A stretch of DNA of 64,000 nt from Thalassospira lucentensis (GTDB lineage Bacteria > Pseudomonadota > Alphaproteobacteria > Rhodospirillales > Thalassospiraceae): NCBI RefSeq assembly GCF_001613805.1, contig NZ_LPVY01000008.1, positions 62,001 to 126,000 of the forward strand. Reading direction: 5' to 3'. Both the position numbers and the translations under genes were made by a program. The stretch's first letter is position 1; each line of letters begins with the position of its first letter. A model generated the notes under the pieces. The model had not been told where the DNA came from. It ran no database searches and saw only the letters and a program-made list of their open reading frames with translations. Shown here piece after piece: positions 1 to 64,000 of this stretch.

Positions 1-2
1 GT

Positions 3-263
3 CTTGCTGTGCTGGTCGGTGATGGCATTACCGCGCTTCAGACAGGAACGTTCCGCTTTGTGGCGGCAGGCGAGCTCTGGTATCGGTTGGATGCCGGAAG
101 CCTGAACCTGTTGCAGTCCGTGATCCAGCGTTATATCTCGGCCTGGATTTGGGACAATGCGTTTGTTCCGGCTCTTCTTGCCCCGGCCTTCATCATTTTG
201 CTGGTGCCGGGTATCCTGCTGTTGCTGATGACCCGCAAACGCAGGCGTCAGAAGTTTTTCTAA
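3..263 (+). CDS. Small membrane protein, C-terminal part (5' end outside window)
   Basis: The reading frame is already open at the window edge and ends at 263, so only the last 86 residues are visible. They contain a Trp/Tyr-rich stretch (GELWYRLD), an amphipathic segment, one strongly hydrophobic helix near the C-terminus (VPALLAPAFIILLVPGILLLL) and a basic cytoplasmic tail (RKRRRQKFF), which fits an inner-membrane protein anchored by its C-terminal helix. The layout resembles a conserved small membrane protein of unknown function seen in many alphaproteobacteria. A GTG at 9 could be a start, but the frame continues upstream, so I treat the gene as truncated by the window. No function is proposed. 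Confidence 0.6.
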   Translation, partial: LAVLVGDGITALQTGTFRFVAAGELWYRLDAGSLNLLQSVIQRYISAWIWDNAFVPALLAPAFIILLVPGILLLLMTRKRRRQKFF

Positions 264-365
264 GACTTTTTCATCTTTGTCTTTTGTCGGGCTTTTCCTT
301 GTCGGATCGGTTTGCGCGCGGCACACTGTCTGTGATCGGGCAGGATCACGATATGGAAAACAGCC

Positions 366-1349
366 ATGAAGGCATGGATATGCAAGGCATTTGGCGACGC
401 GCCGATGTTGATCGATTGCGATGAACCGTTCGCACAATCCCGTGACGTCATCATTGATATCGCAGCGTGTGGCGTCAATTTTGCCGATACGCTGATCCTT
501 GAAGGCAAATACCAGAAGCGCCCCCAGGGCCCGTTTGCGCCAGGGTTTGAAATTGCCGGGACAGTTTCGGCGGTTGGTCCGAGTGTGCGGGGCCTTAAAA
601 TCGGGGATCGGGTTATGGCAATGCCCGACTGGGGCGGGTATGGGGAAAAGATCGCGGTGGATGCAGGATCTGTAACTATCCTGCCCGATAATGTCGAATT
701 TGATTCGGCGGCTGCATTTCAGATTGCCTATGGAACATCATGGTTTGGATTGAAATATCGCGCCAATGTGCAGCGAGGAGATGTCGTTCTCGTCCACGGG
801 GCGGCAGGGGGTGTTGGCCTTACCGCGGTGGAGTGCGCCAGACTTTTGGGTGCCACCGTCATCGCGACCGCGGGTGGGGAGCCAAAATGCGCGATCGCCA
901 AAGCGCATGGCGCGGATCATGTGATTGATTGCAAATCCGAAAGCATTCGGGACCGGGTAAAGGAAATCTGTGCCGGGATCGGGCGAACTGGGGCGGATGT
1001 GGTTTATGACCCGGTCGGTGGCGACGTGTTTGATCAGAGCCTGCGTTGTGTTGCGCCCGGCGCACGTATCCTTCTGATCGGATTTGCCAGCGGATCGGTG
1101 CCGCAAATTCCGGCCAACATCCTTCTGGTCAAGAATGTCGCCGCACTTGGCTTTTATTTCGGGGCCTATCTGGAACAGAACCCGGATATCGCAAAGGCAG
1201 GCATGGCTGAGCTTCTGGATCTGCTGTCATCGGGGAAGATATCACCAATGGTGTCGGCGGTTTATTCGCTTTCCTACGCGATGGTGGCACTAGAAGCGAT
1301 CAGTAACCGGACTGCGACGGGGAAGCTTGTGATCCGCTGCGGCGAATGA
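366..1349 (+). CDS. NADPH:quinone oxidoreductase family protein (zinc-independent MDR)
   Basis: This 327-residue protein is a medium-chain dehydrogenase/reductase of the quinone oxidoreductase class. The N-terminal GroES-like domain carries the signature ACGVNFADTLILEGKYQ (about residues 34-50) and PGFEIAGTV. The Rossmann domain carries AAGGVG (146-151), the usual NADPH-binding motif of this subfamily. The structural and catalytic zinc cysteines of alcohol dehydrogenases are absent. Family members reduce quinones, enones or enoyl-CoAs in the cytoplasm; the true substrate cannot be read from sequence. The gene appears monocistronic, with a gap of about 100 bp before the preceding frame and 136 bp to the following gene. 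The family is certain, the substrate unknown. Confidence 0.9.
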   Translation: MKAWICKAFGDAPMLIDCDEPFAQSRDVIIDIAACGVNFADTLILEGKYQKRPQGPFAPGFEIAGTVSAVGPSVRGLKIGDRVMAMPDWGGYGEKIAVDAGSVTILPDNVEFDSAAAFQIAYGTSWFGLKYRANVQRGDVVLVHGAAGGVGLTAVECARLLGATVIATAGGEPKCAIAKAHGADHVIDCKSESIRDRVKEICAGIGRTGADVVYDPVGGDVFDQSLRCVAPGARILLIGFASGSVPQIPANILLVKNVAALGFYFGAYLEQNPDIAKAGMAELLDLLSSGKISPMVSAVYSLSYAMVALEAISNRTATGKLVIRCGE

Positions 1350-1485
1350 GTTCGTCGCCTGACGATTATTCTATTAATCAAATCCTTGAAATTTTATAGG
1401 ATGTTGCCGTCCCTGATATCGTTCCGTCCTGCGGGCTCCCTGTCGGGCTTGCTAAAGCACCTGTTGATCCATTGGAATGCCGCTG

Positions 1486-2751
1486 ATGTCCGAAACCCGG
1501 AAAAAGCCAGACGAGCCAAAAGCGTCCGATAAAACGCGGGCACAATATGAAACATTCCCCTATCCGGCCCGTGATCCGAAGGATGAAGACCAGCGCCTCG
1601 TCGTGGGATCACCAGGAAACTGGGACGAAGTGGTTCATTTCGTGTTTGGTGGCTACGATCCGTCGGCGAATGACAAAAAGATAAAGATACTTGTCGCAGG
1701 CGGTGGTACCGGGGACGCGCTGGTGATGCTGGCGCAGCAGGCGCGTGATCGCAAGGCCAAGGTCGAGATTGTCTATATCGACCTTTCGGAAAGCTCGCGC
1801 GAGATCGCCGAGGCACGGATCAAACGCCGCAACCTTGAAAAGAACGTCAAATTTGTTACCGGATCGTTTGTTGATCTGGCCGGAAAATATGGTCCGTTTG
1901 ACTATATTGATTGCTGTGGTGTGCTTCATCATCTGCCCGACCCGGATGCCGGGTTAAAGGCTTTGGCTGATGCGCTCAAACCCAAAGGCGGTATGGGTTT
2001 GATGGTTTACGGCGAACTTGGCCGGATCGGCGTTTATCATATGCAGGAGATGATGGATCGCCTTTCGGCGGAAGCTGGTGGGCGCAAAAGGCTTAATCTT
2101 GGCAAGGCACTGTTTGACTCATTGCCCGGTACAAACTGGCTGAAGCGTAACCCGTTTGTAAATGATCACATCCAGGGGGGAGACTCCGGGTTTTATGATC
2201 TGCTTTTGCATCAGCAGGATCGGGCATATCGCGTTGACGAGGTTTTTGATTTTGTCGAGAAAGCCGGTTTGCGGCTTCAGCAATTCATCGAACCGATGCG
2301 CTATGACCCGACGACCTATTGTTCGCGCCACGACGTTCTGGACAAGGCCGTACATGTGCCGTTCCGCAAACGCGCCGCATTGGCCGAATTGATGGCAGGC
2401 AACATTACCAAGCATCTGTTTTATGTGGTGAAATCGGAAAACAAGGTCAAACCGCCCGTACCTGATCGTAATGCGGTGCCATTCTTTGTGCGTATAGACG
2501 GGGCTGCCTTGGCGCGGTCTGTTGCCAAAACCGGCCATATCAAGATCAATTTTACCGGATTATCTGTAACGCGCAGCCTGCCCCCGGCGAGCCCCGGCAT
2601 TCTGACGCGCATCAATGGCAAACGCACGGTCGGCCAGATTTACGAGATGTTTGACCCGAGACCCGACAAATATGAGTTTGATGCTCAGTTCGCGGTGATG
2701 TATTCGGTGCTGAATGCAGCAAACCTGATGTACCTGCATCCAGAGAGGTAA
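1486..2751 (+). CDS. Class I SAM-dependent methyltransferase
   Basis: The protein has about 421 residues. A motif RAQYETFPYPARDP near the N-terminus precedes a Rossmann methyltransferase domain with motif I ILVAGGGTGDA, an acidic end of strand 2 (YIDLSESS), and the motif IV/post-motif region DYIDCCGVLHHLPDPDAGL. About 170 residues after the core form a C-terminal domain of unknown role, as in a group of bacterial methyltransferases whose substrate is not established. Start: ATG at 1486 is preceded by a weak TGGA, and an in-frame ATG at 1477 is the alternative. A hairpin at 2782-2805 lies just downstream but its T-run favours the opposite strand. Confidence 0.85.
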   Translation: MSETRKKPDEPKASDKTRAQYETFPYPARDPKDEDQRLVVGSPGNWDEVVHFVFGGYDPSANDKKIKILVAGGGTGDALVMLAQQARDRKAKVEIVYIDLSESSREIAEARIKRRNLEKNVKFVTGSFVDLAGKYGPFDYIDCCGVLHHLPDPDAGLKALADALKPKGGMGLMVYGELGRIGVYHMQEMMDRLSAEAGGRKRLNLGKALFDSLPGTNWLKRNPFVNDHIQGGDSGFYDLLLHQQDRAYRVDEVFDFVEKAGLRLQQFIEPMRYDPTTYCSRHDVLDKAVHVPFRKRAALAELMAGNITKHLFYVVKSENKVKPPVPDRNAVPFFVRIDGAALARSVAKTGHIKINFTGLSVTRSLPPASPGILTRINGKRTVGQIYEMFDPRPDKYEFDAQFAVMYSVLNAANLMYLHPER

Positions 2752-2773
2752 TCCGGTTCGGGGTTATCCGGGT

Positions 2774-2805
2774 AAAAAAATGCCGACCATCGGGGGATGG
2801 CCGGC
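2774..2805 (-). terminator. Intrinsic terminator of the DUF1127 transcript
   Basis: Read on the minus strand, GCCGGCCAT (one G-T wobble) pairs with ATGGTCGGC around a loop of about six C/G bases, followed by ATTTTTTT. It lies 20 bp past the stop of the small ORF at 2825-2944 and is a textbook rho-independent terminator for the leftward DUF1127 transcript. On the plus strand no T-run follows. Confidence 0.8.
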
Positions 2806-2824
2806 AATCAGGAACACAAAACCA

Positions 2825-2944
2825 TCAATAACGGGTACGAATCTCGGTCTTGCGTGTCGGGAGACTGAAGACGCTTGTCAGCGCTTCAATAACCTGCAGG
2901 GGGAATGAAAGCGGCCCCTGCAAGCGGAAAAGTCGGGGAGACAT
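2825..2944 (-). CDS. Possible 39-residue protein downstream of DUF1127
   Basis: A short frame starts with ATG at 2944, begins MSPRLFRLQGPLSF, ends ...TRKTEIRTRY and stops at 2825. A GAGAG Shine-Dalgarno-like element lies about nine bases ahead of the ATG, the stop is 20 bp before a strong terminator, and the frame is 38 bp downstream of the DUF1127 gene on the same strand, so the two are probably co-transcribed. The product is basic with a short hydrophobic middle (FPLQVIEALTSVF). I do not recognise it. It could instead be a non-coding 3' UTR or sRNA region. Support is positional only; there is no homology evidence. Confidence 0.45.
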   Translation of the reverse strand: MSPRLFRLQGPLSFPLQVIEALTSVFSLPTRKTEIRTRY

Positions 2945-2982
2945 AATAAATACTCTCGTTTTGGTGCCTTTAAGCGGAATGC

Positions 2983-3192
2983 TCAGGCTTTCCAGAATGG
3001 CTTGGCGGCTTCGATACGTGCTTCATATACGTCCCAGCCAATGTCGCGCAGCAGATGGCTGTCCATCGTCGCAAGCTTCTGGCGGAGAACATAACGTTTT
3101 GCCCACTGACGCGGCAATTCCATAACATTTACGCTGTTGTGGTGACGGCGGGTGGTGACAAAAGCACCGGCATCTTTGGTGATCGCGACCAT
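2983..3192 (-). CDS. DUF1127 family small protein
   Basis: This 69-residue basic protein has the DUF1127 (YjiS-like) pattern in its second half: an amphipathic helix WAKRYVLRQKLATMDSHLL, then RDIGWDVYEARIEAAKPFW, matching the family's LRDIG...E...PFW. Short DUF1127 proteins in alphaproteobacteria are associated with RNA metabolism and with phosphate or stress responses; that is family knowledge, not visible here. The start ATG at 3192 has a good Shine-Dalgarno (GAAGGAATGAG). It is divergent from the LysR gene at 3347, with an inverted repeat between them, so LysR control is plausible. Confidence 0.85.
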   Translation of the reverse strand: MVAITKDAGAFVTTRRHHNSVNVMELPRQWAKRYVLRQKLATMDSHLLRDIGWDVYEARIEAAKPFWKA

Positions 3193-3313
3193 GATCTCAT
3201 TCCTTCAATCTATCGGCCAGCTCCCGATTTGTATGCGGCCTGAATGTTTCTCGTTCTGTTAAACCCAGAGTTACGCTTAAAAACACTTGCGCTCAAACCA
3301 TCTTTTGTCATCA

Positions 3314-3336
3314 TTGCATGAGTTTTAATCATGCAA
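3314..3336. promoter_or_regulatory. Inverted repeat, candidate LysR operator
   Basis: TTGCATGA and TCATGCAA form a perfect 8-bp inverted repeat around a 7-bp A/T-rich spacer, ending 10 bp before the LysR ATG. It contains the T-N11-A core (T3319, A3331) expected of LysR-type binding sites. It sits in the divergent LysR/DUF1127 interval and is best explained as an autoregulatory and target operator. Confidence 0.6.
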
Positions 3337-3346
3337 GTTGGTTGCC

Positions 3347-4273
3347 ATGAAACGCCGCCCATTGCCGTTAAATGCGCTTCGTGCCTTTGAAGTCGCCGGT
3401 CGGCTTGAAAGTTTCACCAAAGCTTCACATGAGCTTAATGTGACACAAGGGGCCGTTAGCCGACAGGTGCAGCATCTTGAGGATGTGTTGGGGCGGCAAT
3501 TGTTTGAACGTCATCACCGGCGCCTCAAGCTGACGCGACCGGGGCGCAACTTGCTGTCGTCGTTAACTGCGGCATTTGATTCGATCGAGCTGGCCGTGTC
3601 GCGGATCGAAAACCGGCCGGATGATACGCAGCTTAAGGTCCTGTCGCCTCTGACATTTGCAATGCGCTGGATCGTGCCGCGCCTTGGACGGTTTCAGATG
3701 GAACATCCCGACCTGCAAGTGCAGTTGGGAACATATAGCGACGATGCCGCCCCGGTAGATTTTAACGAAACCGATATTGCCATACGTTTTGCTGATACGC
3801 CCGGTGATCAACTGGTACACGAATTCTTGACCGGTGAACGGCTTCTGCCGGTGTGCCACCCCAATCTTGCGAAAGAACTGAAAACCCCAGAAGACCTTGG
3901 TCGGGTTACCCTGCTGCATTGTTCGGCTCAGCGAGAAGATTGGCGCATATGGCTGAAGGGTACGGGGATAGAGGGGGTTGATCCCGACCGGGGGCCGGTT
4001 TTTGCGACTCTTGATATGGCGATGGAAGCTGCGGCCAGCGGATTTGGCGCGGTGATTTCAGACCCGGCGATGATTGGGGAATATGTGGTAACCAATCGTT
4101 TGACCGTGCCGTTCGATTTGCCGGTAGATAGCCCGTATGCCTATTCACTGTGTTATCCCGAGGGACGTCTGGAGCGGCACAAGGTGCGGGCGTTTCGCGA
4201 CTGGTTGATGACCGAAATCAGGATGGAGACGGACAAGCGCAAGCTTTTGCAAAAAGAATCAGGGGCGGAATGA
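3347..4273 (+). CDS. LysR-type transcriptional regulator, GcvA-like
   Basis: This protein of about 308 residues opens with RRPLPLNALRAFEVAGRLESF, the typical N-terminal winged helix of GcvA-like LysR regulators. The recognition helix is in VTQGAVSRQVQHLEDVLG, and a LysR_substrate effector domain follows (from about residue 90 to 295, containing ALDMAMEAAASGFGAVISD-like sequence). An upstream in-frame TTG at 3338 exists, but ATG at 3347 is preferred by alignment with the family's MKRR-PLNALR start. It is divergent from the DUF1127 gene. Effector and targets are unknown; GcvA itself controls glycine cleavage, and no gcv genes are nearby. Confidence 0.9.
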   Translation: MKRRPLPLNALRAFEVAGRLESFTKASHELNVTQGAVSRQVQHLEDVLGRQLFERHHRRLKLTRPGRNLLSSLTAAFDSIELAVSRIENRPDDTQLKVLSPLTFAMRWIVPRLGRFQMEHPDLQVQLGTYSDDAAPVDFNETDIAIRFADTPGDQLVHEFLTGERLLPVCHPNLAKELKTPEDLGRVTLLHCSAQREDWRIWLKGTGIEGVDPDRGPVFATLDMAMEAAASGFGAVISDPAMIGEYVVTNRLTVPFDLPVDSPYAYSLCYPEGRLERHKVRAFRDWLMTEIRMETDKRKLLQKESGAE

Positions 4274-4507
4274 CAGTTTCAAGATGATGCCTTGAAATTG
4301 AACCATTTTATTCCTCATTATGAATATGTCGTTTGGATCAAGATGCGTTACGGACGTAACGTCGGCGTAACCGGTCCCCGTTATTCTTGGCGGGACTTGT
4401 CCGGAACGTTTCGAACAGTGCGTCCGTAATTGTGTCAGATCATCCAATGATGCGTATTGGCCCTGCCGGGGTTCGGGCTTCGAGCCGGGCACATTTCAGG
4501 AATAAAT

Positions 4508-6466
4508 ATGACGCGGCAAGCAGGCGAGACGTGCATCGCACGGAAAACGGGGAGCCCGGGAAAAATTTCCCGCTATTTCGGGGGCGCATTTGGGGCGCTG
4601 ATATTCGCAGCATCGTTGACGGTTTCGACGGCAGCGATGGCACAGAATGGCGATAAACCCGATATTACAGCCGCACCGACCGTGCGGGTCGATGAGGAAC
4701 AGCTTAAACCCCTGACCACCGTTTCACACGGCATATCGCTTTATGGCGATTTGAAATATGGGCCTGATTTCCGGCATTTCGATTACGTCAATCCGGATGC
4801 TCCCAAGGGTGGGACGCTTGTGCAGGGTTCTATCGTCGCGTTTGACACATTAAACCCCTATACCCTTAAAGGCACGGCTGCCAGCGGGCTTGGCCTGATC
4901 TATGACAGCCTTATGGTATCTAGTGCGGACGAGCCTTCGTCGCTTTACGGGTTGATTGCACGCAGCATTGAATATCCCGCGGATCGGTCATTTGCCATTT
5001 TCCACCTTGATCCGCGCGCGCGGTTTCAGGATGGTACGGACATCACCGCCGAAGATGTCGTGTTTTCGTTCAATATCCTGATTGAAAAGGGCAGCCCGGT
5101 TTATCGGCAATATTACGCCCAGGTCGCAAAGGTCGAGGCGATTGACGATTTGACAGTCCGGTTTGATTTCAAACCGGGCAACAACCGTGAAATGCCGATG
5201 ATCGTGGCCGAGCTTGCCATTATGCCTAAGCATTACTGGGAAGGGCGGGACTTTTCCAAAACCACCTTTGATATTCCGGTAGGTAGTGGCGCCTATAAAA
5301 TCCGCGATTTTGAATCCGGTCGCCGGATTACCTATGAACGGGTCAAGGATTACTGGGCAGAGGATCTGCCGGTTAATCGTGGCAGCAACAATTACAATAC
5401 GTTGCGGTTTGACACCTATCTTGATCCCGATGTGCAACGTCAGGCGTTCTTTGCCGGGGAATATATGATCCGCAGCGAACATTCTTCGCGCGAATGGAGT
5501 ACGGCATACAACACGCCCGCAGTCCAGAATGGCCAGATCAAGAAGGAATTCCTGCCCGATAATCTGCCAAATGGCATGCAGGCCTATGTGTTTAATACGC
5601 GTAAACCGCAATTTGCCGATATCCGCGTACGGGAAGCCCTGCAATATGCGTTTGACTTCGAATGGCTGAACCGTGCGATGTTCTATGGCGCGTATAAACG
5701 CAATGTCAGCTACTTCGCCAATTCCGAACTGGCAGCGACCGGTGTGCCGCAGGGCGAGGAGCTTGATATCCTGAAAGGATTCAGAAGCCAGCTTCCACCG
5801 GAACTGTTTACCCAGCCACCACAATTGCCGAACTTTGATGCACCCAATGGCCGACGCGAAGCATTGCGCCATTCGATGCAGCTTTTGCAGGATGCGGGCT
5901 GGGAATTGCGCAATATGCAGCTGGTCAACAGTAAGACCGGTGAACCGTTCCGGTTTGAGCTGATTATCCGCCAGCCGGGGCTCGAGAAGATCGCGCTGGT
6001 TCTGAAGGCGCGCCTGCGCCAGCTTGGCGTAACCATGGATATTCGCCTGATCGATACCGGGCAGTGGGTCAATCGCATTCAGGCCTATGATTTCGATATG
6101 ACGACTTTCTGGTGGACACAAAGCCTTTCACCGGGGAACGAACAGCGGATTTTCTGGTCATCCGAAGCCGCCGACCAACCCGGCAGTCGCAATTTTGCCG
6201 GTATCAAAAGCCCGGTTATTGATGAATTGATTGATCTGGTTGTGGATGCCGACAGCCGCGAAAGCCTTGTGCAGCGTGTGCGTGCACTTGATCGCGTTTT
6301 GCAGTGGGGATTTTATGTGATCCCGCAATATTATCTTGGCGGGGACCGGATGGCCTATTGGGATGTGTTCGGAAGACCTGATGTGGTGCCACTTAAGGGA
6401 TCATCCGTCATGACATGGTGGATTGATCCCGAAAAGTCGCGGCAGCTTAAGAAGGGAGGGTACTAG
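4508..6466 (+). CDS. yejA: Periplasmic oligopeptide-binding protein YejA
   Basis: This 652-residue family 5 solute-binding protein has a basic N-region, a hydrophobic signal segment (FGALIFAASLTVSTAAMA) and a cleavage site at AMA-Q. The mature part begins with the YejA-type motif ISLYGDLKYGPDFRHFDYVNPDAPKGG, and later has RLIDTGQWVNRIQAYDFDM and TFWWTQSLSPGNEQ. YejA delivers oligopeptides to YejBEF; in enterobacteria the system imports microcin C and other peptides. ATG at 4508 follows AGGAAT; an in-frame ATG at 4457 would add a poor leader. It is the first gene of yejABEF, 3 bp ahead of yejB. Confidence 0.95.
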   Translation: MTRQAGETCIARKTGSPGKISRYFGGAFGALIFAASLTVSTAAMAQNGDKPDITAAPTVRVDEEQLKPLTTVSHGISLYGDLKYGPDFRHFDYVNPDAPKGGTLVQGSIVAFDTLNPYTLKGTAASGLGLIYDSLMVSSADEPSSLYGLIARSIEYPADRSFAIFHLDPRARFQDGTDITAEDVVFSFNILIEKGSPVYRQYYAQVAKVEAIDDLTVRFDFKPGNNREMPMIVAELAIMPKHYWEGRDFSKTTFDIPVGSGAYKIRDFESGRRITYERVKDYWAEDLPVNRGSNNYNTLRFDTYLDPDVQRQAFFAGEYMIRSEHSSREWSTAYNTPAVQNGQIKKEFLPDNLPNGMQAYVFNTRKPQFADIRVREALQYAFDFEWLNRAMFYGAYKRNVSYFANSELAATGVPQGEELDILKGFRSQLPPELFTQPPQLPNFDAPNGRREALRHSMQLLQDAGWELRNMQLVNSKTGEPFRFELIIRQPGLEKIALVLKARLRQLGVTMDIRLIDTGQWVNRIQAYDFDMTTFWWTQSLSPGNEQRIFWSSEAADQPGSRNFAGIKSPVIDELIDLVVDADSRESLVQRVRALDRVLQWGFYVIPQYYLGGDRMAYWDVFGRPDVVPLKGSSVMTWWIDPEKSRQLKKGGY

Positions 6467-6469
6467 GCC

Positions 6470-7576
6470 ATGCTGAATTACATCCTGCGTCGTCTTTTGC
6501 TGATCCCGGTGACGCTGTTCGGGATTATGGTTCTGAACTTTGCAATCGTGCAATTCGCGCCGGGCGGCCCGGTAGAACAGATGATTGCCCAGTTACAGGG
6601 CACGGATGTTGCCGCAACCGCGCGCATCAGCAATCAGGGGGCTGATAGTGGCGGCGGTGGTGCCAGCGGGGGAAACAATTTTTCCTCGACCTCGAACTAC
6701 CGTGGGGCTCAGGGGCTTGACCCCGAAATCATCACCCAGCTTGAAAAGCAGTTCGGGTTCGATAAACCGGCTTATGAACGTTTCTGGATGATGATGAAAA
6801 ATTATCTGACGTTCGATTTCGGCCAAAGCTATTTTCAGGATCGCGATGTGGTCGATATCGTGATCGACAAGATGCCGGTCTCGATATCGCTTGGCCTTTG
6901 GTCGACATTGATCATCTATATCATTTCCGTGCCGCTTGGCGTTGCCAAGGCCGTGCGGGACGGGTCGAATTTTGATGTCTGGTCATCGGCGGCGATCATT
7001 GTCGGTTATGCCATTCCGGGCTTTCTTTTGGCCGTGATGCTGATCGTGGTGTTTGCCGGTGGAACCTATTTCGATCTGTTCCCGTTAAGGGGGCTGACAT
7101 CATCGAATTTTGATGAATTGTCGCTTTTGGGCAAGGTTGCGGACTATTTCTGGCACCTCGCATTGCCGATTACGGCACTGACCATTGGTGGCTTCACCAC
7201 TCTTACGATGCTGACGAAAAACTCGTTCCTTGATGAAATCAACAAACAATATGTGGTCACAGCACGGGCCAAGGGATTGACGGAAAAGCGGGTTCTTTAC
7301 GGGCATGTGTTCCGCAATGCGATGTTGCTTGTCATTGCCGGTTTCCCGAGTGCATTGATCGGGTTGCTGTTTACCGGTTCGGTCCTGATCGAGGTGATTT
7401 TCTCGCTCGACGGGCTTGGGTTGCTTGGTTTTGAAGCCGTGATGAAGCGTGATTACCCGGTAATGTTTGCGACACTTTATCTGTTTACGTTGTTTGGTCT
7501 TGTGCTGAACCTTATCAGTGACCTCAGCTATCACTTCGTTGATCCGCGGATCGACTTTGAAGCGCGGGATAATTGA
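6470..7576 (+). CDS. yejB: Oligopeptide ABC transporter permease YejB
   Basis: This 368-residue inner-membrane permease of the DppB/OppB class starts [24 protein letters not shown] and has about six membrane helices. The EAA loop that contacts the ATPase is at [22 protein letters not shown]. The first periplasmic loop carries a glycine/serine-rich insertion ([20 protein letters not shown], roughly residues 62-81), a feature of YejB compared with DppB. A strong GGGAGG Shine-Dalgarno lies 11 bp upstream, and yejE follows after 2 bp. It forms the channel with YejE. Confidence 0.95.
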
Positions 7577-7578
7577 TC

Positions 7579-8610
7579 ATGGGTAACATCATTCTGTCGC
7601 CGCTGAATAAACGCCGCATGGCAAATTTCCGGACGAACAGGCGTGGCTATTGGTCGTTGGTTGTTTTTGCGATCCTGTTTGTGATCTGTCTGGCTGCCGA
7701 ACTGGTGGCCAACGACAAACCGATATTTGTCAAATATGACGACAACTGGTACGTCCCGATCCTGTCAGATCATCCCGAAACTGCCTATGGCGGGGATTTT
7801 GACGTCGAAACGGATTTCTACGATCCCTATATCCTTGGCAAGATCGAAGAACATGGTTTCGCCATCTGGCCACCAATCCCGTTTTCCTACAACACCATTG
7901 ATTTCGAAATGCGCGAGGCACAGCCGGCCCCGCCATCATTCCGTCATTGGCTGGGAACAGATGACCTTGGGCGTGACGTGCTGGCGCGTCTGATTTACGG
8001 GTTCCGGATATCGATCCTGTTTGGTCTTGCCCTGACCGCGATCAGTTCGGTGATCGGGATCGCGGCTGGTGCGGTGCAGGGTTATTTCGGCGGCTGGGTC
8101 GATCTTGGTTTCCAGCGTGTGATCGAAATCTGGGCCGGATTGCCGCAGTTGTTCATCCTGATCATTCTGGCCAGCCTGTTTGCGCCGGGTTTCTGGACGC
8201 TTTTGTTCATTCTTGTGCTGTTTAGCTGGATGAGTTTGACGGGTCTTGTGCGTGCAGAATTCCTGCGGGCACGTAATTTTGAATATGTTCGGGCCGCGCG
8301 TGCATTGGGCATGACCGACTATCGCATCATGTATCGTCATGTGCTGCCAAACGCGATGGTGGCGACGATTACATTCCTGCCGTTTGTATTGAACGGTTCG
8401 ATTGTGGCGCTGACATCGCTTGATTTCCTTGGGCTTGGCATGCCACCAGGCTCGCCGTCGCTTGGTGAATTGCTTGCGCAGGGAAAAAATAACCTTCAGG
8501 CACCGTGGCTTGGCATGACGGCGTTCTTTGCGATTGCCCTCATGCTGAGCCTTCTGATCTTTATCGGCGAGGCGGTGCGTGATGCCTTTGATCCGCGCAA
8601 GACATTTTAA
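7579..8610 (+). CDS. yejE: Oligopeptide ABC transporter permease YejE
   Basis: This 343-residue permease is of the DppC/OppC class: an N-terminal cytoplasmic segment (LSPLNKRRMANFRTNRRGYWSL), one helix, a large periplasmic loop typical of YejE (about residues 45-130, ending FRHWLGTDDLGRDVLARLIYG), then five helices with the EAA motif ARALGMTDYRIMYRHVLPNA. The yejB stop is at 7574-7576; ATG at 7579 is taken over a TTG at 7573. It pairs with YejB in the membrane, and yejF follows 11 bp downstream. Confidence 0.95.
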   Translation: MGNIILSPLNKRRMANFRTNRRGYWSLVVFAILFVICLAAELVANDKPIFVKYDDNWYVPILSDHPETAYGGDFDVETDFYDPYILGKIEEHGFAIWPPIPFSYNTIDFEMREAQPAPPSFRHWLGTDDLGRDVLARLIYGFRISILFGLALTAISSVIGIAAGAVQGYFGGWVDLGFQRVIEIWAGLPQLFILIILASLFAPGFWTLLFILVLFSWMSLTGLVRAEFLRARNFEYVRAARALGMTDYRIMYRHVLPNAMVATITFLPFVLNGSIVALTSLDFLGLGMPPGSPSLGELLAQGKNNLQAPWLGMTAFFAIALMLSLLIFIGEAVRDAFDPRKTF

Positions 8611-8621
8611 AGGAAACGGTT

Positions 8622-10256
8622 ATGACGACCAATCAATCGACACAGCCGCTTCTTGAGGTAAAGGACCTTTCGGCGAGCTTTGCCGGGGTTCCGGCGATCA
8701 CGGGTGTTTCGTTTGCCATGAAGCGCGGCGAGACGATGGCGCTTGTTGGCGAAAGCGGATCGGGTAAATCGGTGACCGCACTTTCGATCCTGCAATTGCT
8801 GCCCTATCCGCGGGCAAGCCATCCGGGCGGTTCGATCATCTTTGACGGGCAGGAAATGATCGGCACGGATGCGAAAATCCTGCGCAAGATTCGGGGAAAC
8901 CGGATCGCGATGATTTTCCAGGAGCCGATGACATCGTTAAATCCGCTGCATAATATTGAAAAGCAGATCGGGGAAGTGTTGCTGCTTCATAAGGGGCTTC
9001 GCGGACGCAAGGCGCGGGAACGCATTCTTGAACTGCTTGATCTGGTGGGTATTCCCGATCCGGCGTCGCGATTGAAGGCATTGCCCCATGAATTATCGGG
9101 CGGGCAGCGCCAGCGGGTAATGATTGCGATGGCACTGGCGAACGAACCCGAATTGCTAATTGCCGACGAGCCGACCACGGCGCTTGATGTGACCATTCAG
9201 GCGCAAATCCTTGAGTTGCTAAAAGAGCTGCAGTCCAAGCTTGGTATGGCATTGCTGCTGATTACCCACGATCTTCAGATCGTGCAGAAAATGGCCGACA
9301 ATGTTTGCGTGATGAAGGATGGCGAGGTGGTCGAGCGCGGCACGGGCTGCGGGCTTTTTGACAATCCGCAGCATCCCTATACCCAAAAGCTTCTGGCGGC
9401 AGTGCCAAGTGGCAATGCGCCACCTTTGCCCGACAATGCACAGGAGCTGATCCGGACAAATGACATTCTGGTACGGTTCCCGATTGGCAAGAAGGGGCTG
9501 CTTGGCCGCCCGGAATATTACCTTAATGCGGTCGATCATATTTCGCTTAGCCTGAAACAGGGCGAAACATTGGGCATTGTTGGCGAAAGTGGATCGGGGA
9601 AGACGACACTTGCGATGGCGATCCTGCGTCTGCTGTCATCGACCGGCGATATTCGATTTGATGGTAAAGATGTCCGGCAATTTTCCGGGGGTGATTTGCG
9701 CGCATTACGTCGCGACATGCAGGTAGTGTTTCAGGATCCGTTCGGATCCCTGAGCCCGCGTATGTCGATCAGCCAGATCGTCGGCGAAGGGCTTGAAATC
9801 CATAACCCGGAAATGTCCCGGCAGGAACGCACTGAACGCATTGCCGAGGCGTTGCGCGAAGTCGATTTGCCGGTGAACGCAATGGATCGTTATCCGCATG
9901 AGTTTTCTGGCGGGCAGCGCCAGCGCATATCCATTGCGCGTGCACTGGTCTTAAAACCGCGTTTCATGGTTCTTGATGAACCGACATCGGCACTCGATAT
10001 GTCGGTACAGGCACAGATTGTCGAACTTTTGCGTGATCTTCAGGCGCGCCACAAGATGGCCTATCTGTTTATCAGCCATGACCTTCGTGTGGTGCGCGCT
10101 CTGTCGCATCGGGTGATGGTGATGAAGGGCGGGCGGCTTGTCGAAAGCGGAAATGCCGACGAAGTCTTTGAAAATCCGAAGGAATCCTATACAAAGGCAT
10201 TGTTGGCTGCGGCACTTGATTTGCGTGCAGCCGGGTCGGAGTTCGTGCAAAGCTAA
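8622..10256 (+). CDS. yejF: Dual-domain ABC ATPase YejF
   Basis: A single 544-residue chain carries two complete ABC ATPase domains. Domain 1 has Walker A GESGSGKS (43-50), signature LSGGQRQRV and Walker B LLIADEP. Domain 2 has Walker A GESGSGKT (about 320-327), signature FSGGQRQRI and Walker B FMVLDEP. Each is followed by an oligopeptide-transporter C-terminal motif ([15 protein letters not shown] in the first). One fused protein doing the work of a DppD/DppF pair is the YejF arrangement. It powers YejABE at the cytoplasmic face and is the last gene of the operon; no clear terminator follows. Confidence 0.95.
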
Positions 10257-10336
10257 GTCCGAAGGGAACCTGACAATGGCTAACCGCGTTCGTCGGGCAA
10301 TGCCATGGTACAATTACGGGCTGGAAGCGAGTGTTC

Positions 10337-11026
10337 ATGACCGAACCGGGAAAAAACCCGAAAGGATTCAGGAACTGGCTTGTCATGCCGCTGTCGGCGG
10401 TATCGATGGGGTTGATGTTGCTGCTGGCATCAGACGCGCATGCGTCTGGTGGCGGACATGGCGGGGACGCCACATCCGAGAGCAGTGGGCCAAAGGAACC
10501 CGAGATTCCCGAAACGGTAATCCAGTCGGATTCAATTGCACTGACCGTGGTTTTGCCAAAGGTCGGTGCAATCCGGCAGATGGTGTTTCACGTTTGGCTG
10601 GAGGCGTCGTCGGTGGCGGACCGTGCCATCCTCGAACAGGCTGAGCCCAAACTACAGAACGCATTTCTGCGTGATCTTCAGCGCATCATGTATCGTGATA
10701 CCCAGAACCGGTATGACAAGCTCGAAGCAGGCAAACGTGGCTTTGTCTATAACGGGCCAGAACTGATCGCGCCGCCACCGCCCAAAACGCCAGAAGAACT
10801 CGAAGCGGAAAAAGAAGCGGCCGAAGCGGCGAAGGAAAATGGTGAGGAAATCAAATCCGAACCACCATTCTCTCCATTTCCGCCAACGACCAATCGCTAT
10901 TTTGCCGCTCTTCAGAACCGGCTTTTATCGACCGCACGGGGCATTGTGCCACCAGAAGCCATCCGCTCGGTCCAGGTGCGCAAGTTCTATGACAATTGGC
11001 CAGGTGATAAAAAGCCTGGGCGGTGA
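10337..11026 (+). CDS. Exported or membrane-anchored protein, weakly FliL-like
   Basis: This protein of about 229 residues has a basic N-terminus, one hydrophobic segment (WLVMPLSAVSMGLMLLLASDAHA) that could be a signal peptide or anchor, then a Gly/His/Ser-rich linker. A domain with TVVLPKVGAIRQMVFHVWLEAS and AEPKLQNAFLRDLQRIMY loosely resembles the periplasmic domain of FliL. A Pro- and Glu/Ala-rich low-complexity stretch (PPPPKTPEELEAEKEAAEAAKENGEE) interrupts it. FliL identity is a guess; no flagellar genes are near. ATG at 10337 is preferred to the GTG at 10331. It follows yejF by 80 bp and could be read through from it. Confidence 0.7.
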   Translation: MTEPGKNPKGFRNWLVMPLSAVSMGLMLLLASDAHASGGGHGGDATSESSGPKEPEIPETVIQSDSIALTVVLPKVGAIRQMVFHVWLEASSVADRAILEQAEPKLQNAFLRDLQRIMYRDTQNRYDKLEAGKRGFVYNGPELIAPPPPKTPEELEAEKEAAEAAKENGEEIKSEPPFSPFPPTTNRYFAALQNRLLSTARGIVPPEAIRSVQVRKFYDNWPGDKKPGR

Positions 11027-11120
11027 GACGTTCCTGCAAATCCTGTGCATGCCTTGTGGCCGCTTGCCATATGATTTGTCTCCCCATTCCTGAACGATCC
11101 TTTGCGGATTGGTCCATTCC

Positions 11121-11150
11121 CATACAACGCGTTTTGAAACGGGTTGTATG
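11121..11150. promoter_or_regulatory. 30-bp near-perfect palindrome upstream of LysE exporter
   Basis: CATACAAC at the left edge and GTTGTATG at the right are exact reverse complements, and the inner CGTTT/AAACG also pair. Thirteen of fifteen symmetric positions match and there is no loop. It lies 121 bp before the LysE-family start. Lack of a T-run argues against a terminator; symmetry at the DNA level suggests a dimeric repressor or activator site. Confidence 0.5.
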
Positions 11151-11270
11151 CGGCAGGGGCGGTGACTCCCTGTGCACTTGGTCTGTGGATGCCAGCCGTG
11201 CGCAGAGTGCACTTGTTCGAGGGCTTGAGCGTGATATTCCGAGGGCGTTTGATGTGACCCGGGGATTGAA

Positions 11271-11939
11271 ATGCCGATTGAAACATGGCTCAGCTTTTGC
11301 GCACTGGTATCACTTATGGTGGCGACACCGGGTCCAAGTGTTCTGATCGGGATGTCGCATTCGTTGCGTTATGGTCCTCGCCCGACAATGATTACGGCAC
11401 TTGGCGATGTGACCGCCAACATGATCCAGATGGTGATTGCCGCAGTTGGTCTGGGGGCGTTGCTTGCGACTTCGGCGACGGCGTTTGGTGTTGTCAAATG
11501 GTGCGGTGTTGCTTTCCTGTTTGTTATCGGCGTGACAGCGATCCTGCGCAAATCCAGGGCAGGAAATGATAGTAACGATATCGAAATGAATTCAGCGTCG
11601 GGATTTGAGCCTGTGTGCAAGCGTCGCCTGTTCAGCGAAGGCTTCCTTGTCGCAGCCGGCAACCCGAAAGCGATTGCTTTTTTCGGAGCACTGTTTCCGC
11701 AATTCATCAATCCGTCGGCGGAACTTTTGCCGCAGTTGATGATTCTTGGAACCACCTTTGTGATTTTTGATTACACATTCGTAATGATATATGCGATGGG
11801 TGCCGCCCGTCTGATGCCCTGGCTGATAAAACGCGGTGGGAAAAACACAATTGGCCGTGTTAGCGGCGGTGTTTTGATTGTTGCAGCCCTGCTTTTGTCC
11901 TTGATTGACATGCCGGAAAGCATTGCCAAAACCCGTTAA
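11271..11939 (+). CDS. LysE/RhtB family amino-acid exporter
   Basis: This 222-residue membrane protein has about six helices and the LysE signature near the N-terminus (ATPGPSVLIGMSHSLRYGPR) followed by ALGDVTANMIQM. The mid-region GFLVAAGNPKAIAFFGALFPQFI is the conserved second half motif of RhtB exporters. It should export an amino acid or a related small metabolite across the inner membrane; the substrate is not readable. ATG at 11271 follows GGGGATTGAA. A long palindrome at 11121-11150 lies upstream. The gene stands alone. Confidence 0.9.
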   Translation: MPIETWLSFCALVSLMVATPGPSVLIGMSHSLRYGPRPTMITALGDVTANMIQMVIAAVGLGALLATSATAFGVVKWCGVAFLFVIGVTAILRKSRAGNDSNDIEMNSASGFEPVCKRRLFSEGFLVAAGNPKAIAFFGALFPQFINPSAELLPQLMILGTTFVIFDYTFVMIYAMGAARLMPWLIKRGGKNTIGRVSGGVLIVAALLLSLIDMPESIAKTR

Positions 11940-12261
11940 GCCGAAATCTGGGGTAAGCAGAAACTTCTTGTGTCACGGAGTGTATGTTGCGGCTCTATGC
12001 GCGGGTGTTTCGATATAAGTTTTTGATATCAAAAGATTAAATCAAATATCTAATGCCTGGACGCAAAAACTCTTAACAAACCAACTGGTCTGTTTGTTGG
12101 CTATTCTTACGTGTGGGAAGGTGGGGAGGGAAGGATGGGGCAGATTTTCTGTCCCATCTGGCGGAATTGCGCACTCTTGCCAATTCTTGGCTGCCAAAAA
12201 CCGGGTGAATTCTGCTTGCCGATGGCAGTGGCACCCGAAAAACTTGGCCCGAAAGCCTCGG
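11940..12261. other. Intergenic region with an orphan TetR-type inverted repeat
   Basis: This 322-bp interval lies between the convergent ends of the LysE exporter and the MarR gene. At 12075-12098, AACAAAC and GTTTGTT form a perfect 7-bp inverted repeat around a 10-bp centre containing a further AC/GT symmetry, the look of a TetR-family operator. No credible coding frame starts on either side. The rest shows nothing I can name. Confidence 0.45.
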
Positions 12262-12609
12262 CTATTCGGTTTTCTTGCCGGCAGCGACGATAATGTCGCC
12301 GAATTCGCGCAGGAAAACGGAGCCCTTTACCGTCCGCTGGATCAGGACCGAGCGACGGTCGTCCTCGTCGACCTTGCGCTTGACCATGCCCAGCGAACTG
12401 AGGCGGTCAAGAGCACGTGTAATGGCCGGTTTGGAAATGTTAAGTGCGTCCGATAGGCCGCGCACGGTATGCGGGGCCGGAGTCAGGTAAACAGTTAGCA
12501 TAAGGGCCATCTGGCGGGCCGATAGGTCGGGAGAGTCCCGACGCACACTTTCCACAATCGCGATACGCCAAAGGTCAAGCGCCTGAGACGGTTTGATCTC
12601 GATCGACAT
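12262..12609 (-). CDS. MarR family transcriptional regulator
   Basis: This small cytoplasmic regulator of about 115 residues contains a MarR winged helix: LSARQMALMLTVYL, recognition region LSDALNISKPAITRALDRLSSLGMV, and wing KVDEDDRRSVLIQRTVKG. It is shorter than typical MarR proteins (about 140) because the C-terminal dimerisation helix is brief. The start at ATG 12609 (MSIEIKPSQALDLWRIA) is favoured over TTG 12624; no strong Shine-Dalgarno is visible. Its neighbours are a convergent LysE exporter and a co-directional M17 aminopeptidase upstream of it, without an obvious operon. Confidence 0.85.
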   Translation of the reverse strand: MSIEIKPSQALDLWRIAIVESVRRDSPDLSARQMALMLTVYLTPAPHTVRGLSDALNISKPAITRALDRLSSLGMVKRKVDEDDRRSVLIQRTVKGSVFLREFGDIIVAAGKKTE

Positions 12610-12703
12610 GCCTGTGCCCAACAATTAATTTGTTACGAATACGTAATCTGTCTACCTGACCCCTGCACAGATGTCAAAGGTCTAATTGGGAAAAACTAAA
12701 CGT

Positions 12704-14104
12704 TTACTTTCCGTAACGATCCGCGATCAGCTTGAAAGCAGCCCGAATGCCTTGGGCTTCACCGCCTTCGGGGCGTCCCGGGCGGGCAGAAGGATTCCAC
12801 GCCATCAGGTCAATATGCGCCCAGGCTTTTGCGCCCTCGGCGAAACGATCAAGGAACAGAGCGGCGATGATTGCCCCGCCATAGGGCGATCCGGAAATGT
12901 TGTTCATGTCGGCTGCCTTGCTATCAAGCATCGGGCGATAATCATCCCACAGCGGCAGGCGCCACATCGGATCGTTCAGCGCCAGGCCGTTTTCGAGAAG
13001 CCCATTGGCAAGATCATCGTTATTGGAAAACAGGGCAGGCAGACCAAGGCCCAGTGCAACACGTGCCGCCCCGGTCAGGGTCGCGAAGTCCAGAAGCATT
13101 TCCGGATCCTCGGCGACGGCTTCGGTCAGCGCATCGGACAGGACTAGCCGACCTTCGGCATCAGTATTGCCAACTTCAACCGTGATGCCCTTGCGGGTCT
13201 GAAGAATGTCGCTTGGCCGATATGCCTTGCCCGATACCATGTTTTCAACAGCCGGGATCAGAACGCGCAAACGAACCGGAAGACCGGCTGCCATGATCAT
13301 GCGCGCCAGACCAAGAACCTGTGCCGAGCCGCCCATATCCTTTTTCATCAGCAGCATATTGCTGGACGGTTTCAGGTCATAGCCACCGGTATCAAAACAG
13401 ACACCCTTGCCGACCAGTGTGATTTTAGGTGCGCTTTCATCGCCCCAGCGCAGATCGATCAGGCGCGGGTCGCGGTCGCTGCCCTTGCCGACGGTATAGA
13501 TCGCCGGGAAGTTTCGCTTGTTCAAATCTTCGCCAACGATGCTGGTGACCTTTGCGCCGAATTCCTCGCCAAGGCGGCGTGCGGCGGCTTCGAGTTCCTC
13601 GGGCCCCATGTCATTAGCCGGGATATTGATCAGATCGCGGGCAAGGCCAATGCCGCGCGCGATATTCTCGGCACGCTTGGCCGCCTCGTTTGCCGGAATG
13701 GCAAAAAGGGCCCTTTTTGCGGTGCTGGCATCTGACTTGCGGTAACGATCAAACCGGTAGCCGCCAAGATAAAGACCAAGAACTGCCTTTTCGCAGACTG
13801 CATCATTTTCCGTGACGTCATCGGTCAGGATATATTCGCCCACAGGCAACGCACCGGGCAGTGCCGCAAAATCCCACTGGGTTTTTGCATCATCGACATA
13901 GCTGATCACAACGGTCTGATAGGCGCCCGCTTCGCCGGGCAGGGCAAGATGGGTGCCGCGTTTGCCCTCATAGCCGGAAGATTTGACCCATGCCTGATGA
14001 CCATTAGTTTGTTTGCCGAGCCAGTTTTTGAAATCGGCTTCGGCAACGGCCGTAATGCGGATCGGGTTGGACGATTTTTCAGACGCGATGATGTGATCGA
14101 ACAA
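12704..14104 (-). CDS. Leucyl aminopeptidase family protein (M17)
   Basis: This M17 metallopeptidase of about 466 residues has the family signature NTDAEGRLVLSD, which supplies metal ligands and the catalytic arginine. The first metal-site motif is VGKGVCFDTGGYDLKPSSNMLLMKKDMGG, where the usual GISLKP reads GYDLKP. It probably removes N-terminal residues from peptides in the cytoplasm and could process peptides imported by the nearby Yej system, which is inference only. Start choice: TTG at 14104 (reads MFDHIIASEKSS) has an AAGGGAAG Shine-Dalgarno with 8-bp spacing; ATG at 14155 or TTG at 14173 would add an unlikely leader. Confidence 0.88.
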   Translation of the reverse strand: MFDHIIASEKSSNPIRITAVAEADFKNWLGKQTNGHQAWVKSSGYEGKRGTHLALPGEAGAYQTVVISYVDDAKTQWDFAALPGALPVGEYILTDDVTENDAVCEKAVLGLYLGGYRFDRYRKSDASTAKRALFAIPANEAAKRAENIARGIGLARDLINIPANDMGPEELEAAARRLGEEFGAKVTSIVGEDLNKRNFPAIYTVGKGSDRDPRLIDLRWGDESAPKITLVGKGVCFDTGGYDLKPSSNMLLMKKDMGGSAQVLGLARMIMAAGLPVRLRVLIPAVENMVSGKAYRPSDILQTRKGITVEVGNTDAEGRLVLSDALTEAVAEDPEMLLDFATLTGAARVALGLGLPALFSNNDDLANGLLENGLALNDPMWRLPLWDDYRPMLDSKAADMNNISGSPYGGAIIAALFLDRFAEGAKAWAHIDLMAWNPSARPGRPEGGEAQGIRAAFKLIADRYGK

Positions 14105-14440
14105 TTTGACACTTCCCTTGTGGTGGCATGTTGGCGTTGCCGGGAGAAGACCCATGTACAGGGGGACCGACAACGTTTCCTACGGCGAGATATGAATCCG
14201 ATCTTACGGATGCCACCGTCAATCGGCAATCGCCCAAAAGAAAACCCCGTATGCGGAAATATCATGCGGATGATGATCTGTTTTGGCCGTCGAAGGGACA
14301 TGGCATTGCCATATGCAAAAGAAGACGTTCGGGTACGGTAAAACGGCAAACGAAAATCAGCGATGCAACGGTCTTGAACCGAATTTTGGAAGCCCCGATA
14401 GTGGTCTGCCACCATCATCCGTTTGATAAAGGATACCGCA
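14105..14440. other. Divergent intergenic region, nothing specific seen
   Basis: About 336 bp separate the minus-strand aminopeptidase from the plus-strand GST gene and must hold both promoters. I saw no convincing hairpin, repeat, RNA gene or credible small ORF. If the aminopeptidase starts at 14155 the gap shrinks by 51 bp. Confidence 0.5.
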
Positions 14441-15106
14441 ATGGAAACGCGCCCCGTTCTTTATATCGGCAATAAAAATTATTCTTCCTGGTCGCTTCGT
14501 GCCTGGCTTGGTCTGCGCGTGGCCGGGATTGATTTCGAGGAAAAGCTGATCCCGCTTTATACCGAGGAATGGCATGCCAAGGCCGAGATTTTTTCGCCCA
14601 GCAAAAAGGTTCCGTCCCTGTTTGATGGCCGCAAAACCATTTGGGAGGCATTAAGCATTCTGGAATATTTCGCCGATAGCAGGCCAGATGCCATGCTATG
14701 GCCGCTTGATCTTGATGTGCGCGCGATTGCGCGGTCGGTTTCACTGGAAATGCATGGCGGGTTTACCGCATTGCGCAGCAATATGCCGATGAATTTACGC
14801 AAAAGCCTTCCGGGCCGTGGTCGGGGAGAGGGCGTTGAGAAGGACATCGCGCGAATTGGTGAGATTTTTAAAACCTGCCGGGCCCAATACGGGCAGGGCG
14901 GTGATTTTCTGTTCGGTCATTTTTCGATTGCCGATGCGATGTTTGCACCGGTTGTGACCCGTTTCAAAACTTATGGCGTGTCGCTTGATCCTGTTGGCAA
15001 TGCTTATATGGAAGCAATCCTTGGCCTTCCCGAGATGGTCGAATGGTATCGCGATGCTCTGACCGAGGAATGGGTGGTTGCCGGTGGCGAGATTTCCGAC
15101 GCATAG
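14441..15106 (+). CDS. Glutathione S-transferase family protein
   Basis: This protein of about 221 residues has an N-terminal thioredoxin-like domain with LYIGNKNYSSWSLRAWLGLRVAGIDFEEKLIPL, and KVPSLFDGRKTIWEALSILEYFADS, which carries the cis-proline (VPSL) and the glutathione-binding E-S/A motif. A helical C-terminal domain (FLFGHFSIADAMFAPVVTRF) follows. The NYSSWSLRAW motif with an active-site Ser is typical of a widespread bacterial GST subgroup. Substrate is unknown. ATG at 14441 is used; a uracil-DNA glycosylase homologue begins 27 bp downstream and is probably co-transcribed. Confidence 0.92.
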   Translation: METRPVLYIGNKNYSSWSLRAWLGLRVAGIDFEEKLIPLYTEEWHAKAEIFSPSKKVPSLFDGRKTIWEALSILEYFADSRPDAMLWPLDLDVRAIARSVSLEMHGGFTALRSNMPMNLRKSLPGRGRGEGVEKDIARIGEIFKTCRAQYGQGGDFLFGHFSIADAMFAPVVTRFKTYGVSLDPVGNAYMEAILGLPEMVEWYRDALTEEWVVAGGEISDA

Positions 15107-15133
15107 GCAGAAGCAACAAAGCAGGAGCATGCA

Positions 15134-15775
15134 ATGGCCGGAGTGACCGGCGAACTTCCCGAAATCGATCCGCCGGGTGATGACCCGGCGCTTGATGATC
15201 TTTTGGTCAATGTCCGGGCCTGCCGGATATGCGAAGGTGCGTTGCCGCTGGGGCCGCGTCCGGTTGTGCGGATGGCGGCAGGTGCGAAAATCCTTGTGAT
15301 CGGGCAGGCCCCGGGGACGAGGGTGCATGAAACCGGCTTGCCATGGAACGATGCATCGGGGGACCGGTTGCGCGACTGGCTGCAAATGACGGTCGAGGAT
15401 TTCTATGACCCGGCCAAACTTGCAATCATGCCGATGGGATTCTGTTATCCCGGCCGGTTTGAACGTGGCGGCGATTTGCCGCCGCGCCCCGAATGTGCCC
15501 CGACATGGCATGATCAATTGTTACGACATTTGCCTGATATCGGCCTGACACTTCTGATCGGGCAATATGCGCAGGAACGTTATCTTGGCCCGCGCCGTGC
15601 AAAAAGCATGACTGAAACGGTGCATCGATTTGACGAATATTTGCCAGACGGATTACTGCCGATGCCTCATCCAAGCTGGCGCAATACCGGCTGGATCAAA
15701 AAGAACCCGTGGTTCGAAGCCGACCTTTTGCCGGTCTTGCGCGACAGGGTGCATCGGTTGTTGGGCACAAACTGA
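15134..15775 (+). CDS. Uracil-DNA glycosylase family protein with four-cysteine set
   Basis: This 213-residue protein of the uracil-DNA glycosylase superfamily has motif [29 protein letters not shown] (about 55-83) and the DNA-intercalating or catalytic segment PHPSWRN (178-184). Cysteines at 30, 33, 104 and 121 have the CxxC...C-x16-C spacing expected for the [4Fe-4S] cluster of family 4-type enzymes. It probably excises uracil or a related damaged base. It lies between GST and phhB in a tight co-directional cluster. Assignment to a specific UDG family is uncertain. Confidence 0.85.
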
Positions 15776-15816
15776 TTTTATGGTCCAATAGGGCAACGAA
15801 AATGCAGGAGGTCACA

Positions 15817-16107
15817 ATGAGCAAACTGGACAAAACCGCCATCGAAGCCGCAATTGCCAAGCTGGATGGATGGGATCTGGCAGAAGACGGGTTATCAATC
15901 GGCAAGATTTATATGTTCGGCGATTTCAATTCGGCATTCGGTTTCATGGCGCGTATTGCGATGCAGGCCGAAAAGATGAACCACCATCCGGAATGGTTCA
16001 ACGTCTACAACAAGGTCGGGGTTACGCTGACAACGCATGATGCGGGTGGCGTGACGCAAAAGGATATCGATCTGGCGACCTTCGCCGAAACGGTTGTATC
16101 GCACTAA
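15817..16107 (+). CDS. phhB: Pterin-4a-carbinolamine dehydratase
   Basis: This 96-residue protein is a full-length pterin-4a-carbinolamine dehydratase, which regenerates quinonoid dihydrobiopterin after aromatic amino-acid hydroxylation and can act as a transcriptional cofactor in some hosts. The catalytic signature [37 protein letters not shown] is intact, including the HH pair and the THD motif. ATG at 15817 follows GGAGGTCACA; the frame also opens upstream at 15709 but overlaps the UDG gene. No phenylalanine hydroxylase gene is visible here. A strong terminator follows. Confidence 0.95.
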
Positions 16108-16128
16108 GCTGTGGGATGCGTCAGAAAG

Positions 16129-16166
16129 AAAACGCCCTGCCATTGTGGGACTGGCAGGGCGTTTTT
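16129..16166. terminator. Bidirectional intrinsic terminator
   Basis: AAAACGCCCTGCCA pairs perfectly with TGGCAGGGCG plus TTTT around a 9-base loop, with T-runs on both strands. It sits between the convergent phhB (+) and SDR (-) genes and should end both transcripts. Confidence 0.9.
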
Positions 16167-16181
16167 CGTGGCAGCGATGGC

Positions 16182-16943
16182 TTATTTGGGTTCCAGCCTG
16201 ACCGCGCCATCGATCCGGATGGTTTCGCCGTTGATCATTTCATTTTCGCAGATATGCAGGGCCAGTCGGCCATATTCTGCCGGATCGCCAAGGCGTTTCG
16301 GGAATGGAATGTTTGACGCCAGCGCCTGCTGCATTTCATCGGGCAGGGCAGTGACCATCGGGGTGCCAAACATACCCGGCGCAATCGAAACGACACGGAT
16401 GCCATGACGGGCCAGTTCGCGTGCTGCCGGAAGGGTCATTGCGGCAACGCCGCCCTTGGATGCCGAATAGGCGGCCTGCCCGATCTGGCCTTCGTAGGCG
16501 GCGATGGATGCGGTATTGACGATAACACCGCGTTCACCGCCCTCGGTCGGTTCATTGCGGCTCATCGCGGTGGCGGCAACACGCATCATATTGAACGTAC
16601 CGATCAGGTTGACGTTGATCACGTGCGCAAAGGCATCAAGGTCAGCCGGACCTTCGCGTCCGACGATGCGTTCGCCTTGCAGGATACCTGCACAGTTTAC
16701 CAGAATGGATGGAATGCCTTGTGTTTCGATAACAGCCGAAACCGCGTCCTCGACACTTTTAGCGTTTGACACATCAACACCGTAACCAATTCCACCCAGT
16801 TCGGCGGCTGTGGCTTTGGCTCCGGCCTCGTTCAGATCAAAGGCCGCGATCTTTGCCCCGGCGCTGGCAAGAACACGTGCAGTGGCAGCTCCAAGACCGG
16901 ACGCAGCCCCGGTGACAATGGCTATAGATCCCTTGACCTGCAT
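16182..16943 (-). CDS. SDR family dehydrogenase, 3-hydroxyacyl-CoA dehydrogenase-like
   Basis: This 253-residue classical short-chain dehydrogenase has nucleotide motif TGAASGLG near residue 12, an NCAG strand, the catalytic Ser in NTASIAAYEG, and YSASK (Tyr/Lys). The NAD preference is suggested by AFDLNE after strand 2. The overall pattern (GERGVIVNTASIAAYEGQIGQAAYSASKGG and APGMFGTPM) is that of type II 3-hydroxyacyl-CoA dehydrogenases (HSD17B10-like), which oxidise short branched hydroxyacyl-CoAs in isoleucine or fatty-acid breakdown. It ends next to a shared terminator. The acyl-CoA substrate is inferred from subfamily resemblance. Confidence 0.88.
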   Translation of the reverse strand: MQVKGSIAIVTGAASGLGAATARVLASAGAKIAAFDLNEAGAKATAAELGGIGYGVDVSNAKSVEDAVSAVIETQGIPSILVNCAGILQGERIVGREGPADLDAFAHVINVNLIGTFNMMRVAATAMSRNEPTEGGERGVIVNTASIAAYEGQIGQAAYSASKGGVAAMTLPAARELARHGIRVVSIAPGMFGTPMVTALPDEMQQALASNIPFPKRLGDPAEYGRLALHICENEMINGETIRIDGAVRLEPK

Positions 16944-17039
16944 GGCTTCAAATTCCCTGTATTCAGTCCGGTGAAAAATAATAGGTAATTCTATACCAAA
17001 TTATTTGTTTATCCAGCAAGGTCATTTGACTCTGTTGTG

Positions 17040-17993
17040 TCAGGGGCCGGAATGACGGCCTTCCGGTGTTTTGGCAACCGGGTCTTGTGCTGCGATATCG
17101 GGGACGGTTGCTGTGACAGATTTGCCGATTTTCCGCTCCCGCAGGGCAACATAGATTGCTGCTGCGATGATCAGTGCCCCGCCCGGCAATATCCAGATAT
17201 CGGGAATTTCGCCAAACAGCATCAGGGCCAGAATGGCAATGATCGGCAGACGCAGATAGGAAAAGCCGACAAAGAAACTGTAATCAGCCAACTGCAGGGC
17301 TTTGACATTGCATACCTGCATGACGTTCATCATGAGTGCGGCAAGCGCCATCAGGCCCAGTACCGGCCAGCTTGGCGTTTGCCAGACAAGCAGGGCCGGA
17401 ACCAGGGATACCGGGGTTGTAATCAGCATCAGATAAAACAGAAGGGCGGTTGTGCTTTCGGTTGCAACCAGCCGTTTGGTGATCAGGCCGGCACTTGCCA
17501 TACAGATGGCTGCGGCAATCGGCAAAAGACTGGCCGGTTGCATGGCAGCGGTTCCCGGCTGGATGATCAGTCCGACACCGACAAACCCGACAAGAACAGC
17601 CAGCCAGCGATGAATGCGCACAGTCTCGCGCAAAATCAGGGCTGCCAGAATGGTGCCAAACAGCGGCACGGTGAAGTTCAGCGTGGTGGCCTCGGCCAGT
17701 GGCAGATAAAGAACGGCCATAAACCACAGGCACATTTCGGTCGCCGACAATACGCCACGCAATCCCAGAAGCGGCAGGCGTTTCGTGCGCAGTTCGCCAA
17801 GGCCACGGTGCATCACGATGGGTGCAATCATTATCAGGCCAAACAGGAAACGCAGGAATACCGACTGATAGGGATGGATTTCAGCCGTGGCAAAGCGGAT
17901 TGTCAGGGTAAAGCAAGCGGCAAGGATGGCCGCAGAAAGGGCATAAAAACTGGCCTGAACCGGGGCGGATTGATTCTTGAACCAGTTTTTCAT
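17040..17993 (-). CDS. DMT superfamily (EamA) transporter, tandem copy 1
   Basis: This 317-residue membrane protein has ten predicted helices made of two EamA repeats. Shared marks with the next two genes are FLRFLFGLIMIAP in helix 2, AEATTLNFTVPLFGTILAALILRETVR in helices 3-4 and FSYLRLPIIAILALMLFGEIPDIWILPGGALII near the end. The charged C-terminal tail is cytoplasmic. It most likely exports metabolites such as amino acids. It is the most distal of three consecutive paralogues on the minus strand, starting 27 bp after the second one stops. Confidence 0.9.
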   Translation of the reverse strand: MKNWFKNQSAPVQASFYALSAAILAACFTLTIRFATAEIHPYQSVFLRFLFGLIMIAPIVMHRGLGELRTKRLPLLGLRGVLSATEMCLWFMAVLYLPLAEATTLNFTVPLFGTILAALILRETVRIHRWLAVLVGFVGVGLIIQPGTAAMQPASLLPIAAAICMASAGLITKRLVATESTTALLFYLMLITTPVSLVPALLVWQTPSWPVLGLMALAALMMNVMQVCNVKALQLADYSFFVGFSYLRLPIIAILALMLFGEIPDIWILPGGALIIAAAIYVALRERKIGKSVTATVPDIAAQDPVAKTPEGRHSGP

Positions 17994-18020
17994 GAGATAC
18001 TTGTTCCTTTGAATGGTCGA

Positions 18021-18971
18021 TCAGTGATTTTCGCGCGCGGGTGGCGGGTCAAGATCACTTGCCGCAGGTGATGGGCCTCGATTGATTCGCTTGGCTTCTT
18101 TGGCAAGTTTGGCTTCGCGACGCGCAATGAACAGTGCGGATCCGATAATCAGACCCGCACCGGGCAGAAGCCAGATTTCCGGGACTTCGCCAAACATCAC
18201 CAATGCGATGACGACGACAAACGGCAGGCGCAGATAATTGAACCCGACGACAAAGCTGTAATCATAGATGCGAAATGCGTTGGTGTTACAAATCTGGGTG
18301 ATGTTGGCGATAAAGGCGCCCAGCGCCATCAGCCCCAATACCTGCAGGCTTGGGGTTTGCCAGACGAAAAGGGCGGGCACCAGCGTTAGTGGCGTGGTCA
18401 GCAGCATCATGTAAAGCACGATGGTGGTGCTGTTTTCAGTTCTGGCCAGCGACTTGATGGTCAATCCGGCACTTGCCATGCAGAGGGCCGCCGCAATCGG
18501 CAGTAGGCTGGCCAGTTGCATTGTTTCGCTGCCGGGGCGGATGATGATGATGACACCAACGAAACCGGCAAAAAGGGCTGCGATACGGTATTTTCGGACC
18601 GTTTCACCCAGAAAGATTGCAGCCAGGATCGTTCCGAAAAGCGGCACGGTAAAGTTCAGCGTCGTCGCCTCGGCCAGCGGCATATAGGCAAGGGCTGAAA
18701 ACCAGAAGCTCATGGCACCCATCGATAGGAACGCACGCAGCAGAAACATCGGCATGCGGTGTGTTTTCAGCCGAGCAAAACCGGATCTGAGTGCGATGGG
18801 GGCGATAAAAAGAAGCCCGAAGAAGTTGCGAAAGAAGACCGCCTGCAACGGATCAATCTCGCGGGTCGCCATACGTACAATGACCGAAAACAGGGCTGCC
18901 ATAAGTGATGCGATCACGGCGAAAACCGATGCCTGAAGATAGGGCGGCAGGCTGTTGAACCACTTACGCAT
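18021..18971 (-). CDS. DMT superfamily (EamA) transporter, tandem copy 2
   Basis: About 316 residues and ten helices, closest to copy 1 (both start MxxWFxxxxxxxQAS and share PLAEATTLNFTVPLFGTILAA). The real start is ATG at 18971: it overlaps the stop of the upstream copy by 8 bp (ATGCGTAA), which indicates translational coupling; the open frame extends upstream but lies inside the neighbouring gene. The C-terminal tail is polar. Likely an inner-membrane metabolite exporter; substrate unknown. Confidence 0.9.
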   Translation of the reverse strand: MRKWFNSLPPYLQASVFAVIASLMAALFSVIVRMATREIDPLQAVFFRNFFGLLFIAPIALRSGFARLKTHRMPMFLLRAFLSMGAMSFWFSALAYMPLAEATTLNFTVPLFGTILAAIFLGETVRKYRIAALFAGFVGVIIIIRPGSETMQLASLLPIAAALCMASAGLTIKSLARTENSTTIVLYMMLLTTPLTLVPALFVWQTPSLQVLGLMALGAFIANITQICNTNAFRIYDYSFVVGFNYLRLPFVVVIALVMFGEVPEIWLLPGAGLIIGSALFIARREAKLAKEAKRINRGPSPAASDLDPPPARENH

Positions 18972-19989
18972 CGATGCGGCCCGTTCTGTTTCCTGTATTG
19001 TCTTCTGGGGTGTCTTCAGGCGGATTGATGGTTTTGGCCTTGGTGACCGGAATGGCCTGTGAGTCGGCTGCTGCTGTTGTCGGCATGCGGCGGCGGCGTT
19101 TTTCATTCCTTGCCAGAACAGCTTCGCGTCGCGCGATGTAAAGTGTTGATCCAATAATCAGCGATGCCCCGGCCCAGGTCCAGAAATCAACCGTTTCACC
19201 AAACATGATGAAGGCAAGTACGGCAACAAATGGCAGGCGAAGGAAATCAAACGCCATGACGTAGGACTGGTCAGCCGCGCGATTGGCACGCACAAAAAGC
19301 TGCTGCCCGGCAGTTGCGAGAATGGCGATAGCAAGAAGGATGGCGAGTTGCTGCCATGTTGGTTGCTGCCAATAGAAAATTGCCGGGATCAGAGACAGGG
19401 GCGTCATGATCATGCCCATCCAGGTCACGATGGCGTTGGCACTTTCACTGCGTGAAAGCATTTTGACCGTCGTCACGGCACAGGCGGTAAACAGGGTCGC
19501 CAACAGGGCCAGAATTGCGCCGGTTTCAAGAGTTTGGCCAATTGGGCGCACGATGATCATGGCGCCGACAAACCCAAGAACCACGGCGGACCAACGGCGC
19601 GCCCGGACGGTCTCACGCAGGATAAGGGCTGCAAGGATGGTGGTCAGGATCGGGACGGTGAAATTGATCGCGATGACCTGTGCGGCAGGGGCGATTGCGA
19701 GGGCCGAGAACAGACACAGCATTCCGGCCAGCCCGATCACCGCCCGAATGAAATGCAGTTTCAGTTTAAGCGTGCGCAGACCAACAAACCGGTCACGCAA
19801 CATCCAGGGAATCATCGGTATCAACCCGAACAGATTCCGGAAAAAGGCTGCTTCAAACGGATGAACTTCGCGTGTGATGTAGCGGATAAGCACTGCCATC
19901 GCCGCAAAAAGGATTGCAGCACCGGTCATTAAAAGGGCGCCGCGAAGCGCATCGTCATCCGGAGAAACACGAAAAAGGTGCATGATCAT
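18964..19989 (-). CDS. DMT superfamily (EamA) transporter, tandem copy 3
   Basis: About 341 residues and ten helices, more divergent than the other two copies: AAQVIAINFTVPILTTILAALILRETVRARRW replaces AEATTLNFTVPLFG, but FFRNLFGLIPMIPW and FDFLRLPFVAVLAFIMFGETVDFW keep the common frame. The C-terminus is long and hydrophilic (from about residue 285), basic then acidic. It is the first gene of the three-gene operon, divergent from an Lrp-type regulator. Starts at 19989 and 19983 are equally possible; neither has a clear Shine-Dalgarno. Confidence 0.9.
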   Translation of the reverse strand: MIMHLFRVSPDDDALRGALLMTGAAILFAAMAVLIRYITREVHPFEAAFFRNLFGLIPMIPWMLRDRFVGLRTLKLKLHFIRAVIGLAGMLCLFSALAIAPAAQVIAINFTVPILTTILAALILRETVRARRWSAVVLGFVGAMIIVRPIGQTLETGAILALLATLFTACAVTTVKMLSRSESANAIVTWMGMIMTPLSLIPAIFYWQQPTWQQLAILLAIAILATAGQQLFVRANRAADQSYVMAFDFLRLPFVAVLAFIMFGETVDFWTWAGASLIIGSTLYIARREAVLARNEKRRRRMPTTAAADSQAIPVTKAKTINPPEDTPEDNTGNRTGRIDA

Positions 19990-20140
19990 CAACGAATAAG
20001 GCCGATTTTATAAAAAATCCAGCCTTGATCGGTGAAATAGTCCTACCATTTATCCAAAAGGTTGGCCGAAAGTTTCATGCGCACACAGTTTTCGTGTAAG
20101 ATCGTCTGATATTGATAAAAATTCTTCAGGGGGATGTTTT

Positions 20141-20605
20141 ATGGATGCCATTGATCGCAAGTTGATCGACATCTTGCAGGATGACGCGTCTTTGTCTTAT
20201 TCGGCACTGGGGACGAAGGTCGGCCTTTCTGTTTCGGCGGTAAATGACCGTGTACGTAAACTGCGCGAGCAGGGGGTGATCAAGGCGTACCGCGTTGAAG
20301 TTGATGGACATGCCATCGGTCGCGCTCTTACCGCGATGGTCTGGTTACGGACCGATCCGGCAAAGGGAAACAAGAAGCTGGTCAAGTCGCTGATCAAGGC
20401 GGACGAGGTTCTTGAATGCCATCACATGACAGGGCGGTTTGATTTCCTGTTGAAATTGCGGCTACGCGATACGGCACATCTTGAAAGCTTTGTGACTGAT
20501 ACGATCAAGGAAGTCCCCGGCGTGGTGGAGGTTATTCCGGAAATTGCCTTGTCTACGGCCAAAGAAACCGGCTTTGTTCCGGCGGCGCTTGATGGAGATA
20601 AGTGA
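20141..20605 (+). CDS. Lrp/AsnC family transcriptional regulator
   Basis: This 154-residue protein has an N-terminal helix-turn-helix (MDAIDRKLIDILQDDASLSYSALGTKVGLSVSAVNDRVRKL) and a C-terminal RAM/ACT-like effector domain (VLECHHMTGRFDFLLKLRLRD, GVVEVIPEIALSTAKET). Such regulators form octamers that sense amino acids. It is divergent from the three DMT exporters across about 150 bp, the classic arrangement for a local regulator of an amino-acid exporter, so control of that operon is the likeliest role. A GGGGGATG Shine-Dalgarno precedes the ATG. Confidence 0.92.
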   Translation: MDAIDRKLIDILQDDASLSYSALGTKVGLSVSAVNDRVRKLREQGVIKAYRVEVDGHAIGRALTAMVWLRTDPAKGNKKLVKSLIKADEVLECHHMTGRFDFLLKLRLRDTAHLESFVTDTIKEVPGVVEVIPEIALSTAKETGFVPAALDGDK

Positions 20606-20840
20606 TCGGTTGTGTCACACTCTGAGCGGCAGGAGTACATAATTCCAGTTGCCTGATATTTGACCAAATGTCGGGCAATTTTGCCGCAAGAATGCCGCCT
20701 TTGGGCGTTTTAAACCATCGTTGCGGGCGTGTTGCGGTAACGCATTTCAAACTTTCCCGTCGTAACTGGCGTGCGACAGGAACCTGACGGGCCTTTGGGC
20801 CTGTTCCACGGGTAATGACAAACAGGATGGAGACGCAAAT

Positions 20841-22799
20841 ATGATCGAATCGATGAATCTGGTGATCCTGATTGCATCGGTTCTGGTTGTTGTTGCTGTT
20901 TTTACCAGCCTGATCAGTTTCCGGGTTGGGGCACCATTGCTGCTTGTGTTCCTGTTTGTCGGTCTTGGGGCCGGAGAAGACGGGATTGGCGGCATTAATT
21001 TCGATAATGCGCCGCTAGCCTATTTTATCGGGTCTATCGCGCTTGCGATGATCCTGTTTGACAGTGGATTTGAAACCCAGCTTCGAACCTTGAAAATTGC
21101 AGCAGCACCGTCGCTTGTACTGGCGACGGTGGGGGTCATGCTGACCACGGGGGTGGTTGGCGGGGTCACGTGGCTCGTGCTGGATGTGCCCTGGCTGGTG
21201 GCACTGCTTTTCGGGGCGATTGTCAGTTCGACGGATGCGGCGGCAGTGTTTTTCCTGCTGCGGGTTGGCGGGATCAATTTGCGTGATCGCACGCGCAGCA
21301 CGCTTGAAGTCGAGTCCGGTTCGAACGATCCCATGGCGGTGTTTCTGACCATTTCACTGGTCGAACTGATCATGCAGGGGGGCGGGGACAACCTTGCACT
21401 GGAATTGCTTGAACGGTTTGTCCTGCAAATCGGGCTTGGCGGTATTCTGGGACTTCTGGGTGGTATGGCCATCGTCCAGATGATCAATCGGGTCAAGCTT
21501 GAACCGGCCCTTGTTCCCATTGTCACGCTTGCCTGCGCGCTCAGCCTGTTTGGTGCGACAAGTATCGTTGGTGGCAGTGGATTTCTGGCGGTTTATGTTG
21601 CCGGTCTTTATGCTGGCAACAGCCAGATGCGCATGAGCGTTGGTGTGCGCAGGTTTCAGCATGTCACGACATGGCTGGCGCAGATCGCGATGTTTGTCAC
21701 TATGGGCCTGCTGGCAACCCCGTCACAGTTTGGCGAAGTGGTCATTCCGGGTGTTATTCTGGCACTGGTGCTGGTGTTTATCGCGCGCCCGGTGGCGGTA
21801 TGGCTTTGCCTGATGTTCTTTAACTTTTCACGCAACGATACCGCCTTCATTTCATGGGTCGGCTTGCGCGGGGCGGTTTCCATCCTGCTTGCGATCGTAC
21901 CGATGGTTGAGGGCGTCGAATACGGACAGTTGCTGTTCAACACGGCATTTATTGTTGTAATCACATCGCTGCTTTTGCAGGGGTGGACGATCCGGCTGAT
22001 GGCGCGGTGGCTTGGCATTATGATTCCGCCGCGACATGGGCCGGTGGATCGTATTGACCTTGAGCTGCCGGGCAACGCCAATCAGGAGATCGTTGTTTAT
22101 CGCGTTCATGATGAAAGTGCAGTGGCAACGGGTCACCGTATTCCGCGCTGGGCACGGCCAAGCCTGATCCTGCGGGATGGCAAATCGTTACGCCCGCACA
22201 GTGCCGGGCGGATTGAAGGTGGCGATCAGGTCTATATTATTACCCCGCCACGCCATGTCGAACTGCTTGATCAATTGTTTGCCGGTCCGGCCGAAGGGGC
22301 AAATGATATCGACCTGTTTGGTGATTTCAGTTTTCCTCCCGATACGCGTATCGCCGATGTCGGTCGTCTTTATGGCTTTGCGGTCAAGGAAGAGGACGAA
22401 GAGGCAACCGTTGCCGAAATTCTCGAGCGCAATCTTTCGGGGGATATCGAACCCGGGGATCGGGTTGCCTATGGTATGGTTGAGCTGATTGTTCGCCGGA
22501 TCGATGACACACACGAAATTGTCGAAGTTGGCATGGCGGTCGAACAGAAGCCGGTCAAGCCGAAGCGGCATCTGCCGATGTTCCATTCGCGGACAGAATT
22601 GCTGGCAATATGGAAGGAATGGCAGCGCCGTCGACTGCGTGAAAAAATGCGCAAGCAGCGTGGTGATGATGTCCTTGATTCCGATGAAATCACAGAGCCG
22701 GTCGAGGACATGTCGGGCATTGAAGTGGCAGCCAATGACGGCGGAGATGATGATGTCGGACCGGTGCGGACAGAAGCAGGACAGTCCGACAAATCCTGA
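20841..22799 (+). CDS. nhaP2: CPA1 potassium/proton antiporter with RCK_C and extended C-terminus
   Basis: This 652-residue protein combines a 12-13 helix Na+/K+:H+ exchanger domain (about 1-385; DSGFETQL, SSTDAAAVFFLLR, ESGSNDPMAVFLT and SWVGLRGAVSILLAIVP are family hallmarks) with a TrkA-C/RCK_C domain (about 405-480, VYRVHDESAVATGHRIP...GDQVYIITPP). A CorC-like domain follows (about 485-565), then a charged tail containing RRRLREKMRKQRGDD and an acidic end. That matches the NhaP2/CvrA-type K+/H+ antiporter layout; the terminal charged region of about 65 residues extends past the usual end. Role: cytoplasmic K+ and pH homeostasis. Confidence 0.88.
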   Translation: MIESMNLVILIASVLVVVAVFTSLISFRVGAPLLLVFLFVGLGAGEDGIGGINFDNAPLAYFIGSIALAMILFDSGFETQLRTLKIAAAPSLVLATVGVMLTTGVVGGVTWLVLDVPWLVALLFGAIVSSTDAAAVFFLLRVGGINLRDRTRSTLEVESGSNDPMAVFLTISLVELIMQGGGDNLALELLERFVLQIGLGGILGLLGGMAIVQMINRVKLEPALVPIVTLACALSLFGATSIVGGSGFLAVYVAGLYAGNSQMRMSVGVRRFQHVTTWLAQIAMFVTMGLLATPSQFGEVVIPGVILALVLVFIARPVAVWLCLMFFNFSRNDTAFISWVGLRGAVSILLAIVPMVEGVEYGQLLFNTAFIVVITSLLLQGWTIRLMARWLGIMIPPRHGPVDRIDLELPGNANQEIVVYRVHDESAVATGHRIPRWARPSLILRDGKSLRPHSAGRIEGGDQVYIITPPRHVELLDQLFAGPAEGANDIDLFGDFSFPPDTRIADVGRLYGFAVKEEDEEATVAEILERNLSGDIEPGDRVAYGMVELIVRRIDDTHEIVEVGMAVEQKPVKPKRHLPMFHSRTELLAIWKEWQRRRLREKMRKQRGDDVLDSDEITEPVEDMSGIEVAANDGGDDDVGPVRTEAGQSDKS

Positions 22800-22912
22800 G
22801 CATGGATTGGCAAAGGGATTAGCCTATCTAATTGATAGATAAGTTTTGCTGGTTTGTGCGAATGGCGCAAACTGCCCTAAATTCCAGCGATTGATTTCGT
22901 TGGAGTGCCGTT

Positions 22913-23857
22913 ATGGGCCCGCTTGGATTATATAGCGCTGTCGTTCTGATCTGGGGAAGCACTTGGATCGCGATCCAGTACCAGCTTTCGGTCGGGCCGG
23001 AACTGGCTGTTGCCTATCGGTTTGTTCTGGCGGCAGTAATTCTGATGGCATGGTGCGTGATCCGCCGCCTGCCAATGCGTTATTCCCTGCGTGATCATGT
23101 ATTCATGGCCGCCCTTGGCGTGTGCCTGTTTTCATTGAATTATGTGTTGATTTACATCGCCAGCGCCCATTTGACCTCGGGCCTTTTGGCTGTGGTGTTC
23201 TCGACCATCGTCATCATGAACATGATTAATGGTGCGATATTTTTCAAACGACGGCCCGAAACACGGACTTTGATCGGGGCGGCAATCGGGCTTGGCGGAA
23301 TTTCGCTGGTGTTCGCGCGTGATCTGGCGATGTTTGATCTGGCAGCAGGTGGTAGCGTTGGTTTGCTGGTTTCGCTTGCGGGCAGTTATATCGCATCCCT
23401 CGGCAATATGGCATCGGCGCGCAATCAGGCGCGCGGCATTCCGGTTCTTCAGGCGAATGCTTATGGCATGATGTATGGCTCGATCCTGTTGATCGGATAC
23501 ATCCTTGCTGCCGGTATTCCGTTTACCTTTGATACCAGCCCGTCCTTTGTTGCCGCGCTGATTTATCTTTCCCTGTTCGGATCTGTGCTGGCGTTTGGCT
23601 CTTACCTGACACTATTGGGCAAGATCGGTCCGGATCGTGCGGCATATAGTTCCGTCATGTTTCCGGTGGTAGCGCTTTTGCTGTCGACCTGGTTTGAGGG
23701 ATTTATCTGGGACAGCAATATCGTTCTAGGCGTCGGCCTTACTTTGCTGGGTAATATCGTGATCCTGACCAAGCGGATGCCCAAACCGGCGGTCATTGCG
23801 ATGCAGACAACAGGCACTAAGCCAGCGTCAACACCCTGCGACGCAAAGGCCAGATAA
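22913..23857 (+). CDS. DMT superfamily (EamA/RhaT-like) transporter
   Basis: This 314-residue, ten-helix protein opens with GLYSAVVLIWGSTWIAIQYQL, the WGSTW motif common to EamA exporters, and has two EamA repeats; the second contains YLSLFGSVLAFGSYLTLLGKIGPDRAAYSSVMFPVVALLLS. It belongs to a different DMT branch from the three tandem copies at 17-20 kb. Probable small-molecule exporter, substrate unknown. The gene lies between the K+/H+ antiporter and a DinB-like gene, 56 bp from the latter. Confidence 0.9.
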   Translation: MGPLGLYSAVVLIWGSTWIAIQYQLSVGPELAVAYRFVLAAVILMAWCVIRRLPMRYSLRDHVFMAALGVCLFSLNYVLIYIASAHLTSGLLAVVFSTIVIMNMINGAIFFKRRPETRTLIGAAIGLGGISLVFARDLAMFDLAAGGSVGLLVSLAGSYIASLGNMASARNQARGIPVLQANAYGMMYGSILLIGYILAAGIPFTFDTSPSFVAALIYLSLFGSVLAFGSYLTLLGKIGPDRAAYSSVMFPVVALLLSTWFEGFIWDSNIVLGVGLTLLGNIVILTKRMPKPAVIAMQTTGTKPASTPCDAKAR

Positions 23858-23913
23858 TGTCTACGGCTTCGAACTAACAGGTGTTGCGACGAGATGACGA
23901 CGGATGAAATGCG

Positions 23914-24414
23914 ATGAACGGTGTTGCCTATTTTCAACGGATGGCCCTCTATAACAGGTGGGCAAACCAGCATGTTCTCGACGCTTGTGCCGACCTTGAT
24001 GCCGGTGCGCTTGCCGCGCCACGTGCGGCCTTTTTCCCGTCTATCATCAGGACACTGAACCATATTCTGGTGGCAGATCGTTTATGGCTGGGACGTCTGG
24101 TCGGCACGCCCGAACGTCTGGCACTTGATACCGTGCTACATGCCCGATTTGACGAATTCCGCGCTGTGCGCGAGGCACAGGATGCCAAAATCATCGCTTT
24201 TACCGAGCAACTCGATGCGGGCACACTGGCAAGCGATTTGTCCTATCAATCTATGCTGGCCGGCGCATATACCCTGCCGCGCGAGATGATTTTGGCACAT
24301 ATGTTCAATCACCAGACACACCACCGTGGGCAACTGCATTCCATGTTGATCGAGGCCGGGGTAAAGCCGCTTGCGATTGATCTGGTTTATTACTGTCTGG
24401 AGGCCGATGCGTGA
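23914..24414 (+). CDS. DinB family protein
   Basis: This 166-residue protein has the DinB four-helix bundle pattern: YFQRMALYNRWANQHVLDAC at the N-terminus, the first metal histidine in RTLNHILVADRLWLGRL, and the HxxxH pair in MFNHQTHHRGQLHSML. The three histidines usually bind a divalent metal; the biochemical role of most DinB proteins is unknown, though some are thiol-dependent transferases. Its stop overlaps the start of the LysE exporter gene, so the two are translationally coupled. Confidence 0.9.
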   Translation: MNGVAYFQRMALYNRWANQHVLDACADLDAGALAAPRAAFFPSIIRTLNHILVADRLWLGRLVGTPERLALDTVLHARFDEFRAVREAQDAKIIAFTEQLDAGTLASDLSYQSMLAGAYTLPREMILAHMFNHQTHHRGQLHSMLIEAGVKPLAIDLVYYCLEADA

Positions 24415-25079
24415 TGACCGATCTTCTGATTCAGTACACGCCATTTCTGATTGCAGCTCTTTTGCTCAATATCTCGCCTGGGCCGGATCTAGCTTATATC
24501 ACTGCGCAGACCGCGATCCATGGTCGCAAGATCGGGGTGTTTTCCAGTCTTGGCGTTTGTTCCGGTGCCTTTGTGCATGTGGTTGCCGCAGCCCTTGGGC
24601 TTTCTGCCATTCTGGCGACATCGGCACTGGCATTCTCGGTGGTGAAATGGGTGGGAGTCGCATATCTGGTGTGGCTGGGGATTGGTGCCTTGCGCAGCAG
24701 TTTTGCCAAGCATGGCCCGGATGATGCGGCATCTGAAATATCAGCCGCAGAACGGTTTCCGATACGGACGATGACAGCCTTCCAGGCGTGGCGTCAGGGC
24801 GCGATGATCGATGTACTTAATCCCAAAGTCGCGATTTTCTTTATGGCGTTTCTGCCACAGTTTGTTGACCCCGCGGTGGGGGATGGTGCGGTTCAGTTTC
24901 TGGTGCTTGGCACATTGGTCAATGTGATCGGTTTTTGTGTCGAGACGGTCGTGGTGTTTTCCATCGGATTTGCCGCGACCCGCCTTCGGGGTAACGGATT
25001 GCTTGCTATCTGGCTGCAGCGTTCGCTTGGCGGGATGTTTATCGCACTTGGTGTCCGGCTGGCACTGACCGAGCGGTGA
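24414..25079 (+). CDS. LysE/RhtB family exporter
   Basis: About 221 residues and six helices, with the LysE N-terminal motif LLNISPGPDLAYITAQTAIHGRKIGVFSSLGV and the mid-motif GAMIDVLNPKVAIFFMAFLPQFVDP. It should export an amino acid or homoserine-like compound. The ATG overlaps the DinB stop by one base; an in-frame GTG lies 3 bp earlier. It is the second LysE protein of the window and not a close copy of the one at 11271. Two stem-loops follow. Confidence 0.9.
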   Translation: MTDLLIQYTPFLIAALLLNISPGPDLAYITAQTAIHGRKIGVFSSLGVCSGAFVHVVAAALGLSAILATSALAFSVVKWVGVAYLVWLGIGALRSSFAKHGPDDAASEISAAERFPIRTMTAFQAWRQGAMIDVLNPKVAIFFMAFLPQFVDPAVGDGAVQFLVLGTLVNVIGFCVETVVVFSIGFAATRLRGNGLLAIWLQRSLGGMFIALGVRLALTER

Positions 25080-25090
25080 TTTATCGAATT

Positions 25091-25128
25091 CGTCACCCTT
25101 CGTTTCCAACCGGTTGGGAAGGGTGACG
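25091..25128. repeat. Compound stem-loop after LysE exporter
   Basis: CGTCACCCTT and AAGGGTGACG are perfect 10-bp arms. Between them lies a second exact palindrome, CCAACCGGTTGG. No T-run follows, so it is not a classical terminator; it may stabilise the 3' end of the message or be a protein site. Confidence 0.55.
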
Positions 25129-25235
25129 ATGCCGGACTTTCGTATTCAGGTGCGAAGGTCCTTGGTCCGGATTGGTAACCGGGCCCTCTGGATTTTATAT
25201 TCCATCCAGAGCTCTCTTACTGCAAACCAAGACTT

Positions 25236-25275
25236 GCGCCCGGCTGGGTTATCCTCAGAACCGGGCGCCTTTTTT
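25236..25275 (+). terminator. Intrinsic terminator overlapping the 3' end of the opposite gene
   Basis: GCGCCCGG pairs with CCGGGCGC around a 17-base loop and is followed by C and six T residues on the plus strand. It lies 157 bp past the LysE stop. Its right arm and T-run fall inside the last codons of the minus-strand antiporter gene (stop at 25255). Confidence 0.75.
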
Positions 25276-26481
25276 GGCAAGGTGACGCACCAGCATATTT
25301 GAAAGCGGGGCGGCCGACAGGCCATGCGCGGTTACGCTGATGGCAACGATCATGACGGCGGCGGCAATCAGGGACTCATAACCCTTCGGATCGATCATGG
25401 TGATCATGATCAGCAGGTAAATAACCGACGCTATGCCACGTGGGCCAAACCAGCCGATATAGAGTTTCTCCGCCAGACTGTAGGGGCTGCCGATCATGCA
25501 AAGCCAGACGCAAAGCGGGCGCAGGATCGCGAGACTGACGATCGAGAAGATCAGCATTTCCCATGTCCAAAGCTGATATACTGCCGGTATGACTACCAGA
25601 CCGAAAATGAAGAAGGTCAGCATGGTAAGCAGTTCTGATTCTGCTTCACCAAAGCTTTCGATGGTTTCGCGGACCTGTTCTGACGAGATGTTAAGCGCAA
25701 GGCCGCCTGCGAAGGCCGCAACAAAGCCGTTTCCGCCAAGTTTTTCGCTGAGGAAAAAGATGAACAGCGCAGCGAGTACGCCAAGCAACCTTTCGAAGCG
25801 GTCGATGATGGTGTTGGTGGTGACCGCGTGATTGACGATCTGGCCGATGAAATATCCGGCCAGAAGCCCGACCCCGGCGCCGACGGAAATTTCAATCGCC
25901 GCCTCTGTCAGCCAATTGTTGCTGCTTTCGCCAACAAGGTCGGCCTCGAGCAATACGACCGCAGTGAATACCGGCAAAACCAGCCCGTCATTCAGACCAC
26001 TTTCGATATTGATGCCCTGTCGCACCGGGTCGGGGACGGCGGTGTTTTCCATCACCGGTCGGCCAAGGGCTGCATCTGTCGGGCTAACGATCAGCGCCAG
26101 TATAAGGGCGGGCAAGACACCAACGGATGGATGTAGGCCAATGATAAAGGCCCATGTCACACCAATTGTTAGCGGCAAACCGATCAGAAGCAACCGGTTG
26201 GCAAGCCGGATGGCGGGCCTTTCCTTGCGGTAATCAAGAACGGCGGCATCAAGGAACAGGATGATCGCCAGCGTCATTTCGGAAAAACTTGTGGCGAAGG
26301 GGATGCGATCGGCAAAGGGGGCCAGCGGTGCCTCATGCCATATGCCGAGCGGTACGGCGATTAGCGCCCCGGCCAAGGCCATCATCATGGGCGAAGATAT
26401 ATTGCTTCGTTGCAGTCTGCGTGACTGCAACCCGTAAAGCAGTCCCGATCCCAGAAAAAGGATGATGACCCATTCGAACAT
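25255..26481 (-). CDS. CPA1 family cation/proton antiporter
   Basis: This 408-residue integral membrane protein has about 12 helices and the sodium/hydrogen exchanger fold: FLDAAVLDYRKERPAIRL, ALIVSPTDAALGRPVM, NIESGLNDGLVLPVFTAVVLLEAD (the ND motif), and WFGPRGIASVIYLLIMI near the C-terminus. Unlike the antiporter at 20841 it has no cytoplasmic regulatory domain. It likely exchanges Na+ or K+ for H+. The gene is transcribed alone toward the LysE gene, and its last codons overlap the terminator of that convergent gene. Confidence 0.9.
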   Translation of the reverse strand: MFEWVIILFLGSGLLYGLQSRRLQRSNISSPMMMALAGALIAVPLGIWHEAPLAPFADRIPFATSFSEMTLAIILFLDAAVLDYRKERPAIRLANRLLLIGLPLTIGVTWAFIIGLHPSVGVLPALILALIVSPTDAALGRPVMENTAVPDPVRQGINIESGLNDGLVLPVFTAVVLLEADLVGESSNNWLTEAAIEISVGAGVGLLAGYFIGQIVNHAVTTNTIIDRFERLLGVLAALFIFFLSEKLGGNGFVAAFAGGLALNISSEQVRETIESFGEAESELLTMLTFFIFGLVVIPAVYQLWTWEMLIFSIVSLAILRPLCVWLCMIGSPYSLAEKLYIGWFGPRGIASVIYLLIMITMIDPKGYESLIAAAVMIVAISVTAHGLSAAPLSNMLVRHLAKKGARF

Positions 26482-26576
26482 GATACAGCCTAACTGATTG
26501 GTTCATTGGATATATTGCCGCAATTCAAGGCAAATACCAAACATCAAAGGCGGAAAGCGAAGGGCTGGAAGAGAGA

Positions 26577-27362
26577 TCAGGCTGTTGCTGCCCGGATGGT
26601 AGAAAGAACATTCTGATGGCATCGTGCGTCGCCACTCGCGATGACGGCACCATCACTGAAAATCGTAAGTGGCTTGCCCTGCCAATCGGTCATAACGCCA
26701 CCCGCACCTTCTACAACGGGAACAAGGGCGCAAAAATCATATGCCTGCAAACCGCATTCAACCACGGTATCGGCAAAGCCAAGCGCAACCAGACCGTAGG
26801 CATAGGCATCAACGCCATACATCGGCTGGCGGCATTTCTCCGAGACTGCCTTGTAGGCTCGTGCCGAGGCATCGGTTCGGAAAAGTTCCGGGGCAGTGGT
26901 AAAGAAAGTCGCGGTATCAAGCGTTTCGCATTCACGCGCGTTGATTTCGTTGCCATTCATCGTGCTCGGGCGCCCCATAACCCCAACCCAGCGTTCATCC
27001 GTGATGGCCTGATCAATGATGCCAAGTATGGGGACGCCTTTATGGCACAGCGCAATGAGGGTCGCGAAGCTTGGTTTGCCCGCGATGAACGACTTGGTGC
27101 CGTCAATCGGATCAAGGACCCAGACAAAATCGGCATTGATATTGTGGCGGCCATGTTCTTCGCCAAGAATTCCGTGATCAGGAAGTTCTGCCGACAGAAT
27201 TGCACGCATCGCAGTTTCAACTTCGCGGTCGGCAATGGTCACCGGGCTTGCATCAGCCTTGACGTCAACTGCTACGGGGGTGCGGTAATACTGGTGCACG
27301 ACCGGACGGGCGGTATCGGCCAGCTTGTGGGAGATCTCCAGAAAGTGATCGAGATTTTCCAT
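26577..27362 (-). CDS. hisN: Histidinol-phosphatase, inositol monophosphatase family
   Basis: This 261-residue member of the IMPase/FBPase superfamily has the metal and catalytic motifs GEEHG, VWVLDPIDGTKSFIAGKPSFATLIAL, and LQAYDFCALVPVVEGAGG. The HisN-type subgroup (GKPSFATLIALCHKG, PELFRTD, YAYGLVALGFADTVVE) dephosphorylates L-histidinol phosphate in histidine synthesis in many alphaproteobacteria. It ends 95 bp before the antiporter start and is separated from cycM by a terminator. Related inositol phosphatases cannot be fully ruled out. Confidence 0.88.
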   Translation of the reverse strand: MENLDHFLEISHKLADTARPVVHQYYRTPVAVDVKADASPVTIADREVETAMRAILSAELPDHGILGEEHGRHNINADFVWVLDPIDGTKSFIAGKPSFATLIALCHKGVPILGIIDQAITDERWVGVMGRPSTMNGNEINARECETLDTATFFTTAPELFRTDASARAYKAVSEKCRQPMYGVDAYAYGLVALGFADTVVECGLQAYDFCALVPVVEGAGGVMTDWQGKPLTIFSDGAVIASGDARCHQNVLSTIRAATA

Positions 27363-27400
27363 TAAAACGCATCCCTGCTTGAAATGATTGGCCGCAAACG

Positions 27401-27428
27401 AAAACAGGGGACAGTTACCTGTCCCCTG
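27401..27428 (-). terminator. Intrinsic terminator of cycM
   Basis: On the minus strand a perfect 10-bp stem (CAGGGGACAG / CTGTCCCCTG) with a GTAA tetraloop is followed by TTTT. It lies 40 bp past the cycM stop and 39 bp before the hisN start, so it separates the two co-directional genes. Confidence 0.85.
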
Positions 27429-27467
27429 TAAAAAATCAATCGATTATCCGGTGAATTTTCCTGCCCT

Positions 27468-28163
27468 TTATTGGGCGGGTGCTTCACCCTCTGCTGCAGG
27501 TTCTGCCGGTGTGTCTGCCGCAGGTGCTTCTTCAGCAGCCGCATCGTTGGATTCCGCAGCTTCGGCCGGGGCATCTGCGGCTGCGTCGGTGGTTTCACCT
27601 GCCGCGGCCTCTGCCGGATCGGGATAAGGCAGTGGATTATCCGACTTGCTGTTCAGCCATGCGATGACTGCGGCGCGCTCCTCAGGCTTTTTCAGGCCCC
27701 CGAAGCTCATTTTCGTGCCTTCAACGTAATCGCGCGGCTTGTAAAGGAAGTGGTTCAGCTCTTCCCAGCCCCAAGTCCCGCCATGGTTGGCCATGCCATC
27801 GGAATAGGCGAAGTCACCCTTGTGGGCGAAATCGTTGCCGACAATACCATAAAGGTTCGGGCCGGTTTTGTTCGGGCCGCCTTTTTCGACGTCGTGGCAT
27901 GATGCGCATTTTTTGAAGACTTTCTCGCCCTCGGCAAGGTCAGCCGAAGCAAGCATTGTCAGAATCGGCTCCGGCCCGGCGGGCTCTGCCGGTGCGGCGG
28001 CAGGCGCGCTAGCACCGGCCATCAGTTCTTCGGAGAACGGGTAAACGGGCGATTCCAGTTCATCGGGGTGCACAAGGGCACTTCCAATCTTGCCAACAAC
28101 TATGACCAAAAGCACAGCACAGATAACACCGGCGACGATCTTGTTGATTTCCATCGTTTTCAT
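27468..28163 (-). CDS. cycM: Membrane-anchored c-type cytochrome CycM with Ala/Glu-rich tail
   Basis: This 231-residue protein has an N-terminal uncleaved anchor (INKIVAGVICAVLLVIVVGKIGSAL), a short Ala/Pro linker, then a class I cytochrome c domain (about 70-175) with one haem site CASCH, the GPNLYGIVGNDFAHK motif and the Met ligand in GTKMSF. It matches CycM/cytochrome c552, which carries electrons from the bc1 complex to a terminal oxidase at the periplasmic face. The last 55 residues or so form an unusual low-complexity Ala/Glu/Pro tail. The Shine-Dalgarno GGGAT precedes ATG 28163. Divergent from kdsB. Confidence 0.92.
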   Translation of the reverse strand: MKTMEINKIVAGVICAVLLVIVVGKIGSALVHPDELESPVYPFSEELMAGASAPAAAPAEPAGPEPILTMLASADLAEGEKVFKKCASCHDVEKGGPNKTGPNLYGIVGNDFAHKGDFAYSDGMANHGGTWGWEELNHFLYKPRDYVEGTKMSFGGLKKPEERAAVIAWLNSKSDNPLPYPDPAEAAAGETTDAAADAPAEAAESNDAAAEEAPAADTPAEPAAEGEAPAQ

Positions 28164-28501
28164 GACGGGATCCCTACAGCCTAATCACTCTCAGGTTTCT
28201 TTTTTAACAGCTGACCCATGCGCCCCCAAAACGCTCTTAAAGATCACAAGAACGCGCATGCGACAGCAGGTCAGACCGGTCGGAGGGAAAACTATACGTT
28301 TCAGAGATTTGCATCAACCTTTCTTAAACACAAAGGCGAAAACAGACGAGATAGACCTTCGTCATATTCAATTCCGTCTTTCGCAAAATCCCCAAAACCG
28401 GCTATTGTCCCGCCGAATCAAGCCATTGTTTCTTGCACAGGTCATCAGACACGCGCTTTGCGCGAGATCAAAGCAGGATCAAGCCAATCCGGAGGCCCAA
28501 G
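28164..28501. other. Divergent promoter region of cycM and kdsB
   Basis: This 338-bp gap lies between divergently read cycM and kdsB. Only the ribosome-binding sites at its edges are clear (GGGAT for cycM; GGAGG for kdsB). I found no hairpin or strong palindrome and no convincing -35/-10 pair. Confidence 0.5.
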
Positions 28502-29242
28502 ATGACTACGCCGCGCAATCCTGTTGTCGTTATTCCTGCCCGCATGGCATCGACACGCCTGCCCAACAAGCCGTTGGCCGATATTCACGGGGAGCCGATG
28601 ATTGTTCATGTCTGGCGTCGGGCCACCGAGGCCGGAATCGGCCCGGTTATCGTGGCCTGTGCCGAACAGGAAATCGTCGATGCCGTTACAGCGGCTGGCG
28701 GGATTGCTGTTTTGACCGATCCGGATCTGCCGAGCGGATCGGACCGCGTGCATCAGGCGCTGCAAAGCTTTGATCCGGACGGAAAATATGATGCCGTGGT
28801 CAATGTGCAGGGGGACCTGCCGACGATTGATGCGGCAGATATTCGGGCGGTGTTCGAGCCGCTTGCCGATCCGAATGTCGATATCGCGACTCTGGCAGCC
28901 GCAATTACGCGCGAAGAAGAACGGACCAATCCCAATGTGGTCAAGGCGGTTGCCGCCTTTGGTGCCGGTAGGGTTGCACGCGCGCTTTACTTCACGCGCG
29001 CGACAGCCCCGCATGGCGACGGGCCGCTTTATCACCATATCGGGCTTTATACCTATCGCCGGGCGGCTCTTGACCGGTTTGTCAGTCTTCCGCCTGCCGA
29101 ACTTGAAATGCGTGAAAAGCTTGAACAGTTGCGCGCACTTGAAAACGGCATGGTGATCGCAGTTGCCCTTGTGAACGGGGTCCCACTTGGCGTTGATACT
29201 CCCGAAGACCTTGAACGCGCACGACTTGTGCTGGGCGCGTAA
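28502..29242 (+). CDS. kdsB: 3-deoxy-manno-octulosonate cytidylyltransferase
   Basis: This 246-residue enzyme activates KDO as CMP-KDO for lipopolysaccharide inner-core synthesis. Signature elements are [20 protein letters not shown] (CTP binding), [22 protein letters not shown] and [37 protein letters not shown]. Complete and typical in length. ATG at 28502 follows GGAGGCCCAAG; the frame opens earlier at 28433, but that lacks a Shine-Dalgarno and does not match the family start. pheA follows 81 bp downstream. Acts in the cytoplasm. Confidence 0.97.
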
Positions 29243-29323
29243 TTAGGCTTTTCTATGTTTTGCTCAGCGGTAAAGCCGCAGGATGCAACATGGAAATCAT
29301 ATTAGATATCAGGAAACAACCAG

Positions 29324-30184
29324 ATGGCTGCCCAACAACGTATAGCTTTTCAAGGAATGCACGGTGCCTACTCCGATCAGGCAGCCCGGCGCGCCTTTCC
29401 GGGTGCGACGACTGTGCCTTGCCGGACGTTTGAGGGCGCATTTGGTGCATTGCGCGACGGCGATGTCGATCTGGCGGTGATTCCGATTGATAACACCTTG
29501 GCCGGTCGCGTGGCGGATGTTCATCACATTTTGCCCGATTCCGGTGTGCATATCATTGGCGAGACGTTCCTTCGGATCAATCACGCGCTGGTCGCGGTTC
29601 CGGGGGCGAAGATTTCCGATATCAAGGAAATCCGAAGCCACGTTCACGCACTGGGTCAGTGCCGCAAAATCCGCCGGGAACTTGGCGTGAACACCGTCGT
29701 TGGTCCGGACACTGCCGGATGTGCGAAGGAAGTTGCTGATCTGGGCGATAAAAGCATTGCGGCGATTGCGCCAGTACTTGCCGCAGAAATCTACGGTCTT
29801 GATGTGCTGCGTACCGAGGTCGAGGATGCTGAGCATAACACGACCCGCTTCATTATTCTGGCGCGCGAACCACTTGATATTGCCAATGATGGCACGCCGG
29901 TGGTGACAAGCTTCGTCTTCCGCGTCCGCAACGTTGCGGCTGCCCTTTACAAGGCCCTTGGCGGTTTTGCAACCAACGGCATCAACATGACCAAGCTTGA
30001 AAGCTATATGGTTGAGGGACATTTCACCGCCACCCAGTTCTTTGCCGAGGTCGAAGCCCATCCCGAACAGCTTGGCCTGCGTCATGCATTGGAGGAACTT
30101 CAGTTCTTCTCGCACGAGGTTCGCATTCTGGGTGTTTATCCATCCCATTCCTTCCGTCGGGAAAATGATCTTCCGGCGGAATAG
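29324..30184 (+). CDS. pheA: Prephenate dehydratase
   Basis: This 286-residue monofunctional prephenate dehydratase makes phenylpyruvate for phenylalanine synthesis. The catalytic domain (about 6-180) begins RIAFQGMHGAYSDQAARRAFPG and ends with the NTTRFIIL segment holding the catalytic Thr-Arg. The C-terminal ACT domain (about 195-275, VTSFVFRVRNVAAALYKALGGFATNGINMTKLESYMVEG) confers phenylalanine feedback. No chorismate mutase domain is fused. ATG at 29324 follows AGGAAACAACC. A strong terminator lies downstream. Confidence 0.96.
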   Translation: MAAQQRIAFQGMHGAYSDQAARRAFPGATTVPCRTFEGAFGALRDGDVDLAVIPIDNTLAGRVADVHHILPDSGVHIIGETFLRINHALVAVPGAKISDIKEIRSHVHALGQCRKIRRELGVNTVVGPDTAGCAKEVADLGDKSIAAIAPVLAAEIYGLDVLRTEVEDAEHNTTRFIILAREPLDIANDGTPVVTSFVFRVRNVAAALYKALGGFATNGINMTKLESYMVEGHFTATQFFAEVEAHPEQLGLRHALEELQFFSHEVRILGVYPSHSFRRENDLPAE

Positions 30185-30224
30185 ATCGGGTTAAAATCCT
30201 CTTGCGATCAGTCATAAGACAAGC

Positions 30225-30258
30225 AAAACGGGCCATTCCAAAGGAAATGGCCCGTTTT
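30225..30258. terminator. Bidirectional intrinsic terminator between pheA and the chemoreceptor
   Basis: AAAACGGGCCATT pairs perfectly with AATGGCCCGTTTT around a short loop, so both strands end the stem in a T-run. It serves the convergent pheA and chemoreceptor genes. Confidence 0.9.
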
Positions 30259-30291
30259 CTTATTTATGCATTAGGCTGTTTTCAGCAGGGA

Positions 30292-31962
30292 TCAATTTTC
30301 GGCCTGTTTGACCAGGTCGTTTGAGAAGCGCTGAATGATCTGGGTCAGTTCCGAAGAACGTGAAGAAAGTTCTTCGGACGCATTGCGCAGATCGCCTGCG
30401 TGGGTTGTAGTGCTTTGCGCATTCTTCATGGTCTGATCTACGCTGTAGGAAATCTGTTTCACGCCGTCGGCACTGCGGTTCGCATTGCCGGCAATTTCCT
30501 GCGTCGCGGCACCCTGTTCCTCAATTGCGGCTGCAATGGCGGTCGAGGCAGATCGAACCTGGTCGATGGTTTCCGACACACGTGAAATGCCGGTAACAGC
30601 GCGTTCTGTGCCTTCGACGATACCGTTGATCTGGGCAGCGATTTCCTCGGTTGCGCGTCCTGTCTGGGTGGCGAGGTTCTTGACCTCACTTGCGACAACG
30701 GCAAAGCCTTTGCCTGCATCGCCAGCACGGGCGGCCTCAATGGTTGCGTTCAGCGCCAGAAGGTTGGTCTGGCCTGCGATGTCATTGATCAGGCTGACGA
30801 TTTCCTTGATCTTGTCGACTGCATCGGAGAGGCCACCAACATCATTTGATGCACTTTGGCTTTCATGTGTTGCGCGTTCGACTGTGTTGGACATCTGGGA
30901 AATCTGGACGTTGATTTCCGTGATCGAGGATGAGAGTTCCTCGGTTGCGGCGGCAACCGCGTCGACATTCTGTGACACCGATCCGGCGGCAGAAGCGACC
31001 TGTTGGCTTTGATCCAGAATACCTTCAGCGTTGTGCGACATGCTGATCGCAAGATCGCCACTGCGTTTAACCGACTGGTCAACGGCACCGGCAATACCGC
31101 CAACTTCACTTTCGAGTTTTTTGGCGATGTTGCGGATATTTGTACGACGTTCTTCTTCGGCTTTCTGTTTCTGGAGGGCCGCATCTTTTTCAAGCTGCTG
31201 GGCCTGTGCGGATTTGTCGCGCAGGGCAAGAACGCCGGATGCCATATCGCCGATTTCGGTAAAGTTGGACTCGGTATCAACCGGTGCCTGATAATTGCCT
31301 TCGGCAATTGTCGCGATGGAGCGGTTCAGGCCCACGATGCTTTTGGTGATACGGGTCCCGACGAACCAGGACAGAACCCCCGCGATGATGATGGCGATGA
31401 CGGAAATGATCGCAATACGTTGCATAACAGACTGAAATTCTGCAGCAACATCATCCATATAGACGCCAGCGCCAAGTGCCCAGTTCCACTCCGGGATCGG
31501 GCGGACATAGGCCGCCTTTTCGATCAGGCGGTCGCCTTCGCCCGGCTTTTTGGTTTCATAGGTGATGACACCACCACCGGCCTTGGCGGTGCTGACGATC
31601 TTTTGGCGTACTTTGCTGTCGGGATTACATTTGCCAACGTCACCGGGGCTAAGAGGATCCAGAACCATGCAATGGCTGTAGTCGGATGCATAAATATAGT
31701 TCTCGCCATCGAACCGATAGGCATTGAGAAGGGCAAGAGCCTCTGCCTTGGCGGTATTTTCGTCCATGTCGCCAGCTTTAACTTTGGCGATATATGCATT
31801 GACGATTGTGACCGCACCTTCGGTCAGATGTTCGATCTGTTCGAACTTCCCGTTTCGCAGGCTGCTTTGATAATTCAGTGCCACCGTTGCGATAATCGCG
31901 ATCAGCGTCAGCAGGCAGATCGCCGGGATTGAGAAAATCCCCGTAACAACCCGAAACCGCAT
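30292..31962 (-). CDS. Methyl-accepting chemotaxis protein with single Cache sensor
   Basis: This 556-residue receptor has helix 1 ([21 protein letters not shown]), a periplasmic domain of about 150 residues with single-Cache (sCache_2) features ([48 protein letters not shown]), helix 2 ([17 protein letters not shown]), a HAMP domain, a coiled coil, and a full MA signalling domain with the hairpin tip [38 protein letters not shown]. sCache_2 domains often sense short organic acids; the ligand here is unknown. No C-terminal CheR pentapeptide is visible. AAGGGGATGG precedes the ATG. Confidence 0.95.
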
Positions 31963-32090
31963 GGTCCATCCCCTTGAATGTTGTGTAACCGGCCGATAAT
32001 GCGCACAAATTCGATATCGATAGATTAATTCGGTGTTACATATGGGAATGATAAATGCGTTTTTGCATGGCTGCCCGGCGCAGGGATTGA

Positions 32091-32119
32091 TTGACTTTGT
32101 TCCGAGGGGCCTGTATCAC
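32091..32119 (+). promoter_or_regulatory. Candidate sigma-70-type promoter of the helicase gene
   Basis: TTGACT (32091-32096), a 17-bp spacer and TATCAC (32114-32119) fit a housekeeping promoter. Transcription from here would give a leader of roughly 210 bases before the helicase ATG at 32338. The rest of the 31963-32337 gap also holds the chemoreceptor promoter and the palindrome ATGACGTCAT at 32196-32205. Confidence 0.45.
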
Positions 32120-32337
32120 CCGCTTCATTCCTTCGCTTGTAGGGCAGATTGAGCTGTCAGGAACTGTGTGAAAAGGCGAGGGCGGCGATGACGTGATGAC
32201 GTCATGGCCTCATCATATGCCTCTCATGCAGGGTCCGAAGCAGCGGCTTGATCGCCGTGCACCGGTCGCTATTGCTGTCGAGCAGGCACATCATGGCGCG
32301 AACATGGCGCCGACCGGATTTTGAAGGACTTTCCTTT

Positions 32338-34158
32338 ATGACTAATTTTGAAGGGCTCAACCTTATCGAGCCCCTGCTGCGCAACGTTGAAGCTACCGGT
32401 TTCACCGCACCGACCGAGATTCAGGCAAAAACCATTCCGGCATTGCTTGAAGGTCGTGACCTGATGGGGATTTCCCAGACGGGTGGTGGTAAAACCGCTG
32501 CATTCTGCCTGCCGCTGTTGCAGCGTCTTGCCGAAAATCCGAAACGCCCGGCACCGGGCCAGCCGCGCGCGCTTATTCTGGCGCCGACGCGTGAACTGGT
32601 AAACCAGATTGGACAGTGCCTGCGCGATTTCAAAAAAGGCATTCGCCTGTTTTCTTCAGTTGTTTATGGCGGCTCGCCGATGGGCCCGCAGATTCAGGAA
32701 CTGCGCCGTGGCGTTGATATCCTGGTTGCGACCCCGGGTCGTCTGCTTGACCATATGTCACGCAACACCATCCGTTTCGACGATATCGAAGTCTTCATCC
32801 TTGATGAAGCCGACCGTATGCTCGATATGGGTTTCTCAGAAGACGTTCTGACCGTTGCCGAAGTGCTGCCACGTGATCACCAGACGGTGATGTTCTCGGC
32901 AACCATGCCGCCGGCTGTCAAACATCTGACCGACCGTCTGTTGAACAATCCGGTTAAGGTTGAAACCGCGCCGCAGTCCAGCGTGACCGAGCGTGTTACC
33001 CAGCGTGGCATGTTCGTGAAACGTCATGACAAGACCTCGCTTCTGGTTCAGTTGCTGAAACGTCAGGAAAGCGAACGCGTACTTGTTTTCACCAAAACCA
33101 AAGCCGATGCGGACGAACTTTCGTTCCAGTTGCGCGATGAAGGTGTTGATACCGACGCCATCCATGGTGACAAGCAGCAGCGTATTCGCCAGAAAATCCT
33201 GCGGAATTTCCGTAATGGCCAGTTCCCGGTCCTGATCGCAACTGACGTTGCAGCACGTGGTATTGACGTTCCGGGCATCACGCATGTCATCAACTATGAC
33301 CTGCCGACCGATCCGGAAAACTATGTGCACCGCATTGGCCGTACAGGCCGTGGCAGTGCCGAAGGTATCGCGATTTCGTTCTGCGAACCGCGTGACGTTC
33401 GTCATCTGCGCAACATCGAACGCGTGATCGGCCAGCAGGTCGAAATCGACGAAGATCATGAATTCCATTCGGCTCCGCCTGCCCGTTCGTCGGGTGGTAG
33501 CGGTCGCGATGGCGGCCGTGGTGGTCGCGGCGGATTTGGCGGTGGTCGTGATGGCGGTCGTGGTCGTGGCGGTTTCGGCGGCGGTCGTGACGGTGGTCGC
33601 GATGCTGGCCGTGGTGGTCGCGGTGGATTTGGTGGTGGCCGTGATGGTGCTCGCGACGGTGCCCGTTCATTCGGCGGTCCGCGTCGTGCCGAAGGTGACC
33701 GTGATGGTGCGCGCCGTTTCGAAGGTGATCGCGAAGGCGGCCGTGCTTTTGGTGGCGATCGTGACGGCGGTCGTCGTTTTGGCCAGTCAGATCAGCCGCG
33801 TGGTGACCGCGGCGGTGATCGTCCTGCCCGTTCGGATCGTAATGATCGCGGTGGTGACCGTTTTGATCGCAAGCCGCGTTTTGACCGCGCTGCTAGCGAT
33901 CAGCGTCCGGATCGTGCAGAGCGTTCTGATCGTACCGAGCGTACGGATCGTGGCACCAACTTCCGCCCGCGTGGCGAAGGTGCACCGGCACGTGATGGCG
34001 AGCGTCGTTTTGCTGACAAGCCGCGTGGTGAACGTGGTTTCAAAAATCGTGATCGCGATACCCGCGGTCGTGATTTCAGTGATCGTCCGCGCCGTGCCGA
34101 AGGTGGCCGTGGAGAAGCCCGTGGTGGCAACCAGGGCATGAAACGCCGTTCTGCCTAA
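32338..34158 (+). CDS. DEAD-box RNA helicase with long RGG-rich tail
   Basis: This 606-residue protein has a complete helicase core at about 1-370: Q motif GFTAPTEIQ, motif I SQTGGGKT, PTREL, TPGRLLD, DEADRMLDMGF, SAT, and motif VI HRIGRTGR. From about residue 380 to the end the protein is Arg/Gly/Asp repeats (GGRGGRGGFGGGRDGGRGRGG type, then RSDRNDRGGDRFDRKPRFDR type), an RNA-binding disordered tail. Likely RhlE-class, working in ribosome assembly, mRNA decay or cold adaptation. ATG at 32338 follows GAAGGAC; the longer frame from 32248 lacks a ribosome-binding site. Confidence 0.95.
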   Translation: MTNFEGLNLIEPLLRNVEATGFTAPTEIQAKTIPALLEGRDLMGISQTGGGKTAAFCLPLLQRLAENPKRPAPGQPRALILAPTRELVNQIGQCLRDFKKGIRLFSSVVYGGSPMGPQIQELRRGVDILVATPGRLLDHMSRNTIRFDDIEVFILDEADRMLDMGFSEDVLTVAEVLPRDHQTVMFSATMPPAVKHLTDRLLNNPVKVETAPQSSVTERVTQRGMFVKRHDKTSLLVQLLKRQESERVLVFTKTKADADELSFQLRDEGVDTDAIHGDKQQRIRQKILRNFRNGQFPVLIATDVAARGIDVPGITHVINYDLPTDPENYVHRIGRTGRGSAEGIAISFCEPRDVRHLRNIERVIGQQVEIDEDHEFHSAPPARSSGGSGRDGGRGGRGGFGGGRDGGRGRGGFGGGRDGGRDAGRGGRGGFGGGRDGARDGARSFGGPRRAEGDRDGARRFEGDREGGRAFGGDRDGGRRFGQSDQPRGDRGGDRPARSDRNDRGGDRFDRKPRFDRAASDQRPDRAERSDRTERTDRGTNFRPRGEGAPARDGERRFADKPRGERGFKNRDRDTRGRDFSDRPRRAEGGRGEARGGNQGMKRRSA

Positions 34159-34212
34159 GGCATTTCCCCTTTCCGGCTCTGGCTGGACTATCCGGGAAAT
34201 CTGAAGATTTTA

Positions 34213-34243
34213 AAAGAAGCCTCCGCTCTGCGGGGGCTTCTTT
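34213..34243 (+). terminator. Stem-loop terminator after the helicase gene
   Basis: AAAGAAGCC..CCGC pairs with GCGG..GGCTTCTTT (one wobble) around TCT, followed by GGTTTCT. The T-run is part of the stem, so it is a moderately strong terminator 54 bp past the helicase stop. Confidence 0.7.
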
Positions 34244-34294
34244 GGTTTCTGTCTCATCGCGCAGTTGGAGAATGTCTGTGATAATGTGCTAAAA

Positions 34295-34320
34295 AACATA
34301 TTCTGTATGATGAATATGTT
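34295..34320. promoter_or_regulatory. Inverted repeat upstream of the solute-binding protein gene
   Basis: AACATATTC and GAATATGTT are exact 9-bp arms separated by 8 bp, about 75 bp before the ATG at 34394. AT-rich symmetric sites like this are typical dimeric regulator operators. No regulator gene is adjacent. Confidence 0.5.
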
Positions 34321-34393
34321 CGTGTGCCTTCTTACATACTTCACAAAACAATCGACGCTGTGTGATCGATAATGCAGTTGGAGAGTGGTGGAT

Positions 34394-35236
34394 ATGCAAT
34401 TTATAACCCGGACAGGGTTTGCGGGGGCGGTTTGTGCTGCCGGACTGTTGCTGGCAAATATTGCACATTCCCACGACGCATCGCAGCATCTTGCCGTCAA
34501 TGATGATGGCGGGCGCGATTGTACCCGTCTGCTGGCATCCGGAAATCCTGATTATCCGCCTTATCTCTGGCCAGCAGAAGATGGCAGCAATCATTTGATT
34601 GGCGCGGCAGCAGATTTTCTTCAGCGCGTTGGCGAAGCTGCGGGTATCGTGATCGAGGTTGTTAATACCGGCAGCTGGGGGCGCGTGCAGCAGCATATGC
34701 GCGAAGGCGGAATTGATATGATTGCCGGGGCTTTCTTCACCGTTCCGCGGCTCGAATACATGGATTATTTTTATCCCGCATTTCAGGGGACGCGCACTGT
34801 CATCTGGACCAAGGACAATATCGATATCAATTATCGCCAGTGGTCGGACCTTCGCGGGCTTGAAGGTCTTACCGTGATCAATAACAGTTTTGGTCAGGGG
34901 TTTGATACCTACGCGGCCCAAAACCTGACGATCCGCGAAGTCCCAAGTCTGGAACAGGGCCTGAAGATGCTGGATCGTGATCGCGGCGAATATCTGATTT
35001 ATGAAGAATTTCCCGGCAAAGCTTTTGCTGCGCGGGAAAATATTGACGGAATTCGCAGTTACGACGTCCCGGTCAGTGAAGAAAGCCTGTATCTGACCAT
35101 GTCACACAAGTCGCCATGCAATACTGGTGCATTGCGCGGCCGGATCGCGCAAGCCTTGTTCAAGCTGGTGAACGACGACGTGATGACTGATATGCTCGAA
35201 GCCAGCATCGCCCGCTGGAGCGCGGGTACAAACTGA
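34394..35236 (+). CDS. Family 3 extracellular solute-binding protein
   Basis: About 280 residues with a signal peptide (MQFITRTGFAGAVCAAGLLLANIAHSHD) and a SBP_bac_3 domain: NPDYPPYLWPAEDGSNHLIGAAADFLQRVGEAAGI at the start of the domain, GGIDMIAGAFFTVPRLEYMDYFYPAF in the middle, and LYLTMSHKSPCN near the hinge exit. Such proteins bind amino acids or similar small molecules in the periplasm. No permease or ATPase gene is adjacent, so it is an orphan binding protein that may serve a distant transporter or a sensor. GGAG precedes ATG 34394; upstream GTG codons are less likely. Confidence 0.88.
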   Translation: MQFITRTGFAGAVCAAGLLLANIAHSHDASQHLAVNDDGGRDCTRLLASGNPDYPPYLWPAEDGSNHLIGAAADFLQRVGEAAGIVIEVVNTGSWGRVQQHMREGGIDMIAGAFFTVPRLEYMDYFYPAFQGTRTVIWTKDNIDINYRQWSDLRGLEGLTVINNSFGQGFDTYAAQNLTIREVPSLEQGLKMLDRDRGEYLIYEEFPGKAFAARENIDGIRSYDVPVSEESLYLTMSHKSPCNTGALRGRIAQALFKLVNDDVMTDMLEASIARWSAGTN

Positions 35237-35318
35237 TCCCTGCTAATCCCAGAAAACTTCTGAAAACCGGCACCTGACCTATTGCGATCATAAATCGGTA
35301 TAGTTGTGCGGATTTGAT

Positions 35319-35347
35319 TTGACGTTAACGTAAACGTTAACTAAAAC
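35319..35347 (+). promoter_or_regulatory. LiuR-type (MerR family) operator and promoter candidate
   Basis: GTTAACGT-AA-ACGTTAAC (35324-35341) is a perfect 18-bp palindrome. It overlaps a TTGACG box at 35319 and is followed at 17-bp spacing by TAAAAC (35342-35347). A palindrome lying between -35 and -10 elements is how MerR-family regulators bind, and TTAACGTNAACG-like sites are known for LiuR, the regulator of branched-chain amino-acid and acyl-CoA catabolism. The downstream genes are a thioesterase and isovaleryl-CoA dehydrogenase, which fits. Confidence 0.6.
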
Positions 35348-35426
35348 GGAATCGCGTCACAACCCGTCATTCCCGGTTATTAAAAAGATTGGGCCGGAAT
35401 GGCCGCAGGCAGAACAGGACCGAGAA

Positions 35427-35894
35427 ATGGCACAGTTTGAGCCGCAAAATCCGAATTATGATGTCGAAGTCCGACATCGGTTTCGTCAGCAACCCTACAA
35501 TCTGTCGATTGGGGCTGAGGTCATCGACGTGAAGCCGGGGCGGGTCGAGATTGTGGTTCCGTCGCGTGCCGATCTGATCCAGCATAATGGCTATTTTCAC
35601 GGCGGCCTGATTGCCGGGCTTGCGGACATTGCAGGCGGTTTCGCCGGATGGAGCCTTGTTGCCGAAGATCAGGGCATGCTGACCATCGAATACAAGCTTA
35701 ATATCGTTGCACCGGGCATCGGGCAGGAATTGCGGGCGGTGGGTGAAGTCGTTTCGCGCGGCAGGTCGATTATTGTTACGCGCATTGATGTTTTCGGCAG
35801 CAAGGATGGTGCACCGGTTCTGTGCGCGACTTCGCTTCAGACACTGAAAGTGATGAAGCTGCCGCCAGAACTTCTGGGCGACGCAGCGGCTTAA
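35427..35894 (+). CDS. PaaI family acyl-CoA thioesterase (hotdog fold)
   Basis: This 155-residue hotdog protein has the PaaI-type active-site segment LIQHNGYFHGGLIAGLADIAGGFAG (HGG motif, about residues 52-76) and the strand MLTIEYKLNIVAPG. It would hydrolyse an acyl- or aryl-CoA. It lies 85 bp downstream of a LiuR-like operator and 63 bp upstream of isovaleryl-CoA dehydrogenase, so it may recycle CoA from branched-chain intermediates; that role is inferred from position. AGGA precedes the ATG at 35427. Confidence 0.9.
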   Translation: MAQFEPQNPNYDVEVRHRFRQQPYNLSIGAEVIDVKPGRVEIVVPSRADLIQHNGYFHGGLIAGLADIAGGFAGWSLVAEDQGMLTIEYKLNIVAPGIGQELRAVGEVVSRGRSIIVTRIDVFGSKDGAPVLCATSLQTLKVMKLPPELLGDAAA

Positions 35895-35957
35895 ACCATC
35901 AAGCGGGTCTTATACCCGTGACCAAACAGAACTCCATTCCAGGGCAGGATAATTATC

Positions 35958-37130
35958 ATGGCATTTTTCGAATTTCCCGGATTGAAATTTGATCTCGGCG
36001 ATACTGCAGAAGCGATCCGAGAAACCGTTTCATCCTTTGCTGAGGCCGAAATCGCGCCGCGCGCCGCCGAAATCGATGAAAAAAATGAATTTCCCAGCGA
36101 TCTGTGGCGCAAGTTTGGTGATCTTGGTCTGCTGGGTATGACGGTTCCCGAGGAAGATGGTGGCACCGGCCTTGGCTATCTTGAACATGTGATTGCCATG
36201 GAAGAAATCAGCCGCGCATCGGCCTCGGTTGCTCTTTCCTATGGGGCGCATTCCAACCTGTGCGTCAATCAGATCAAGCGTAACGCCAATGCCGAACAAA
36301 AGGCAAAGTATCTGCCAAAGCTGATGAGTGGCGAGCATGTCGGTGCGCTGGCCATGAGCGAGCCGGGGGCCGGTTCGGATGTGGTATCGATGAAGTTGCG
36401 TGCCGAGAAAAAGGGCGACCGTTTCATCCTGAATGGCAACAAGATGTGGATCACCAATGGCCCGGATGCCGATACGCTGGTGGTCTACGCCAAAACCGAT
36501 ATCGATGCCGGTCCCAAGGGAATTACGGCTTTTATCATAGAAAAAGGTTTCAAGGGGTTCTCGACCGCGCAGAAGCTCGACAAGCTTGGCATGAGGGGCT
36601 CCAATACCTGTGAGCTGGTGTTTCAGGATTGCGAAGTGCCCGAGGAAAACATTCTTGGCAACCTGAACGGTGGTGTCCGTGTTCTGATGAGCGGCCTTGA
36701 TTACGAGCGTGCTGTTCTGGCAGCAGGCCCGACCGGCATCATGCGCGCCTGCATGGATGTGGTCGTGCCTTATATTCACGAACGCAAACAGTTCGGCAAA
36801 GCGATTGGCGAGTTTCAGCTGATGCAGGGCAAGATTGCCGATATGTACACCACGATGAATGCCTGCCGGGCCTATGTTTACGAAGTTGCCAAGGCATGTG
36901 ATCGTGGTGAAACATCGCGCAAGGATGCCGCTGGTGTGATCCTTTATGCTGCGGAAAAAGCAACCTGGATGGCGCTTGAAGCCATTCAGACGCTGGGTGG
37001 CAATGGCTATATCAACGAATATCCGACCGGCCGCCTGTTGCGCGATGCCAAGCTTTATGAAATCGGTGCTGGAACAAGCGAAATCCGTCGCATGTTGATC
37101 GGCCGTGAGCTTTTCGGTGAAACCGCCTAA
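35958..37130 (+). CDS. ivd: Isovaleryl-CoA dehydrogenase
   Basis: This 390-residue acyl-CoA dehydrogenase resembles the isovaleryl-CoA subgroup strongly: [20 protein letters not shown]-like sequence (here [20 protein letters not shown]), [20 protein letters not shown], and [36 protein letters not shown], where the glutamate of DYERAV lies in the helix used as base by isovaleryl-CoA dehydrogenases. The C-terminal FAD segment [42 protein letters not shown] is intact. It oxidises isovaleryl-CoA in leucine breakdown, passing electrons to ETF. It is followed 29 bp later by a thiolase. Confidence 0.93.
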
Positions 37131-37159
37131 TCCCCTATTTGGAATACAGGATCAGATTC

Positions 37160-38347
37160 ATGAGCAATTCAGACCCCATCGTTATCGTTTCCTGCGCCAG
37201 AACCCCGATGGGCGGCATGCAGGGTGATTTTGCAACCGTTACCGCATCCGAACTGGGCGGCGTTGCCATCAAGGCCGCGCTTGAACGTGGCGGTGTTGCA
37301 TCCGACGATGTAGACGAAGTCATCATGGGTAATGTTCTGCCCGCCGGTCAGGGGCAGGCCCCGGCGCGTCAGGCGGCATGGAGCGCAGGCATCCCGCGTT
37401 CCGCCGGTGCAACGACGATCAACAAGATGTGCGGATCGGGCATGAAAGCCGTGATGTTTGCCCATGATATTCTGTGTGCTGGCAGTGCCGATGTCATGGT
37501 CGTTGGTGGTATGGAAAGCATGACCAATGCACCCTTCCTTCTGCCCAATATGCGTAGTGGCCAGCGGTACGGTCATACCGAGGTCTATGATCACATGGCG
37601 CTGGACGGGCTTGAGGATGCCTATGAAAAGGGTCGTTCAATGGGCACCTTTGCCGAGGCGACAGTTGATAAATATGGCTTTACCCGTGAACAGCAGGATG
37701 ATTATGCAATCACGTCATTGACGCGTGCACAGAATGCGGCAAATGCCGGGCATTTCGATACGGAAATTGCCCCGGTGTCATTTACCACCCGTAAAGGCGA
37801 TGTAACCATTTCCGCCGATGAACAGCCGCCCAAAGCGAAACCGGAAAAAATCCCGACCTTGCGTCCGGCATTCCGTAAGGACGGTACCGTGACAGCGGCT
37901 CATTCGGCATCCATTTCGGACGGTGCGGCGGCAATGGTAATGATGCGCCAGTCCGAAGCAGAAAAACGTGGTTTGAAACCTTTGGCGAAAATCATGGGAC
38001 ATGCAACCCATGCGCAAGAGCCGTGCTGGTTCACGACCGCCCCGATTGACTCGATTAAAAAAGTGCTGGCGAAAACCGGTTGGGCCAAGGATGACGTTGA
38101 TCTTTGGGAAATCAACGAAGCCTTTGCTGTGGTGGCAATGGCCGCCATGCGTGATCTCGACCTTGACCATGGCAAAGTCAATATCCATGGCGGTGCCTGT
38201 GCGCTTGGCCATCCGATTGGTGCGACCGGTGCACGTCTGCTGGTGACTTTGATCCATGCACTTAAAACCCATGGTGGAACCAGGGGGGTGGCATCACTTT
38301 GTATTGGTGGCGGCGAAGCAACTGCGGTCGCCATAGAGCTTTTGTGA
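37160..38347 (+). CDS. Acetyl-CoA C-acetyltransferase (thiolase)
   Basis: This 395-residue thiolase has the nucleophilic cysteine in TINKMCGSGMKAVM (about residue 91), the histidine in HGGACALGHPIGATGARLLVTL and the second cysteine in SLCIGGGEATAVAIELL, all intact. It condenses or cleaves acetoacetyl-CoA; placed after ivd it could finish leucine or ketone-body catabolism. No methylcrotonyl-CoA carboxylase genes are in the window, so the pathway is incomplete here. The ATG at 37160 is chosen because MSNSDPIVIVSCARTPMG matches the family start. Confidence 0.93.
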   Translation: MSNSDPIVIVSCARTPMGGMQGDFATVTASELGGVAIKAALERGGVASDDVDEVIMGNVLPAGQGQAPARQAAWSAGIPRSAGATTINKMCGSGMKAVMFAHDILCAGSADVMVVGGMESMTNAPFLLPNMRSGQRYGHTEVYDHMALDGLEDAYEKGRSMGTFAEATVDKYGFTREQQDDYAITSLTRAQNAANAGHFDTEIAPVSFTTRKGDVTISADEQPPKAKPEKIPTLRPAFRKDGTVTAAHSASISDGAAAMVMMRQSEAEKRGLKPLAKIMGHATHAQEPCWFTTAPIDSIKKVLAKTGWAKDDVDLWEINEAFAVVAMAAMRDLDLDHGKVNIHGGACALGHPIGATGARLLVTLIHALKTHGGTRGVASLCIGGGEATAVAIELL

Positions 38348-38453
38348 GCCAGATTAAAGTTGTTCTAAAAATCAGTGATTGGGGCTACCAACTTGCGCGA
38401 ATTCACCCTATTTTGTCGCCAGAGTGATTGACGAGGATGAGGGAATTCGCGTG

Positions 38454-39074
38454 ATGTCAAAACCGACAGTCGACCGGATGCTTGCCGGATTTAAAAGCTT
38501 CAAGGCGATGTATTACGAGCAACGCCCTGAACGAGTAGAAGATTTGGTCAATATGGGCCAAAAGCCGGAAGTTCTGCTGATTGCCTGTTCGGACTCCCGT
38601 GTTGATCCGGCGATTTTGACCAATGCCGAACCGGGTGAGATGTTCGTCGTTCGTAACGTGGCAAACCTGGTGCCGCCTTATGAGCCTGACGAGAATTATC
38701 ACGGAACGTCAGCGGCGATTGAATTTGCCGTTCGCGATCTTAAGGTCAAGGATATCGTCATTCTTGGTCATTCGGGATGTGGTGGTATGGCGGCTTTGGT
38801 CGAGCATGGTGACGCGGGCAAGGTGCCTGATCGTGACTTTATCGGCGAATGGGTCAGCATTGCGAAATGCTGCCTTCATCACGGGCCGGATGTGGATAAG
38901 GTGTCCCGGCATTCGATCCGTAATTCGCTTGAAAATCTGATGACTTTCCCGTTCATCAAGGAACGGGTCGATGCCGGTGACCTTAACCTGCATGGTTGGT
39001 GGTACGGCATGAAGGAAGGCATCCTGTGGCGTTTTGATGCCGAGCAGGACAAATTTGTTCAGGGCGAAGAATAG
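38454..39074 (+). CDS. Beta-class carbonic anhydrase
   Basis: About 206 residues, interconverting CO2 and bicarbonate with a zinc held by the Cys of ACSDSRVDP, and the His and Cys of LGHSGCGGM; the Asp-Arg dyad of CSDSR is present. VRNVANLVPPYE is a further family motif, as is LHGWWYGMKEGILWRF near the end. ATG at 38454 is used; upstream in-frame codons from 38379 fall in the intergenic leader. It sits between the thiolase and the acyl-CoA dehydrogenase and might supply bicarbonate for acyl-CoA carboxylases, a speculative link. Confidence 0.95.
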   Translation: MSKPTVDRMLAGFKSFKAMYYEQRPERVEDLVNMGQKPEVLLIACSDSRVDPAILTNAEPGEMFVVRNVANLVPPYEPDENYHGTSAAIEFAVRDLKVKDIVILGHSGCGGMAALVEHGDAGKVPDRDFIGEWVSIAKCCLHHGPDVDKVSRHSIRNSLENLMTFPFIKERVDAGDLNLHGWWYGMKEGILWRFDAEQDKFVQGEE

Positions 39075-39143
39075 GCCCGGCCTGATGAAAACGATCTTCT
39101 GATCGCATGGCTGGTGCATCGCCCAATGGGGAGGATGGCCGCC

Positions 39144-40277
39144 ATGCGGTTGGAAGAACATCAGATCATGGTGCGCGATACCGCGCGCGAGTTCGCCGAA
39201 AATGAACTCAAACCTCATGCCGCAAAATGGGACATCCACCATACCTTTCCGGCCGAAGCGATTGCCGGATTGGGAGAACTTGGCTTTTTGGGCATGCTGG
39301 TGCCCGAAGAATATGGCGGGGCGGGCATGGATCATGTCGCCTATGCGCTGGCACTCGAAGAAATAGCTGCTGGCGATGGGGCAACATCCACCATCATGTC
39401 GGTGCATAATTCGGTCGGGTGTATGCCGATCCTGAAATTCGGTACCGAAGATCAGAAAGAAAAATATCTGGTCCCGATGGCGCGCGGCGAAAAGATCGGC
39501 GCGTTCTGTCTGACCGAGCCGCAAGCCGGATCGGATGCCAGTTCCTTGCGGACGCGTGCCGTGCGCGATGGTGATGACTGGATTATCAACGGCTCCAAAC
39601 AATTCATAACATCGGGCAGTGAAGGCGATGTTGCAATTGTGTTTGCCGTGACGGACCCGGAAGCAGGCAAACGTGGTATTTCTGCCTTTATCGTGCCCAC
39701 CGACACGCCGGGCTATGTGGTGTCACGGGTCGAGGAAAAGCTTGGACAGAATGCATCGGATACCTGCCAGATCACCTTTGTTGAATGCCGTGTTCCGGCG
39801 GAAAACATGCTGGGTGCAGAAGGTCAGGGGTACAAGATCGCGCTTGCGAACCTTGAGGGCGGGCGCATCGGTATTGCCGCCCAGTCGGTCGGCATGGCGC
39901 GTGCTGCGTTCGAAGCTGCGCGCGATTACGCCAATGAGCGCGAAACGTTCGGTAAAAAAATCATTGATCATCAGGCGGTGGCATTCCGCCTTGCCGATAT
40001 GGCTACCAAAATCGATGCTGCACGGTTGCTGGTGCATCGTGCAGCAGCGTTGCGCGATGATGGCAAGCCCTGCCTGACCGAGGCCTGCATGGCAAAGCTT
40101 TATGCGTCTGAAATTGCCGAACAGGTTTGTTCTGCCGCGATCCAGATTCACGGCGGCTATGGTTATCTGAAAGACTTCCCGGTCGAACGGATTTACCGTG
40201 ATGTCCGGGTGTGCCAGATCTATGAAGGCACATCCGATATCCAGCGTATGGTGATCGCGCGGTCGCTGGCCGATTAA
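39144..40277 (+). CDS. Acyl-CoA dehydrogenase, short/branched-chain (ACAD8-like)
   Basis: About 377 residues, complete. Marks are [45 protein letters not shown], the FAD motif [17 protein letters not shown], and the C-terminal segment [43 protein letters not shown] with the catalytic Glu in YEGTSD. The pattern fits isobutyryl-CoA or butyryl-CoA dehydrogenases. ATG at 39144 has GGGAGG ten bases upstream; earlier starts (39126, 39135, GTG 39114) are possible. Its stop codon overlaps that of the convergent unknown gene. Confidence 0.92.
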
Positions 40278-40729
40278 ATGCCGGGTGGTGGGCCAAATCG
40301 ATCTAGATAGCGTTCGGCGCGGGGCAATGCGTTGTGAAGAAACTGATCTGGTTCGCGCAACCAAAGGCCTTTGATTTCCTTTGATTTTTGCTCCGATATC
40401 AGAACGTTACGAGGCAGCAGGGTAAGTTCTGCATTCCATCCCGGCCAGCGTTGTCTCGCCCGCTTGAAATAATGGGCGATTAGGTCGGTGCGCTTGCTGT
40501 AACCATGATAGTCAAATGCCCACTCGTTCCATATGACGATAATATGGCTGCCGGTATAACCTTCAAACGGGCGAAGCCAGAGTGGCTGCATTGTCCTTGT
40601 TGTGTGCCGATCAAGAAAGGCGTGTGCGAGAATGTGACACGCACCGCAGGCAAAAAAGACCCTGTCGGGTAGGTTCCAGCGTTTGGCCGGATCGGATTTG
40701 CAGTAATTTTTGGTACGGGGCTGATACAT
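40274..40729 (-). CDS. Conserved protein of unknown function in the pspF transcript
   Basis: This 151-residue soluble protein has no signal peptide or helices. Recognisable features are two cysteine pairs near the N-terminus (ACGACH, and an isolated Cys at about 10), [18 protein letters not shown] in the centre and [36 protein letters not shown] at the end. It resembles hypothetical proteins seen in other alphaproteobacteria but I cannot assign a fold or function. It begins 15 bp after the pspF stop on the same strand, so it is probably co-transcribed and may belong to the envelope-stress response. It ends by overlapping the stop of the convergent acyl-CoA dehydrogenase. Confidence 0.75.
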
Positions 40730-40744
40730 GCCTGTGTTCCGGGT

Positions 40745-41749
40745 CTATTTTCCGGGATGCACTTTGTGTTTGTCGAGTAATCGGCGGAACTGATGATAAT
40801 TCAGGCTGAGTTGTTTGGCGGCTTCGGTCTGATTGTTGGCGTTGTCTGCCAGTGCCTTTTCCAGAAGGCGAATTTCGAAGGTTGCGACTTCTGATTTGAA
40901 GTCGATGCCGGTTTCGTCGCCTGAGTTTTGGGGCGCAGCCTTGGCCGGGGCGGCGGCTTTGGCTCCGGTTTCGGACCATATGTTGGCAAAGGGATCAAGT
41001 GCGATACGCCCAAGCGGGTTTTCGTCATCTTCAGCCAGATAAAGGCTGCGTTCAACCGCGTTGCGCAATTCGCGGACATTGCCCGGCCATGAATGGGTCA
41101 GAAGCTGTCGTGCGGCGGTGGGAGTAAAGCCAGCAAAAACGGAACGTGACAGGCGCTTGGTCATTTCAAGGGCGAATTGTTCGGCAAGCGGCAGAATATC
41201 ATCGGATCGTTCTCGAAGTGGCGGTACGGCAATTACATCAAAGGCAAGGCGATCAAGCAGGTCGGCGCGGAATTTTCCCTGATGGGCCAGTTCGCGCAGA
41301 TTTTCATTGGTGACGCCAATCACGCGGGTATCGACTTCAATTACGTCAGAGCCGCCAACGCGTTCTATTTCACCGTATTCAACAACGCGCAGAAGCTTTT
41401 CCTGCACCATCGGGCTGGCGGTGGCGATTTCGTCCAAAATAATGGTGCCGCCATGTGCGCGTTCAAATCGTCCGACATGGCGTTTGGTGGCTCCGGTAAA
41501 CGCACCGGCTTCGTGACCGAATAGCTCGGTATCCAGCAGGCTTTCGGTCAGGGCCGCGCAATTGACTTTGATCAGGGGGCCGCCCCAGCGCCGGGACAGA
41601 TAATGCAGGCGTGATGCAATCAGCTCCTTGCCCGACCCGCGTTCGCCGATCACCAGACATGGCCGTTCAATCGGCGCCAGACGTGAAACATGTTCAAGGG
41701 CGGCCAGAAAAACGGGGTCTTCGCCCAATATTGGCTGCAAACTATCCAT
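40745..41749 (-). CDS. pspF: Phage-shock operon activator PspF
   Basis: This sigma-54 activator of about 334 residues starts directly with the AAA+ domain: Walker A IGERGSGKELIASRLHYLSRRW, the GAFTGA loop in LFGHEAGAFTGATKRH that contacts sigma-54, Walker B GGTIILDE, and the R-finger region. A Fis-type helix-turn-helix closes the protein (EAAKQLSLNYHQFRRLLDKH). It lacks a receiver domain, as PspF does, and would be held inactive by PspA. An Ala/Pro linker separates the two domains. ATG 41749 (MDSLQPILGEDPVFLAALEHVSRLAPIERP) matches the PspF start. Divergent from pspA. Confidence 0.95.
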   Translation of the reverse strand: MDSLQPILGEDPVFLAALEHVSRLAPIERPCLVIGERGSGKELIASRLHYLSRRWGGPLIKVNCAALTESLLDTELFGHEAGAFTGATKRHVGRFERAHGGTIILDEIATASPMVQEKLLRVVEYGEIERVGGSDVIEVDTRVIGVTNENLRELAHQGKFRADLLDRLAFDVIAVPPLRERSDDILPLAEQFALEMTKRLSRSVFAGFTPTAARQLLTHSWPGNVRELRNAVERSLYLAEDDENPLGRIALDPFANIWSETGAKAAAPAKAAPQNSGDETGIDFKSEVATFEIRLLEKALADNANNQTEAAKQLSLNYHQFRRLLDKHKVHPGK

Positions 41750-41851
41750 TTCGCGAAAAACGTTATCGAAAAACGATATTAAAGTCGCGAAAAATATAAC
41801 TTTCCAAGAGTGATGATATGTTAAATCATTGATTTTGTTGAAAAATAAAAC

Positions 41852-41868
41852 TGGCACGCTGCCTGCAA
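41852..41868 (+). promoter_or_regulatory. Sigma-54 promoter of pspABC
   Basis: TGGCACGCTGCCTGCAA matches the -24/-12 consensus TGGCACG-N4-TTGC(A/T), with one mismatch (C for T at -13/-14) and the required ten bases between GG (41853-41854) and GC (41865-41866). It lies about 50 bp before the pspA ATG. The AT-rich 41760-41850 region, with repeated CGAAAAA motifs, is where PspF upstream activating sites would be. Confidence 0.85.
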
Positions 41869-41918
41869 TAGTTGGATCAGAATTTTTGCGTCCCCCGTAT
41901 TCTTAAGGAGATCAGACA

Positions 41919-42584
41919 ATGGGCGTGTTCTCGCGTTTGTCCGATATCGTAAATGCCAATATCAACTCGCTTCTGGATCGTGCTGAAGATCCGGAGAAAA
42001 TGGTTCGATTGATGATCCAGGAAATGGAAGATACCCTGGTCGAAGTTCGTTCCGCTGCCGTCAAGGCGATTGCCGACAAGAAGGAAGTAGAGCGCAAGCT
42101 CAAGAAACTTCATGACGGTCAGCTTGAGTGGGAAGGCAAAGCAGAATTTGCCATTTCCAAAGGCCGTGATGATCTGGCGAAAGGTGCGTTGATGGCGCGT
42201 CGTCGTCTGGCCGATCAGAGTGCCGTGCTGGAGCGCGAGCTTGAAGTGATTGAGGAAACGCTTGGCAAGTTCGATGATGATCTGAACAAGCTTCAGAACA
42301 AGCTCAACGAAGCCAAGGGCAAGCAGCGTGCAGTTGAAATCCGCATGCAGACCGCCGAAAAGCGTGTCAAGATGCGTGAAAAACTGCATTCCGGTCAGAT
42401 CGACGAAGCGCTTCTGCGCTATGAGCAGATGGAGCGTCGCATTGACGAGCTTGAAGCTGGCGCGGACTCCTGGGACCTTGGTCGCGGGCAGAGCCTTGAA
42501 GAGCAGTTCGATGATCTTGAAGCCGAGCTCGGGATCGAGGACGATCTGAAAGAGCTTAAGGCTCGGGTCAAAAAAGACAAATAA
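41919..42584 (+). CDS. pspA: Phage shock protein A
   Basis: This 221-residue PspA/IM30 family protein is almost entirely coiled coil. The amphipathic N-terminal helix MGVFSRLSDIVNANINSLLDRAEDPEKMVRLMIQEMEDTLVEVRS binds stressed membranes, and later helices include RRLADQSAVLERELEVIEETLGKFDDDLNKLQNKLNEAKGKQ. It has two jobs: repairing or stabilising the inner membrane as an oligomer, and inhibiting PspF. The length is typical. AAGGAG precedes the ATG, and a sigma-54 promoter lies upstream. Confidence 0.97.
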   Translation: MGVFSRLSDIVNANINSLLDRAEDPEKMVRLMIQEMEDTLVEVRSAAVKAIADKKEVERKLKKLHDGQLEWEGKAEFAISKGRDDLAKGALMARRRLADQSAVLERELEVIEETLGKFDDDLNKLQNKLNEAKGKQRAVEIRMQTAEKRVKMREKLHSGQIDEALLRYEQMERRIDELEAGADSWDLGRGQSLEEQFDDLEAELGIEDDLKELKARVKKDK

Positions 42585-42640
42585 TCAGCGGTTTGCGTGT
42601 TTCGATGCGATAAGCTGCAACAAAGGTTGAGCTGACTGAG

Positions 42641-42889
42641 ATGTGGGCGATTGCTGTACCGCTAATTGTGTTTGTTGTCGTTGTCGGTCCGGTATGGGTT
42701 GTGTTTCACTACATAACACTCTGGAAACGGATGAAAGCCGAACAGCAAAAATCCAGTCCGGAACAGGTGGCGAAGGAAAAGGAAATCGTCGCCATGCTGA
42801 AAGGCCGGGCAGAACGCCTTGAAAATCGTGTCGAAATACTTGAACGCCTGTTGGATGCCGAGGTTGCCGAATGGAGGAACAGGATATGA
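42641..42889 (+). CDS. pspB: Phage shock protein B
   Basis: This 82-residue protein has one N-terminal membrane helix (MWAIAVPLIVFVVVVGPVWVVFHYITLW) and a cytoplasmic amphipathic coiled coil with RMKAEQ and ...MLKGRAERLENRVEILERLLDAEVAEWR. This is the PspB signature. It works with PspC to relieve PspA inhibition of PspF under membrane stress. Its stop overlaps the pspC start (ATGA). Confidence 0.93.
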   Translation: MWAIAVPLIVFVVVVGPVWVVFHYITLWKRMKAEQQKSSPEQVAKEKEIVAMLKGRAERLENRVEILERLLDAEVAEWRNRI

Positions 42890-43464
42890 CTGCCCAGCAA
42901 GCTGCTGCCGGTGCCGGTTATCAGCGCGGTCACAAGAAACATCGTCATGGCGGATGCCGTTTCCGGCATCATGACCAGGATGGCAAGGAATGCGGTGGCG
43001 TCATTCGCAGGACAACACGCGGGATCGCGGAGAAGTTCGGTATCCCGCGCAAAGGGGTTCTGATCGCCTTCATCCTGATCCTGATTTTCAGCTTCCCTGT
43101 CGGTGTGTTGCTGTTTGCCTTTGCATGGGCCTATGTGCATCATCCGGAATGGTTTGATGGTCTGCGCGGCAAATTCCGCGGGGCCGGTCGCCCGGGAACA
43201 TATAATGCCTCGACCACGCATGCCGGTGCGACCGAAGAACGTCCGACGATGGGTGTCGATTTCGAGGAGCCCTGGATGGAAGATCTTCGTGAGAAATTCG
43301 ATGATCTCGAACGTCGGACCGGTTCGATGGAAGGTTATGTGGCTTCCGGCGATTACCGGCTCGCTTCCGAGCTTGAAAAGATGAAAAAGGACGATGCCAG
43401 CGACAAGCATGATGTCGATGGTAAATCTGACGACGCTTCATCCTCCCCCAACGATAAAGCGTAA
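42886..43464 (+). CDS. pspC: Phage shock protein C with His-rich N-terminus and long tail
   Basis: About 192 residues. The PspC domain (about 50-100) includes RTTRGIAEKFGIPRKGVLIAFILILIFSFPVGVLLFAFAWAYV. Two features extend it beyond the usual 120: a His/Arg-rich N-terminal segment (RGHKKHRHGGCRFRHHDQDGKECGG) that could bind metal, and a long hydrophilic C-terminal region with EDLREKFDDLERRTGSMEGYVASGDYRLASELEKMK, resembling the extended tail of alphaproteobacterial PspC. ATG 42886 follows GGAGG within pspB; ATG 42871 is an alternative. Confidence 0.9.
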   Translation: MTAQQAAAGAGYQRGHKKHRHGGCRFRHHDQDGKECGGVIRRTTRGIAEKFGIPRKGVLIAFILILIFSFPVGVLLFAFAWAYVHHPEWFDGLRGKFRGAGRPGTYNASTTHAGATEERPTMGVDFEEPWMEDLREKFDDLERRTGSMEGYVASGDYRLASELEKMKKDDASDKHDVDGKSDDASSSPNDKA

Positions 43465-43482
43465 CGCATGCTGTGATGACGC

Positions 43483-43516
43483 CGGTATCACCCCCCCCTG
43501 CCTTGCAGTGATACCG
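43483..43516. repeat. Inverted repeat after pspC
   Basis: CGGTATCAC and GTGATACCG are exact 9-bp arms around a 16-base pyrimidine-rich loop. No T-run follows. It lies just before the operon terminator at 43541 and may be a 3'-end stabilising hairpin. Confidence 0.5.
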
Positions 43517-43540
43517 CATGATATTCAGCATTGCTGCCTG

Positions 43541-43573
43541 ACCGGGCCTGTTTTGCAGGCCCGGTTTCTTTTT
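43541..43573 (+). terminator. Intrinsic terminator of pspABC
   Basis: CCGGGCCTG and CAGGCCCGG form a perfect 9-bp stem with loop TTTTG, followed by TTTCTTTTT. It ends the phage-shock operon 77 bp past the pspC stop. Confidence 0.92.
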
Positions 43574-43724
43574 GAGGAACTTTGGATTAATCGCAAGTAT
43601 TTGCTGAAAAATGCCGAAATAGCGTTTATCACTATACCTAATTTAAAGGTTTTCCCGTTTAGCTTGATGCCGAACGTGCGGCGGGCATGCCGGAAAATCA
43701 GCCGGAAAACGGGGTGGGGTGATA

Positions 43725-45101
43725 ATGGCGACCATGATTGAACATCCGGGCGAGCAGGACTTCCTGCACCGGCTGATGCTTGATAATCCATGGTGGGATG
43801 GCATCACCGACGATCTGGTTCATGATCTGCCGCAACGTGCCTTTTTCAAACGGTTCTGGACGGCGGTTGAAAAGAATGACGGATCAAAGGCCGTTGTTTT
43901 AACCGGGCCACGTGGGGTTGGCAAAACCGTCATGCTGCGTCAGGCGGTGGCTGAATTGCTGAATGCTGATACCCCGCGACGTCATGTTTGCTACATCTCG
44001 CTTGAACATCCGCTGTTTCTGGAAATCGACCTGCCGCGTCTGCCAAAGCTTCTGCGTTCCGTGCGGGGCATATCGGCGGACCATCCGCTATGGCTGTTTA
44101 TCGACGAGGTTTCCTATCAGCGTGACTGGGAAGACCGGATCGCGAAATTGCTGGTCACTGATCCGATGTTGCGCGTGGTCGCGGTTAGCGCGCTGGCGCC
44201 AAAGAAGGATGCACTTGGTCATATTCAAAGCCTGTTTTTACCGCCCTTCAGTTTTGCCGAATATCTTGAGCAGCGCGGGATCGCACCATCGGATGTGTTG
44301 CCGCAAACCCCGAATGTAGGGCGCTATACCGCCGATATTCCCGATGGCCTGATCGAGCTTAACGATCTGTTCGAGGCCTATATCAATGAAGGCGGCTTCC
44401 ATGATCGTGATGGCGAGGCGGGGTCGATCCATCGGTCACTTCATTCGGATCTTCCGGGGCTGCATGGCATTTCAAGCCCGTCGGATCTGCATCGGCTGTT
44501 TGTGCTTCTTGCCTATAACACGGGTGCAGAATTTTCGATCGAGACACTGGCGCGCGAGCTTGATATCGCCAAAAACACGCTGCGCCGTTATCTTGAATAT
44601 CTTGAAAGTGCGTGGCTGGTGCGCAGGCTTGAGCGGGTTGATCAGGACGCCAAGCCATTTCAGCGCGCGGTGGCGTTCAAGGTGCATTTGATCCATCCGG
44701 GTCTTCGAACTGGCCTGATCGGTGCCAAGGCGATGGATAGCGGAACGATTACCCGGTTGGCGGAAACCGCGATCCAGACCCAGTTCCTGACATCAAGTGT
44801 AGGGATTGAAAGCCTGTATTACGCACGCTGGGGGCATTACGAGGTGCCGTTTGTCTTCCTTGATCGGCGCAGCGGAACACCGCTTTTTGCCTATCACTGT
44901 CTGTGGCGGGATGAAGGTATTCGCAAACCCAGGGAAATCCGCGCACTGGTCAATTTCCGCACCAGTCATGCCTTGCCACTTGGGGCATTCGTCCTGACCA
45001 AGGCGCAATGGCATGGCGGTAAAATCGGTGGCGTGCCAATGCGTTTTGAACCTGCGAGTGTCCTGGCACTTCGGATCGGGCTGGAATTCTCGCAGCTCTA
45101 A
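43725..45101 (+). CDS. AAA ATPase with C-terminal DUF4143-type domain
   Basis: About 458 residues. An AAA_14 P-loop domain has Walker A VLTGPRGVGKTVML (about 60-72) and Walker B LWLFIDEVSYQRDWE; a winged-helix-like region follows (FSIETLARELDIAKNTLRRYLEYLESAWLVRRL), then a DUF4143 domain (EVPFVFLDRRSGTPLFAYHCL). Members are widespread, often horizontally moved ATPases whose function is unresolved; a nuclease-like fold has been noted for the C-terminal part. GGGGTGGGG lies before ATG 43725. It stands between the psp operon and the EndoU gene, with 107 bp to the latter. Confidence 0.85.
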   Translation: MATMIEHPGEQDFLHRLMLDNPWWDGITDDLVHDLPQRAFFKRFWTAVEKNDGSKAVVLTGPRGVGKTVMLRQAVAELLNADTPRRHVCYISLEHPLFLEIDLPRLPKLLRSVRGISADHPLWLFIDEVSYQRDWEDRIAKLLVTDPMLRVVAVSALAPKKDALGHIQSLFLPPFSFAEYLEQRGIAPSDVLPQTPNVGRYTADIPDGLIELNDLFEAYINEGGFHDRDGEAGSIHRSLHSDLPGLHGISSPSDLHRLFVLLAYNTGAEFSIETLARELDIAKNTLRRYLEYLESAWLVRRLERVDQDAKPFQRAVAFKVHLIHPGLRTGLIGAKAMDSGTITRLAETAIQTQFLTSSVGIESLYYARWGHYEVPFVFLDRRSGTPLFAYHCLWRDEGIRKPREIRALVNFRTSHALPLGAFVLTKAQWHGGKIGGVPMRFEPASVLALRIGLEFSQL

Positions 45102-45208
45102 TGTCGTGGCTTCACAGTGCAGGGTTGGTGGCGTCTGTTCCGGGCAGTATGTCGCGGCCCTGACGGTTGCGACAGGAACTGCATAGGACAAGGCAAAGGA
45201 GGTCGTTT

Positions 45209-45778
45209 ATGACGACACTTTCAAAGCTTTCCCGAACTTTCGCAGCCGCGACCCTGCTGGTTTGTGGGCTGTTTATGCTCAGTGCTGCATCTGCAACGGC
45301 ACAGATTGCGTGCCCGGTCGGCACGATCACAAATGCCGGCCTGCCCGACATCAATGGCGACCATGTTTTCTGTGGTGAGATTAATGGCAAAGGCAAAGCT
45401 GTCGGTTTCCACTCCCGCCCCGGAGGAAATAATCCTGCGGGTGGGGGGATTACGAATGTTGTGATCACCCAGACAGCGAACCCGATGGGAATTTACAACA
45501 TATCCTTCGATAAGAACGGGGTTCCGAAATCGATTTCTACCATGTTCCCCGATAGCTGTTCCCAGGATGAGGTTGTGAACTCCATCCTTTATGCTGAAGC
45601 CAATCAGGAAGCATGTCCGACCGGAGCACCCGGTTGGGTGGTGTGCGGAAAAAACCGACCCGATCCGGTGTTGGCGACACAGGGGCCGTATTGTGAAGGT
45701 GCTGACGATTCAAACCGTTTCTATATTGCGGTAGGGGTCAATGGTGGAAACATCAACACCGCGTTCCCGCTGCGTTAA
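45209..45778 (+). CDS. Secreted EndoU-type RNase (candidate toxin)
   Basis: This 189-residue protein has a clear signal peptide (FAAATLLVCGLFMLSAASATAQ) with cleavage at about residue 31. The mature part matches bacterial EndoU nucleases: DHVFCGEINGKGKAVGFHS (His52 and His68, 16 apart), PKSISTMFPDSC (Lys107) and a C-terminal NINTAFP. His-His-Lys is the EndoU catalytic triad known from toxin domains of contact-dependent inhibition systems. Six cysteines in the exported part suggest disulphides. Here the domain stands alone on an exported protein rather than at the end of a giant CdiA. Shine-Dalgarno AGGAGG. A small acidic gene follows at 22 bp. Confidence 0.8.
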   Translation: MTTLSKLSRTFAAATLLVCGLFMLSAASATAQIACPVGTITNAGLPDINGDHVFCGEINGKGKAVGFHSRPGGNNPAGGGITNVVITQTANPMGIYNISFDKNGVPKSISTMFPDSCSQDEVVNSILYAEANQEACPTGAPGWVVCGKNRPDPVLATQGPYCEGADDSNRFYIAVGVNGGNINTAFPLR

Positions 45779-45800
45779 CCGTGAAATGTGAGGTTTGAAA

Positions 45801-46133
45801 ATGGCAGGCGGTGAAATGATGGTGCCCGATTGGCCCGGCAGGATTGTTGGCGACGAAGGGCATGATCGCATCGCCGCCTGTCTTGTTATGGATATTCAGA
45901 ATGCACCGGAATGGGCGCAGATCGTGCTTGATCGGGTCGATGCCGTTATCAATGGCGACGAAGGCCATTGGGAGATGGCAATGAATGCCTATATTTTAAA
46001 AGTGGACCCGGCCATTTGTGAAATTGCTCCGGCATATGAAGAGCAGGGCGAGGAGATTGTCTGGGTGCCGTCTTCGGAATTTCGTGCAGCACTGGTCGCA
46101 TGGATAAAACAGATGGATAAATCAACGGGTTAA
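45801..46133 (+). CDS. Small acidic protein, candidate EndoU immunity partner
   Basis: This 110-residue, clearly acidic protein has no signal peptide. It has DWPGRIVGDEGHDRIAACLVMDIQNAPEWAQIVLDRVDAV, then HWEMAMNAYILKVDPAICEIAPAY and a C-terminal helix SSEFRAALVAWIKQMDK. The arrangement loosely recalls YacL/UPF0231-type small folds that recur among immunity proteins; I do not claim family membership. It starts 22 bp after the EndoU stop with its own GAGG site, the usual toxin-immunity order. Immunity is inferred from position, size and charge only. Confidence 0.65.
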   Translation: MAGGEMMVPDWPGRIVGDEGHDRIAACLVMDIQNAPEWAQIVLDRVDAVINGDEGHWEMAMNAYILKVDPAICEIAPAYEEQGEEIVWVPSSEFRAALVAWIKQMDKSTG

Positions 46134-46195
46134 TCAGCCGATAAGCAATTTGATCAATGCTGGCGCCAAATTTGACGTTTTGCGGGGACAAAATC

Positions 46196-47326
46196 GTGAT
46201 TGCAGGCCTTTGGCGGCTTTGGATGCCGGTGCTTTTTATGCTGATCGCCGCGCTATCGGCATCGCAGGTGGCGTATGCCGCGGAAAAAACAGAACCGGGC
46301 GATCCGCTGGTCAAATTTCTGCGGCAATATGTCGAGCAGGCCGGTTTGCCGGGGGCAGTGATCGGCATTGGTTATGGTGACGGCCAGATGCGCTTCGCCG
46401 CGACCGGATATGCTGCGGTGAATCCTGACAAGGGCATGACCCGGGAAAGGCAGTTCTATATCGGGTCGCTGACCAAGATGATGACCGCGGTGGTCGTGTT
46501 GCAGCTGGCGTCTGAAAAGCGGATTGATCTTGCTGATCCGATTGCCAAATGGCTTCCCGAAGAGTTTCGCGACAAGATTGCCAACGCCAGAATTGCCACC
46601 ATCCGCGATCTTTTGCGCAACAGCTCGGGCATTCCCGATTATCTGGATGGGGAGTTTTTCTTTGAGCTGGTTGGGCGCGATCCCCAGCATGGATGGCGTA
46701 ATCGCGAATTGCTGCCGCTGATTGCGGGCCGCGAGGCACATTTCAAGCCCGGAACGCAATATAATCCGTCTAACAGCAATTACATCCTGCTGGGCGTTTT
46801 GATTGAGCAGGTCGAGGGTGATCATATCGAAGCAGTGTTTAATCGGCGGATTTTCGAACCCGCTGAAATGCGCAATACATCCTTTGGCCGGTATCCGCGA
46901 CCCGATGATCTGGCGCGTGGTTTCGATGATGCCAATGGGGATGGCAAGCTTGAGGATGTGACTGATTTTGATGTTGGTGATCAGTTAGCCGATGGCGGGG
47001 TGATTTCAACTGCAGAAGACCTTTTGAAATTCGGGCGGGCTCTGTTTGCAGATGGCATTCTGCTTGGCCCGAATGCACTGGAACGTGCGACGACCGATAC
47101 GCTGTTTGCCGGGGAAGGTTCCTATGGCTATGGCATGATGATCGGCAATACCGACTGGGGTCCGGTCTGGGGACATGATGGAATTTATTTCGGGTATTCC
47201 GCGGAATTTTCGTGGTTTCCGAAGCAGGGTGTCACGATTGTTTTTCTGTCCAATGGTCGGGCATTGAACGAGGTGCCACCTGTGACGGGGCTGCTGTTGT
47301 CGGGCCTGTTTGGTAAGGCTCAATAG
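46196..47326 (+). CDS. Periplasmic serine hydrolase (class C beta-lactamase family)
   Basis: About 376 residues. A signal segment (LWRLWMPVLFMLIAALSASQVAYA) precedes a beta-lactamase/DD-peptidase domain with the SxxK motif GSLTK (catalytic Ser and Lys), the Y-x-N equivalent in YNPSNSNYILLGVLIEQVEGD, and the third motif HDG in WGHDGIYFGY. Enzymes of this Pfam family hydrolyse D-amino-acid peptides, esters or beta-lactams; beta-lactamase activity cannot be asserted. GTG at 46196 has GGGGAC upstream and yields the tidier signal peptide; ATG at 46157 is the alternative. It may be co-transcribed with the small acidic gene, 62 bp away. Confidence 0.88.
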   Translation: MIAGLWRLWMPVLFMLIAALSASQVAYAAEKTEPGDPLVKFLRQYVEQAGLPGAVIGIGYGDGQMRFAATGYAAVNPDKGMTRERQFYIGSLTKMMTAVVVLQLASEKRIDLADPIAKWLPEEFRDKIANARIATIRDLLRNSSGIPDYLDGEFFFELVGRDPQHGWRNRELLPLIAGREAHFKPGTQYNPSNSNYILLGVLIEQVEGDHIEAVFNRRIFEPAEMRNTSFGRYPRPDDLARGFDDANGDGKLEDVTDFDVGDQLADGGVISTAEDLLKFGRALFADGILLGPNALERATTDTLFAGEGSYGYGMMIGNTDWGPVWGHDGIYFGYSAEFSWFPKQGVTIVFLSNGRALNEVPPVTGLLLSGLFGKAQ

Positions 47327-47407
47327 CGCGGCCATTGTTTAACTCATTGAATATAGATTGATAATTTTCATTCTGCCATGTGCAGAGGTGGATTTATGCC
47401 CGTGACG

Positions 47408-47459
47408 CATAACAGATAGGATTATAATAGTTAGAATCCTATCTAATTTTTCTGTTATG
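47408..47459. promoter_or_regulatory. Nested inverted repeats over the MarR-efflux promoter
   Basis: An inner repeat AGATAGGATT / AATCCTATCT (47414-47423 and 47435-47444) has 10-bp perfect arms with an 11-bp spacer. An outer repeat CATAACAGA / TCTGTTATG (47408-47416 and 47451-47459) has 9-bp perfect arms. A consensus -10 box TATAAT lies at 47423-47428, inside the inner repeat. This fits MarR autorepression directly upstream of its ATG at 47468. Confidence 0.7.
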
Positions 47460-47467
47460 TTTTGCGC

Positions 47468-47926
47468 ATGGAAAACAATGATCCCGATACCCCTTATCTG
47501 AGCCTTGGAAGCACGTTGATGCGTGTCGCACGCTGTTGGCGGCGCGAGATTGACCGCACATTGCAGTCGCATGGGCTGTCTCAAACCACGGTGATGCCCC
47601 TGATTGTTCTCAATCGGGCAGCCGGTCCGGTGCGGCAAGGTTTGATCGCAGATGAGATCGGTGTTGAAGGCCCATCGCTTGTGCGGGTTATTGATGCACT
47701 GGAACGCGATGGGCTCATTTCGCGGGTATGCGATCTGAGCGACCGGCGTGCCAAACTGGTTGCGCTGACGGCAGCAGGCAAAGACAAAGCCGCCGAGATC
47801 GAAGTCATTCTTGCCGATATCCGCAACGAACTGACGGCTGATATCGACCCCGAAAATCTTGCGACCACGCTTGATGTCATGCAGCAATTGCTTGGCAAGC
47901 TGGCGCAACGCGACAGCGAAGCTTAG
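47468..47926 (+). CDS. MarR family regulator of the downstream efflux operon
   Basis: This 152-residue MarR protein has helix-turn-helix region GLIADEIGVEGPSLVRVIDALERDGLISRV and wing CDLSDRRAKLVALTAAG, flanked by dimerisation helices (N-terminal LGSTLMRVARCWRREIDRTLQSHGLSQT). Such regulators are released by phenolic or aromatic ligands. It is the first gene of a four-gene operon with FUSC, DUF1656 and HlyD genes (14 bp to the next). The promoter contains two nested inverted repeats around a TATAAT, so it is probably autoregulated. Confidence 0.93.
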   Translation: MENNDPDTPYLSLGSTLMRVARCWRREIDRTLQSHGLSQTTVMPLIVLNRAAGPVRQGLIADEIGVEGPSLVRVIDALERDGLISRVCDLSDRRAKLVALTAAGKDKAAEIEVILADIRNELTADIDPENLATTLDVMQQLLGKLAQRDSEA

Positions 47927-47940
47927 AGGAGGGGGACAAG

Positions 47941-50034
47941 ATGTTTGCAAATGTTCTTGCCCTGCGTCCCAAAGGTGCTGACTGGCTGTTTTCGGCAAAA
48001 ACGTTTGCTGCTGCGGTTCTTGCATTGTTCATTGCGCTGGCATTTGATCTTGATCGGCCTGTCTGGGCGATGGCAACGGTCTATATCGTTGCCCATCCTT
48101 TGTCCGGTGTTCTGGCGTCCAAGGCGATTTATCGTGTGATCGGAACGATCATTGGGGCGGTTGCGGCGATTGTAATGGTGCCCAATCTTGTGAATGCGCC
48201 GGTTTTGCTTTCGCTTGCGCTCGCTCTTTGGGTTGGTGGCTGTCTTTATCTATCGCGGCTGGATCGAACGCCCAAAAGCTATCTTTTCATGCTGGCAGGT
48301 TATACCGCGGCTATTGTCGGTTTTCCCTGTGTCACCGACCCCGGGCTGATATTTGATACGGCGGTTGCCCGTGTGCAGGAAATTTCCCTTGGCATTATCT
48401 GCGCCACACTGGTCAGTCATATCATTTTTCCACGCCATGTCGGGCCGGTCATTGCGGCACGGATTGATGGCTGGATGGGGGATGTCGCCGAACTGGCACA
48501 GCTAAGTTTTGATGCCGGTTCTGATCCTGAAAAATTGCATCAGGACCGGACACGCATCGCGGCAGATATTGGTGAATTGCACGGGCTTTCTGTTCATCTG
48601 GGATATGAAAAGTCCCGATTTGCTGGGCGAACCCGCCAATTGCAGGCCCTGCAAAGCGCGATAGCCGCTCTTTTGCCTGTGTTTTTCGCCGTTCATGACA
48701 GAATAACAGCGCTTGTCGATTACAGTGGGAGCGTCCCCAAAGATTTGCGGGCCATTCTCGATGATGTTGCGATCCATATGGCAACCGGCCACTACGATGG
48801 ATCGTCAGCGCAGGCGCTTCATACGCGAATTGCCGCATATGGTGCCGAGTTCTCGAATGCATCGGAATGGGATGGCTTGTTGCAGCTTAATCTTTGTAAT
48901 CGTCTGCATCGGCTTTTGAATTTTTATTCAGATTGCTGCCGGTTGTGGGATGGGTTGCGTGTCGACAATGTTCCAGCCGACGTCGTGGATCGCTGGCGTG
49001 ATAGTGCGCAGGAGCGGGCTTTGCATCGCGATTACGGTGTTGCGTTCCGGTCCGGCCTGACGGCGGTGATTGCAACCTTGCTTGTGTGCGGTTTCTGGAT
49101 CATGACGGCATGGCCTGCGGGTGGGACGGCGGCGATGATGGCAGCAGTCGGTGCCAGTATCATGTCGTTCCTTGATAATCCCGTTCCGGCCTTAAAGGGC
49201 TTCATCCGTTATACTGCGATGGCAATTGTTGCAGTGATTATCTACAGCCTTGCGATTTTGCCCGCTATCGATGGTTTCCCGCTCCTTGTGATGGCGTTTG
49301 CGCCCTATTTCCTTTTGCTGGGAGTGTTGATGACTTCGCCGCAGACCTATGGGTTTGCTCTGGCGATGCTGGTCAATGTTGTGATGATCCTGAATGTCGA
49401 TACCAGTTACAGCAGCGATTTTGCGACTTTGCTTGATGGCGGAATTGCTTCTCTTGCCGGTTTTGCAGTTGCCGCGGTCGTGACGGCTTTTGTCCGTAGC
49501 GTGACGGTAGATGACAGTATCCGGCGTCTGGTGATGTCGAACTGGCGCGATATCAGTGCAATCGCGCGCGGGACGGTCAGCTTGCCACGGATGGTTATGG
49601 TCCGTCGCCTGCTGGATCGGCAGGGATTGATTTTGCCGAGGCTGGCACTCGCACCGGACCATCGCGACACCCTGATCCGCGCAATGCCCGAGGTTTCAAT
49701 CGCGGCCAGCATTTATGACCTGCGTCGTTTCAAGGGGCTGGCGGATCGGCGCATCGTAGCAAAGCTTGATGGCGTTTTGCGTAACATGGCCCGACATTTC
49801 GATAATCGTCGTCATGACTTCTCCGCACTGCCCGATCCGCTGATCGTTGAAGAAGTCGACGATATCCTGCGCGACGTGGTGGCGATTTCGCCCTCACCAT
49901 TGCGTGGTAAATTGCTGATCCCTTTGATTGCACTGCGTCGTGCCTTGTCACGGACCGGTGCGCCAATGCTGGATCGCCCGGCAGAAAAGGCACTTGTGCC
50001 TGACCTGCCACCCCTGATGGGAGAAACCGCATGA
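47941..50034 (+). CDS. FUSC/AaeB-like efflux pump subunit
   Basis: This 697-residue inner-membrane protein of the fusaric acid resistance/aromatic acid efflux family has two hydrophobic blocks (about 15-165 and 360-515), each with about five or six helices, separated and followed by cytoplasmic helical domains. The first block begins LFSAKTFAAAVLALFIALAFDLDRPVWAMATVYIVAHPLSG, the family's conserved start. AaeB-type pumps expel aromatic carboxylic acids with AaeA. Strong GGAGGGGG Shine-Dalgarno. Its stop overlaps the next ATG by 4 bp. Confidence 0.92.
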   Translation: MFANVLALRPKGADWLFSAKTFAAAVLALFIALAFDLDRPVWAMATVYIVAHPLSGVLASKAIYRVIGTIIGAVAAIVMVPNLVNAPVLLSLALALWVGGCLYLSRLDRTPKSYLFMLAGYTAAIVGFPCVTDPGLIFDTAVARVQEISLGIICATLVSHIIFPRHVGPVIAARIDGWMGDVAELAQLSFDAGSDPEKLHQDRTRIAADIGELHGLSVHLGYEKSRFAGRTRQLQALQSAIAALLPVFFAVHDRITALVDYSGSVPKDLRAILDDVAIHMATGHYDGSSAQALHTRIAAYGAEFSNASEWDGLLQLNLCNRLHRLLNFYSDCCRLWDGLRVDNVPADVVDRWRDSAQERALHRDYGVAFRSGLTAVIATLLVCGFWIMTAWPAGGTAAMMAAVGASIMSFLDNPVPALKGFIRYTAMAIVAVIIYSLAILPAIDGFPLLVMAFAPYFLLLGVLMTSPQTYGFALAMLVNVVMILNVDTSYSSDFATLLDGGIASLAGFAVAAVVTAFVRSVTVDDSIRRLVMSNWRDISAIARGTVSLPRMVMVRRLLDRQGLILPRLALAPDHRDTLIRAMPEVSIAASIYDLRRFKGLADRRIVAKLDGVLRNMARHFDNRRHDFSALPDPLIVEEVDDILRDVVAISPSPLRGKLLIPLIALRRALSRTGAPMLDRPAEKALVPDLPPLMGETA

Positions 50035-50234
50035 TCAATCCGACGATCGATATTTATGGCGTGTTTGTACCCGCCTTTCTGATGATGGCGCTTGGCGCCT
50101 GGTTCTGCCTGAAAGTGCTGCATGTTGGTCTTGCACGGATCGGTTTTTACAAGATAACCGCGCATCCTGCTTTGACGGATCTGGCCCTGTTCGTGCTGAT
50201 CCTGACCGCACTTTCGGGATTACTTGTTCAATAG
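50031..50234 (+). CDS. DUF1656 (AaeX-like) small membrane protein
   Basis: This 67-residue protein has two membrane helices (IDIYGVFVPAFLMMALGAWFCL and LTDLALFVLILTALSGLLV) around a short basic loop. It has the length and position of AaeX in aaeXAB-type operons; the function is unknown but it is consistently paired with this pump. ATGA overlap with the FUSC gene; the HlyD gene follows 8 bp downstream. Confidence 0.93.
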   Translation: MINPTIDIYGVFVPAFLMMALGAWFCLKVLHVGLARIGFYKITAHPALTDLALFVLILTALSGLLVQ

Positions 50235-50242
50235 GTGACGAT

Positions 50243-51136
50243 ATGAAACCGACTTTTGCCAATTTTCTCCGTGTTTTGATGACGCTTGTTCTTGTTCTGG
50301 CGGCATCGGCTGGCGGTTATCAGCTGTATGATTACTATATGAATTCTCCTTGGACGCGAGATGGCCGGGTTAGTGCCGATGTCGTTGCGATTGCGCCGGA
50401 TATCGCTGGTCTGGTCAGTGAGGTGCATGTTACCGATAACCAGATTGTTCACGCCGGGGATTTGCTGTTTTCCATTGATCCCGCCCGTTATCAGGTGGCC
50501 GTTGATCAGGCACAGGCGAAGCTTGAAAGTACCATCGCCGCACGGGATCAGGCCCAGCGTGAAATGAAACGCTACAAGGGGCTTGATAGCGACGTTGTGT
50601 CGCGCCAGAAAAAAGAACAGGTTGCAACCAACCTTGCGACCGCACAGGCAGATATGGATCTGGCCAAGGCCGATCTTGACCTTGCGGTTTTGAATTTGGC
50701 GCGTACCAAGGTTGTTGCCCCGGTGGATGGCATCCTGACAAATTTCTCGTTGCGTCGGGGAAACTATGTTGGTGCAGGGCAGGCGATTGCTGCTCTGGTC
50801 GATAGCCAGTCATTCTATGTCGCTGGTTATTTCGAGGAAACCAAACTGCCGCGTATCGCAGTCGGCGATCAGGTCGAAGTCCGTCTGATGGGTGAAGATG
50901 ACGCTATTTATGGTCATGTGGTCAGCATTGCGGGTGGCATTCAGGATAGTGAACGGTCGGGTGCAGGCGGAAACCTTGCAAATGTCAAACCGACCTTTAG
51001 CTGGGTCCGTCTGGCGCAGCGCGTACCTGTGCGCGTTTCGCTTGATAACGTCCCTGAAAATGTCCGGTTGGTTGCTGGGCGTAGTGCGACGGTGACGGTG
51101 ATGGGGGCACGTGGTGCCACTTTCCCGAACCTTTGA
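50243..51136 (+). CDS. HlyD/AaeA family membrane fusion protein
   Basis: This 297-residue periplasmic adaptor has an N-terminal anchor (LMTLVLVLAASAGGYQLYDYYM), then NSPWTRDGRVSADVVAIAPDIAGLVSEVHVTDNQIVHAGD, the lipoyl half typical of AaeA/EmrA proteins. A helical hairpin (about 80-150), the second lipoyl half (VVAPVDGILTNFSLRRGNYV) and a beta-barrel with FYVAGYFEETKL follow. It couples the FUSC pump to an outer-membrane factor encoded elsewhere. Last gene of the MarR operon. Confidence 0.93.
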   Translation: MKPTFANFLRVLMTLVLVLAASAGGYQLYDYYMNSPWTRDGRVSADVVAIAPDIAGLVSEVHVTDNQIVHAGDLLFSIDPARYQVAVDQAQAKLESTIAARDQAQREMKRYKGLDSDVVSRQKKEQVATNLATAQADMDLAKADLDLAVLNLARTKVVAPVDGILTNFSLRRGNYVGAGQAIAALVDSQSFYVAGYFEETKLPRIAVGDQVEVRLMGEDDAIYGHVVSIAGGIQDSERSGAGGNLANVKPTFSWVRLAQRVPVRVSLDNVPENVRLVAGRSATVTVMGARGATFPNL

Positions 51137-51197
51137 TGCACGAGATTGTTAGACCATTTTCTGATTGGCAATGTTATGCCGCAACGCAAAAGATGGC

Positions 51198-51264
51198 TTG
51201 CAGTGCAAAACAAGTTTCGGTAATTTTCGGAAACAATATCGATAATTATTGAACAAAAATTATC
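51198..51264. promoter_or_regulatory. Two inverted repeats upstream of the malyl-CoA lyase-like gene
   Basis: TTGC-AGT-GCAA at 51198-51208 is an 11-bp palindrome with flanking A/C-rich sequence. GATAATT and AATTATC at 51241-51247 and 51258-51264 form a 7-bp repeat with a 10-bp spacer, ending 15 bp before the ATG. TTGC...GCAA-type sites recall the ScfR/PccR group that controls short-chain acyl-CoA genes; the link is tentative. Confidence 0.4.
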
Positions 51265-51279
51265 AAACGGGAGTTCCAG

Positions 51280-52158
51280 ATGGCTGCAACCGCACGTCCA
51301 CGTCGCAGTGTTCTTTATATGCCGGGCTCCAATGCCCGGGCGCTGGAAAAGGGACGCAGCCTGCCTGCTGATGGCCTGATCCTTGATCTTGAGGACGCAG
51401 TGGCCCCCGATGCAAAGGATGTGGCGCGCAATCAGATTGTTTCCGCGCTGGCGGAGGGCGGTTATGGCAAACGTGAAATCCAGATCAGGACCAACGGATT
51501 AAATACCCCGTGGGGATATGCCGATATCGTGGCTGCGGCCAAAACATCGGCTGATGCCATTCTGCTGCCCAAGGTCGAGAGTGCTGATACGGTCCGGCAG
51601 GTCGCGACCATCATGGAGGCCGAAGGCGCGCACGCAGATATGCGTATCTGGTGCATGATGGAAACGCCACTTGCGATGCTTCATGCCAGAGAAATTGCAG
51701 GTGCTCACCCGCGTCTTGGTGGTTTTGTGATGGGAACATCCGATCTGGCGAAGGATCTGAACTGTGCCCATACGCCTGATCGTTTGCCAATGATAACAAG
51801 CATTGGTCTTTGTCTGCTGGCAGCACGTGCCTATGGCCTTGCGATTCTTGATGGCGTTCATCTTGATCTTTCGGATGATGATGGTTTTGCCGCGTCCTGT
51901 AAGCAGGGGCGCGAAATGGGATTTGATGGCAAAACACTGATCCATCCCAAAACCATTTCTGCTGCCAATACCGCATTTGCCCCCGCCGAAACCGAGATTG
52001 CCTGGGCACGCAAGATCATCGCAGCCCATCAGGAAGCAGCCCAAGAGGGCAAAGGCGTTGTCGTGGTGGATGGCAAGCTGATCGAGAATTTGCATGTGGT
52101 TTCGGCCAAACGTCTGGTCGCGATGGCCGATCAGATTGCGGAAATGGACACGGCTTAA
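51280..52158 (+). CDS. CitE-like CoA ester lyase (malyl-CoA lyase type)
   Basis: This 292-residue HpcH/HpaI family TIM barrel has RRSVLYMPGSNARALEKGRSLPADGLILDLEDAVAPDAK at the start (Asp and Glu metal region), ILLPKVESADTVRQV and the Met/Glu segment WCMMETPLAMLHAREIAG. The C-terminal KTLIHPKTISAANTAFAPAETEIAWA is the cap common to malyl-CoA and citramalyl-CoA lyases. Next to mesaconyl-CoA hydratase, its likely reactions are cleavage of methylmalyl-CoA into glyoxylate plus propionyl-CoA or of malyl-CoA into glyoxylate plus acetyl-CoA. The exact substrate is not readable. Confidence 0.88.
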   Translation: MAATARPRRSVLYMPGSNARALEKGRSLPADGLILDLEDAVAPDAKDVARNQIVSALAEGGYGKREIQIRTNGLNTPWGYADIVAAAKTSADAILLPKVESADTVRQVATIMEAEGAHADMRIWCMMETPLAMLHAREIAGAHPRLGGFVMGTSDLAKDLNCAHTPDRLPMITSIGLCLLAARAYGLAILDGVHLDLSDDDGFAASCKQGREMGFDGKTLIHPKTISAANTAFAPAETEIAWARKIIAAHQEAAQEGKGVVVVDGKLIENLHVVSAKRLVAMADQIAEMDTA

Positions 52159-52242
52159 GCCCGGCCACATGGCCGGATGAAAAAGCGAAAAGCAACGGCT
52201 TCCAGCCCGTGAGACCAAGCGCCATACATGCAGGGAGGCACC

Positions 52243-53295
52243 ATGACATCGAAAACAAATCCCGGAAATTACTTTGAGGGTTTCCGTATTGGTCAGGAAA
52301 TCCGCCACGCGACACCGCGCACGATTACGAGCGGCGATGTCGCCCTTTATACCGGGCTTTATGGTTCCCGTTTTGCGGTGCAGTCATCGGATGAATTTGC
52401 CCGCCGGATCGGGTTCGATGGCGCGCCGGTGGATGATCTTCTGGCATTTCACATGGTTTTTGGCAAAACCGTGCCGGATGTGTCGTTAAATGCGGTTGCC
52501 AATCTTGGTTATGCGGGCGGGGTATTTGGCGCGCCGGTCTATCCGGGGGATACGGTCGGCACGGTATCGACCGTGATCGGGCTCAAGGAAAACTCGAACG
52601 GCAAGACCGGGGTGGTTTACGTCAACTCCGTCGGTCGTAATCAGCGTGGCGAGATGGTGCTGGATTACAATCGCTGGGTCATGGTGCACAAACGTGATGA
52701 AAGCGCACCGACACCTGAAACTGTACTTCCTGAATTGCCGGGTGTTGTTGCGTCCGAGGCATTGCAAATCCCCAAAAGCCTCGATCTGTCGGCCTATGAT
52801 TTTGAATTGGCCGGATCGCCCCATTGCTGGGATGACTATGCGATTGGCGAGAAAATCGATCACATTGATGGCATGACCATTGAGGAAGCCGAGCACCAGA
52901 TCGCCACCCGGCTTTACCAGAACACGGCTAAGGTCCACTTTGATCAGGTCGCAGCAGGTGCCGGGCGGTTTGGCAAGCGGCTGATTTATGGCGGGCACAT
53001 CATTTCACTGGCACGGGCATTGTCATTTAATGGGCTTGGCAACGGTTTCCGAATTGCCGCGATTAATGCGGGTGCGCATGCCAATCCGGCCTTTGCCGGG
53101 GATACGGTGTTTGCCTGGACCGAGGTGCTCGACAAGTTTGAAATTCCGGGACGGCGTGACTTGGGGGCCCTCCGTTTGCGTCTTGTTGCGGTGCGGGATG
53201 GTCAGGCATCTGACTTTCCATTACGTGACGCCGAAGGAAAATATGACTCCGGCGTTCTTCTGGACTTTGATTATACGGTTTTAATTCCCAGATAA
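52243..53295 (+). CDS. Mesaconyl-CoA hydratase (beta-methylmalyl-CoA dehydratase)
   Basis: About 350 residues with two MaoC hotdog halves. GNYFEGFRIGQEIRHATPRTITSGDVALYTGLYGSRFAVQSS and the segment GAPVDDLLAFHMVFGKTVPDVSLNAVANLGYA match bacterial mesaconyl-CoA hydratases of the ethylmalonyl-CoA and related pathways. The second half has NTAKVHFDQVAAGAGRFGKRLIYGGHIISLARALSFNGL. It hydrates mesaconyl-CoA to methylmalyl-CoA, the substrate of the preceding lyase, 84 bp upstream. GGGAGG precedes ATG 52243; an in-frame ATG at 52228 is unlikely. No ethylmalonyl-CoA mutase or crotonyl-CoA carboxylase is in the window. Confidence 0.88.
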   Translation: MTSKTNPGNYFEGFRIGQEIRHATPRTITSGDVALYTGLYGSRFAVQSSDEFARRIGFDGAPVDDLLAFHMVFGKTVPDVSLNAVANLGYAGGVFGAPVYPGDTVGTVSTVIGLKENSNGKTGVVYVNSVGRNQRGEMVLDYNRWVMVHKRDESAPTPETVLPELPGVVASEALQIPKSLDLSAYDFELAGSPHCWDDYAIGEKIDHIDGMTIEEAEHQIATRLYQNTAKVHFDQVAAGAGRFGKRLIYGGHIISLARALSFNGLGNGFRIAAINAGAHANPAFAGDTVFAWTEVLDKFEIPGRRDLGALRLRLVAVRDGQASDFPLRDAEGKYDSGVLLDFDYTVLIPR

Positions 53296-53494
53296 TCTGG
53301 CAGCTGCAGTCTTGCGTAATAACGTCTAATTGTGCGATTGCTAAAAGCACGTTACGCTGTTTTCTGCGTAAAGGGGAAACCCTTAGCCCTTCCCGCGGGT
53401 CGCAAACGGCATATGAGAGGTCAACCTACGTAGTTTAACCGAGGCGAAAACGGAATTTGATCGCGGATTTCTTTGGATTTCAAAGGTGTCTAGA

Positions 53495-53523
53495 TTGACT
53501 CAATCCCGTTGCATGGGTAAATA
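53495..53523 (+). promoter_or_regulatory. Candidate promoter of sdhCDAB
   Basis: TTGACT (53495-53500), 17 bp, then TAAATA (53518-53523) lies 45 bp before the sdhC ATG. The -35 is good, the -10 weak. The 53296-53568 gap holds no other recognisable element. Confidence 0.35.
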
Positions 53524-53568
53524 AACCCTGCTTTCCCGCCAGCTACTTTGAGAAGAGGCAAATCCGCT

Positions 53569-53949
53569 ATGAGCAAAGCCAATCGGCCGCTGTCTCCGCA
53601 CTTGCAGGTGTACCGGCTTCCGATGGCAGCAAAGATGTCCATTTCGTTCCGTGCGATGGGTGTCGGTCTTGCCATTGGTTTCGTATTTCTGGCGTCCTGG
53701 CTGATTGGTGCCGGCGCTGGTCGTGACGCCTTTAACGGCTATCACGCATTTTTCACCTCGTGGTTTGGTCTGCTGCTGCTGTTCGGTTGGACGGCGGCTT
53801 TTTATTACCACGCTTGCAACGGTGTCCGGCACCTTGTCTGGGATACCGGTCGCGGCCTGACGAATGAGGGTGCCGCAAAAGGCAACCCGATCGTCCTTGG
53901 CGCGGCAGTCGTGCTGACCATTCTTACCTGGATTATCGGTCTGGCCTAA
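53569..53949 (+). CDS. sdhC: Succinate dehydrogenase cytochrome b556 subunit
   Basis: This 126-residue, three-helix membrane subunit begins with the SdhC motif RPLSPHLQVYRLPMAAKMSISFRAMG (SPHL..Y and the quinone-site Ser/Arg region). The second part has YYHACNGVRHLVWDTGRG, with the haem b histidine. With SdhD it anchors the SdhAB dimer to the inner membrane and reduces ubiquinone. ATG 53569 follows AGAAGAGG; the frame opens at 53548. First gene of sdhCDAB. Confidence 0.96.
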   Translation: MSKANRPLSPHLQVYRLPMAAKMSISFRAMGVGLAIGFVFLASWLIGAGAGRDAFNGYHAFFTSWFGLLLLFGWTAAFYYHACNGVRHLVWDTGRGLTNEGAAKGNPIVLGAAVVLTILTWIIGLA

Positions 53950-53976
53950 GGCCGGGCAAGAGGGGACAAACCTGTC

Positions 53977-54360
53977 ATGAAAATGCAATCCGATCTGGGT
54001 CGTGTACGCGGCCTCGGTTCTGCTAAAAGTGGCTCGTCGCACTGGTGGACCCAGCGCGTTACCGCTGTCGCAAACCTTCCGCTCGGCATCTGGTTCATCA
54101 TATCGATCCTGTCTGGCAATACGGCCGACTATGATGCAGTCCGTGAATGGCTGAGCTCGTATTTCCATTCGACCATGATGATCCTGATGATCATCAGTGT
54201 TTCGGTGCACTTCACGCACGGCCTGCAGGTCGTGATCGAAGATTATGTGCACAACCGTAAAGCAGAAATCGTATCGCTGTTCCTGATCAAGGCTGTGGCC
54301 GCCTTCCTGTCGGTTGCCGCCATCGTGTCGGTCTTGCGTATCGTTTTTGCCGGAGCCTGA
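53977..54360 (+). CDS. sdhD: Succinate dehydrogenase hydrophobic anchor subunit
   Basis: This 127-residue, three-helix subunit has [29 protein letters not shown] in helix 1 and [17 protein letters not shown] in helix 2, containing the haem-ligand His of [12 protein letters not shown]. It pairs with SdhC, 27 bp upstream, and is followed 4 bp later by sdhA. Length and motifs are typical of alphaproteobacterial SdhD. Confidence 0.95.
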
Positions 54361-54364
54361 ACCA

Positions 54365-56161
54365 ATGAGCGAATCATATAAAATCATCGACCATAACTAC
54401 GACGTCGTCGTTATGGGCGCAGGCGGCGCCGGTCTTCGTGCGACGCTTGGTACGGTCGAAGCCGGATTGAAAACCGCATGTATCACCAAGGTCTTCCCGA
54501 CCCGTTCGCACACCGTTGCGGCGCAGGGCGGCATTGGTGCGTCGCTTGGCAACATGTCCGAGGATCACTGGCAGTGGCATATGTATGACACCGTCAAGGG
54601 GTCCGACTGGCTTGGTGACCAGGACGCGATTGAATATATGTGCCGTAACGCCGTTCCGGCGGTTCATGAACTTGAACATTACGGCATGCCGTTCTCGCGG
54701 ACCGAAGATGGCAAAATCTATCAGCGTCCGTTCGGCGGTCACACCCGTGACCACGGAAAGGCACCGGTCGAACGTGCCTGTGCTGCGGCTGACCGTACAG
54801 GTCACGCCATGCTGCATACGCTGTATCAGCAGTGCCTGAAACACAAAGCCGAATTCTTTGTCGAATATATTGCGCTCGATCTGATCATGGGTGAAGACGG
54901 TTCGTGCAAAGGTCTGGTTGCCTGGGATCTTGATACCGGCGAACTGCATCGCTTTAACGCCAAGATGGTCATTCTGGCATCTGGTGGTTACGGTCGCGCC
55001 TTCTTTAGCTGCACCTCGGCACATACCTGCACCGGTGATGGTCATGGCATGGTTGCACGTGCGGGCCTTGGTCTTCAGGACATGGAATTCGTTCAGTTCC
55101 ACCCGACCGGCATTTACGGTTCGGGCTGCCTGATCACCGAAGGCGCACGTGGCGAAGGTGGTTATCTGACCAACTCCGAAGGCGAACGTTTCATGGAACG
55201 TTATGCCCCGACCGTTAAGGACCTTGCATCACGTGACGTCGTTTCGCGCGGTATGGCGCAGGAAATCCGTGATGGTCGCGGTGTTGGCGAACACGGCGAA
55301 TATATCCATCTGCACCTTGAACATCTTGGTTCGGAAGTGCTGTGGGAACGTCTGCCGGGTATTACCGAAACCGCAAAAATCTTTGCCGGTGTTGATGCGA
55401 CCAAGGAACCGATTCCGGTCCTGCCGACGGTCCATTACAACATGGGCGGTATTCCAACCAACTATAAGGGCGAAGTCCTGCGTCCGACCCCGGATAACCC
55501 GAACGCAATCGTTCCGGGTCTGATGGCGGCTGGCGAAGCGGCCTGCGTGTCGGTGCATGGTGCGAACCGTCTGGGCACCAACTCGCTGCTTGATCTCGTT
55601 GTGTTTGGTCGTGCCTGCGGTCTGCATGCAGCCGAAGTCGTCGATGCCAAGGCATCCTACAAGGAACTCAAAACCACCGATGGCGACGAGGCGATTGCAC
55701 GTTTCGACCGTCTGCGCTGGGCAAAGGGTTCCCGCCCGACTGCCGAGATTCGTCTGGAAATGCAGCGCGTCATGCAGGGCAACTGTGGTGTGTTCCGTAC
55801 GTCCGAGATTCTCAAGGAAGGTGTCGAAAAGCTTTCCGCGACCGCAGCAACGCTTCCCGATGTTGCCGTGTCGGACCGTTCGCTGATCTGGAACTCCGAT
55901 CTCGTCGAAACGATGGAACTCGAAAACCTTATGGTTTGCGCTGCAGCAACCATGAATTCCGCCGAGGCCCGTCACGAATCACGCGGGGCACATGCCCACG
56001 AGGATTATCCGAAGCGTGATGACGAAGTCTGGATGAAGCACACGATCGCCACCGTCGGTTGGGACAAAGGGTATGGCGTTGATCTGACCTATCGTCCGGT
56101 CAATACCTTCACCCTTACCGATGAAGTGTCGTATATCGAGCCGAAAGAGCGCGTCTATTAA
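54365..56161 (+). CDS. sdhA: Succinate dehydrogenase flavoprotein subunit
   Basis: This 598-residue FAD-binding subunit has the dinucleotide fold [15 protein letters not shown], the flavinylation segment [18 protein letters not shown] (His that bonds FAD), active-site residues in [12 protein letters not shown], the substrate-binding [24 protein letters not shown], and [18 protein letters not shown]. Oxidises succinate to fumarate in the TCA cycle. ATG 54365 lies 4 bp after the sdhD stop; the longer frame overlaps sdhD. sdhB follows 25 bp later. Confidence 0.98.
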
Positions 56162-56186
56162 GGCGCGGCAAGAGAGGATTTGAGAG

Positions 56187-56969
56187 ATGGTAGAATTCAA
56201 TCTTCCCGCCAATTCGGTCGTCAAAGAGGGCAAGTCGTTCTCTGCACCGGCTGACGCGAAAAATACCCGCAGCTTCAAGATCTATCGTTACGATCCTGAC
56301 AGCGGCGATAACCCGCGTACCGATACTTACGATATTGACCTCGACAAGTGCGGTCCGATGGTTCTTGACGCGCTGATCAAGATCAAGAACGAGATCGACG
56401 CGACCCTGACTTTCCGCCGTTCCTGCCGCGAAGGCATTTGCGGTTCGTGCGCGATGAATATCGACGGTCGCAACACGCTTGCGTGTCTGAAACCGATCGA
56501 GGACATCAAGGGCGAAGTCAAAATCTATCCGCTGCCGCATATGCCGGTGGTCAAGGATCTGGTGCCCGATCTGTCCCAGCCTTACGCACAGCTTGCCTCG
56601 ATCGAGCCGTGGCTCAAGGCCGATAGCCCGACTCCGCCCGATGGCGAACGCCTTCAGTCGCGTGAAGAACGCGCGAAGCTTGATGGTCTGTGGGAATGCA
56701 TCCTGTGCTTCTCCTGTTCGACCGCGTGCCCGTCCTATTGGTGGAACTCCGACCGTTACCTCGGCCCGGCTGTTCTGCTGCAGGCTTATCGCTGGCTGGC
56801 TGACTCGCGTGACGAATATACCGGGGAACGTCTCGACGCGCTCGAAGATCCGTTCCGTCTGTATCGTTGCCACACGATCATGAACTGCACCAATACCTGC
56901 CCGAAAGGCCTGAACCCGGCATTGGCGATCACCGAAATCAAAAAGATGATCGCAGAACGCCGCGCCTGA
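56187..56969 (+). CDS. sdhB: Succinate dehydrogenase iron-sulfur subunit
   Basis: This 260-residue subunit carries all three clusters: [2Fe-2S] in [24 protein letters not shown], and [4Fe-4S] and [3Fe-4S] ligands in [17 protein letters not shown] and [17 protein letters not shown]. It passes electrons from the flavin of SdhA to ubiquinone at SdhCD. Length is standard. Last gene of the sdh operon, with a terminator about 45 bp downstream. Confidence 0.98.
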
Positions 56970-57011
56970 TCGGCTCGCACCATAAAAAAAGTCTTTTTAA
57001 GACAAAAAGTT

Positions 57012-57048
57012 AAAGCCGCAGGAGATCGGATGATCCCGGCGGCTTTTT
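57012..57048 (+). terminator. Intrinsic terminator of sdhCDAB
   Basis: AAAGCCGC pairs with GCGGCTTT across a loop that itself contains GGA/TCC, followed by TTTTTCTGTTTT. It ends the sdh operon. Confidence 0.8.
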
Positions 57049-57113
57049 CTGTTTTAATACCATCCATAAAGACAACCTGACCCGGATAATCGGGCGCGAG
57101 CAAAGGCAAACCC

Positions 57114-58820
57114 ATGAAAAAGGCGCATTGGCTGTTCCCCCTGAGCGGCGCGGCATATGGCTTAGCATTCTGGTATCTGATCGATTATCGCTGGGAGGAT
57201 AATTATCTTCTGGCGAGCCTGATGACGTTTATTGCCGGACTGGCTTATTGCAGCTGGTTTGCCATCGGGGTGCGTCGGCTGCGTGATGATCTTGCCGTGA
57301 CGCTCGTCCTGCCATTGCTTGCAGCCCTGCAGGTATTGGCATTTCAGTATCTGGTTGGGTTCGAGCATACGGACGAAACCGTCATTTTCGGTCTGCTGGC
57401 CTGTCAGGCGCTTTGGGTCGGGGTTGCTGTTGGCATCTGGCGCATCTGGGGGCCGTTGCAGACGACTGTTTTGCCAAACTATCCGGATCGGGCGGCACTT
57501 GTGCCGGAAATCTGGTCGATCAAGCTGGCACTGGCTTTCGGTTTGGTCGGGGTTGGCGTTTTCTGGCCGGTTTTCTATGCGCTATGTTCACTGTTGATTC
57601 TGGTTGGCATCGACCAGATCTGGGAACTGATTAGCGAGGCATATGTTGCCTTGCCGCTTTCGGGGGCGGCTTTTGCCACCGGTATTCTGATTGCCCGGGA
57701 AAAATCGGGGCTTCTGATCCCGGTTCGCCAGGTGATTGGCGGAATGTTCCGCATTCTATATCCGATCCAGGCATCCGGACTTTTTCTGTTTCTGGTTGCA
57801 GCCGCACTTGGCGGCTGGGAAGTTCTGCTGGATCAGGATTTTGGTGTCTGGTGGACCGTGATGGCCGCAGCAGCAGGGCTTAGCTATTTGCTTTTTGGTG
57901 CGGTTCAGGCAGGTGAAGGCACAACTCTGTTTGGCCGGATTGGTGATCGCGTCTTTCGCTTTACATTATGGATGGCGCCGATATTCGCCCTGATTGCGAT
58001 GGCGACGATTTATATCCGGGTGCGTGAATATGGCCTGACCCCTTCGCGGGTTTATGCGATCTGGGCGGCGGTATTTGTCTTGATGGCAACGATCTGGCTT
58101 TCGGTGGCGGCATTTGGCCGTCGTCAGTCAACCCCGGTCTCCCTGCGCAGGGCGTTTGGCCATATCGCGATTTGCGGGGCCTTGACGGCCTTTATCATGC
58201 ACCTGCCCTTCCTTGATCCGGTCAGCATTTCGGCGCGCAATCAGCAAAGCCGTCTGTCATCTATGACAGACTGGGACACGGCTGATCTTGCTTTCATTGC
58301 CCGAAATCTTGGAATGCCAGGCGAGGAGGCACTTGCCGAACTTGGGAGCGCAAATCCCGACGTGGTGCCGCCACTTGCCGAACTACGCAGCTATTTCGAT
58401 CCTGATGGTGATCGAATGAAGGCCGGAATTGACAATATTCCGGTCTACCCGTCGCAACACCAGATACCTCAGGAAGCCGTTAAGACCCTGCTGGAAGGCC
58501 CGCTTGAATATGATCGTCGTTTCTGTCGCCAGGCGGGTTCAGGTACAGGTACCCCGAACCAGTGCGCATTGTTGATGGTTGACCTTGACGGGGATGGCAT
58601 GGAAGAGGCGGCCTTTTTCACGACACGCGACTATGTTGATGTCTATCGTTACGGGCCAGACGATGCTGCTTGGCAGGTTGCAGCCAGTTTCTTCCATGAT
58701 CAGAGTGAAATCGACCACGAGGAAATGCTGCGTGATCTTGCCAACGGAAATTTCGAGATCGTTTCGCCACGTTACTCCGACCTTCTGATCGGTGGGGCAC
58801 GTTGGGGGCAATATCGTTAA
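57114..58820 (+). CDS. DUF4153-like multi-pass membrane protein with C-terminal soluble domain
   Basis: This 568-residue protein has about ten membrane helices in residues 1-385, including the DUF4153-like YIRVREYGLTPSRVYAIWAAVFVLMATIW. A soluble C-terminal domain of about 180 residues (from SARNQQSRLSSMTDWDTADLAFIARNLGMPGEEALAEL) contains MVDLDGDGMEEAAFFT, an FG-GAP/Asp-rich calcium-loop-like motif. DUF4153 proteins have no established function. The extra soluble part faces either side. A TPR lipoprotein gene follows 23 bp later, suggesting an envelope operon. Confidence 0.85.
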   Translation: MKKAHWLFPLSGAAYGLAFWYLIDYRWEDNYLLASLMTFIAGLAYCSWFAIGVRRLRDDLAVTLVLPLLAALQVLAFQYLVGFEHTDETVIFGLLACQALWVGVAVGIWRIWGPLQTTVLPNYPDRAALVPEIWSIKLALAFGLVGVGVFWPVFYALCSLLILVGIDQIWELISEAYVALPLSGAAFATGILIAREKSGLLIPVRQVIGGMFRILYPIQASGLFLFLVAAALGGWEVLLDQDFGVWWTVMAAAAGLSYLLFGAVQAGEGTTLFGRIGDRVFRFTLWMAPIFALIAMATIYIRVREYGLTPSRVYAIWAAVFVLMATIWLSVAAFGRRQSTPVSLRRAFGHIAICGALTAFIMHLPFLDPVSISARNQQSRLSSMTDWDTADLAFIARNLGMPGEEALAELGSANPDVVPPLAELRSYFDPDGDRMKAGIDNIPVYPSQHQIPQEAVKTLLEGPLEYDRRFCRQAGSGTGTPNQCALLMVDLDGDGMEEAAFFTTRDYVDVYRYGPDDAAWQVAASFFHDQSEIDHEEMLRDLANGNFEIVSPRYSDLLIGGARWGQYR

Positions 58821-58843
58821 CGCCTGCCTAATCGGGGCGGGTT

Positions 58844-59653
58844 ATGCTTTGTCATCATATGAAACAGCATCAGGGAATGACTGCTTTGTTGATCCGGACA
58901 CATCATCTCATTGTGGGTTTAGCGCTTCTGACTTTGGCGGCCTGTGGCGATACCTCCCCGAAATGGGAACCTCAGGACATGTTTGCCAGCCCGGCAGAAA
59001 AACCGGTCGATGAGCGTTATCGTGCGATGATTGATTTCAAGGCGTTGTCGCGTGACGAGGCCGGGATTGAATATGCCGCCGGACCGAGTGCCACCGTGCT
59101 GGGCGCGGTTGAAGAGTCCGTCGCCCTTTGTCAGGAAAAGGGTGGGAAGGGATGCAAGGCGGTTCGTGTCGGTCTGACGTGGGTTGATGGTCTTGATAGC
59201 GATGCCATCAAGGCGGTGATGGAAACCTATCGTAACACCATGCTGGCAGAAGCAACCCAGGCATCGAATGCGGGGAATGCCGGTGCTGCAAACTGGCTGG
59301 CGTTTCACTATGCGGTTCGTGGGGAAAATCTGGGTGAAGCAGAACGCCTGATCAAGCGTGCCTTGCAGGTTGCCCCTGATGATCCCGGTGCACTCGATAC
59401 CTATGGGCTGGTGCTTTACAAGCAGGGCAAATATCAGGAAGCCGAAGAGATATTCATTGCGGTTAACAAGGCAATGCCGACGGCCGAACATCTTGCACAT
59501 TTTGCCGACAACGCCCTTGCAATGGGCAAGGCCGAGATGGCACGTGCGGCCTATCAGCGCGCCCTTGGCGCGCAGCCAAGTGCTGTGCTGTCCCAGGAAA
59601 TTCAGAAACGATTGCTCGCCCTTGATCTGGGTGGCGGCTCGGCAACGCAGTGA
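58844..59653 (+). CDS. TPR-repeat lipoprotein
   Basis: About 269 residues. A signal peptide ends in the lipobox LTLAAC, so the mature protein should be lipidated at that cysteine, about 34 residues in, and anchored in a membrane facing the periplasm. From about 145 on, TPR helices are visible: AANWLAFHYAVRGENLGEAERLIKRALQVAPDDPGALDTYGLVLYKQGKYQEAEEIFIAVNKAMP, then a third repeat. Likely a scaffold protein. Start at ATG 58844 (GGGGCGGG upstream) or 58877, which gives a more usual signal length. Coupled to the next gene by overlap. Confidence 0.82.
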   Translation: MLCHHMKQHQGMTALLIRTHHLIVGLALLTLAACGDTSPKWEPQDMFASPAEKPVDERYRAMIDFKALSRDEAGIEYAAGPSATVLGAVEESVALCQEKGGKGCKAVRVGLTWVDGLDSDAIKAVMETYRNTMLAEATQASNAGNAGAANWLAFHYAVRGENLGEAERLIKRALQVAPDDPGALDTYGLVLYKQGKYQEAEEIFIAVNKAMPTAEHLAHFADNALAMGKAEMARAAYQRALGAQPSAVLSQEIQKRLLALDLGGGSATQ

Positions 59654-60327
59654 TCAATCTCGTCATCTTTGATTGTGACGGTGTGCTGATCGATAGCGAA
59701 GTTCTGTCTTTTGCCGTCGATGTTCAGATACTTGCAGGTCACGGCATTGCATTGTCTTCGGATGATCTGGCACGCCGGTTTGGCGGTGTGTCCTATGCCG
59801 GGATGATCGCCCGTCTGAACGATGAACACGCGACTGCAATCGAAGCGGCGCATTATCAGAAAGAATGTGAAGATTTGCTCGCACATCTTTTTGAAACCGA
59901 TCTTCGGGCAATCAGCGGTATCGACACCTTGTTGAAATCGTTGAGCGTGCCGGTTTGTGTCGCATCAGGCAGCGATTTGGCGCGGCTTGATATGTGTCTT
60001 GGGATTACGGGGCTACTTGATTTCTTTGGGGCGCGGATTTTCTCGGTCGAGGAAGTGGACAATGGCAAACCTGCCCCGGATATCTTCCTGCATGCGGCGC
60101 GCGAATGCGGTGCAAATCCCGAAAGCTGCCTCGTGATCGAAGACAGTCCAGCCGGCATTATTGCCGCTGCGGCGGCCGGGATGCGAGCCGTCGGCTTTCT
60201 TGGTGGCGGCCATAGAAATCCGGAAGATGCCAAAATGTTGATGCAGGCAGGCGCCGAGGATGTCGTCGGTGATGCCAGCGAACTGCACCGGTATCTTGCA
60301 AATCTGGGATTGGCAAATCGACCCTGA
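59650..60327 (+). CDS. HAD superfamily hydrolase, phosphoglycolate-phosphatase type
   Basis: This 225-residue, cytoplasmic HAD hydrolase has motif I FDCDGVLIDSEVL (nucleophile Asp), a helical cap domain, motif II in VCVASGSDLARLDMC, and motifs III and IV in NGKPAPDIFLHAARECGANPESCLVIEDSPAGIIAAAAAGM. Enzymes of this group dephosphorylate sugar phosphates or phosphoglycolate; the substrate is unknown. The GTG start overlaps the stop of the TPR gene (GTGA). It converges on allA. Confidence 0.9.
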   Translation: MINLVIFDCDGVLIDSEVLSFAVDVQILAGHGIALSSDDLARRFGGVSYAGMIARLNDEHATAIEAAHYQKECEDLLAHLFETDLRAISGIDTLLKSLSVPVCVASGSDLARLDMCLGITGLLDFFGARIFSVEEVDNGKPAPDIFLHAARECGANPESCLVIEDSPAGIIAAAAAGMRAVGFLGGGHRNPEDAKMLMQAGAEDVVGDASELHRYLANLGLANRP

Positions 60328-60366
60328 TCGAAATCGATCAGGGTGCGATGTCTTCGTGGTCCGATA

Positions 60367-60879
60367 TTAGGGCCGGGGCCAATCAAGTGTGATAACCGTG
60401 CCATCGACCATCGGCAGATCAATCTCGTTCAGGTTGTTGCCCGGGCCGCTGCGATCCACGATCAAGAAGTCACTTTCAGGTTCAAGCACCAGAAGCGGGT
60501 GGTGCCAGATATTCTTGGCATAAGTCACACCTTGTGTTCCGTCCGAGATAAAGGCGCGCAGCTTTTCGGAGGTAGGGGCTTCCGAGCCCTCTGCCACAAC
60601 AATCAGGAACTTCTGACCGCTTAGAGGCACGAACGCCTGGGAGCCGAGCGGATGGCGTTCCATCATTTTGATTTCAATCGGCATCGGGCGCGGTGTGCCG
60701 CGAAAAATGCTGATGATTGGTGCGCCGCCTTCATCCCCGACATCAACGCGTGATATATCGTGAAATCGCGTTGTCGTGCCCAGATTGATCTTGTATTCAT
60801 CCCGCGCTGTGGCGGTTGATATCACCTCACCAAACGGGGCAAACGATGCTGGTGTCAGCGGTTCGACTTTCAGTTTCAT
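60367..60879 (-). CDS. allA: Ureidoglycolate lyase
   Basis: This 170-residue protein matches the AllA/ureidoglycolate lyase family: LTPASFAPFGEVIS at the start, FRGTPRPMPIEIKMMERHPLGSQAFVPLSGQKFLIVVA in the core cupin-like fold, and GVTYAKNIWHHPLLVLEPESDFLIVDRSGPGNN. It releases urea from ureidoglycolate, giving glyoxylate, the step after allantoicase. Last gene of the minus-strand operon puuE-uraD-alc-allA, 5 bp after alc. Confidence 0.95.
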   Translation of the reverse strand: MKLKVEPLTPASFAPFGEVISTATARDEYKINLGTTTRFHDISRVDVGDEGGAPIISIFRGTPRPMPIEIKMMERHPLGSQAFVPLSGQKFLIVVAEGSEAPTSEKLRAFISDGTQGVTYAKNIWHHPLLVLEPESDFLIVDRSGPGNNLNEIDLPMVDGTVITLDWPRP

Positions 60880-60884
60880 CGTTC

Positions 60885-61916
60885 TTATCGCTTTGCCGGT
60901 TTACCAAGAATGCGCAGGCGGCTGATCCCGCCATCGGGAATGGAATTGACGCGCAAATGCGATACCGGTCCAAGCTTTGCGATCACTGATGCATCAAATT
61001 CGTGGATATGGTCGGCCTGCATTTTCTGTTCGGGCAGAATGGTTTGCCAGAACATGGACCGTGCGCGCAGCGACTTGTCCTTTTCACCATCGACATAAGC
61101 GGCCTGAATGGAAACCCGGTCGGGATAGTTGCCCTTGAAATGGCAGGTATCGACGATGATTTTTTCAATCTCGCCGGGATGGCCGAGTTCAACAACCAGC
61201 CACTCGTTACCGGGTTCGCGGCGGCGCCGGGTTTCCCAACCATCACCCATATTGATGCCCCGGCCCGGTGCCAGAATGGCATTCGGGTTGCCATAATGGG
61301 CATCCGACCATGTCAGGACCACACCACCATTAATCATGGCTGCCAGATCAACCTGATCGGCACTGCTTGCCATTTTTGACCAGTCTCGATCCGGGCGCCC
61401 ATAAACGCGCAGGCGGGCAATACCACCATCGGGAAAGATATGCAGGCGCACATGGGTGAAAACGCCCTCTGCCGTGACTTCGGCATAATGGTGGGCTTCT
61501 GCTCCGACACCGGCACGTAGCCCGATCGGGGCGACGATTTCGGTCCAGGTCGCATCATCTGCGGGATCGCCATCCGGGCAATAGCATGCCTCAAGCGATG
61601 CGGCGGGCGGGAAGTTGCCAGTGAAGTGGCTGGTATCAATATCGACACCATAAATCCGTCCCGATGTTGCCAGCCGCACCACACAGTAATCATGACCTTC
61701 CACACGTTTACGGCGGCTTTCCCAGCCGTCCATCCACTTGCCATTGTCATCGTATTTGTCCGGATAGAAAATCGCATCCGCGGTTTGCAGCATGCGCTGC
61801 TTGTCGGCAAAGAAATCATCAGTCGCAAAGATTGCCTCTGCGCCCAGACGTTCATCGGCCAGATTGACAAAACGCCGGGTAAATTCCGGGGCATCAAGGT
61901 TTGTGTGATGGCTCAT
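60885..61916 (-). CDS. alc: Allantoicase
   Basis: About 343 residues made of two similar jelly-roll repeats, as in eukaryotic and bacterial allantoicases: first repeat with [41 protein letters not shown], second with [50 protein letters not shown]. It converts allantoate to ureidoglycolate plus urea. ATG 61916 has AGGA upstream; an in-frame ATG at 61961 is possible. Lies between uraD and allA. Confidence 0.95.
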
Positions 61917-61967
61917 GGCTTTTAAATCCTGATTATTGGTTATTTTGTTCGGGCCAGTCATTGGCGA

Positions 61968-62504
61968 TCAAAGGGCTTCGAGGCGCAGCTTGGCGATACG
62001 ATGTACCTGATTGATGGCCTCGTTAAATTCGGTTTCAACATCGTTTTTAACGCGGCGTTCGAATGCGTTCAGGATGTCGGTCCGATGGAACCCTTTGACA
62101 GCAAAAATGAACGGGAAACCGAACTTCTTCTTATAGTCGTCATTCAATTGCGTAAAACGGGCAAGTTCGTCTGGCGTGCATTGATCAAGCCCGGCACCGG
62201 TTTGTTCATTCTGCGAGGAATCCGTCAGTTCCGCCAAGGCAAGCTTGCCTGCAAGATCAGGGTGGGCGCGAAGCAGTGTCAGTTTGTCACCATCAACCGC
62301 GCCATTTACCACGGCTGCCATGGCATCGGCGAGTGCATCGGGGGTATCAAGGGCAGACGTGATGCCGCGATCATAAAGCTGCTTTGCGATCCAGGGGGAA
62401 TGTTCGTAAACCCCGCCATACAGCGAGACAAAGGCGCTTTGCGCCAAGGTGCTGGGCGGTCGGGTTTCGAACAATGATTTTTCAGGTTTGGTCATAGCGG
62501 CCAT
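61968..62504 (-). CDS. uraD: OHCU decarboxylase
   Basis: This 178-residue helical protein is 2-oxo-4-hydroxy-4-carboxy-5-ureidoimidazoline decarboxylase. Typical features are VSLYGGVYEHSPWIAKQLYDRG (active-site His region), LLRAHPDLAGKLALAELTDSSQNEQTGAGLDQCTPDELARFTQLNDDYKKKFGFPFIFAVKG. It makes S-allantoin after UraH. Middle of the ureide operon, 51 bp before alc and 24 bp after puuE. Confidence 0.95.
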   Translation of the reverse strand: MAAMTKPEKSLFETRPPSTLAQSAFVSLYGGVYEHSPWIAKQLYDRGITSALDTPDALADAMAAVVNGAVDGDKLTLLRAHPDLAGKLALAELTDSSQNEQTGAGLDQCTPDELARFTQLNDDYKKKFGFPFIFAVKGFHRTDILNAFERRVKNDVETEFNEAINQVHRIAKLRLEAL

Positions 62505-62528
62505 TTCAGTTCTTGTTTTTCTTGATGC

Positions 62529-63449
62529 TTATTTGTTTTCGGTAAACGGATGATGTTCACGCCAGTGACGCGCAATATCGACGCGACGTGCAAACCAGAC
62601 ATCATCATGACCGCGCACATAATCGACAAAGCGTTTCAGGGCTGCAAACCGTCCCGGCCGGCCGACAAGACGGCAATGCAAACCAACCGATAGCATCCGC
62701 GGCGTTTCGGCACCTTCTTCGTAAAGCGTGTCAAAACTGTCTTTCAGATATTGAAAATATTGTTCGCCGGAATTGAAGCCCTGCATGGTGGCAAAGCGCA
62801 TGTCGTTGACATCAAGTGTATAGGGCACGATCAGATGCGGTGTGTCTGTCTGTGTAGACCAGAAAGGCAGTTCGTCGCTGTAATCATCGGCGTCATATAG
62901 GAAGCCGCCTTCTTCGGCGACAAGCCGTCGGGTGTTCGGGCTTGTACGCCCGGTATACCAGCCAAGCGGGCGCTCCCCGGTCACATCCCTGATGATGTCG
63001 ATGGCCTTGTGAAGATGTTCGCGTTCAAGTTCTTCGGGGAAATATTGGTAATCGATCCAGCGATAGCCGTGCGAGCAGATTTCATGACCATCGCGCATCG
63101 CGACTTCGCCAACCTTCGGGTGACGGGCCAGCGCCATGGCAACGGCAAAGATGGTGATCGGAATTTGCCGTTCGCGGAACAGGTTCAGGATGCGCCAGAC
63201 ACCAACGCGCGAACCATATTCGTAAATCGACTCCATGCTCATATGGCGAACGCCTTCGCGCATGTCGGCACCGATGATTTCCGACAGAAATGCCTCGGAC
63301 GCGCGATCCCCGTGCAGAACGCAGTTTTCACCACCTTCCTCGTAATTCAGCACGAATTGGACCGCAACACGGGCCTTGCCCGGCCAGTTGGCCTTTGGCG
63401 GATTGGGGCCATAGCCAATCAGGTCTCGTGCATAATTTTGTTCGGTCAT
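62529..63449 (-). CDS. puuE: Allantoinase PuuE (polysaccharide deacetylase family)
   Basis: This protein of about 306 residues has the NodB-like deacetylase fold, as in PuuE allantoinases, which open allantoin to allantoate. Signature parts are DLIGYGPNPPKANWPGKARVAVQFVLNYEEGGENCVLHGDRASE, DGHEICSHGYRWIDYQYF (metal His) and GWYTGRTSPNTRRLVAEEGGFLYDADDYSDELPFW. Start ATG 63449 has GGAGAGG upstream; the frame begins earlier at 63473. First gene of the operon, divergent from uraH across a regulatory gap. Confidence 0.96.
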   Translation of the reverse strand: MTEQNYARDLIGYGPNPPKANWPGKARVAVQFVLNYEEGGENCVLHGDRASEAFLSEIIGADMREGVRHMSMESIYEYGSRVGVWRILNLFRERQIPITIFAVAMALARHPKVGEVAMRDGHEICSHGYRWIDYQYFPEELEREHLHKAIDIIRDVTGERPLGWYTGRTSPNTRRLVAEEGGFLYDADDYSDELPFWSTQTDTPHLIVPYTLDVNDMRFATMQGFNSGEQYFQYLKDSFDTLYEEGAETPRMLSVGLHCRLVGRPGRFAALKRFVDYVRGHDDVWFARRVDIARHWREHHPFTENK

Positions 63450-63870
63450 CTTTGGCCTCTCCTGATATCGCAACGCCCGGCTTTGTCATGCGGGCTGTTT
63501 GGTGTAGCATTAACCATAGGTCGCAGCGCAGCAAGGAAGAACTCCTGCGCGCTGATTGATGGATGATTATGCCGCACTATCAATATGACTTTGATAATGT
63601 TCCTGGACGGGAAATCGCTTTGGCCGGTTTTTTATTGGCTTTTAGAAGCTTTTTATCCGGCTTTGATCGTATTCTGCACGAAGCTGTGGCAATCGTTTTT
63701 CAAAGAATTATTGATATAGTTTCACTTTATCACCTCTTTCCACGATCCGTGTCCTAATGCGACCTTTTTGAAACGCTATAAATTCGTTCGGCATAAAACG
63801 ATCAACCAGAAAAGCCGATCAGGGAAGAAGCGACCGACCACCGCATGAGAGAGAAAAGAGGAGGCCCGGC
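63450..63870. promoter_or_regulatory. Divergent control region of puuE and uraH
   Basis: This gap of about 420 bp contains an inverted repeat TATCAA-N7-TTGATA at 63578-63596. AT-rich segments follow, e.g. around 63640-63790. It must carry promoters for both ureide operons. No regulator gene is inside the window; the short open frames in this gap do not look coding. Confidence 0.45.
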
Positions 63871-64000
63871 ATGGGACGACTGACTACCCATGTTCTAGAT
63901 ACGGCAAAAGGTTGCCCGGCGGGCGGCATCCGGATCGAGCTGCACCGTTTTGGTGACGGCCATGATGATCTGGTCGCCGAAGCCGTAACCAATGCCGACG
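63871..64000 (+). CDS. uraH: 5-hydroxyisourate hydrolase, 5' part (runs off window)
   Basis: The first 43 residues are visible and reading continues past 64000. They begin MGRLTTHVLDTAKGCPAGGI followed by RIELHRFGDGH, the unmistakable N-terminus of transthyretin-like HIUase, including the catalytic His of LTTHVLDT. It hydrolyses 5-hydroxyisourate to OHCU, the substrate of UraD. A GAGGAGG Shine-Dalgarno precedes the ATG. Divergent from puuE and in the same pathway. Its other end is outside the window. Confidence 0.9.
   Translation, partial: MGRLTTHVLDTAKGCPAGGIRIELHRFGDGHDDLVAEAVTNAD

Follow-up and report, generated by a model that had tools for sequence, protein, structure and literature searches.

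A predicted Sec-exported single-domain EndoU nuclease and a small acidic partner as a candidate toxin–immunity operon in Thalassospira lucentensis

Positions 45209–46133 of the window, the whole 64,000-nucleotide stretch of DNA analysed here, probably hold a two-gene toxin–immunity (TI) operon in which a Sec-exported EndoU nuclease, P0001, is paired with a cytosolic blocker, P0002, the pair being polymorphic and used between related strains. Seen in the sequence are the EndoU domain, its predicted fold, the catalytic residues, the signal peptide, the pairing of the two genes, a partner family shared with other EndoU proteins and one cassette swap; from these we infer that P0001 cleaves RNA, is bound by P0002, is in fact exported and enters other cells, and that the pair has a competitive role. 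The features of the locus are the following.

45209..45778, + strand: P0001, predicted exported single-domain EndoU ribonuclease, 189 aa (PF14436, fold match, genus-wide relatives)
45209..45304, + strand: Sec signal peptide, about residues 1–32, cleavage near ATA-Q (by eye; helix 6–25 in the structure model)
45362..45364, + strand: catalytic His52 codon (invariant in 80/80 aligned rows)
45410..45412, + strand: catalytic His68 codon (invariant in 80/80 aligned rows)
45527..45529, + strand: probable catalytic Lys107 codon (K at 107 or 108 in 80/80 rows)
45536..45538, + strand: active-site Ser110 codon (79/80 rows; EndoU set H,H,[SNT],[SNT] in the excerpted text of PMC3482391)
45758..45760, + strand: active-site Thr184 codon, in the NTAFP motif (invariant in 80/80 aligned rows)
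45779..45800, + strand: 22-bp spacer with a ribosome-binding-like GTGAGG stretch (by eye)
45801..46133, + strand: P0002, acidic partner, 110 aa, proposed EndoU immunity protein and distant UPF0231/YacL relative (pairing, family profile)

P0001 matches the bacterial EndoU family of Pfam (PF14436, EndoU_bacteria) at 5e-17, with 62.9 bits against a curated cut-off of 25.3, and EndoU structures are the top-ranked matches of its predicted fold, a fold in which the catalytic residues are present. The original prediction, made from the letters alone, had read in this gene a signal peptide and an EndoU arrangement of His52, His68 and Lys107 with a C-terminal NTAFP. Both readings are borne out by the alignment of 80 EndoU rows (the window plus 79 loci, L164 left out), in which these positions are conserved as listed above and in which a hydrophobicity rule finds a hydrophobic N-terminus in every row; Lys107 of P0001 lies one residue before the position usual in relatives. 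Cysteines 35, 55, 117 and 162 are retained in 61 of the 80 rows and likely form disulfides outside the cytoplasm. P0001 consists of the signal peptide and the EndoU domain and nothing else: it has no delivery domain, neither its sequence nor Pfam gave any of the trafficking or pre-toxin domains of multidomain polymorphic toxins, and Pfam found no repeat, LXG or PAAR domain. A match to DnaK (E 0.05) and two NCBIfam rows (0.14 and 0.25) were judged to be chance.

The partner likewise answers to its initial description as a 110-residue acidic protein without a signal 22 bp downstream, with a computed pI of 4.2 and no N-terminal hydrophobic stretch. Acidity extends to the family, in which 62 of 70 rows have a computed pI under 6; a hydrophobic stretch within the first 50 residues occurs in 22 of these 70, P0002 not among them, and is mostly an internal segment preceding a conserved DIQ motif. 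P0002 alone has no significant match in Pfam, NCBIfam or PDB sequences, and its matches to cytochrome P450 (0.95) and DUF6600 (0.18), as well as that of the partner profile to RqcH (0.019), were judged to be chance. An identification of P0002 as a barstar was rejected, barstar being absent from the Pfam results for P0002 at E up to 10 and for the 70 members at E up to 1, and neither MafI nor CdiI is among the matches listed in the PDB sequence search. Both genes are conserved and show low dN/dS within the window's close clade, which speaks against chance ORFs.

Among 60 genomes searched, a relative of P0001 is found in all 28 of the same genus, and in the 27 other than the window's own it occupies the same slot, flanked by an AAA_14/DUF4143 ATPase gene and a beta-lactamase-family hydrolase gene. 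A relative of P0002 is found in 26 of the 28: it is the immediate next gene in 24 genomes, and in G019 and G027 inserted sequence lies between nuclease and partner. The same-genus search found no partner in G005 and G020, whose EndoU genes look intact and keep the catalytic residues. Survival thus does not strictly depend on the partner, which is what one would expect if export by itself separates the enzyme from the producer's RNA. The unlinked EndoU paralogues of G010, G026 and G027 have no partner, and G030 and G051 likewise show none.

Several further observations concern this slot and its surroundings. At about 8111–8180 the G005 locus (L083) keeps a short remnant of the partner gene, which runs in frame into the beginning of the hydrolase ORF downstream. 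The loci L090, L091 and L092 (G026, G027 and G010) hold a second, unlinked exported EndoU paralogue that lacks the cysteine-bearing insert. At L067 (G006; 8526–11589, numbered after turning the locus) the first partner copy is followed 2.3 kb further on by a second, divergent one of MGESLGG type, possibly an orphan immunity gene; a large minus-strand ORF lies between the two. After the slot, at 47462–51136 of the window, are genes for a MarR regulator, a FUSC exporter and an HlyD-type fusion protein, which are missing in several same-genus genomes (e.g. G008, G012 and G014) where the genes on either side are kept.

Beyond the genus, a scan of genome contigs with an 11-row alignment query, based on a GFHSRP-type and an HVFCGE-type motif, gave 83 confirmed EndoU relatives. 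The best 80 of these 83 were retained, a set biased to the two motifs used. It comprises 17 Thalassospira-type loci and 63 others, from Nitrosomonas and its relatives, cyanobacteria, Pseudomonas, Kiloniella, Granulosicoccus, Aliikangiella, Asaia, Acidobacteria and more, with genomic surroundings that vary among lineages. Because ORF calling was mechanical, some starts lie too far upstream; the EndoU ORFs span 166–356 aa, and for 10 partners the apparent overlap with the nuclease exceeds 10 bp. Partners were identified by a profile iterated from 27 Thalassospira seeds, which gave 55 matches in the first round and 70 in the final one. A partner ORF lies downstream on the same strand in 69 of the 80 loci kept (the best 80 of 83), that is in 17/17 of the Thalassospira-type loci and 52/63 of the others, at a distance of at most 282 bp in all 69 and at most 90 bp in 65 of them, with an exact 4-bp overlap of the two genes in 16 loci. 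Of 10,962 ORFs in the scan loci the final profile matched 70, namely those 69 and one second copy. Ten of the 80 loci have no partner (8 Granulosicoccus-type and 2 cyanobacterial), and one further locus without a visible partner is cut by the contig end. Two Chitinimonas loci carry mechanical ORFs of 62–63 aa in the gap between nuclease and partner.

Because these relatives are widespread and every aligned row has a hydrophobic N-terminus, the exported single-domain EndoU is a broad class and no oddity. The original prediction had presented a stand-alone exported EndoU as unusual for bacteria, a view that the 63 non-genus relatives of the scan (best 80 of 83) overturn. A lipobox-like N-terminus was noted in 5 of the 80 rows; by eye, L102, L115, L190, L198 and the Granulosicoccus loci have lipobox-like or membrane-anchor N-termini in place of a plain signal peptide, which suggests an envelope-anchored EndoU in these loci. 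As to mobile elements, tblastn of P0001 in phages gave no match at 1e-3, and the 7 plasmid records that it matched all carry an annotation as Priestia or Listeria LXG toxins; phage origin and plasmid spread were rejected.

An evenly drawn sample gives the same picture of co-occurrence. PF14436 was sought in 754 genome searches, 369 in the class of G352, a genome whose class and family we take to be Gammaproteobacteria, and 385 in the window's class. The 36 matches include 25 of exported type by profile, two of them from Thalassospira and one, in G352, the tip of an RHS protein. An adjacent partner accompanies 21 of the 25 exported-type EndoUs as opposed to none of the 11 others (Fisher 2.3e-6); the four exported-type EndoUs of this sample that lack one belong to G371, G1070 and two Granulosicoccus-type loci. 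In a phylum sample of 398 genomes, all six genomes with strong partner matches have an EndoU beside a copy. The expectation that the neighbour would recur beside homologues of the nuclease is thus answered consistently, in 26 of 28 genus genomes, 69 of 80 scan relatives and 21 of 25 exported-type EndoUs; the two other outcomes named as refuting the original prediction, a missing EndoU profile match and a fold lacking the triad, were likewise not observed.

The same partner also stands behind EndoU domains that travel by other routes. In G352, EndoU is preceded by an RHS core motif, recognised by eye, and the partner gene begins 7 bp downstream of EndoU. Used as the sole query in 178 genomes of its family, the G352 partner matched 7 genomes, G352 included, and 6 of these 7 have an ORF matching PF14436 immediately before the partner gene. 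RHS repeats are present in two of the proteins so encoded, one of them 1507 aa long with PAAR, and another, in G1283, has a gp5/VgrG-type domain confirmed by Pfam. The partner gene of G1157 (L232, 1627–2046), with no EndoU in the roughly 0.4 kb upstream to the contig end, is possibly an orphan immunity gene. Among plasmid records the G352 partner matched two of Proteus, and the one examined holds an orphan copy in an RHS region. The plasmid search also returned a gene 36.7% identical to the G352 partner, located 17 bp after a Streptomyces EndoU protein with a pre-toxin domain, and in Priestia an LXG toxin with EndoU has behind it a 112-aa protein that matches the partner profile (E 9e-12). A copy of the G352 RHS cassette in E. 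coli was considered and set aside, as no DNA match was obtained. The record NZ_OL790811.1 (L229), filed as a Proteus mirabilis plasmid, is 4.08 Mb long, a size that suggests a chromosome.

In polymorphic toxins the gene right after the toxin is typically the immunity gene, according to excerpts of PMC3482391 and PMC4287609. No argument for an inhibitor is stronger than the recurrence of the partner in this place across several delivery systems. With partners behind EndoU in RHS, VgrG-type, LXG and Streptomyces proteins, immunity is the best interpretation, and P0002 most likely blocks the EndoU nuclease. The gene order from which immunity had been proposed at the outset is thereby given a firmer footing, as it is by the cassette swap described below. 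The accompanying idea of a system outside known delivery machineries needs correction for the partner family, which also serves RHS, VgrG-type and LXG EndoUs; P0001 itself has no delivery domain.

Nuclease and partner can be replaced together. In one genome pair, Thalassospira sp. HJ (G003) and SP131 (G007, a MAG), identity is 94% in the ATPase gene and 92% in the signal-peptide region, drops to 52% in the mature EndoU and 58% in the spacer and partner, and returns to 100% in the 59 bp after the partner stop and 94% in the hydrolase gene. By this comparison the difference is a clear cassette swap of nuclease and partner with the signal peptide kept, and a constant leader with an exchangeable toxin/immunity cassette is found clearly in this one pair, other genome pairs showing looser forms of the pattern. 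In the tree, the HJ allele sits beside cyanobacterial and Nitrosomonas alleles and apart from most Thalassospira alleles (at a node without a support value). Given the low dN/dS in the window's close clade, replacement explains the divergence better than relaxed constraint. Distances of nuclease and partner correlate (r 0.85, 68 pairs, 0/1000 permutations), with a partial r of 0.64 within the genus given the flanking genes, the pairs not being independent; the correlation owes part of its strength to shared ancestry. The slot also looks like an insertion point for effectors: in G019 (L088, 8269–12480) EndoU and a partner copy are separated by two unnamed ORFs and by genes for a T6SS Tle1-like phospholipase and a DUF4123 protein. 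An apparent remnant of the first of these unnamed ORFs is visible by eye in G027.

In the proposed mechanism, P0001 would leave the cytoplasm via Sec and fold oxidatively outside, and its EndoU site would cleave RNA wherever the enzyme meets it. P0002 would remain in the cytoplasm, where it would bind and block the nuclease and so shield producer and kin alike against enzyme that has not left this compartment or has come back to it. Nuclease and partner would be exchanged jointly behind the kept signal peptide, as expected of an inter-strain weapon. The exported single domain would also have to enter another cell, the weakest step of the model.

Some of these data could also fit an enzyme of nutrition. 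P0001 might be a scavenging or envelope RNase that draws on environmental or periplasmic RNA as a nutrient, its partner guarding against unexported enzyme as barstar does, with no competition involved; we regard this as possible, though unlikely. A syntenic gene in 28/28 same-genus genomes searched, a single-domain EndoU without a delivery module, the low dN/dS and the survival of strains without a partner would all suit such a role, as would the lipobox-like rows and the apparent membrane anchoring of some relatives, and an operon of a secreted RNase and an intracellular inhibitor has a precedent in balifase–YrdF (excerpt of PMC5021464). However, nuclease and partner were swapped as a unit between kept flanks and an effector-type insertion occupies the G019 slot, which together favour inter-strain conflict over nutrient scavenging, and the partner family also serves RHS, VgrG-type and LXG EndoU proteins.

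The partner family has a distant connection that bears on a further alternative. UPF0231 (PF06062) is touched by 37 of the 70 partner members at E up to 1 (best 6.8e-10); scored singly, 7 of 10 hand-picked members and 2 of 3 RHS-associated partners pass its cut-off. P0002 itself shows no UPF0231 match, the Pfam cut-off not being passed, and is for this reason called a distant relative and not a UPF0231 member; the Priestia and Streptomyces partners show no UPF0231 match either. Aligned with four UPF0231 proteins by hhalign, the 70-row partner family scores 98.4% (8e-15) and a genus-only partner alignment 74.9% (2.6e-5). The four proteins match PF06062 at 4.6e-40 to 4.8e-28; since they came from the partner-profile search, the Pfam scans are the independent evidence. 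Taken together, the comparisons point, through relatives, to family-level homology between the partner family and UPF0231, although the YacL-type sequences encountered here extend further at the C-terminal side. E. coli YacL is described in the excerpt of PMC8196013 as a protein of unknown function that binds RNA polymerase and NusG near the DNA exit, as seen by crosslinks. In the open-access PMC literature we found nothing that links UPF0231/YacL with EndoU or an immunity protein and nothing that pairs EndoU with Thalassospira, and the name UPF0231 is absent from the YacL papers found there.

It is accordingly conceivable, if improbable, that the partner is a transcription- or export-related helper, either a YacL-like RNA polymerase binder or a secretion pilot, and no inhibitor. 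The distant UPF0231/YacL relation and the crosslinks of YacL to RNA polymerase and NusG (same excerpt of PMC8196013) are in keeping with this, as is the absence of any EndoU beside the weak, YacL-like matches in 14 of 14 genomes of the 398-genome phylum sample. Against a helper stand the immunity position of the partner after EndoU across Sec, RHS, VgrG-type, LXG and Streptomyces multidomain contexts and the orphan copy in an RHS region. An intracellular type II toxin–antitoxin (addiction) module, for which two small adjoining genes with an RNase domain and an acidic protein might speak, is hardly credible in view of the hydrophobic N-terminus in 80/80 rows, the cysteine pattern, the toxin-first order, the fixed chromosomal slot and the retention of the nuclease without a partner in G005 and G020.

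Should the toxin–immunity reading be true, EndoU toxins would gain a new immunity family, one that is found with its nuclease in Sec, T6SS-type and T7SS-type delivery alike, and marine and nitrifying bacteria would provide a two-gene system simple enough to serve as a model. It would also give UPF0231/YacL, whose role in E. coli is unknown, its first functional lead. A bolder version, which we consider rather doubtful, would make YacL a domesticated member of an immunity superfamily that guards nascent RNA from EndoU-type nucleases, and would make Sec-exported single-domain EndoUs widespread polymorphic toxins that act between related bacteria without a delivery domain and are neutralised by that superfamily.

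The closest known counterparts are barnase–barstar and balifase–YrdF, which likewise join a small exported RNase of the wider BECR fold group to a small intracellular partner. Balifase shares an operon with YrdF, which is a barstar ortholog (excerpt of PMC5021464), and simple barnase–barstar pairs are termed an incipient TI gene order (excerpt of PMC3482391). Unlike in these two systems, the enzyme here is a cysteine-bearing EndoU, the partner has no barstar match in Pfam and the alleles are swapped as a cassette. MafB–MafI of Neisseria likewise consists of an exported EndoU RNase protein with an immunity gene directly downstream (excerpt of PMC4287609), but in MafB EndoU is the C-terminal region of a larger protein, whereas in P0001 it stands alone. 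EndoU toxins delivered by RHS, LXG and CDI systems, such as the LXG protein BC_0920 and CdiA-CT STECO31 (excerpt of PMC9990079), share the Pfam domain of P0001. Some RHS, VgrG-type and LXG EndoU toxins have a P0002-type gene behind them, as here. For BC_0920, we take the partner to be BC_0921. The immunities given for Tox-EndoU in the excerpted text of PMC3482391 are SUKH, SuFu and Imm28, not UPF0231, and the P0002 family looks like a previously unnamed kind of EndoU immunity. As such, a toxin–immunity pair of barnase–barstar-like build is familiar, and what appears new against the excerpts of the cited papers is an exported single-domain EndoU, swapped as a cassette together with an immunity family that they do not list for EndoU.
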